From Candidatus Levyibacteriota bacterium (GTDB taxonomy: Bacteria > Patescibacteriota > Microgenomatia > Levybacterales > UBA12049): 33,384 bases of DNA. The stretch is taken from positions 232,290 through 265,673 of the forward strand of contig DAIDHL010000001.1 of assembly GCA_027459745.1 (NCBI GenBank), in the 5' to 3' direction. The translations under genes and the position numbers were made by a program. Positions 1-33,384 of the stretch are shown in pieces. The stretch's first letter is position 1. Every line of letters starts with the position of its first letter. The notes under the pieces are model-generated. The model was not told the DNA's origin. It made no database searches and saw nothing but the letters and a program-made list of their open reading frames with translations.

Positions 1-1341
1 GAGAGGAGCTGGCAACTCTTTTGAATAGAGCTTTACAATATTTTCTGTTTGGGTGACTGAGGAGAAGGGAAAGTGGTAGAGATCTGCTACTTCTGAGACA
101 GAGAGAATTGATGTGCTTTTGTTGCTTACTAGTGATAGGAGTCGTTTTCGAAATACAAAATCACGAATTTGTTGCATCACAATTGGTGGAAAATTCATTT
201 TTGGCTGGAGTGATTGATATTGTGGAACCGCAAACGGTTCAAATGCTGCTCTCAGACCATCTAATCTGACTTGCAACTCTTCTTTCGAAGCAACTGATAC
301 CAATACTCTGATTGTTGCTTCAAAAAGTGGTTGGTCAACTTTTGCCTGTACTGACTTGATGAGTTCTTCTTCAAATGAAGATAATTGTCGAACTGGTTTT
401 ATTCGACTCATTTTTAATTGCTGTTGGTATTGTTGTTGCATCGCAAAATTGTTGTTGTACATCGCCGTACTGGTACTGCCATGAAAGAGTTCTGAGATTG
501 CCCATTGTAACTCCTGTCCAACCTTATTTAAAACGAACCCCAATGTCCTCAAAGAGAACAGCAATACTTTCATGCCACCTGACGGCTGATAGGTATCCAA
601 ATAGGCGAGGACATCTTCGTTGCGAAGAATCATATTTGCAATTTTTCGTGCTTCAGCTATTTTTGTTGGTGAAAGTACTATCTGCATTGAGACAAGCTCA
701 TTCGGTCGCAATTGCGTCATCATGCCGGTAATATATGCCACAGGATCATGTTGGGAAAGCATATTCTGTTTCTCAAGGGGATATGCAAACCGACTACTCA
801 ACGTAAACTCGATTACTTTTGAAAATATATTTTCCCCTTGATTCTTTTGTAGTAAATATTCAGCAGCTTCTACTACTTTGGTATTAGGGAGATAGGACAT
901 GATCTTTCTTTTCATGTTTTCCTTTTGCTCTGGGTTCGTATGAATGAAGTACTTAATACCACTGCCGCGAGTTGAAGCAATTTCAAATGAGAATACAGGC
1001 TTTTTCCCAAATAGCCAGTTCCTCAATCTATTGCCTGATCGTGAATTGTGAATAACAGAAAACAATTGCTCAGTGGTATATGCAGATTTTTGGGTAATTG
1101 CTGGTGGGGTTATTTCCAACAATATGGCGTTTTGTTTGAAATTATTACGGAAAATAAAAACTTTATGGATAATGTATGCGAGAATAGAGACAAACACTAA
1201 GAATTCTATTGTCGGCGCAAGCAAATGTGTATGTTGTTGCCGAGAGCTTAGCGACTGAAACTCATGCTGCACATACAGAAGGGGCGTGTGTATTATATGA
1301 TCGAAACGTAAATTATTGATGACTTCCTGCGTTTGTGTCAT
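1..1341 (-). CDS. VirB4/DUF87-type conjugative-transfer ATPase-like protein, N-terminal part (partial, runs off left edge)
   Basis: Manual reverse translation from ATG (complement 1339-1341) stays open to position 1 (447 codons): MTQTQEVINNLRFDHIIHTPLLYVQHEFQSLSSRQQHTHLLAPTIEFLVFVSILAYIIHK...FSFEIASTRGSGIKYFIHTNPEQKENMKRKIMSYLPNTKVVEAAEYL...VSEVADLYHFPFSSVTQTENIVKLYSKELPAPL. Pattern resembles the N-terminal region of CPR T4SS-type ATPases; no ATPase motif is inside the window. Confidence 0.7.
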   Translation of the reverse strand, partial: MTQTQEVINNLRFDHIIHTPLLYVQHEFQSLSSRQQHTHLLAPTIEFLVFVSILAYIIHKVFIFRNNFKQNAILLEITPPAITQKSAYTTEQLFSVIHNSRSGNRLRNWLFGKKPVFSFEIASTRGSGIKYFIHTNPEQKENMKRKIMSYLPNTKVVEAAEYLLQKNQGENIFSKVIEFTLSSRFAYPLEKQNMLSQHDPVAYITGMMTQLRPNELVSMQIVLSPTKIAEARKIANMILRNEDVLAYLDTYQPSGGMKVLLFSLRTLGFVLNKVGQELQWAISELFHGSTSTAMYNNNFAMQQQYQQQLKMSRIKPVRQLSSFEEELIKSVQAKVDQPLFEATIRVLVSVASKEELQVRLDGLRAAFEPFAVPQYQSLQPKMNFPPIVMQQIRDFVFRKRLLSLVSNKSTSILSVSEVADLYHFPFSSVTQTENIVKLYSKELPAPL

Positions 1342-1451
1342 AAAGCTCAGGCAGGAAAATTATTGTTGGTTAGTATAGCATACCTGGATAAAGCACAGCA
1401 ATTTGAGCTATTGACATCTTGTTTTCAATAGTGATGTCGAAAAGTAGAAAA

Positions 1452-1676
1452 TTAGAAAGGAACTATCTGTGATCCTTTTATATTTAACGTCTTCGCAAGA
1501 CTCTTTAAGGTTGCAAGAGAAGGTTGTTCTTCTCCTCGCTCAATACGGGCATAATAGCTCGTTGTGATTCCACTTTTCGTAGCTACTTCTTCTTGCGTAA
1601 GTTTTTTTTGTTCTCGAGCTTCACGGAGTCGTTTGCCAAGTTCTATTTTACTTTTTGTATCAAGATTTAAATTCAT
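1452..1676 (-). CDS. XRE-family HTH transcriptional regulator
   Basis: LGKRLREAREQKKLTQEEVATKSGITTSYYARIERGEEQPSLATLKSLAKTL is a canonical HTH_3/XRE pattern; start taken at internal Met (MNLNLD). Confidence 0.9.
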   Translation of the reverse strand: MNLNLDTKSKIELGKRLREAREQKKLTQEEVATKSGITTSYYARIERGEEQPSLATLKSLAKTLNIKGSQIVPF

Positions 1677-1741
1677 ATCTAGAGTATACACGATTTACCT
1701 ATCTAATGGCAAAAATGTGCTCAAAATAGCCTTTCTACCAC

Positions 1742-1788
1742 TTGACAACTGTACCTGTAGCGACATATACTATACCCACAGGTTACAG
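1742..1788 (+). promoter_or_regulatory. Sigma70-like promoter with operator dyad ahead of the small ORF/recombinase operon
   Basis: TTGACA (1742-1747), 18-bp spacer, TATACT (1766-1771); inverted repeat CTGTACCTGT (1749-1758)/ACAGGTTACAG (1778-1788) brackets the -10. Divergent from the XRE gene. Confidence 0.7.
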
Positions 1789-1795
1789 GAAATAT

Positions 1796-1972
1796 ATGGT
1801 AAGTCAGCAAGATCTTATTAAGTTCAAACAGCTTTACTATTTAAAATACCACATTCACCTTACAGATCAAGAGGCAATGAAACAAGCGACAGCGTTCCTC
1901 AACCTTATGCAAGTCATCCTAAGCCCAACAAAGAAAAAACAACAACCTCAATATGAAAACACGAACGCTTGA
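1796..1972 (+). CDS. Small protein upstream of LSR (candidate recombination directionality or accessory factor)
   Basis: 58 aa MVSQQDLIKFKQLYYLKYHIHLTDQEAMKQATAFLNLMQVILSPTKKKQQPQYENTNA; AGGA upstream of ATG 1796; 3' end overlaps the recombinase start (1953). Confidence 0.65.
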   Translation: MVSQQDLIKFKQLYYLKYHIHLTDQEAMKQATAFLNLMQVILSPTKKKQQPQYENTNA

Positions 1973-3605
1973 AGATTTATCATTACAACCAGTGCCCGTT
2001 TTTCACCGCTATGTTATTTATTGTCGGAAAAGTAGTGAATCAGATGAACGACAGGTACAATCTCTGGGTGACCAAACTAGTACCCTCCTACCATTTATTG
2101 AACAAAAGGGTCTAACAGTTGTTGGTGAACCATTACAAGAATCAAAATCAGCAAAGTCGCCTGGTCGACCAATGTTTAATCAGATGGTTGATACTATTGA
2201 AGAGGGGAGAGCCAATGGTATTATTCTCCTTAATCCCTCACGACTTTCTCGAAATACTGTTGATACAGGCAGAATTATTTTCTTAATGGATCAAGGAAAA
2301 CTCGAAGAAGTTGTAACACCTTACCAGACATTTAAAAATAACCCTTATGATAAATTCATGCTTAACTTACTTTGTACACAAGCGAAGTTGGAAAACGATA
2401 ATAAAAGCGTTAATGTAACTGATTCTATGCGAATGAAAGCAGAACGGGGGGATTATCCTGGCAAAGCGCGACCTGGGTTTATCAATAATCATTCGAAGAA
2501 TCAAGGTCAACGAGATATATCAGCACACCCTGTCTATTTCTCTCTAATGCGCCAATTAATTGATTATGCCCTAACTGGCAATTATAGTGTCGAAGCGTTA
2601 GTAAAAAAAGCAGGAGAGTTAGGTATACGAACCTATACAGGCAAAATCATTGGGAAAAGCTCACTGCACCGCTACTTACGTGATCCTTTTTATATTGGTA
2701 AATTTATCTATAAGGGTAAACTTTACAACGGCAATCATCCTCCACTAATGACTGAAGAAGAGTTTTTCTTATTGCAAGATATTCTTGATGGGAAAGGTCG
2801 AGGGAAAATACAGAAACACAGCTTTCCTTTTAATGAGTTGATCAAGTGCGGAGAATGTTCATATTGTATAACAGGAGAAACGCACACAAAGCAGTACAAA
2901 AATGGTACCTCGCAAGCATTTACCTATTATCGTTGCACAAAGAAAAGTAAGACACTCAAATGCTCTCAGCCATACGTTGCAGCAAAAAAACTGGAGAAAC
3001 AAATTATTGAAGAATTAGCTTGTTTAGAGCTAGATAAAGAATTTGCAGCATGGGCATTCGAAGCCTTAGAAGATGTCATTGGACAAGAACAACATGTGAA
3101 CGTAGATAAACAATCAGCTTTACAAACGGCACTTGATGGGGTAAATAAGCGAATGAACAATTTAGTTGAATTAAAAATATCACCGAATAACTCCGATGGC
3201 AGCTTACTTTCTGAGGAGGAATTCTCCGAGCGAAAAAGAACACTAATGAGAGAAAAAGAGAAACTTACAGAACAGCTTAAAAATATGAGCACCGAAAATA
3301 CAGACTGGGGGAGTATCGCGAGAGATAGTTTTGACTTTGGTTTGACAGCCTGCAAAAAGTTTGTTGAAGGCTATGATAATGATAGAAAAATGATCGTAAA
3401 GACCATCGGCTCGAAACTGATCTTACTGTATCAAAAATTAGACATCCAGCCTCAATTTCTCTTTCTCAAGTACAAAGAAGGTATAAAACGAACAAAAAAA
3501 GAAATTGCTCGGGTCGTACCTACGAATAGCCTGTCAGATCAATCTAATCTGCAATCTTCTGTAAAAAGTTTCATATGGTACCGCGTACGGGAGTCGAACC
3601 CGTGA
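1953..3605 (+). CDS. Large serine recombinase (resolvase N-terminus, recombinase domain, zinc ribbon, coiled coil)
   Basis: YVIYCRKSSESDERQVQSLGDQ, NPSRLSRNTVDTG, KCGECSYCITGET...YYRCTKKSKTLKCSQPYV zinc ribbon. C-terminus ...WYRVRESNP* is encoded within tRNA-Glu antisense. Confidence 0.95.
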   Translation: MKTRTLEDLSLQPVPVFHRYVIYCRKSSESDERQVQSLGDQTSTLLPFIEQKGLTVVGEPLQESKSAKSPGRPMFNQMVDTIEEGRANGIILLNPSRLSRNTVDTGRIIFLMDQGKLEEVVTPYQTFKNNPYDKFMLNLLCTQAKLENDNKSVNVTDSMRMKAERGDYPGKARPGFINNHSKNQGQRDISAHPVYFSLMRQLIDYALTGNYSVEALVKKAGELGIRTYTGKIIGKSSLHRYLRDPFYIGKFIYKGKLYNGNHPPLMTEEEFFLLQDILDGKGRGKIQKHSFPFNELIKCGECSYCITGETHTKQYKNGTSQAFTYYRCTKKSKTLKCSQPYVAAKKLEKQIIEELACLELDKEFAAWAFEALEDVIGQEQHVNVDKQSALQTALDGVNKRMNNLVELKISPNNSDGSLLSEEEFSERKRTLMREKEKLTEQLKNMSTENTDWGSIARDSFDFGLTACKKFVEGYDNDRKMIVKTIGSKLILLYQKLDIQPQFLFLKYKEGIKRTKKEIARVVPTNSLSDQSNLQSSVKSFIWYRVRESNP

Positions 3606-3652
3606 TTTCCGGGATGAAAGCCCAGCGTCCTAGGCCACTAGACGAACGCGGC
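3579..3652 (-). tRNA. tRNA-Glu (anticodon UUC)
   Basis: Reverse complement GCCGCGTTCGTCTAGTGGCCTAGGACGCTGGGCTTTCATCCCGGAAATCACGGGTTCGACTCCCGTACGCGGTA folds as a cloverleaf; anticodon loop CTTTCAT; CCA not encoded. Confidence 0.95.
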
Positions 3653-3747
3653 TGGTACTTGAAAGTCACAACTAACTTCCATATTATAGCAAAAAAACCC
3701 TGATTATTCTTGATATAATACCAAAAGAGGAAAACAGAGAGAATAAA

Positions 3748-4428
3748 CTATTTAAATTTCTTATAAAGACTCTCTAGTATATCAGCGGCCACTTCTTTAC
3801 CACCAAGACCAAAAGCAATGCCTCCAGCCAAGGCTACCATAGCAACAAAACCTGTAAAAAGTATTCTAATTAAATCTTGAGCTACACCGAGTTGATTGAG
3901 TACTGCTAATAATACAAATACTGTAATTGCCCATTTAGCAGATGTAGCTATACCTCGTGAGATGCCCGTTGATAACTGTCGAGTAGATGCCAAAATAATA
4001 TCATAGGCTAGACGTGCGAAAATGAGGCCAACTATTCCGATTATTGCAGCAACAAAGACATTTGGTAAGTAAAAAAGAAATTGATTCAGAACAGTTACGA
4101 TCTGTGGCATTTGCCATACTTCAGCTGTGGGTATTAAGAACAGAATAATTACAAACCAGCGAATGATTTCGGCAATTATATTGCTCCAACTAAATTCTTT
4201 TTTAGCCTCAGGAATGCCATATTTTTGTAAATATGCCTCTATTTTAAGAGACATCAAAATTTCATAACAAATTCTTCGTAAAACAGACCCCAAAAGAACA
4301 CCTATTAGCAAGAGAATTAATCCTGCGATGAAGTTAGGTATAAAGGCAATTGTAGCCATGAGACCCTTATTTAAGGAAAGTAAGACTGTATTACCGATAT
4401 TATTTGAGGTTGGGTTCAAGGGAGACAT
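3748..4428 (-). CDS. Membrane protein with conserved TM-helix repeats (mechanosensitive-channel/MscS-like family)
   Basis: Multiple TM segments; IPNFIAGLILLLIGVLLGSVLRRI and LAGGIAFGLGGKEVAADILESLYK pattern. Met at 4428 preferred over the TTG at 4473. Confidence 0.75.
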   Translation of the reverse strand: MSPLNPTSNNIGNTVLLSLNKGLMATIAFIPNFIAGLILLLIGVLLGSVLRRICYEILMSLKIEAYLQKYGIPEAKKEFSWSNIIAEIIRWFVIILFLIPTAEVWQMPQIVTVLNQFLFYLPNVFVAAIIGIVGLIFARLAYDIILASTRQLSTGISRGIATSAKWAITVFVLLAVLNQLGVAQDLIRILFTGFVAMVALAGGIAFGLGGKEVAADILESLYKKFK

Positions 4429-4469
4429 ATTTAAATATACCTTTAGTTTAAGCAGAAGACCTTTGCTTG

Positions 4470-6122
4470 TCAATATACAGCCTTGTTGGTATAATTATTT
4501 GTGCTCGTCTCAAAGTTGGCTAACTTTTTGATCGTGCGGCCCGATAGCTCAGCGGTAGAGCAGGAGCCTTTTAAGCTCTTGGTCCTCGGTTCGAATCCGA
4601 GTCGGGTCACTAAATTGAAATTTGGGTTCTCCATTGCTTGGATTAGCTCGAAACTGCGAGCCATTCCTACGGTTCGAATTTTATGATTCTTTACAAGTAA
4701 GCCTTCTGGAAATATCTCCTTTTGAAGTGCTTGTTGCTGGGTTAATTCCATATTTAGCCATAATTTATCTACGTTTAAGAGAAAGTTTGAAGTAAAGTTC
4801 TTAATTGATTCAGTATTGTACTGCTCAATTCGTATATCAGAGCGCTCTATTCTAAGGATAGCTATATCTTTTCTAGCTTCTTCTGCTCGTGTTTTAGCCT
4901 CATCATCAGTAAGGATACCTTTAGCGTTACCTTCGGAAATAGAAGTTATTTTATTTTCAAGACTTTGGATTTGAACGTCCAATATTTCTGCTTCCTTTCT
5001 TCTATGTTCAATACTTTCATTCCATTCATCAAAAACTAATTGGTTAAATAATTTTAGTACGCGTTCTGTGGGTCTAATTGATGACAGCAAGCTTAAAAAT
5101 TCATTATGCGCTTCTTCAACGTCAATTCTTTCATTTACTTTACAAGTTTTCTCATGACATTCGTAATAATAGTAATGTTTGTTTCTTCCTTTGGGATTGC
5201 TCGAAGTCATTACCTTCAAACAACTTGAACACCTTAAAGTTTCTTTTAGTGGATAAAGTTTGCTGTCTTGAGTTTTATATTTTCTTTTTGATTGGAAAAC
5301 GTTCATATAAGCTCGTTCCCATGTGTTCTTATCAATAAGGGCTGTATGTAATCCCTCCGCGTACTCTTTCCACTTGGGAGCATACATATACCCATAATAA
5401 AAGGTATCACTTATTATGTGTGTAATCAACTTGCCTGTAGCAGGCCTACCATAAACTTGTTCAAATCCCAAACTATTAAGATATTTTGCTAAATTTTTCT
5501 TACTTGTTGGTAACTTAGAGGCTTCTATAAACATTGTTCTAAGCATCTTGCTCAGTTTTTTGTCTAATATTGGCGGTTTTCCTTTATTTTGTTCTCTTGT
5601 AGTAAATGGGCGTTTATATCCAATATGTGGTTTCCAAGGCCAAAGTCCATTTCTAAACATTGTTTGCATATTATCTTTAACACGTTCTCCTTTAAGATTG
5701 TTGTCAAGCTCTCCTAATGCCATTAGGATTGTTCGCATTGCTTTACCCATTGGATTTTGTTCTGTAATTTCTGTAGCTGGTAGTACAGATATCCCATACT
5801 TTGCTAGAAGTGAAATTGCTACTAGTCCTTCCTCAACATTTCTTGTCCACCTATCCATTTTATAAACAATTACCGATGAAATTTTATTTTTTTTGATAGT
5901 ACAGTATTCAAGCAGTCGCCTCATCTCCGGGCGAGTATTCACATGTTTGGCAGAAATACCTTTGTCACGGAAAATTTCCACAATATCGTATCCGTTGTTT
6001 TCCGCAAATGCTTGACAAGTTTTAGCCTGAGTTTCTAGGCTATTATTATCAATTTGGCTAGGGTCAGAAACACGGATATAAATTACTGCTTTACGTCTTA
6101 GCGTTGTTTGTGTTGCTTCCAT
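4470..6122 (-). CDS. Large serine recombinase whose C-terminal tail is read antisense through tRNA-Lys
   Basis: AVIYIRVSDPSQIDNNSLETQAKTCQ, VYKMDRWTRNVEEGL, LRCSSCLKVMTSSNPKGRNKHYYYYECHEKTCKV; tail NLVTRLGFEPRTKSLKGSCSTAELSGR is antisense tRNA-Lys. Confidence 0.95.
   Translation of the reverse strand: MEATQTTLRRKAVIYIRVSDPSQIDNNSLETQAKTCQAFAENNGYDIVEIFRDKGISAKHVNTRPEMRRLLEYCTIKKNKISSVIVYKMDRWTRNVEEGLVAISLLAKYGISVLPATEITEQNPMGKAMRTILMALGELDNNLKGERVKDNMQTMFRNGLWPWKPHIGYKRPFTTREQNKGKPPILDKKLSKMLRTMFIEASKLPTSKKNLAKYLNSLGFEQVYGRPATGKLITHIISDTFYYGYMYAPKWKEYAEGLHTALIDKNTWERAYMNVFQSKRKYKTQDSKLYPLKETLRCSSCLKVMTSSNPKGRNKHYYYYECHEKTCKVNERIDVEEAHNEFLSLLSSIRPTERVLKLFNQLVFDEWNESIEHRRKEAEILDVQIQSLENKITSISEGNAKGILTDDEAKTRAEEARKDIAILRIERSDIRIEQYNTESIKNFTSNFLLNVDKLWLNMELTQQQALQKEIFPEGLLVKNHKIRTVGMARSFELIQAMENPNFNLVTRLGFEPRTKSLKGSCSTAELSGRTIKKLANFETSTNNYTNKAVY
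4538..4609 (+). tRNA. tRNA-Lys (anticodon UUU)
   Basis: GGCCCGATAGCTCAGCGGTAGAGCAGGAGCCTTTTAAGCTCTTGGTCCTCGGTTCGAATCCGAGTCGGGTCA; anticodon loop CTTTTAA; acceptor GGCCCGA/TCGGGTC. Confidence 0.95.
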
Positions 6123-6288
6123 GGTTACCTTGAGTATAGTTTCTTGTAGTGTTTCTTAGTAGACTTGAGAAAAAAATTGACTTTAACAGTTCGGCTGCTC
6201 TAATTTCCACTTTAAGTTCTTCATCAGAAACATTGTCTGCTGATTTCCCAAGTATTTTCCTAGCACGTTTTAAGGTTAAGTTTTGCAT
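6091..6288 (-). CDS. Small protein upstream of LSR (candidate recombination directionality or accessory factor)
   Basis: MQNLTLKRARKILGKSADNVSDEELKVEIRAAELLKSIFF...; overlaps the recombinase start by about 32 bp, same position as ORF 1796-1972. Confidence 0.65.
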   Translation of the reverse strand: MQNLTLKRARKILGKSADNVSDEELKVEIRAAELLKSIFFSSLLRNTTRNYTQGNHGSNTNNAKT

Positions 6289-6290
6289 AA

Positions 6291-6333
6291 TTTCTCAACA
6301 AAAAAACAGCCTCTTCGGCTGCTCGTTGAGAAA
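6291..6333 (-). terminator. Intrinsic terminator nested in an outer 9-bp stem (attenuator-like leader of the LSR operon)
   Basis: Minus strand TTTCTCAAC-GAG-CAGCC-GAAGA-GGCTG-TTTTTTT-GTTGAGAAA ending 2 nt before ATG 6288. Confidence 0.7.
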
Positions 6334-6343
6334 CTAAAAAAGA

Positions 6344-6458
6344 CTCAAACAATCGAACAACCAAATAAGCATATATTTATATTAATGTTTATATAAATTT
6401 ATATATTTATGCTTATGATTGTCCCATTTATTTGAGCCTTCGCTCTCCTAATTAGGAG
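6344..6458. repeat. Cluster of dyad symmetries between resolvase and LSR operon
   Basis: CTCAAA/TTTGAG (6344-6349/6431-6436), ACAATC/GATTGT (6349-6354/6417-6422), ATAAGCATA/TATGCTTAT (6365-6373/6408-6416), perfect 14-bp palindrome CTCCTAATTAGGAG (6445-6458). Confidence 0.7.
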
Positions 6459-6487
6459 TCATCTATAAATTACCACAATGAAGTAAT

Positions 6488-7147
6488 TCACGCAACAGGA
6501 AGATTATTTATAGGTTTAACATCATGAGTTTGTAGCCAATGATGAAGATTTGCGGGCGTTGTATTATAACGTTTTGCGACAAACTCTTTGGTTGAGCCAT
6601 TTTTAAGGAGTGCAAAAATCTCTATAGAATATGGGTCTAGTTTTGACTTACCAATTTTTCCAGCTGGGCGCCCAAGTTTTACACCTTGGAGCTTCCGCGC
6701 GTACAAAGCCTCGCGGGTTCTTGAAGCGATAAGGTCTCTCTCAACCTCTGAAGCAAGACTAAAACAAAAGGCAATCATTTTAGATTGCAGTGAATTATCT
6801 AAAACCCAGTTGCCTTTAACTGAATATACGCATATTCCTTTTTGTGTCGCAATTGAAAGCAACTCCATGACCTCTAGCATGTTGCGAGCCAATCGTGAAA
6901 GCTCTGAAACAATGAGAGCATCTCCTTTTTGCATAATATCAATTATTTCTCCGATTTTACGTTTTCTCCACTGAACTGTGCCTGACATTTGTTCAGAAAT
7001 AAATTGGACATGTCCTAAATGTTTTGTGTTTGCTAGTTCTAAAATTGCTGCTTTATTTTTTTCTAAATCTTGTAATGCAGTTGAAACCCGTAGATAAGCG
7101 TATGTTTGATGTATATGATTAGATTGCTGATTTAATGAAAACGTCAT
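6488..7147 (-). CDS. Small serine recombinase (resolvase/invertase family)
   Basis: TYAYLRVSTALQDLEKNKAAIL, ALIVSELSRLARNMLEVMELL, SKMIAFCFSLASEVERDLIASRTREALYARKLQGVKLGRPAG; start chosen at MTFSLNQQ. Confidence 0.93.
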   Translation of the reverse strand: MTFSLNQQSNHIHQTYAYLRVSTALQDLEKNKAAILELANTKHLGHVQFISEQMSGTVQWRKRKIGEIIDIMQKGDALIVSELSRLARNMLEVMELLSIATQKGICVYSVKGNWVLDNSLQSKMIAFCFSLASEVERDLIASRTREALYARKLQGVKLGRPAGKIGKSKLDPYSIEIFALLKNGSTKEFVAKRYNTTPANLHHWLQTHDVKPINNLPVA

Positions 7148-7290
7148 GTTAATAATTTTATTATATGAAATCCTATAATAAATGCAAGCCTTTTCTTTAT
7201 ATGAAAGTGAATAATTAAAAGGAACGTTTATACTTAATAAGGTATAGTTTAAGATTAACAATATTTTTAGATAGGAGTATAATGCTGTGA

Positions 7291-10200
7291 ATGAAGCAAG
7301 CAAACAGGAAAAGCAAGATTAAAAACCTCTTTTTAAGCTCTGCGAAAAGATATAAGAAATTCTGGATAAAATCTAAGAGTAAAGTCTACAAGATTGTAAT
7401 TGACCGCAAATTAAAACTTATTAAGGCTTCACGGAAGTCCAAAAGCGTTATAAATAATTTTATTAACCATCTCAAAGGAGTCTGGCTATGGCTATCAATT
7501 CTTATTGGAGGATTTTTTTATTTGGCAATTGAAAGCGAATTATCAACTCTTTACACAACTAATTTGCAAAGCATGAGAATTATAACACTTGGATTAATTG
7601 TTATATTTCTCTTATTAGTAAATTTTGTTCTTAAACCTATAGAAAACCTAAGAAAGGAAAAACTATGGATTCAACACTCATGGGTATTTTATTCATACTT
7701 TACAGTTCTAGCCTCTCCACTAGTAGCTTTTTTTCTAAAATACATATTTTTTGACGAGTTATGTTCAAAATTAAATATCCAATGCTATTCATTGCTTACA
7801 GGGAGTCATTTTTTTGTATGGGATTTAATAATTAGACTTCTAATAGTCATTATTGGAATTGTTCTTTTTGTTTCCATTAAAGGTGAATTACCTGATATTG
7901 CCTTACGATTTGCTGCCGGTTCCGTAGGTTTACGTGATGACTTGCTTGGATATGCTGTTTCTGCTAAAAACTGGGCATTAGGTTTAGCTAAACTTAATGA
8001 TTATGTTAATGTTGTCTATTTATATGGAGATATGGGATATGGGAAGTCTTCACTTGCCAGAATGATTGTAGAGAGTTTTGATAGAAGAAAAATACTATAT
8101 ACATATATATCCCTGACCGAAACAAATCAAGCAAAAGATTTTTCCTTACTTTTTTCTGAAAGATGGCTAGAATCACTAAAAGAACGGTATCCTAAAATTA
8201 GTGTATTAGACGACTCGCTTTTTTTAAGCTCTATTTTACGTGAAAGCGGAAATGGTTTTTTATCTGAGTTATTATCTTTTATTTCAAAATTTGATAAAGG
8301 ATTAAAGCCAACAAAGGCAAAAATTTATGACCAGTACATTGATAAGAAAAGAGAGCATACTACAGACTATATTGCTCAGCTATTTGGTAATATTCCTGAA
8401 TTCCATGAAACATTGTGGATTGTAATGATTGATGAGGTAGAAAGGGCAAAACTAGAAGAAATTTACAGAGTTATAGAAGTTCTTGAACGATTTAAGGCAG
8501 AAGGTAGGCCTGGATTACCTCTAAAATTAGTATTTATCCTATGTATTTCTCCACATGATTTAGATGAACTCCTTAACAATGCTAATGATGAAAATAGCGA
8601 AATTAAACACCAAATAAGAAAATTTATGACAAATGATTCAAAAAGCGCACTTTCAAGAATATTTTTGCCTCCTCTCTCATACGCAACAAGAAAAGGCTAC
8701 TTAAATAAAATCTTAGGAAATTTTATTTCCACATACAAAATAAAAATACCCGAAAGTCTTGAAAAATATAATCCTGATACATTTTATAACTCCCGTGACA
8801 AATCTAATATTCCCTATAATGAAGCATTGCAGTTCGGGCTAGGCTTGCTTATATATGAAGCTCCAAGAACGATACAAAGAAATATACAAGAGCTTGAGCT
8901 TATATATTCATCTTTCAGAAATATTGAAGGGAAAACTATATTAGGTTACATACGTTTCCCCGATATTTTAATTGTAACCTATGCAAGCATTAGATTCCCA
9001 TTCTTAATAGTTTTTTTTCAGAAGACAATAAATATGTTTCTGTTAGACCAGAATGATTCTTTCTCAATTTCAAGGTACTTAGATAGAGATAAGTACAAGA
9101 AAGGTGAGAAAAACATATTTACTTGGATAGCAGATGAGACAGGATATGAAATTCCTGATAAAGAAAAGGAAACTATTTCAAGAATTATAGGCATGATTGC
9201 ACATTTTTACTTGAATTATGTAGGAGATAAAGAAGTGAGCCAGAATAACATTTGGCGTGAAACTTCCCTATCAAAACCTGAAAACTTACGAGATTATCTA
9301 GCTATTATAGCGAGTGAACCAACTGATGCCTCAAGAAAAGCATTTCAAACTTACCTCTTTCACCAAAATAACTTAAATAAAAATTATCTTAAAAATTTAT
9401 CGCCACTGGATTTAATTGAATATTCAAGGTTTCTGTGGCCAACTGAGGATGCAAATATTTTGTGTAAGCTTGAATTAGCAAACGAATTCTGTAAAAGGTT
9501 TGCAAGTAGAAAAATACCTAAAGTAAAATATGGTATTCATGATACAATTTATGAGGAAGCAATTTATCAATTCCTATTTAATTTATTAGCTATTCATGAA
9601 GCAGCCGATGCCTACCAACCAACTCAGGATGCTCTAACTGCCTATTATCGAGTAATTCAACTTCTAAAGGACTTTTTATTATCTCCTAATGTAATTACTG
9701 GTGGAAAGTATCTAATGCTTAACTCTTTGTTAAATACAGAAAAACCAGGAGGCGGAGATGTATCATTCAGATTATCGAAAATGTATGGCAAAATGAAAAA
9801 AGAAGGCAATGGACTTTATGATGAAGTAAAATTTGTTGTAAATGAAGCATATAAAAAGTATTTTGATGGCAAACTAGATATTTATGATAATGAAGAAAAT
9901 TTTTTCTATGTGTTGTATCAGAGTTGGACAGGTAAGAAAGACGATGTGGAAGTAATAGCCAAAATTCAACAGGCTGCAATGCGAAATTTGTCTAAACATG
10001 TACCAGCAATAAAATTATTTTGGCAATTACTATACCCGTATAAAGGTGGTCTGCCAACAGATATTGATGAATTGACAAAGTCATTTATTATCAATACAAG
10101 TGAAAATGCTGAGTTTTTTTTGACACTCGAGCAATTAGTAAGAGCTACCCATAACGCAAATTTGAGCAATCTCGAGCCTGAGTTAAAAGAGAGAATTGAT

Positions 10201-10344
10201 TGGTGGGACCAAATAGCAAATAACCCTGAAGAGCTAGCAAAATATAAATCTTGGCGGAAAATTATAGACAAAAACGATACTTTAGTAGGATTTCTTTTAA
10301 GAAATGGTTTTTTTACAAAGTTGAGTGAATTAGAAGGAAATTAA
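7291..10344 (+). CDS. Large membrane-anchored P-loop NTPase, KAP-like
   Basis: Four predicted N-terminal TM segments, Walker A GDMGYGKSS (about 8026-8052), Walker B WIVMIDEVERA followed by LKLVFILCISPHDLDELL; long AT-rich C-terminal region without a recognised domain. Confidence 0.75.
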   Translation: MKQANRKSKIKNLFLSSAKRYKKFWIKSKSKVYKIVIDRKLKLIKASRKSKSVINNFINHLKGVWLWLSILIGGFFYLAIESELSTLYTTNLQSMRIITLGLIVIFLLLVNFVLKPIENLRKEKLWIQHSWVFYSYFTVLASPLVAFFLKYIFFDELCSKLNIQCYSLLTGSHFFVWDLIIRLLIVIIGIVLFVSIKGELPDIALRFAAGSVGLRDDLLGYAVSAKNWALGLAKLNDYVNVVYLYGDMGYGKSSLARMIVESFDRRKILYTYISLTETNQAKDFSLLFSERWLESLKERYPKISVLDDSLFLSSILRESGNGFLSELLSFISKFDKGLKPTKAKIYDQYIDKKREHTTDYIAQLFGNIPEFHETLWIVMIDEVERAKLEEIYRVIEVLERFKAEGRPGLPLKLVFILCISPHDLDELLNNANDENSEIKHQIRKFMTNDSKSALSRIFLPPLSYATRKGYLNKILGNFISTYKIKIPESLEKYNPDTFYNSRDKSNIPYNEALQFGLGLLIYEAPRTIQRNIQELELIYSSFRNIEGKTILGYIRFPDILIVTYASIRFPFLIVFFQKTINMFLLDQNDSFSISRYLDRDKYKKGEKNIFTWIADETGYEIPDKEKETISRIIGMIAHFYLNYVGDKEVSQNNIWRETSLSKPENLRDYLAIIASEPTDASRKAFQTYLFHQNNLNKNYLKNLSPLDLIEYSRFLWPTEDANILCKLELANEFCKRFASRKIPKVKYGIHDTIYEEAIYQFLFNLLAIHEAADAYQPTQDALTAYYRVIQLLKDFLLSPNVITGGKYLMLNSLLNTEKPGGGDVSFRLSKMYGKMKKEGNGLYDEVKFVVNEAYKKYFDGKLDIYDNEENFFYVLYQSWTGKKDDVEVIAKIQQAAMRNLSKHVPAIKLFWQLLYPYKGGLPTDIDELTKSFIINTSENAEFFLTLEQLVRATHNANLSNLEPELKERIDWWDQIANNPEELAKYKSWRKIIDKNDTLVGFLLRNGFFTKLSELEGN

Positions 10345-10557
10345 ATCTCTGGTTTTAACTCCGAGTGTATCGGCAATTTTCATAAGTACTTTCATGGAAG
10401 GCATTTTGTGACCAATTTCAATAATTGCTAGGTAGTTATGGGTTATTCCAACCTTTTCGGAGAGTTGTTCTTGTGTTAATCCTTTACGTTGCCTTACGGT
10501 TTGAATTGTTCTTCCCAGAACATAGTTTTTATTTCTTAGCGGATTGGGCTTGCTCAT
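10330..10557 (-). CDS. XRE-family HTH transcriptional regulator
   Basis: LGRTIQTVRQRKGLTQEQLSEKVGITHNYLAIIEIGHKMPSMKVLMKIADTLGV; converges on and overlaps the KAP-like gene by 15 bp. Confidence 0.92.
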   Translation of the reverse strand: MSKPNPLRNKNYVLGRTIQTVRQRKGLTQEQLSEKVGITHNYLAIIEIGHKMPSMKVLMKIADTLGVKTRDLISF

Positions 10558-10597
10558 GGTTTAAGGGTAACAAGCAGTAATCTGAATTGGTATTTTC

Positions 10598-10675
10598 TGA
10601 CAGTCAATAATAATGAGTCTAGTATCTTGATTTTGTTTTACTGACAGTTATATAATATTGACTGTAGGTCAATAA
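10598..10675 (+). promoter_or_regulatory. Divergent operator/promoter with ACAGTCAAT half-sites
   Basis: TTGATT (10627-10632)-18 bp-TATAAT (10651-10656); TGACAGTCAATAA (10598-10610), TGACAGTTA (10642-10650), inverted ATTGACTGT (10657-10665). Confidence 0.7.
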
Positions 10676-10685
10676 AGATTAAGAT

Positions 10686-11174
10686 ATGGAAGTAATTTAT
10701 AGACGAAGTCCATTTTCGGTTTTTGGAACAAATCCGCTTAGAATACTTATGCCTCAAGGCTGGTTAGATGCCCTAGGGTATACTAGAAACTACATAGTTT
10801 TGACAGATGATGCAGTTGTTCTCAAACGTGGAATAATCAATAAAAGGAACACATCTATAAATTACGACAAGATAAATTCTATTAAAATTGAGCAAGGTTT
10901 TCTTGGTGGTTTATTTAATTTTGGAGATGTTTTTATCATTAGTGGCAATGATGTTCTTGGGGAAGTAGTCAGAGGGATTATTAACCCTGAAAAGTTAAAA
11001 GCCGATGTTCAGGAGCGAATAAATATGTCTGGAAAGCATAAAACGCACAATTCTGCTGTTGAAATAAAGGATGATAACTTGGATAAGTTAGAAAAACTGG
11101 CACAATTAAAGAAGAAAGGCATAATCACTGAAAAAGAATTCGCAGCAAAGAAGAAACAACTCCTAAGTGTATGA
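10686..11174 (+). CDS. Bacterial PH-domain protein with C-terminal SHOCT motif
   Basis: YIVLTDDAVVLKRGIINKRNTSINYDKINSIKIEQGFLGGLFNFGDVFI (bPH2-like); LDKLEKLAQLKKKGIITEKEFAAKKKQLL (SHOCT). Confidence 0.88.
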   Translation: MEVIYRRSPFSVFGTNPLRILMPQGWLDALGYTRNYIVLTDDAVVLKRGIINKRNTSINYDKINSIKIEQGFLGGLFNFGDVFIISGNDVLGEVVRGIINPEKLKADVQERINMSGKHKTHNSAVEIKDDNLDKLEKLAQLKKKGIITEKEFAAKKKQLLSV

Positions 11175-11311
11175 AAAGTAAAAAAGCAGCGGAAATTGAT
11201 TTATTTACAGAACAATTAGCAAGGCTCTTTATCGAACAGGCAAAGTGGAAAAGAAGCAAAATTTCTCATCTTGGTATAGGAAAAATTAAAAAAGGAGAAT
11301 TAAATAAATAA
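11171..11311 (+). CDS. 46-aa ORF translationally coupled to the PH-SHOCT gene
   Basis: ATGA stop/start overlap; MKSKKAAEIDLFTEQLARLFIEQAKWKRSKISHLGIGKIKKGELNK; below the ORF-track size cutoff. Confidence 0.5.
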   Translation: MKSKKAAEIDLFTEQLARLFIEQAKWKRSKISHLGIGKIKKGELNK

Positions 11312-11451
11312 AGGACATAATCTACTAAGCAAATTACAACTAAAACTAATAAAATTTTAAGAAAGATTGCTACAAGTTTTGTTTTGGGGCTAAGTGGAAC
11401 ATTAGAGGCTTCGTAAACTGGTGAACCGTCAGGGAGTTGTATATTCTCCAT
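11266..11451 (-). CDS. Small single-TM protein (hypothetical)
   Basis: MENIQLPDGSPVYEASNVPLSPKTKLVAIFLKILLVLVVICLVDYVLYLFNSPFLIFPIPR; plausible TM segment, no clear SD. Confidence 0.45.
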   Translation of the reverse strand: MENIQLPDGSPVYEASNVPLSPKTKLVAIFLKILLVLVVICLVDYVLYLFNSPFLIFPIPR

Positions 11452-11711
11452 ATTTTGATACTATCTCAACCATTAAGTTAACGCAATACTGTCCCTTGCT
11501 TGTTTAGGCTCATTTTGGCAATTGTTTTAACAAAACAGGTATAATGTGTTGCTTCAACTAGCATAAACATGCCTAAGCTATTTTGCTAAGTTATAACATT
11601 CTTACGTTTGGGTTTCTAAGGTAAATAAGAGGAAGATGTTCAGGATGGTAATTAAGTACAAAGGTAAGTATTCCTAGGGAATAAGGTATATCTCTTGCAG
11701 TAGCTTCATAC

Positions 11712-12221
11712 ATGTTAGATAATCAGTTTATGCTCAGGTGGTTTGCAAACAAATATACTGAAGAAGAAACTCAAAGATGGATATTATTACGTTCTATTGA
11801 ATGGCCTTCTTACCCAAACTTTCTCGCACCCTTATGGGGCATTTTTATTGTTTATTATTTCGGTTGGTTAGTTTATATTGTAACTTTGATTGTGATTACT
11901 TTTATTTGGAAATTCTACATTATGAATAATTATGTCAGTATTAGATTGATGGAGGTAATGGGCTTATGGGTTAATTTGCTAAAGTGGCCATTAGCAGTTA
12001 TTTTTGCAATTGTAAGTTTCGAATCACACCGCAACATTATATTTACGCTTTTTCTTTTGATTTTCCCATTTATAACTTATATGTGTTCGTATTTAGAATT
12101 TCCATATAAAAGAGGAGGAATTGATAAGAATCTTGCAAGGATGCTTAAAATGCAGAATATGATTAGGAGCAAGCTTGGAATTGAAAAACTTACCAAACTC
12201 GAAGAAATACTAAATAAATAA
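11712..12221 (+). CDS. Hypothetical multi-TM membrane protein
   Basis: Four hydrophobic segments, long ORF collinear with the next gene. Confidence 0.7.
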   Translation: MLDNQFMLRWFANKYTEEETQRWILLRSIEWPSYPNFLAPLWGIFIVYYFGWLVYIVTLIVITFIWKFYIMNNYVSIRLMEVMGLWVNLLKWPLAVIFAIVSFESHRNIIFTLFLLIFPFITYMCSYLEFPYKRGGIDKNLARMLKMQNMIRSKLGIEKLTKLEEILNK

Positions 12222-12229
12222 AAATTCCT

Positions 12230-12619
12230 ATGGCAATCCAGTTTTCAATAATTGATGAAATAAAGAAGGTTGCAGAAATTGCCCAACAGGCGAAGAATAT
12301 TCCTCTGTATCAGAAAATCCTTGATGTTCAAGCAAACTTACTAAAAATGCAGGAGCATATTCTCAAACTGGAAACTGAGAATAAAGAATTGAAAGATAAG
12401 TTGAAAGTGAGTAAAAATGTAGTTTATGAAAGCAATGCTTATTGGACAACAGAGAATGACAAAAAAGATGGTCCTTACTGCTCACACTGCTATGATAAGG
12501 AAAAGTTACTTATAAGAATGCCAGACAATCTTAACCACGCATACGCTACCTGTTCTGAATGTAAAAATACATATCAAATACGTCCTGATAGAAACCAAAC
12601 TCCTCCTGATTGGTATTAA
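12230..12619 (+). CDS. Coiled-coil plus zinc-ribbon protein
   Basis: LLKMQEHILKLETENKELKDKL then GPYCSHCYDKEKLLIRM...YATCSECKNTYQI (CxxC...CxxC). Confidence 0.8.
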   Translation: MAIQFSIIDEIKKVAEIAQQAKNIPLYQKILDVQANLLKMQEHILKLETENKELKDKLKVSKNVVYESNAYWTTENDKKDGPYCSHCYDKEKLLIRMPDNLNHAYATCSECKNTYQIRPDRNQTPPDWY

Positions 12620-12620
12620 G

Positions 12621-12659
12621 AATAATACTTACATCAACTGTAATGATGTGAAGCTTATT
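12621..12659. terminator. Bidirectional hairpin between convergent genes
   Basis: AATAATACTTACATCA (12621-12636) / TGATGTGAAGCTTATT (12644-12659), imperfect inverted repeat followed by a short T-rich stretch. Confidence 0.55.
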
Positions 12660-12722
12660 TTGACGTGTCCTTAAGAAAAAGATGATGCTTTATATAGAAG
12701 TAAGACCTTGCTGTGTCCTAAG

Positions 12723-13310
12723 CTATCCTGCGAAGTTTCCGCTAGTTTGAGTTTGTTGTGCCTGTTTTTTCCTTTCTTGCTCTGCTAGCCATGCGGCTTC
12801 TTCCTCTGGAGTTTCAATTAGTTTGTCTGGGTATGGTGGTAACTCTAATCCATTTGCCCACGTCATATAGACTGGTGGGCGTACACTGTTCTGAATATGT
12901 ATAGATGTGTTTTGAGTTTGTTGGTGAGGGTCAAAGCCAAGCCCTAATCCTTCAAGCTTCAAGCCTTCAACGAGGTATGAAAGCACATCTTTGGCAGTTT
13001 GGGGTTCAAGGTCATCTTCCATAAGCCTTTTTATAGCTTTACTACTTGCTAGTCTTCCAAGTTGGACTATTTTCTTTTTGTACTGCACTACTTCGTTTTC
13101 TGCCTGTTTTTGGATACGTTCCGTTGCCTGAAGGATAAGCTTTGCCCTTTTTGCAGGCCATTGTTCTTTTAAGCCTCTAAATTCAATAGTGCGTAAAGGC
13201 ACGCTATATTTATCAGCAAGCTTTTGGTATGACATTTGAGGGTCAACCAAGTAATCGTGAAGCATTTGAAGCCATACATTGGCTTGGATTTCATTTATGA
13301 AATTATCCAT
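12723..13310 (-). CDS. Terminase-small-subunit-like / HTH phage-type protein
   Basis: LHDYLVDPQMSYQKLADKYSVPLRTIEFRGLKEQWPAKRAKLIL resembles the TerS N-terminal HTH pattern; Q/E-rich C-terminus. Confidence 0.55.
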   Translation of the reverse strand: MDNFINEIQANVWLQMLHDYLVDPQMSYQKLADKYSVPLRTIEFRGLKEQWPAKRAKLILQATERIQKQAENEVVQYKKKIVQLGRLASSKAIKRLMEDDLEPQTAKDVLSYLVEGLKLEGLGLGFDPHQQTQNTSIHIQNSVRPPVYMTWANGLELPPYPDKLIETPEEEAAWLAEQERKKQAQQTQTSGNFAG

Positions 13311-13768
13311 ACGATTTTGAAGGCTAGGATTACCATAACTGCACCATAGCCTTACGCAATTATTTTACAAGAAATTTGTCAAATAATTTAGCTATTGGAC
13401 TGATATAGTTTGATATGTCTAAGAGCTTAGACCTTTGCGCGCGCGACCTTAGAAATAAAATATGTTTTCGCTTAAATCAATTCCTATCTATGATTCTAAT
13501 ACTTAAACGGAGTAATAGGAAGGCTGTGCGATGAGCCTATTTGTTTCCTGTCCAAACAGTTGAAAGTACTTAATGAGGTCAGGTATAATATGATTCCGAA
13601 CTTTAACCCTTTGGGTCACCGAAAAGAAAGTAAATATCTGAACACTACTATTATTCCCTTTTAGCTTCATACTGAATAAAATATCTGATTATAAAGTATA
13701 TGTTAGTATTGAGATACCATTTCTATAGATTGTATTTAGTAAAACTTATGTGATTATAATAAAAGTAT

Positions 13769-15676
13769 ATGGCTGAAGGTGGAATAGCAGGAGAGACTGG
13801 AATAATGCTCACAAGAACTGAAACGTCCAGAAGTCTCAAAGAAGCAGAAAAATATAAGGCACTTGAAGTATTAACTAAACTGGGTTTGCTTATGCCTGTA
13901 AGTCAAATGGAGGTATATCATGGGCGTGTGGGGAAAAAAGGTGAGCAATGGAAAGTAGATCCAATGTTCACCAAAAATGGTAATCCTGCCAATAACAGAA
14001 ATGTATATGTAAGGCCTGCTCTATATGCTTCAGATAGAGAAACTGCCAAAGCTTTTGCGCTATCACGAGCTTCTGAAAAAATTCCTCCCTCATATAAAGC
14101 TATTGCACTTGAGACTATACAAAATTATACCCCCGCAGAACGTCAATCATGGTTGGATAGAGTGAATCATGAAGCAGCAGAAAGAGTAAGAGATATTGGT
14201 GGTAAGCCAGCTGTTTATACACCGTCTGATCTTAACAAACCGGGTTTTATACATAATGAAATTCGTTATTTAGCTCACCGTGCCTTTAGAGATAGCATGA
14301 ATTCTATCTCGCAAATCGGAACAGACCTTCGTATGGAATTACATGAAATTGCTGCTATAGATACTGAAGCAAGAGTGATAGATTTACGCTTTGATATCAA
14401 TAAACTTACCCCTGAAGATAAATTAAAGTACAAACATGCTTTAGAAGCACTCGCTATAGCAGTGACAGTAGGTTCTCCTCTAAATTTTGAGGTACGAGAA
14501 GATTTACCTAAGTTTACTAATGCCGTAAATGAATTACAATTAATCGCACAAAAAAAATTTATTTTATCACGTGAGATTGCTCAAATTGCCAGTCATGCAG
14601 GAATAAGTGAACAGACAGCCTTACAGATATCCAGTGCGTTTAATTCTCGCCAAATGGCTTTAAGTAAACCACAATATCTCGCAAATCGGCTTTTGTATAA
14701 TTCATCTAACATATTTAATGAAACAGGGGTCATTATAAATGGTAGTAGAGAAGACTTACCCATAAATTTGGAATATGCAGAAAGATACATGCGTGAGGCA
14801 CATATAGTTGCTGCACAACAACCCGTAGATTCTGTTACTCTTGATCGAACAATCCAGGCTGTATCTTTCTTTGATCTTGATAAAATCGGTACCCGAGAGC
14901 AAATTGATATACAAAGACATGATATGCTACAAAAAATGAGAGGACTTATTGATGTATTTCCACAGTTACCTAATTTAGAAGATGCAGGTGCAGCAAGTCC
15001 ACTTATTGTAGCGTTACAAGATGCTCACGTAAAACCTCACCAACTATTAGATACAGCAAAACAGATAGGAGAATTTAAAAAAATTTATGAGAGTGATGCA
15101 GGAAACTGGGAAAGGTTTACACTAGAAGAACATACTGAAACAGTACTCAGGAATTTTGATGAGAATTTCGCTGATATAATTCCTGTTGAATATTTAGTTC
15201 CACTACGCTTAGCAATTCTCGTACATGACTTAGGAAAACCTTTGGCAGTAAGTCGTGGAGAAAAGCAAAATCAGAAATCATATAACGCATTTTATGCTAA
15301 AGATTTCCTTAGATCCATAGGTATTGACTCTCGCATGCAGGAATTGATTAGCGCAATTATTACAGATGGTGCTGACCTCGCATTTAAATTACAAACACAA
15401 CCGCAAAATGAAAATACACGATTGGCCATGGAAATTTACGCAGAAGATGTATTGAAAAGATATCTTGGCACCAATATGATTAGCAGTTCACAAGTACAAG
15501 CATTTTCACAAATGTGTAAAATTTTGCAGCTTTGTGATGGTGGTGCATATACAGACATGGCTATTACAAGACGTCCCACAAAAGGAAGTTTTAGAAATGC
15601 ACCATCTTTTAATAAAAGCTTTGCTCCTCCAATTGGTTTAGGCAGAAGAGATATTAAATATCCTGAAGCTCAATAA
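13769..15676 (+). CDS. HD-domain phosphohydrolase-like protein with N-terminal ART-like motif
   Basis: MEVYHGRVGKKGEQWKVDPMFTKNGNPANNRNVYVRPALYASDRETAKAFALSRA; HD: EEHTETVLRNFDENFADIIPVEYLVPLRLAILVHDLGKPLA. Confidence 0.7.
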   Translation: MAEGGIAGETGIMLTRTETSRSLKEAEKYKALEVLTKLGLLMPVSQMEVYHGRVGKKGEQWKVDPMFTKNGNPANNRNVYVRPALYASDRETAKAFALSRASEKIPPSYKAIALETIQNYTPAERQSWLDRVNHEAAERVRDIGGKPAVYTPSDLNKPGFIHNEIRYLAHRAFRDSMNSISQIGTDLRMELHEIAAIDTEARVIDLRFDINKLTPEDKLKYKHALEALAIAVTVGSPLNFEVREDLPKFTNAVNELQLIAQKKFILSREIAQIASHAGISEQTALQISSAFNSRQMALSKPQYLANRLLYNSSNIFNETGVIINGSREDLPINLEYAERYMREAHIVAAQQPVDSVTLDRTIQAVSFFDLDKIGTREQIDIQRHDMLQKMRGLIDVFPQLPNLEDAGAASPLIVALQDAHVKPHQLLDTAKQIGEFKKIYESDAGNWERFTLEEHTETVLRNFDENFADIIPVEYLVPLRLAILVHDLGKPLAVSRGEKQNQKSYNAFYAKDFLRSIGIDSRMQELISAIITDGADLAFKLQTQPQNENTRLAMEIYAEDVLKRYLGTNMISSSQVQAFSQMCKILQLCDGGAYTDMAITRRPTKGSFRNAPSFNKSFAPPIGLGRRDIKYPEAQ

Positions 15677-15780
15677 AATTTGAAAATTTAATTATACTAG
15701 ATTAGTTTTTATGTTTTAACTATACTTTATTTAATATTTAATCTAAAAGTTCGCTTTGGTATATTAAAAAATATTTGTTT

Positions 15781-16827
15781 TTAGCCTAGAAGCTTTGCTG
15801 CGTGAGGAATTTTTCTTATAAGAAATGCAATTATAAATGAAATTGATATAACGATCAAAAAATATAAAATATCAAACCATAACTGCTGAAGCGAATTCTG
15901 AGTTTTACTCAAAATATTTAGAGCCAAATAATTCCAGGTATATTCAATTACCAGCACATGAACAAAAAATACCAAAAAAGAATGTCTTGAGAGTTCTTTG
16001 GCGAATGGGTTAATTTTTTTTGGTTTAGTAAAAAAATAGTATAATAACGAAGCAATTATAATTGTATAAATCATTACACTTGGTCTCCATTGGGAATAAA
16101 ACATTCTATAGTCTTGGGTATTCAAATAAAATATTCTACCTTCAAAATAAAGCAAAACTGTGGATAAAACAGCAAGTACAATTAGAATTTTCTTGTATTT
16201 TTGTATTAAGGTTAATATCCTATCTTTATGATGAGAAGAATAAATTCCTAAAAAGAAAACAAAAAAGTTCAAAAACACGATGTTTAAAGGATTAAAAAGA
16301 GGAAAGGCATGTAAATAATAGTCAATAATTAAAAATATTAATTCCAGAGTGCCCATCACGATGATTGAGGAAGTTCTGGATAAAAATTTAAATTTGTAGT
16401 GTAAATAAGGAAACAACAGATAAAATATAAAAAGAGAGGGAATAAAATATAACTGATAAGATGAACCACCCGTTGGGAGTGCATTAATAAAAAATGAGAA
16501 AACAGAATTTTTATGGAAAATTAAAAAAAAGTATATAGCACTCCATACTATATATGGAATTAGTATCTTGCTTAGACGCTTTTTTAAAAAGCCCAAATAA
16601 CTTGTATGAAATGGATAATTCATTTCTAAAACAAAACCGGAAATCATGAAAAAAAGAGGTACTGCAAAACGTGATGCCTGGTTTAGAAATAAAGTTACTG
16701 GCACTGAATCTAAGTTATTATTAGCTAATTGAATTGTTTTGGTTGTGGTATGAATCATTACTACAGCTAAAATAGAGATCATTCGTAAGTAATCTATAGC
16801 AGTATCATAAGGTTTGTTTTTTTGCAT
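15781..16827 (-). CDS. Acyltransferase 3 family membrane protein
   Basis: IDYLRMISILAVVMIHT...FAVPLFFMISGFVLEM...LKKRLSKILIPYIVWS. Confidence 0.9.
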   Translation of the reverse strand: MQKNKPYDTAIDYLRMISILAVVMIHTTTKTIQLANNNLDSVPVTLFLNQASRFAVPLFFMISGFVLEMNYPFHTSYLGFLKKRLSKILIPYIVWSAIYFFLIFHKNSVFSFFINALPTGGSSYQLYFIPSLFIFYLLFPYLHYKFKFLSRTSSIIVMGTLELIFLIIDYYLHAFPLFNPLNIVFLNFFVFFLGIYSSHHKDRILTLIQKYKKILIVLAVLSTVLLYFEGRIFYLNTQDYRMFYSQWRPSVMIYTIIIASLLYYFFTKPKKINPFAKELSRHSFLVFFVHVLVIEYTWNYLALNILSKTQNSLQQLWFDILYFLIVISISFIIAFLIRKIPHAAKLLG

Positions 16828-16895
16828 ATATAGAATATTTAATGCTATTTAAGATATTAAATCTTTAAAAAATAAAATAATTTATGACATTTGTA

Positions 16896-17789
16896 CTAAA
16901 TAGCAGAACAAAAAACGGCTAAATTTTTGAAAGAAGTTTTTTGTATATCACTTAGCTCAAGTTTATCAATACTTTTTAATCCTTTTTCAAAATACTCATT
17001 CAAACGGTAAGTTATCTCTGTTTTCGTTTTACTAATATTGCCCTTGTTTTTATTCAATAAATGTTGAACAATGTTTGGCACACTATTCTTTTTATCATTA
17101 CTGCTTTTTTCACTCGTACCCATTTCATCTAACCAGTCGTCTTTCATTTGAAATGCCAAACCCACATTATGGGCGTAATTATTTAACTGATGAACATCTT
17201 TTTGACATAACTTTAAGCCAAATGATAAAGGATATTTAAAAGTATAATTGACTGACTTTTCTACTGCAATGCTCTCACTGATTGAACTGTTAATATTTTT
17301 ACCCCAATTTGCCATTTCAAAAAATTGTCCAAGGTATAGTTGCTTTTGCATTTTAATAAAATCGATAACTAACTGCGGACAGGTTGTAAATATAAGTTGA
17401 TTAGCATATGTAATAAGATAATCTCCCAATAAAATGGCTGTGTCTTCTGGATATCCCATTTTTGTATAGGCTTTATGCGCAGAATCTACACTTCTTCTTA
17501 AATCAGAATTATCTATGATATCATCATGTACCAAAGCGGCTGTATGTAATAATTCAAGTGCTACGCCGCTTGAGAGTGCTTGTCTATCCATGCTTCCTTT
17601 TGCTAAGACTATCAGAAACGGTCTTAGTCTTTTGCCTGATTTAACCAAGTCTAAGAAAGGCAAGAAAAAGTCATGATAATGAGCGCCGATTGTTGAATTT
17701 TCAAATTCATTTATAAGGTTGTTTATAATTTGCTCAAACTCTTTTTCAAACTCAGGTAGGAATGATTGATATAATTTATCGTTTTTCAC
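16896..17789 (-). CDS. Polyprenyl synthetase (isoprenyl diphosphate synthase)
   Basis: LLHTAALVHDDIIDNSDLRRS (first Asp-rich motif), GLAFQMKDDWLDEM (second). Confidence 0.93.
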   Translation of the reverse strand: MKNDKLYQSFLPEFEKEFEQIINNLINEFENSTIGAHYHDFFLPFLDLVKSGKRLRPFLIVLAKGSMDRQALSSGVALELLHTAALVHDDIIDNSDLRRSVDSAHKAYTKMGYPEDTAILLGDYLITYANQLIFTTCPQLVIDFIKMQKQLYLGQFFEMANWGKNINSSISESIAVEKSVNYTFKYPLSFGLKLCQKDVHQLNNYAHNVGLAFQMKDDWLDEMGTSEKSSNDKKNSVPNIVQHLLNKNKGNISKTKTEITYRLNEYFEKGLKSIDKLELSDIQKTSFKNLAVFCSAI

Positions 17790-17867
17790 TGCAGTGAGTA
17801 TACATGATTCATTACATTTGCATCAAATTGAAAAGCTACTATAATACATGCAGACAACTTTATAACT

Positions 17868-19034
17868 ATGGTTGAATCTATTGGGGCCAGACGCCTGGCG
17901 GATTTACCACTAGGCAAAACATCACCATTTTTAGCAAATTTGGTTGATCGATATGAAGGACTGAAAGCCCTGGGTAATGGCTGGGTACAAGAAAAATCAG
18001 CGCAAATTATAAATATTGAACCACTTAATCCCCAACAACCTCTGGATATCTATAATGGTTTATTTATCTATTTAGCTCATTTAAACAAGCTGGTCTTAAT
18101 AGCCAGAGGCGATAAGCCTGGCACTCAACATGGACAAGTAATATCAGCTGACGCAAGGTTTGAAAAAAATGATGTTAAATGGGTTCAGGATGGATTAAAA
18201 ATTCCAGGCGAAGATCCAACTCCAGCTCCTTCATTATTAGGTGAAGATATGTACCTCTCAAGAACAGATACAACAAATTTGAAGGATGGCTCAGGATTGG
18301 TTGCCAGCTGGCGTCCAGCGATCAATATTGTTAACTATCGTGATAGGCAGTGGTACACAAAACCTGTTGCTAAGGGAGAAGAAGGTCAAAAAGATCTTTT
18401 ACTCGGGTTTCACAAAGGTAATACTCACATCGTATCCAGATATAGAACGGGTAGTATAGAAGACGGAATAACCTCAGGTTTTAGAATGGGAAAATATTTA
18501 GATCAAGATCCCTTGCATTTACAAAACTATCTAAAACAGACAAGTACAGATCGTAGTTATGACATAGATGACGGCAGGCCTGCAGGTGAAAAGTTGTCAT
18601 GGCCCGGGGGTAATCAAATTGTTTTTCTGCAGAATGGCAATATTGGTCTGCTTGGACATGATGGAATGTATACATCCGATTTGCAAAGGCCTTATATTAC
18701 TACTGTACGTGAATATAATAAAAATCATCAGCTAGTTGTGCCTCCGTTTGCTATCGCCACAACAGATGATATGCCTCCATTATCACAAACAGGAACCCAT
18801 GAAAATGATTTAATTCATACTGTATTTTTTAAACAGGTCATTGCAGGGGTCGATTCAAAAGGCAGAGAAGTCAGTTGGACATTAGTCGGAGGACTAAGGG
18901 ATAAAAGGCTTATTGCAGTTGCATTAAGCCGCTCTCCATTTTCCAGTCCGTTTGATAAACAAAGTAACTCTTTATTTGTAGTGCCCTTAGGTGTATTAAA
19001 GGCGTATGGTTTACCAACTACGAAAGCGGCCTAA
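17868..19034 (+). CDS. Predicted beta-propeller, possibly DUF1861/glycosidase-like
   Basis: Repeated short strand pattern (WRPAINIVNYRDRQWYTKP, GGNQIVFLQNGNIGLLGHDGMYTSDLQRPYITTVREY); family call tentative. Confidence 0.55.
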   Translation: MVESIGARRLADLPLGKTSPFLANLVDRYEGLKALGNGWVQEKSAQIINIEPLNPQQPLDIYNGLFIYLAHLNKLVLIARGDKPGTQHGQVISADARFEKNDVKWVQDGLKIPGEDPTPAPSLLGEDMYLSRTDTTNLKDGSGLVASWRPAINIVNYRDRQWYTKPVAKGEEGQKDLLLGFHKGNTHIVSRYRTGSIEDGITSGFRMGKYLDQDPLHLQNYLKQTSTDRSYDIDDGRPAGEKLSWPGGNQIVFLQNGNIGLLGHDGMYTSDLQRPYITTVREYNKNHQLVVPPFAIATTDDMPPLSQTGTHENDLIHTVFFKQVIAGVDSKGREVSWTLVGGLRDKRLIAVALSRSPFSSPFDKQSNSLFVVPLGVLKAYGLPTTKAA

Positions 19035-19110
19035 ATGGCACTCAGTTTGATATATTGCCAGTCCTCAAAAATTACTTTATAATGTTTGATCAACTAAACA
19101 AACGTTTATC

Positions 19111-22020
19111 ATGGATAAGATTATCATCAAAGGCGCTAGAGAACATAATTTAAAGAATATAGATTTGGAAATCCCCAAAAACAAACTTGTTGTTTTGACT
19201 GGGCTGTCTGGAAGTGGAAAATCCTCCCTGGCATTTGATACGGTCTATGCAGAAGGGCAAAGACGTTATGTAGAAAGTTTGTCTTCTTATGCTCGTCAAT
19301 TTTTGGGAACAATGAAAAAACCCGATGTAGATTTGATAGAAGGGTTATCTCCCGCTATTTCTATTGATCAAAAATCAGCCAGTCATAATCCTCGTTCAAC
19401 TGTAGGAACAGTTACAGAGATATACGATTATATGCGTTTACTTTTTGCCCGGGTAGGACATCCTCATTGTCCAAATTGTGGACGTGAAATAGCCCAACAA
19501 TCTAAAGAACAAATTACTATTAATATATTAAAAATGCACGAAAATCAAATTTATGGCAATAAGCCAGTTAGAGTATTAATTTTAGCACCTGTTGTAAAAG
19601 ATAGACGAGGTGAATATTCAGATTTGTTTACTAATCTTAAAAAGAGAGGCTATAGAAAAGTTCGAATAGATAATAAAGTTTATTCACTAGACGATAGTAT
19701 TGTATTGATCAAAACAAACAAACATACGATTGAACTAGTCATAGATGCCTTAATTATTGCCAAAGAAACCGACCGTACCAGATTAGCTACGGATGTAGAA
19801 CAAGCACTCCAATATGGCAATGGTGAAATGAAAGTATCAGTCATTAACGATAAAACTTTTGATCTACCAGAGTACCCTAAAGATATGGAAGACCATTTAT
19901 ATTCAGAAAAATTTTCTTGTCCAGTCTGTAATATTTCTTTACCTGAGATTGAACCACGAATTTTTTCTTTTAATACACCTCATGGTGCTTGTCCTAACTG
20001 TTCAGGACTGGGGAGAGTGTTAATTGTCGATAAAGACTTGGTTTTTAATAATAATCTTACCATCAGTGAAGGTGGAATTACTCCATTTTTTAATCTCGGG
20101 ACTAGTGATACCTGGTTTTCCAGAACATTTAAAACATTTTGTCAGGAGAATGACATTCCCATGAATAAAATAATAAAAGATTTAGATTCTGAAAAAAGAG
20201 ATTTGCTACTAAATGGCACGGGAGACAGAGAATATTTAGTTGAGGGAGAAAATAGATTAGGGCATGAGACAGTAATCTCAGAACCTTTTCGTGGAGTCGA
20301 TTATGAATTAAAACGTCGATTCAATGAGTCTGATTCACAGTTTATAAAAGGGCAAATTGAAAAATTCATGAGATATGATACCTGCCCTGTTTGTCATGGC
20401 GGCAGATTGAAAAAAGAAGCATTATCGGTCACTATTGAAGGAAAATCTATTGTAGATATTTCAAACATGGATATTGAATCAGCCAGAGGGTTTATAAATG
20501 AACTACCTAATTTTCTCTCTAAAAGAGAAGAAGAAATTGCCAAGTTAATTTTAAGAGAAATTCGAGAAAGATTAAATTTTCTATTTGATGTGGGATTGGA
20601 TTATTTAACACTTTCACGCACAGCCTCCACTTTGGCTGGAGGAGAAGCCCAGCGAATTCGTTTAGCTTCACAAATCGGCAGTGGATTAACTGGCGTATTA
20701 TATGTACTTGACGAACCATCTATTGGATTGCACCAGAGAGATAATACAAAATTAATCGAGACTCTTAAAAGACTAAAAAACTTAGGTAATACTGTATTAG
20801 TTGTAGAGCATGATGAAGACACTATGCTTGCTTCCGATTACATTTATGATTTCGGTCCAGGTGCGGGTCAACAAGGCGGCAATATCATCGCTCAAGGTAC
20901 TCCTGAACAAATTATAGCTGATAAAAACTCAATTACCGGACAATATTTATCAGGTAAAAAAAAGATTAAAATACTTCCTCCAGAAAAGAAAGAAAGTTTA
21001 TTAACTAAAGAACAACATTATTTAACTATCAGCGGAGCACGTGAACATAATTTAAAAAATGTAACAGCTAAGATTCCACTGAATAAACTGGTGGTAGTTA
21101 CAGGTGTGTCTGGTAGTGGAAAATCAACTTTAATTAATGACATTCTTTATCATGGATTAATGCAGAAAGAAAATCCTTATCACCGCCAAAAACCTGGTGA
21201 GTTTGATAGATTAAGCGGCAATGAGTATATTAAAAATGTTTTTTCTATTGATCAGTCTCCCATCGGTAGAACTCCTCGCAGCAACCCTGTCACCTATACA
21301 GGCGCTTTTACTTATATCCGTGAGTTATTTGCGTCCACAAAAGAAGCTAAAGTCAGAGGCTACGGTCCTGGAAGATTCTCATTTAACGTTAAAGGTGGTC
21401 GGTGTGAGGCTTGTGAAGGAGAAGGACAAATTAAAATTGAAATGCAATTTTTGCCCGATGTATACGTAACATGCGATGTTTGCCAGGGTAAGCAATATAA
21501 TAATGAGGCTCTGGAAATTTTGTTTAATGGCAAAAATATTGCCGATGTTTTGGACATGAGTGTGGCAGAAGCTTTAAAGTTTTTTAATTTTGTGCCTACC
21601 TTAGCTCACAAACTACAAACCTTAAATGATGTAGGGTTGTCATATATTGGACTTGGCCAACCAGCAACTACGTTATCAGGAGGAGAAGCACAAAGAGTGA
21701 AACTAGCTGCGGAATTATCTAAACGTGGCAGAGATGCCTTATATCTACTGGATGAACCAACAACGGGTCTACATTTCGCTGATTTAGAAAAGCTGCTATT
21801 TATTTTGCGTAAATTAACCGACCAAGGCAACTCAATTATAGTAATTGAGCATAATTTGGACGTAATCAAGAATGCCGACTATATCATAGATCTTGGTCCT
21901 GAAGGGGGAGAAAAAGGAGGATATATTATTGCTCAGGGAACTCCGGAAGAAATAGCCAATAATTCTCAGTCCGAAACAGGAAAATTTTTACAGAAAGTAC
22001 TTAACAAAAAAAGTACCTAA
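19111..22020 (+). CDS. uvrA: Excinuclease ABC subunit A
   Basis: IIKGAREHNLKNIDLEIPKNKLVVLTGLSGSGKSSLAFDTVYAEGQRRYVESLSSYARQFL; LDEPTTGLHFADLEKLL. Confidence 0.99.
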   Translation: MDKIIIKGAREHNLKNIDLEIPKNKLVVLTGLSGSGKSSLAFDTVYAEGQRRYVESLSSYARQFLGTMKKPDVDLIEGLSPAISIDQKSASHNPRSTVGTVTEIYDYMRLLFARVGHPHCPNCGREIAQQSKEQITINILKMHENQIYGNKPVRVLILAPVVKDRRGEYSDLFTNLKKRGYRKVRIDNKVYSLDDSIVLIKTNKHTIELVIDALIIAKETDRTRLATDVEQALQYGNGEMKVSVINDKTFDLPEYPKDMEDHLYSEKFSCPVCNISLPEIEPRIFSFNTPHGACPNCSGLGRVLIVDKDLVFNNNLTISEGGITPFFNLGTSDTWFSRTFKTFCQENDIPMNKIIKDLDSEKRDLLLNGTGDREYLVEGENRLGHETVISEPFRGVDYELKRRFNESDSQFIKGQIEKFMRYDTCPVCHGGRLKKEALSVTIEGKSIVDISNMDIESARGFINELPNFLSKREEEIAKLILREIRERLNFLFDVGLDYLTLSRTASTLAGGEAQRIRLASQIGSGLTGVLYVLDEPSIGLHQRDNTKLIETLKRLKNLGNTVLVVEHDEDTMLASDYIYDFGPGAGQQGGNIIAQGTPEQIIADKNSITGQYLSGKKKIKILPPEKKESLLTKEQHYLTISGAREHNLKNVTAKIPLNKLVVVTGVSGSGKSTLINDILYHGLMQKENPYHRQKPGEFDRLSGNEYIKNVFSIDQSPIGRTPRSNPVTYTGAFTYIRELFASTKEAKVRGYGPGRFSFNVKGGRCEACEGEGQIKIEMQFLPDVYVTCDVCQGKQYNNEALEILFNGKNIADVLDMSVAEALKFFNFVPTLAHKLQTLNDVGLSYIGLGQPATTLSGGEAQRVKLAAELSKRGRDALYLLDEPTTGLHFADLEKLLFILRKLTDQGNSIIVIEHNLDVIKNADYIIDLGPEGGEKGGYIIAQGTPEEIANNSQSETGKFLQKVLNKKST

Positions 22021-22193
22021 AGATTGTAGAAATAGATTAGTTTTTTTAATCTTGAGTACATAATCCTTATTTTAATTGCGTTCAAACATTGCCAGTTACT
22101 AACCATAATTTTGGTTCATAATTAATCAAGATTCCGGCGATAAAGTAATCATCTTGTCTTCCTTCTCAAGGTCATCTAGAATGAATTAGCTGC

Positions 22194-24020
22194 ATGAGGA
22201 AAATTAAAATCTGGTTTTCAATAATTATTGGAGTATTCCTTTATTTGTCTATTGGATTATTAAGCCCAGCTTTTGCTGACTCCAATTTTATTACTGGTTA
22301 TAATATTGTTTATACCGCTCAAAACAACGGAATAACACACGTTGATATCACAGGTACGTTAACTAATAAGATCACACAGAAATATGCTACTTCAATGTCA
22401 ATGAAGTTTGACTTTGCTCAGATGAATAATATTCTAGCTTCTGACAAACTGGGCAAAATTAAGTACTCTACTAAAGTCATAGACTCAGAGACGACAGTTA
22501 TTATGCCATTCAATTATAGAATTGCAGGAGCGGGCAAACAAATGACCTTTAGACTTTCCTTTGATACTCCTAATATTTTACAAAAAGAAGGAAATATCTG
22601 GGAGATGAATATTCCAGCTATGGATGGTCAACAAAATTTTTCCGATCTAACTATTAAAATAAATGTACCTGTAACATTTGGCTTGCCAAGTATCGTAAAA
22701 CCCTTTATTACAAATAATGCATTGATTTTTACTAAAAGTGATCTCAAAAGCTCTGGTATTTCAATTTCATTTGGGACCCAGCAAACCTATGTCTATAAGT
22801 TAACTTATCACCTTAAAAATACAAACGTTTTTCCTATCAAAACAGAAATTGCTCTTCCTCCTACTACTAATTACCAAACTGTTGTATTAAAAAGTCTGAG
22901 TCCTGTCCCTCAAAATGTATCTTTAGATACTGACGGTAATTGGATTGCGCAATATTATTTACTTCCATCTCAGCATGTTAATGTTCTGGCTCAGGGTAAT
23001 ATACTTGTCTCAAATAAACCGAACCCAGAAATTTTAACATCTGCAGAACGGAGTCAGGATTTAGAAGCACAACCCTATTGGGAAGCCAATAATTCACAAC
23101 TCTTACAAAAAGCTAATGAATTAAAAACACCTGAAGCGATATATAATTTCGTCGTTGGGTATTTGCATTATGATTTTAAGCGAATTAATAATAATGAGCC
23201 ACGTTTAGGAGCAGCAAGTGTCTATAATAACCCACGGTCAGCTGTATGTTTGGAATTCACAGATTTGTTTATTGCGATGGCTAGAGCTGCCAACATACCC
23301 GCAAGAGAAGTTGACGGTTATGCTTATACTCAAAACACAAAAGATAGACCTCTATCATACGTAAAAGATATTTTACATGCGTGGCCGGAGTATTATGATG
23401 ATCAAAAACATACTTGGATCATGGTAGATCCAACCTGGGGTAACACCACTCACGGCATTGACTATTTTCATCAGCTTGATTTTGACCATGTAGCCTTTGT
23501 GGTAAAAGGAGCCGACAGCACATACCCCTTACCTGCAGGTACTTATAAAACACAATCTGATCAGAATACTAAAGATATTTCAGTATCTTTTTCTCCTCCT
23601 GTTCAACTACCTTTAGAACAATTTTCATTTTCTCCAGTGACGAGTACTACATACTTTGCCGGACTTCCTATGCAAGGACAAATCCAAGTTACAAATAGTG
23701 GTCAAATAATGACATCTGAACATAAAGTTATTATTACATCCTTAATTCTGTCGCCAGGTTCACAAGAATTAGATCTTAAACCAATTCCTCCTTATGGAAC
23801 AATCCAAGATAACTTTAACTTCAATGGTGTACCATTTTTGACAAATCGTACCTATCCTTTTACAATACAGCTAACTGGTCGCACAATTACTGGTTATATC
23901 GTAACTGCACCTTTTGTTCTCACTAAAGAATTAATAATAGGAGGATTTTTCTTTGTATTACTCACCATCGTCATATTTATCATTACCAGAGAAGCCCGGC
24001 GTCTACCTATATCTAGATGA
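22194..24020 (+). CDS. Secreted/membrane transglutaminase-like protein
   Basis: N-terminal signal peptide; SAVCLEFTDLFIAMARAANIPAREVDGYAY...HAWPEYYDDQKHTWIMVDPTWG catalytic Cys/His/Asp pattern; C-terminal TM. Confidence 0.9.
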   Translation: MRKIKIWFSIIIGVFLYLSIGLLSPAFADSNFITGYNIVYTAQNNGITHVDITGTLTNKITQKYATSMSMKFDFAQMNNILASDKLGKIKYSTKVIDSETTVIMPFNYRIAGAGKQMTFRLSFDTPNILQKEGNIWEMNIPAMDGQQNFSDLTIKINVPVTFGLPSIVKPFITNNALIFTKSDLKSSGISISFGTQQTYVYKLTYHLKNTNVFPIKTEIALPPTTNYQTVVLKSLSPVPQNVSLDTDGNWIAQYYLLPSQHVNVLAQGNILVSNKPNPEILTSAERSQDLEAQPYWEANNSQLLQKANELKTPEAIYNFVVGYLHYDFKRINNNEPRLGAASVYNNPRSAVCLEFTDLFIAMARAANIPAREVDGYAYTQNTKDRPLSYVKDILHAWPEYYDDQKHTWIMVDPTWGNTTHGIDYFHQLDFDHVAFVVKGADSTYPLPAGTYKTQSDQNTKDISVSFSPPVQLPLEQFSFSPVTSTTYFAGLPMQGQIQVTNSGQIMTSEHKVIITSLILSPGSQELDLKPIPPYGTIQDNFNFNGVPFLTNRTYPFTIQLTGRTITGYIVTAPFVLTKELIIGGFFFVLLTIVIFIITREARRLPISR

Positions 24021-25302
24021 AGAAGATAGAATTATCTATGTTGGTAAAGCGAAAAACCTCAAATCACGTGTTTCTTCCTATTTTACCAGTCCTAATACTC
24101 TAGGTGAAAAAACCAAAATTTTAGTTTCACAAATAACAAAAATTAAAATTATTGAGGTGGAATCAGAACTAGAATCTTTACTTCTCGAAGCACATTATAT
24201 TAAAAAGTTTGAACCTCGATATAACGTCAAGATGACTGACGGAAAAATGTATCCTTTAATTAGGATTACTATAAAAAATGACTACCCGGCTATCTTGTTT
24301 GCAAGAAGACCAGATGATAAAAACTCAATCTATTTTGGCCCCTATCCCAGCTCCTCGGCAGTTAAGTTAGTCTTAAAAACCATAAGACGAATTTTCCCTT
24401 TTGTATCGGTAGAAAATCATTCCAAAAGAGTTTGTTTATATCATCATTTAGGACTTTGTCCATGTCCTCCTGCCTTTGATACACCTGAATTAAAAAAAGA
24501 ATATCGCAAAACACTAAGAAGAATTATAAAACTACTGGAAGGTGAGTCTAAAAGAGTACAAAAAGAACTAGAAAAAGAAAGAGATGAGGCAAGTAAAAAA
24601 GAAGATTTTGAAACAGCCAATACTTTGCAGAAAAAAATTCAAGCTCTCAATTACATTGCTCAGCCCGTACATACACCCTTTGAATACGAACTTAATCCAA
24701 ATCTAAGAACAGATTTACGCGCTAAAGAGCTTAATGATTTACAAAAAATTCTTAACCATAACGGTTATAATATTCAAAATCAAATTAATAAAATAGAATG
24801 TTATGACATCTCACATATTCAAGGAACTAATACAACTGCTTCATTGGTGGTGTTTATAAAAGGGGAAAAAGTTTCTTCGCTTTACAGACGTTTTAAGATT
24901 AGACTTGAAAAAACACCTGATGATTTTGCTTCGATGAGGGAAGTATTGAACCGCAGATTAAAACATTTAGAATGGGAGTACCCTGACTTAATTATTGTTG
25001 ATGGAGGGAAGGGGCAAGTGTCTGCTGCCTTAGACGTTTTTAAAGAAAAAAACATACATATTCCTCTAATTGGTTTAGCTAAAAGAATTGAGACAATTGT
25101 TATTCCCTTAGAACATCCATCAGTAAACAATTCTGCTAATAATACCTATAAATTGGAACCTAAAGATAGATTTAGAGAAATAGTAATTCCTCATTCAGTA
25201 GGGGCATTACAACTATTACAAAGAATTAGAGATGAAGCCCACCGTTTCGCGATTACTTACCATCGAAAATTAAGATCAGAAAGTGTAATACATAGTAAAT
25301 AG
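23953..25302 (+). CDS. uvrC: Excinuclease ABC subunit C, short form
   Basis: LPEKPGVYLYLDEEDRIIYVGKAKNLKSRVSSYF (GIY-YIG), UVR motif, IECYDISHIQGTNTTASLVVF...DLIIVDGGKGQVSAALDVF. TTG start with SD AGGAGG at 23939-23944. Confidence 0.95.
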   Translation: MYYSPSSYLSLPEKPGVYLYLDEEDRIIYVGKAKNLKSRVSSYFTSPNTLGEKTKILVSQITKIKIIEVESELESLLLEAHYIKKFEPRYNVKMTDGKMYPLIRITIKNDYPAILFARRPDDKNSIYFGPYPSSSAVKLVLKTIRRIFPFVSVENHSKRVCLYHHLGLCPCPPAFDTPELKKEYRKTLRRIIKLLEGESKRVQKELEKERDEASKKEDFETANTLQKKIQALNYIAQPVHTPFEYELNPNLRTDLRAKELNDLQKILNHNGYNIQNQINKIECYDISHIQGTNTTASLVVFIKGEKVSSLYRRFKIRLEKTPDDFASMREVLNRRLKHLEWEYPDLIIVDGGKGQVSAALDVFKEKNIHIPLIGLAKRIETIVIPLEHPSVNNSANNTYKLEPKDRFREIVIPHSVGALQLLQRIRDEAHRFAITYHRKLRSESVIHSK

Positions 25303-25341
25303 TTAGTCGCATATATTATAAGGTCAGTTGCTTAGAAATAT

Positions 25342-26694
25342 TTATTTTCTGGTTACTGTATATGAATAGGGGAAATAGAGAAAAGTAGCTGGTTCGCGGT
25401 CAATAAGATATTTTTGGAAATTATCGTAAATCGTTTGACGTTTGCTTTGGTCTATAGTTTGCCTTCCATCTTCCAAGTATTTGTCAATCCGTTTATCAAT
25501 CAACAGGGTAATGTTATTTGGTTCTTTTTCGTGCCACAATGTATATTGATCAGGGTCCTTAGGTAAAGAAATGTCACCTAAATAAATTTGGAAATTACTA
25601 GGGATTGAATCAACCTGTTCGATTTTTGTCTTTATTCCCAACTTCGCAAAATCCGACGCTACTTGTTGTGCTGTAGAGTAGTATTGGCTTAATGTTTTTA
25701 TGTCCAAAGCAGAAATTTTTTGTCCACTTGCTTCAATTAAAAGCTTCGCATGTGTTAAATCCTGAGTTTTGGGAATTAAAGTTGTGTTGTAATACCAAAC
25801 TCCAGGTGGGTAGGGGAAATAAGCTCTTTTGCCTTGAGCGAAGTTATCCCTGATGGCGTAGCCTAAGGCATCTCTAAATTGATTGTCTGATAGAACACTA
25901 TCTTGAGTATTATAAAAAAGGGTCACAAGTTTATAATACTCGGTATTTTTAGTAACGGTATCATTAGGGAAATTGTTAAAGTTATATTGTTCGTACTGAC
26001 TATCAGGAAGCATCGTCATTTTGTTTATTTCTCCCAACATAAAGGCAGTTTTTAGAACATTGTTATTTGAGTAAAAAATGTACTTTTCTGTATCAAATCT
26101 GTCGTTATTATTAACTAAAGTTATTGTTTGCAAAAAACTACCGTTTAATTCCACATTGGCAATTTTATATCTACCTGTTCCAATATATGAATTTCTAAAA
26201 ATCGGACGTGAGACAGTGACTAAAAAAGGCGAATAAACTTCTTTTAAGTGAAATACAATGGTTTCACTGTTTGGGCGGGAAACTGATACTCCTGAGAAAT
26301 TATAGTTAACATCGGATGATTTCAAATAATGTCCATCAGAAAAAAATCTATTAGAGTCAAGTGTAAAGGTATATGTATGTCCTTTATCAGAAATAACCCA
26401 CGATTTCGCCAAATCAGGTTTTACTTCACCTTTGTTATCAACCATAGTTAATCCATCAGCAATCTTGGTAATAATAAATGAAGGCAGACTATCCGTAGTA
26501 TAAAATCCTGCAATGCCAATCGTTATATTTTTTTGTGTGGGAATCAAACGAATTAAAATACTTGATGTATAAAATAGGATAAAAAAGATTATAAGTCCTG
26601 CAATAAAAGAAAAAACAATTACTTTACCCCACTTCTTTAGATAAGCCCTGATAAGCCAAAATAATAGTCTACGTTTAAAGATAATCATAGGCAC
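25342..26694 (-). CDS. ABC transporter substrate-binding protein, family 5 (OppA-like)
   Basis: N-terminal TM; ADGLTMVDNKGEVKPDLAKSWVISDKGHTYTFTLDSNRFFSDGHYLKSSDVNYNF. Confidence 0.88.
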   Translation of the reverse strand: MPMIIFKRRLLFWLIRAYLKKWGKVIVFSFIAGLIIFFILFYTSSILIRLIPTQKNITIGIAGFYTTDSLPSFIITKIADGLTMVDNKGEVKPDLAKSWVISDKGHTYTFTLDSNRFFSDGHYLKSSDVNYNFSGVSVSRPNSETIVFHLKEVYSPFLVTVSRPIFRNSYIGTGRYKIANVELNGSFLQTITLVNNNDRFDTEKYIFYSNNNVLKTAFMLGEINKMTMLPDSQYEQYNFNNFPNDTVTKNTEYYKLVTLFYNTQDSVLSDNQFRDALGYAIRDNFAQGKRAYFPYPPGVWYYNTTLIPKTQDLTHAKLLIEASGQKISALDIKTLSQYYSTAQQVASDFAKLGIKTKIEQVDSIPSNFQIYLGDISLPKDPDQYTLWHEKEPNNITLLIDKRIDKYLEDGRQTIDQSKRQTIYDNFQKYLIDREPATFLYFPYSYTVTRK

Positions 26695-26703
26695 ACTTAA
26701 AAT

Positions 26704-26913
26704 TTATTGCCTGAGGAGAATTATTGAAATTATAGCTAAAGCTGTAGCAAATACTACTGTGCCGGCCACCAATGCCTTTTCCATACGTTGACGGCTACGA
26801 AAAACCTCTCCTCCACCACCAAAAGCAGTACCGATTCCAGAACCCTGGGCCTGAAGTAGAATGGAAACAATTAACAAAATGGCAACGATAATTTGTATAA
26901 TTTGTAAAATCAT
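26704..26913 (-). CDS. secG: Preprotein translocase subunit SecG
   Basis: ILLQAQGSGIGTAFGGGGEVFRSRQRMEKAL, two TM segments. Confidence 0.93.
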   Translation of the reverse strand: MILQIIQIIVAILLIVSILLQAQGSGIGTAFGGGGEVFRSRQRMEKALVAGTVVFATALAIISIILLRQ

Positions 26914-26931
26914 AAATTTATCTATTAGTTA

Positions 26932-27879
26932 TTATATATTTTCCGCAATCAGCTTTGCAAGCTTATGCTTGTCGTGATAAATAGGAAAGCTCATATCTAC
27001 TACATCACCAGTGATGAAGTCTACACCATCCCTAGAACAGTTTTCGAATTTGACAAATGTGTAATGTAGATTGTGAGGAATTTCATATGAGTAGTTATTA
27101 TTACAAACAACTTTTGTGAAAGGAAAATTTCCTAAATGTTTCTCAATAGCCTGAATAAAGTTTTCGAGTTTATAGCCTTTGGTTTCAAAAGGCTTATTAG
27201 CTATATTTATTACAAATATTTTTTGTGCTTTAGATTTTATTAATGCGTCTTTAATTTGTGGAACTATTAAAACTGGTAAAACGGCAGTATATAAATCCCC
27301 AGGTCCAGCAATGATTACATCCGCTTCCAAAATAGATTGTATTACTTGAGGGTTAACTTTTGGATTATCGGGTTTGATTTTGACTTCACTTAGAACTCGT
27401 TGCCCTTTGTATTCTCCTAAATCAATTGTTTCTTCGCCTTCAATGGTTTGCCCTTCGACAGTAATTGCAACCAAATCAACGATATCATCAGTTGCAGGGT
27501 AAACATTTCCTTTTATAGAGAAGATTTGTTTTAAGTAATTAATCCCCTCATCAAAATTTCCTGTTATTTGGTTGGTAGCCGCCAACATGATATTACCAAC
27601 TTTATGCCCCGGCAAAACCTCATCTTTTCCATATCTATCTCCCGGCATTCGATAAGTCAACAGTTCAGATAGTTTTTCGTTATCCGCCAAAGCTGCCAGA
27701 CAGGAAATAATGTCACCAGGCGGATGCATTTTATATAATCTTCGCAATCTGCCAGCTGAGCCACCATTATCGGCAACAGAAATAATAGCTGTAATATTGT
27801 CACTAAATTCTTTAATACCTTTGATTAAATTGGAAGTCCCTATTCCTCCTCCAATACAAACAATTTTTTTATTTTTCAT
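26932..27879 (-). CDS. yvcK: YvcK/CofD-like protein
   Basis: KIVCIGGGIGTSNLIKGIK...ISVADNGGSAGRLRRLYKMHPPGDIISCLAALAD; ADVIIAGPGDLYTAVLPVLIVP. Confidence 0.93.
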   Translation of the reverse strand: MKNKKIVCIGGGIGTSNLIKGIKEFSDNITAIISVADNGGSAGRLRRLYKMHPPGDIISCLAALADNEKLSELLTYRMPGDRYGKDEVLPGHKVGNIMLAATNQITGNFDEGINYLKQIFSIKGNVYPATDDIVDLVAITVEGQTIEGEETIDLGEYKGQRVLSEVKIKPDNPKVNPQVIQSILEADVIIAGPGDLYTAVLPVLIVPQIKDALIKSKAQKIFVINIANKPFETKGYKLENFIQAIEKHLGNFPFTKVVCNNNYSYEIPHNLHYTFVKFENCSRDGVDFITGDVVDMSFPIYHDKHKLAKLIAENI

Positions 27880-27883
27880 ATAA

Positions 27884-28285
27884 TTATTTTACCATCCACC
27901 TAAATATGTCAGAAAACACAGCCATTGATAAGCCGATCACTACATAAGCTTCAAAAATTCCTAAATTTATGCTAGGAATAGAAAAGCCAACAAAAGACAA
28001 GCCCTTAAAGGTGAATCCGCTGACTATAACATTTGGCACGAAAACTGTCAATAAATATAGGATAATTACATTAGTAAAAAAGGAGAACAAACCTAAGGTT
28101 ATAATATTTATAGGGAAGCTTATAATATTCAGGATAGGTTTAACAATAAGATATAGAAGGGTTAGAACAAATCCAGCAAAGACGATTAAAGGAAAACCTC
28201 CCTCTATTTTTAGTCCAGAGAACGCTTGCGGCAAGAGGAATAAAGTTAAAGAATAAATAACCGTATTTCTCAGTAAATATCTCAT
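27884..28285 (-). CDS. Phage-holin-4 superfamily small membrane protein
   Basis: LRNTVIYSLTLFLLPQAFSGLKIEGGFPLIVFAGFVLTLLYLIVKPILNIISFPINIITLGLFSF. Confidence 0.85.
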   Translation of the reverse strand: MRYLLRNTVIYSLTLFLLPQAFSGLKIEGGFPLIVFAGFVLTLLYLIVKPILNIISFPINIITLGLFSFFTNVIILYLLTVFVPNVIVSGFTFKGLSFVGFSIPSINLGIFEAYVVIGLSMAVFSDIFRWMVK

Positions 28286-28398
28286 GCTTGGTTAAAATTA
28301 TACTTTGTTTAGAAATCAAGCGCAAATAAATTCATCTGTATTTGAAACTAATACTGTACAATTAAATGTATTGCTGTTAGAATAAATTTAGCAATATT

Positions 28399-29898
28399 AT
28401 GCAGGCAAAAAATGTTTTGCAAATATTTAAAGAAGTTAAGAAAAACTCTAAACCTTTAACATCTTTATCTCCCTCAAAAACTCTAATAAAAAAATCCGCT
28501 CGTCCCAATAGTATAAGTGTGACTGATGTTTTTTTTGGTGATTCTGGTAAGGGATCAGTAATTGCCAAGCTTAATTCAATTCTACTTGAAAGATCTAAAA
28601 ACAAAAAAGGTGTTTTATATTCCCTCAGATTTAATGGTGGAGCGAATGCCGGTCATGAAACCATGTTTAATGGCAGAAAAATTGTCACACATCAGTTACC
28701 AGTTGCTCTGATTGAACCAGCTGCTGTTGGTGTGATAACCAGAGGTGTGCTGCTTCATCCCGAAGATTTACTCGTGGAGCTAACTATTTTAAAAAATACC
28801 TTAGGAGGCAAATTACCAGGGAAATTAATAATTGACGAACGCACAATATTGGGTCTAGATACCCATCGAGCATTTGAATTTGCCTTAAACCAACAAACTA
28901 CCGGAGGAAGAGGTTCTACAGGCAGAGGAATAGCTCCAGGTTATGCCAGTCTTTATTTACGCATACCTGTTACTGTAAAAGATTTACTAGACAAAAACTG
29001 GAAATCTATTTTTAGTCAACATTATAAGCTTTATGAAAAGATGATCTTAGGACTATTAGATGAAATGACATTGGGAGATGTAGAAGTCGCTATTATGCAG
29101 GAAACGGGATTAGTAAAAAGAAAAGTAGGCAATGAACAGCTTTTTCTAGATAGACTAGCAGAAACAAGAAGCTTTATACAAAGATATACAACCGATTCAA
29201 TGTATGAATTATTAAAAGATATCTGGCATAACCAATTAACCGTACCCGTTACAATTGAAGGAGCACAAGCTGCAGGTATAGACCCATATCATGGAGTTTT
29301 CCCTGATGTTACAGCAAGCAGACCATTAACCAGAGCTATCAGAGATGCGACATATAATATTATTAGTTTAGAAGATATTGCTCTAACCAGCGCTGCAATG
29401 AAAACCACATATTTTTCTAGTGTAGGCAAACGAGTGCTACCTCAAGATAAAATGGGAGAAAGTATGACTTGGATTCAGACAGATTTTGACGAGAGAGGAA
29501 GGTCAACCGGTAGACTACGTGACATTTATCCTATTTCCATTCCCTTGGCTAATTATTTTAAACAGGCAGATGGATATGAATATTTAATGGCTACTCATCT
29601 GGATGCTGCCAAGAAAGATAAAAAAATCGCTGTTGTTACTCATTATGTAGATAAAAAAACTGGTAAAGAAACAGAATTTCAACCATATCAAGATTTTGTT
29701 GATAAACTTGAGCCTAAAATAGTGTATTTTAAGGGATGGGATGGTGAAGCTATTAAGAAAGCAAAAAGTGTGAAAGATTTGCCTTTGGAAGCTCAAAAAT
29801 TTCTCTTATTCCTTTCCAAAACAATAGGGCCTATTGCTATGGGCACCACAGGTCCAGATATTGAGGAATATATATCTTTCCACACGATGCTTAAGTAA
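28399..29898 (+). CDS. Divergent adenylosuccinate synthetase-like protein (PurA/PurZ superfamily)
   Basis: VTDVFFGDSGKGSV, FNGGANAGHETMFNG, GGRGSTGRGIAPGYASL, RGRSTGRLRDIYPISIPLANYFKQADGYEYLMATHLD align with PurA motifs GDEGKG, NAGHT, GTTGRGIGPAY and TTGRxR. Confidence 0.85.
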   Translation: MQAKNVLQIFKEVKKNSKPLTSLSPSKTLIKKSARPNSISVTDVFFGDSGKGSVIAKLNSILLERSKNKKGVLYSLRFNGGANAGHETMFNGRKIVTHQLPVALIEPAAVGVITRGVLLHPEDLLVELTILKNTLGGKLPGKLIIDERTILGLDTHRAFEFALNQQTTGGRGSTGRGIAPGYASLYLRIPVTVKDLLDKNWKSIFSQHYKLYEKMILGLLDEMTLGDVEVAIMQETGLVKRKVGNEQLFLDRLAETRSFIQRYTTDSMYELLKDIWHNQLTVPVTIEGAQAAGIDPYHGVFPDVTASRPLTRAIRDATYNIISLEDIALTSAAMKTTYFSSVGKRVLPQDKMGESMTWIQTDFDERGRSTGRLRDIYPISIPLANYFKQADGYEYLMATHLDAAKKDKKIAVVTHYVDKKTGKETEFQPYQDFVDKLEPKIVYFKGWDGEAIKKAKSVKDLPLEAQKFLLFLSKTIGPIAMGTTGPDIEEYISFHTMLK

Positions 29899-29957
29899 GT
29901 AAAATTTCTTTCTTTCTTGAAAAAACATAAGTAAAGAAGTATAGTGTTACAATCTTT

Positions 29958-31088
29958 ATGACGACTATTGTTTGTCCTACATGTAAAACAACTATTGATA
30001 TCTCAGAAGCACTCGAGCACGCTTATGAATCTGAATTCGCCGAAAAAAATAAACTACAATTAGAGGAGGCTACACGCTTTGCCGAAGAGAAAGCATTTAA
30101 AAAAGCTTCTGAAGAGGCAGAGTTAAGGATTAAAGACAAGGAAAACGAAGCTAAGGAAGCACGTGAACAAGCACGCAAACAGCAACAAGAGATACTGGAC
30201 TTAATGAAAAAAATGCGAGAACTTAAAGAAAAAGACGAAGTTAGGGCCCTAGAAACTGAAAAAAAGTTAAATGAAGAACGCGAAAAGATCAAGACAGAAG
30301 CTCAGAAGCAAGCAGAAGCAGCCTTGCACACCCAGATATTGGAAAAAGACAAACAACTAGCTGACATTACAAAAGAATTAGATGATGCCAAAAGAAAAGC
30401 TCAACAGGGATCTCAACAAGCACAAGGAGAAGTGTTTGAGTTGGAATTTGAACAATTACTTAAACAACAATATCCGCATGACAAAATTATGCCCGTTGGT
30501 AAAGGTATTAAAGGTGGAGATATTGTACAGGAAGTTTGGGACAGTAATGGAAATTATGCCGGAAAAATTATCTGGGAGTTGAAAAATACCAAAACATGGA
30601 GCGAGCCATGGATTGATAAACTAAAAGGAGACAAACGAGCGATTAATGCTGATGAGGCTGTAATCATTTCAGAAATTTTACCAACTCATATTAAAAATGC
30701 TGGTTTTCATAATGGAGTGTGGGTAACACAAAGAAATTTCGTTTTGCCTTTGACTGACTCTTTAAGAGTCAAACTTATTCAACTCATAATTATCAAAAAC
30801 TCACTAAAAGGAAAGGATTTAAAAATGGAAGCTTTGTATGGTTATCTTACTGGCACAGAATTTAAAAATCGTATCGAAGCAATTGTTGAGTCGTTCTCCA
30901 GTATGCAGCAGGAAATTGAGAAAGAGAAAAGATATTTTGCCAATAAATGGGCTCGCGATGAAAAAAATATCCGTCAGGTAATAGATGGTACATATGGCAT
31001 GCACGGAGATTTAAAAGGAATTTTAGCAGCTGCTATTCCTCAAATTCAGGGGTTAGAGTTATTAGAAGATGGAGGAAAATCCAATTAA
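29958..31088 (+). CDS. DUF2130 family protein (coiled coil plus nuclease-like domain)
   Basis: CPTCKTTIDISEALEHAYESE; long coiled coil; KGGDIVQEVWDSNGNYAGKIIWELKNTKTWSEPWIDKLK. Confidence 0.9.
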   Translation: MTTIVCPTCKTTIDISEALEHAYESEFAEKNKLQLEEATRFAEEKAFKKASEEAELRIKDKENEAKEAREQARKQQQEILDLMKKMRELKEKDEVRALETEKKLNEEREKIKTEAQKQAEAALHTQILEKDKQLADITKELDDAKRKAQQGSQQAQGEVFELEFEQLLKQQYPHDKIMPVGKGIKGGDIVQEVWDSNGNYAGKIIWELKNTKTWSEPWIDKLKGDKRAINADEAVIISEILPTHIKNAGFHNGVWVTQRNFVLPLTDSLRVKLIQLIIIKNSLKGKDLKMEALYGYLTGTEFKNRIEAIVESFSSMQQEIEKEKRYFANKWARDEKNIRQVIDGTYGMHGDLKGILAAAIPQIQGLELLEDGGKSN

Positions 31089-31150
31089 ATTATTTTTGTA
31101 ATTTAGCTTAGTGTATTTGATTATCAAGCTAAATATCACCCTATTAAACT

Positions 31151-31771
31151 ATGAGATCTACCCCAACTTTTCAATATGAACAAAAATTTTGGAAAAATGG
31201 CCTTGTTTATATAGCAGGCGCAGATGAGGTTGGTAAAGGAGCATTCGCCGGACCAGTTGTAGCAGCCTGTGTGATTTTACCTGCTGATAAAAGTTTTTTG
31301 TCACTTGAAAAAATAAATGATTCAAAGCTACTTTCTGCCAAACAGAGGGAAGAACTTGATTTGGTTATAAAGGCAAATGCCGTTTGTTACAATATTGCTA
31401 CTATAGAAATTGATGTTATAAATGAAAAAGGTATTGGAATTGCTACAGATATGGCATTATATGAGGCTGTAATGGGTCTACCAGCTTTAGCTCAACATAT
31501 TTTAGTTGATGCATTTTATATCAAAAATATTCCCCAAATATTGCAAACACCAATTATTAAAGGTGATCAAAAAAGCTATTCTATTGCTGCTGCTTCTATA
31601 ATTGCTAAAGTTTATAGGGATAAATTAATGACAGAACTAGACAAAGAATATGGTAAATATCAGTTCGGAAAACATAAAGGATATGGGACACTCACACATC
31701 GTAAATTAATTAAACAATTTGGCCTTAGTCCAATACACAGAACTTCTTTTAATCTGCAAAAATTCCTCTAA
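31151..31771 (+). CDS. rnhB: Ribonuclease HII
   Basis: IAGADEVGKGAFAGPVVAACVIL...INDSKLLSAKQREEL...SIAAASIIAKVYRDKLM. Confidence 0.97.
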   Translation: MRSTPTFQYEQKFWKNGLVYIAGADEVGKGAFAGPVVAACVILPADKSFLSLEKINDSKLLSAKQREELDLVIKANAVCYNIATIEIDVINEKGIGIATDMALYEAVMGLPALAQHILVDAFYIKNIPQILQTPIIKGDQKSYSIAAASIIAKVYRDKLMTELDKEYGKYQFGKHKGYGTLTHRKLIKQFGLSPIHRTSFNLQKFL

Positions 31772-31880
31772 ATAAACAACATTGTTAGGTTTTTGTTAGA
31801 TAATTTAAACTATCTGTAATTTTTATGTCAAGTCCACTACCTGACTTAGAGGCTATTATAGCCTCATAAGGAAAACTATT

Positions 31881-32162
31881 ATGATTATTAATAACATTAC
31901 ATTATTTCCCGTCTTTAGACTTGGGTCTTCACATAAGCCAATTTTTATTAATAAAGCTTGTTATGATAACAAGCTTAAACTTTCTATCAATGAAATCAGA
32001 AAGGATTTACAAGAGCATAATCTTATATCCAATTTAATGCAAAATTATACTGTAAAAACTGATTTGTCCCAGAAATTAATGGATTCAAATAAACAAATTA
32101 ATTCTTTTGCCTATACAATATTACAAACTAAAGTTAGGAAATTAGCTCACATACAGTTATAA
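31881..32162 (+). CDS. Hypothetical protein
   Basis: 93-aa ORF, AAGGA upstream of ATG, immediately precedes greA. Confidence 0.6.
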   Translation: MIINNITLFPVFRLGSSHKPIFINKACYDNKLKLSINEIRKDLQEHNLISNLMQNYTVKTDLSQKLMDSNKQINSFAYTILQTKVRKLAHIQL

Positions 32163-32163
32163 T

Positions 32164-32622
32164 ATGCTGATGAAAAGAGTTACTTTTACCAAACAAGGGT
32201 TTGCTGATCTTCTTCAAGAGAAAAATAAGCTTAATATAATTAGAGTAGCTACTATTAAAGATTTGCAAAAAGCCAGAGAAATGGGAGATTTGAGTGAAAA
32301 CGGTTTTTACAAAGCTACTAAGTCCCGCCTAGGACAAATTGATCATCGTTTGTTTGAGATAGATTTGCTTATTAAGCGTGCAGAGATTGTTGAAACAACC
32401 AGTGCTGATGAAATATCTGTGGGAAACTCTGTTGAATTGAAACTTAACGATCAAATAATTAAATATTCTATTGTAGGAGATATTGAAGCAAATATTGCAG
32501 AAAATAAAATATCTTCCCGTTCTCCTCTGGGTGCTGTTTTGATGGGTAAAAAAGCAGGCGATATAGTAGAAGTAAAACTACCTCACCATACAGCTTCTTA
32601 CAAGATTCTGGCTGTAAAATAA
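32164..32622 (+). CDS. greA: Transcription elongation factor GreA
   Basis: KRVTFTKQGFADLLQEKNKL...AREMGDLSENGFYKATKSRLGQIDHRLFEI...ISSRSPLGAVLMGKKAGDIVEV. Confidence 0.93.
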   Translation: MLMKRVTFTKQGFADLLQEKNKLNIIRVATIKDLQKAREMGDLSENGFYKATKSRLGQIDHRLFEIDLLIKRAEIVETTSADEISVGNSVELKLNDQIIKYSIVGDIEANIAENKISSRSPLGAVLMGKKAGDIVEVKLPHHTASYKILAVK

Positions 32623-32685
32623 ACACAGGTTGCCTGCAAGGAGTTTATAGGCTAAAATAGAATCTGGTTAGCCAGAGACTGACCT

Positions 32686-32759
32686 GCGCCTGTAGCTCAG
32701 CGGATTAGAGCATCTCGCTTCGGACGAGAGGGTCGGGGGTTCAAGTCCCTCCAGGCGTA
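32686..32759 (+). tRNA. tRNA-Arg (anticodon UCG)
   Basis: GCGCCTGTAGCTCAGCGGATTAGAGCATCTCGCTTCGGACGAGAGGGTCGGGGGTTCAAGTCCCTCCAGGCGTA; loop CTTCGGA. Confidence 0.95.
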
Positions 32760-32764
32760 CATCT

Positions 32765-32836
32765 GGGTCCGTAGCTCAACGGTAGAGCAGTGCCCTCTTA
32801 AGGCATTGGTTGTGGGTTCAAATCCCTCCGGGCTCA
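32765..32836 (+). tRNA. tRNA-Lys (anticodon CUU)
   Basis: GGGTCCGTAGCTCAACGGTAGAGCAGTGCCCTCTTAAGGCATTGGTTGTGGGTTCAAATCCCTCCGGGCTCA; loop CTCTTAA. Confidence 0.92.
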
Positions 32837-32994
32837 CATATTTTATAAAAAATATCTAATAGTTTTCTTCTGTTTATTTTTTTACTTCTTTACATAGTAA
32901 TTTACTTCATTGACGAGGTTAAGAAAAGTTGATTAACTAGAATAAGCACCCTTAGTAAGTGAGGGAGATTTGTGTGTAGAGAATTAACTTAAAA

Positions 32995-33384
32995 ATGAGA
33001 AGAATAAAGTTCTTAATACTGGGACTTGTAGTTATGAGCACTGCCTTTGCCAGTGTAGTCTTTGGCCCCCTTAAACCACAAAGCTTTATCCAGGACAATA
33101 GTAAACAAGATGTGCTGGGAACTTCTACTTCATCTACTAATCTATTAGATAATCTCTTTCAGGTTAATATCCCGGCTGAATTTACTGATATTGTTACTTT
33201 TAAAAAAAATATACTGGCTCAGGGTGATCTGACTGTTGAGGGTGCCACTAATATTCAAGGTAATATTAATGCTACTGGTCATAATCTGGATCTGGGAAGT
33301 GGTAAGGTCCTCGCCTCCAATTTAGTCTATGGTCTAAGTGGGGGGACTGGGATAACAATAGGGAGTGGTCAAACCCCTACTATC
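32995..33384 (+). CDS. Secreted surface-type protein, N-terminal part (partial, runs off right edge)
   Basis: Manual translation, open to window end: MRRIKFLILGLVVMSTAFASVVFGPLKPQSF...VLGTSTSSTNLLDNLFQVNIPAEFTDIVTFKKNILAQGDLTVEGATNIQGNINATGHNLDLGSGKVLASNLVYGLSGGTGITIGSGQTPTI; signal-peptide-like N-terminus. Confidence 0.8.
   Translation, partial: MRRIKFLILGLVVMSTAFASVVFGPLKPQSFIQDNSKQDVLGTSTSSTNLLDNLFQVNIPAEFTDIVTFKKNILAQGDLTVEGATNIQGNINATGHNLDLGSGKVLASNLVYGLSGGTGITIGSGQTPTI

Follow-up and report, generated by a model that had tools for sequence, protein, structure and literature searches.

An attachment site apparently inside the gene of a large serine recombinase of Microgenomatia, with exchange of the C-terminal tail upon integration into a tRNA gene

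The large serine recombinase (LSR2) of element 2, an element integrated in the genome of Candidatus Levyibacteriota bacterium, very likely carries the attachment site attP within its own gene, so that integration exchanges the C-terminal tail of the enzyme, as judged from the sequences at both junctions. Such an in-gene attP with tail exchange looks general in Microgenomatia, a class of Patescibacteria (Candidate Phyla Radiation), when the recombinase sequences of the class are compared. The window, meaning the whole stretch of DNA that was analysed, is 33,384 nt of contig DAIDHL010000001.1, from a host genome of 1.37 Mb in 22 contigs. The features of element 2 and its target are as follows, in window coordinates.

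4470-6122, minus strand: LSR2, the recombinase in its integrated form, 550 aa from an ATG, with 504 element-encoded and 46 host-encoded residues
4470-4610, minus strand: host-encoded C-terminal tail of LSR2, antisense to tRNA-Lys and its upstream region, then a stop
4538-4610, plus strand: tRNA-Lys(TTT), the integration target, called by ARAGORN in a conserved tRNA-Glu/MscS-like/tRNA-Lys island
4604-4610: attL core GGGTCAC, 7 nt in common with attR, with the crossover inside, probably in TCAC
4611-13612: element 2, about 9.0 kb, bounded by the att cores, with contents assigned by Pfam and PHROGs
13506-13619, minus strand: orphaned natural C-terminus of LSR2, VTQRVKVRNHIIPDLIKYFQLFGQETNRLIAQPSYYSV, with its stop at 13503-13505, in frame with LSR2 across the core
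13613-13619: attR core GGGTCAC, with host DNA to its right

LSR2 showed the domain set of large serine recombinases, with Resolvase (PF00239, E=3.7e-31), Recombinase (PF07508, E=8.5e-6) and a zinc-ribbon (PF13408, E=1.6e-4) that scored 22.5 bits, below the gathering score of 25.3; in PHROGs it matched the phrog_95 integrase (E=4.4e-69). Its frame, which ends in NLVTRLGFEPRTKSLKGSCSTAELSGRTIKKLANFETSTNNYTNKAVY and a stop, is open across the whole of tRNA-Lys(TTT), just as the original prediction had read it. The stop had also been said to overlap the neighbouring host ORF. A 4-nt overlap does exist with the mechanical start of the MscS-like ORF 3748-4473, but it is probably not meaningful because this start is a TTG and the homology in relatives mostly begins at residues ~22-25. 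A sigma-70-like promoter match for tRNA-Lys (TTGTCA-17-TATAAT, 4467-4495, a consensus match only) lies largely within the tail-coding stretch. The tRNA-Glu/MscS-like/tRNA-Lys island is kept in most relatives across the family, mostly without an LSR.

The prediction further held that homology to other LSRs should end near the residues VT and that tails should follow the target tRNA, and both expectations were borne out. The homology breaks at residue ~504, just before VT, and the C-terminal part of LSR2 reads NLVTRLGFEPRTKSLKG... The closest relative, at 60% identity, comes from a Roizmanbacteria genome of the same class (G050, contig JAAXWC010000016.1); it sits in tRNA-Glu and has a tRNA-Glu tail, NVIPRGFEPRLEG followed by a stop. 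In an alignment of 11 LSRs, the common region stopped roughly 7-10 residues ahead of the RNA gene, and the tails did not align. Since the att core sits at the 3' end of tRNA-Lys, the tail is supplied by the host, as had been proposed.

Synteny with a congener (G001) showed host DNA until 4611 and again from 15823. A search for a repeat of the tRNA-Lys 3' end at the right end of element 2, allowing up to 3 mismatches, found none, and attR emerged only through comparison with G050. A conserved P arm adjoins the core GGGTCAC at the far ends of element 2 and of the G050 element. In G050, attL reads GGGATCAC and attR reads GGGGTCAC, while the P arm of the genome studied here (G000) reads GGGTCAC. 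This mismatch locates the crossover at the extreme 3' terminus of the tRNA, with the core resolved to 7 nt, and together with the att cores it delimits element 2 as given above. Beyond the core, the host DNA of G050 is unrelated (19/60 identical). No circular form and no attP-spanning read of element 2 was seen; attP as used here is a reconstruction from attL and attR.

Besides LSR2, element 2 contains a small resolvase, a bPH/SHOCT protein, hypothetical ORFs and, as its main cargo, a 1017-aa membrane/ATPase-like protein (7291-10344) with weak ATPase_2/AAA_22 matches; it matched nothing among defence or phage structural proteins. The interval from attR to the conserved host gene contains a 635-aa protein (13769-15676) with a weak Cas3-HD-like stretch, for which the homologous stretch of G001 gave no DNA match.

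When the attL and attR halves were joined, an open frame extended the body of LSR2 by the 38 residues of the orphaned C-terminus. A tblastn search with this peptide found it in G050 (55%, E=2e-8), in G001 (50%, E=8e-9) and more weakly in G382. The G050 and G001 matches covered all 38 residues with an identical stop position, and the G001 copy adjoins the same host boundary. Changes at codon positions 1, 2 and 3 numbered 16/14/19, 10/12/19 and 13/15/24 in three comparisons, with position 3 varying most, and the NG86 dN/dS was 0.40, 0.28 and 0.19. These values indicate that the lost tail is under purifying selection and conserved at the protein level, over a stretch that extends well past the ~25 bp of a half-site; some of it may be at the DNA level, since the core-proximal part overlaps the P half-site. 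A conserved natural tail encoded in frame at attR places attP inside the LSR gene. The tail looks helical. With a dN/dS of 0.2-0.4 and an unvarying length across three genomes from two families, it probably has some role in the free form. No relative of it was found in phage records, and no ribosome site was seen by eye for the orphan tail as a small peptide from its own GTG.

Reading of LSRs into RNA genes was examined across the class, and it occurs far beyond chance: 74 of 86 distinct Microgenomatia LSRs read antisense into a tRNA or tmRNA, with a stop 11-195 nt inside. The targets include tRNA-Glu, Leu, Asn, Lys, Ser, Gly, His, Phe, Gln and others, and some of these tRNAs were called with introns. 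When the tails of the remaining 12 were read, at least two (L006, L367) resembled antisense tRNA uncalled by ARAGORN, and L040 and L116 looked interrupted. Both the antisense frame and the tail length vary between elements, so the integrated tail sequence itself is not under selection. LSRs at tRNA-Asn and tRNA-Thr genes with group I introns (L095, G048:C4:232850-233422; L105, G049:C9:338579-338863) enter the 3' exon antisense, and four LSRs (L009, L010, L012, L015) have C-termini antisense in tmRNA.

Natural tails at attR-like sites were recovered for four families. The scan took 7-nt matches to each attL junction in the LSR frame and then compared all against all, and 13 pairs of the real set and 10 of the control set passed the threshold, numbers that by themselves do not tell the two sets apart. 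Among the real pairs are the known ext1 pair and the ext3 and ext4 groups of short peptides, as well as some overlaps with ordinary genes or duplicate records. Most control pairs were duplicates within one record or parts of ordinary genes. With an HMM built on the largest tail family, extra members were found in G001 (E=1.3e-6 and E=2e-4) and in G185 (E=0.006).

Uninterrupted recombinases were then compared with the hybrids. The hybrid C-termini of G053 and G185 aligned without gaps across the junction to the uninterrupted LSR of a viral contig (L185, IMG/VR), which ends at the contig edge; the L264a hybrid needed one gap, upstream of the junction. A second clade gave the same pattern with an uninterrupted 623-aa LSR in G016, a copy that possibly belongs to a tandem array. 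When 374 genomes were searched with a profile spanning the junction, the 103 matches separated cleanly: 61 lay on the N-side (median end 39; 39/61 in frames of >=400 aa), 25 on the C-side as orphans (median start 32; all in frames of <=65 aa) and 17 crossed the junction. The structure model of the L185 LSR was poor (pLDDT 61.7, tail helix <40), and the tail was not placeable in it. A single-protein query of IMG/VR returned no relative of the same subfamily and an alignment query only distant ones; plasmid records likewise held only distant serine recombinases.

Neighbouring orphan LSR tails were observed at G053:C4 ~92.6-94.6k, G001:C4 19.8k and 23.6k, and G049:C9 349-353k; such clusters apparently are remains of insertions that took place one after another, or in tandem, at a single tRNA. 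Outside the class, a Clostridia LSR group (within L268-L294) also ends antisense in tRNA-Leu/Ser, LSRs of the IMG/VR viral contigs L204, L208 and L211 end antisense in tRNA-His, and in another Clostridia group the frame reaches a stop of its own 240-550 nt ahead of a tRNA. The C-terminus of the free forms of those ending in tRNA-Leu/Ser/His was absent from all phage records.

The spacing of the T-loop motif TTCGAAC was measured from the core. In the ext4 clade its position is +16 for attB and +21 for attP, and this 5-bp difference held in 4/4 junctions of three elements; in ext1 (LSR2 and G050) it lies 4 bp further from the core in attP. Shifts of +5 and +4 agree with serine integrases, in which the zinc-ribbon motif is shifted 5 bp between attB and attP (PMC3783163). 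No such shift was seen for G382 or the ext2 and ext3 elements. TTCGAAC falls among the codons of the tail, so the FE of the ext4 tail consensus may in part be DNA-driven.

A second recombinase, LSR1, sits across the small host island from LSR2 and likewise ends in a tRNA gene.

1953-3605, plus strand: LSR1 of element 1, ending in KSFIWYRVRESNP and a stop within tRNA-Glu, antisense
3576-3652, minus strand: tRNA-Glu(TTC), the target of element 1, called by ARAGORN

The attR of LSR1 was not found, motif search included, and a candidate at C11:221150 was rejected because its frame stops after two codons. Between LSR1 and the left host boundary (C11 ~199.2-235.9k) lie one more LSR and an LSR remnant. 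This LSR3 (L031, G000:C11:206774-208303) ends in STPSGTMFVPI and a stop with no recognisable RNA gene adjoining; a TTCG stands near +20, counted from the core. The LSR3 end at 208.3k and the remnant at C11:201.8k are identical over 109 nt and split directly after GTACCC, one of them entering a natural tail.

We propose that the free circular form would carry attP in the 3' end of the LSR gene and encode an enzyme of ~542 residues with the conserved ~38-residue tail. LSR2 would recombine attP with the 3' end of tRNA-Lys at the core GGGTCAC, the last bases of the tRNA, with the T-loop acting as an outer recognition motif. An intact tRNA-Lys would remain on one side after integration, the 504-residue LSR2 body (catalytic, recombinase, zinc-ribbon and coiled-coil) would be joined to sequence read antisense from the tRNA, and the natural tail would be left at attR without a gene start of its own. 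Both forms would be translated, and the exchange may alter the activity, stability or directionality of the integrated enzyme and so mark the integration state. The integrated enzyme is probably not dead, because its catalytic, recombinase and zinc-ribbon parts remain in one frame; loss of an accessory function would be likelier than enzyme death, judging by the coding signature and by the catalytic domains that are kept. The state-switch step of this explanation is put forward tentatively, as possible rather than probable.

How far the exchange matters to the enzyme is where explanations diverge. The tail exchange, though real, might be neutral, with attP simply occupying the compact 3' terminus of the gene and the enzyme working with either tail, a reading that we regard as a serious candidate short of likely; integrated tails differ widely in length, frame and sequence, and integrated forms keep long LSR ORFs with intact catalytic and DNA-binding parts, but the lost tail is conserved, with the low dN/dS and fixed length described above in three genomes of two families. 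By analogy with integration-dependent immunity of mycobacteriophages, the natural tail could instead be a state-specific regulator, such as a degradation tag or a directionality element. There too attP lies in a gene and a short C-terminal segment is lost upon integration (PMC4557955), and the last residues of some tails are small and hydrophobic (LAFA, FSYA); others end in GENK, ESDV or YYSV, which are not tag-like, and we consider this somewhat unlikely. Most lost tails have no ssrA-like ending, so that a degradation tag was rejected as a general reading. A state-dependent change is best called plausible, and a neutral by-product nearly as likely.

Two further explanations concern the origin of the tail. 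The element might itself carry a duplicate of the 3' end of the tRNA; the first tail residues would then be element-encoded and the remainder host-encoded. Fragments of tRNA 3' ends do stand at attR in some elements (G001:C8, CTCTCATCCGCAC; G022), suggesting that the crossover may lie deeper in the T-arm there, but the att sites of LSR2 have only 7 nt in common and in G050 the tRNA-specific base is on the tRNA side of the crossover, which makes this improbable for LSR2. Read-through by chance, with no stop ahead of the tRNA and no other C-terminus, would draw on the frequency of open antisense frames in tRNAs; it is contradicted by the conserved in-frame C-termini at attR, the uninterrupted LSR and the profile breakpoints, and we give it hardly any credence. 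Tail exchange through an in-gene attP remains the reading that we prefer.

Suicidal integrases, recombinases that split their own gene, are tyrosine enzymes and were called exclusively archaeal in a review (PMC8371274). Like those of the SSV1, pTN3 and pT26-2 type, LSR2 has attP in the recombinase gene, which integration splits, leaving orphan fragments; chimeric genes can also be re-created between related elements (PMC8371274). The archaeal enzymes are tyrosine recombinases with Phage_integr_3, in which the catalytic domain is parted from the N-terminus, whereas here a serine recombinase in a bacterial host loses only a tail of ~25-45 residues and keeps its body intact. Because of its serine recombinase domains and bacterial host, LSR2 resembles a suicidal integrase in topology and is not a member of that group. 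In mycobacteriophage BPs and relatives, attP lies in the repressor gene and integration removes 33 C-terminal residues with a regulatory effect (PMC4557955). Both cases have attP within a gene and lose a short C-terminal segment from the integrated product, but there the split gene is a repressor with a shown ssrA-like tag, and here it is a recombinase that gains a host-encoded tail. The large serine integrases of A118, phiC31 and SV1 share the domain order and the logic of the att sites, with the outer motif likewise displaced by 5 bp between attB and attP (PMC3783163). Their attP lies beside the gene, and for SV1 it is stated to be downstream of the integrase gene (PMC4068962), whereas that of the Microgenomatia enzymes is part of the coding sequence, and these enzymes have a conserved tail in addition. 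Searches of an open-access library found no published report of an in-gene attP for bacterial large serine recombinases or Patescibacteria.

If the reading is true, these enzymes would be a serine-recombinase counterpart of the archaeal suicidal integrases, class-wide and with many tRNA and tmRNA targets. A comparable topology is here widespread across a class of bacteria, and its recombinases belong to the other superfamily. Orphan tails serve as fossils of past insertions and delimit elements in genomes where the ends are difficult to locate. LSRs for genome engineering, when drawn from integrated copies, may be missing their true C-terminus and end in one derived from a tRNA. The free-form and integrated-form enzymes would offer a natural comparison for the control of directionality in serine integrases. 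That serine integrases of Patescibacteria swap their tail by integrating, and that their structure thereby reports the free or integrated state and helps set the direction of the reaction, could well be so, though we stop short of calling it probable.
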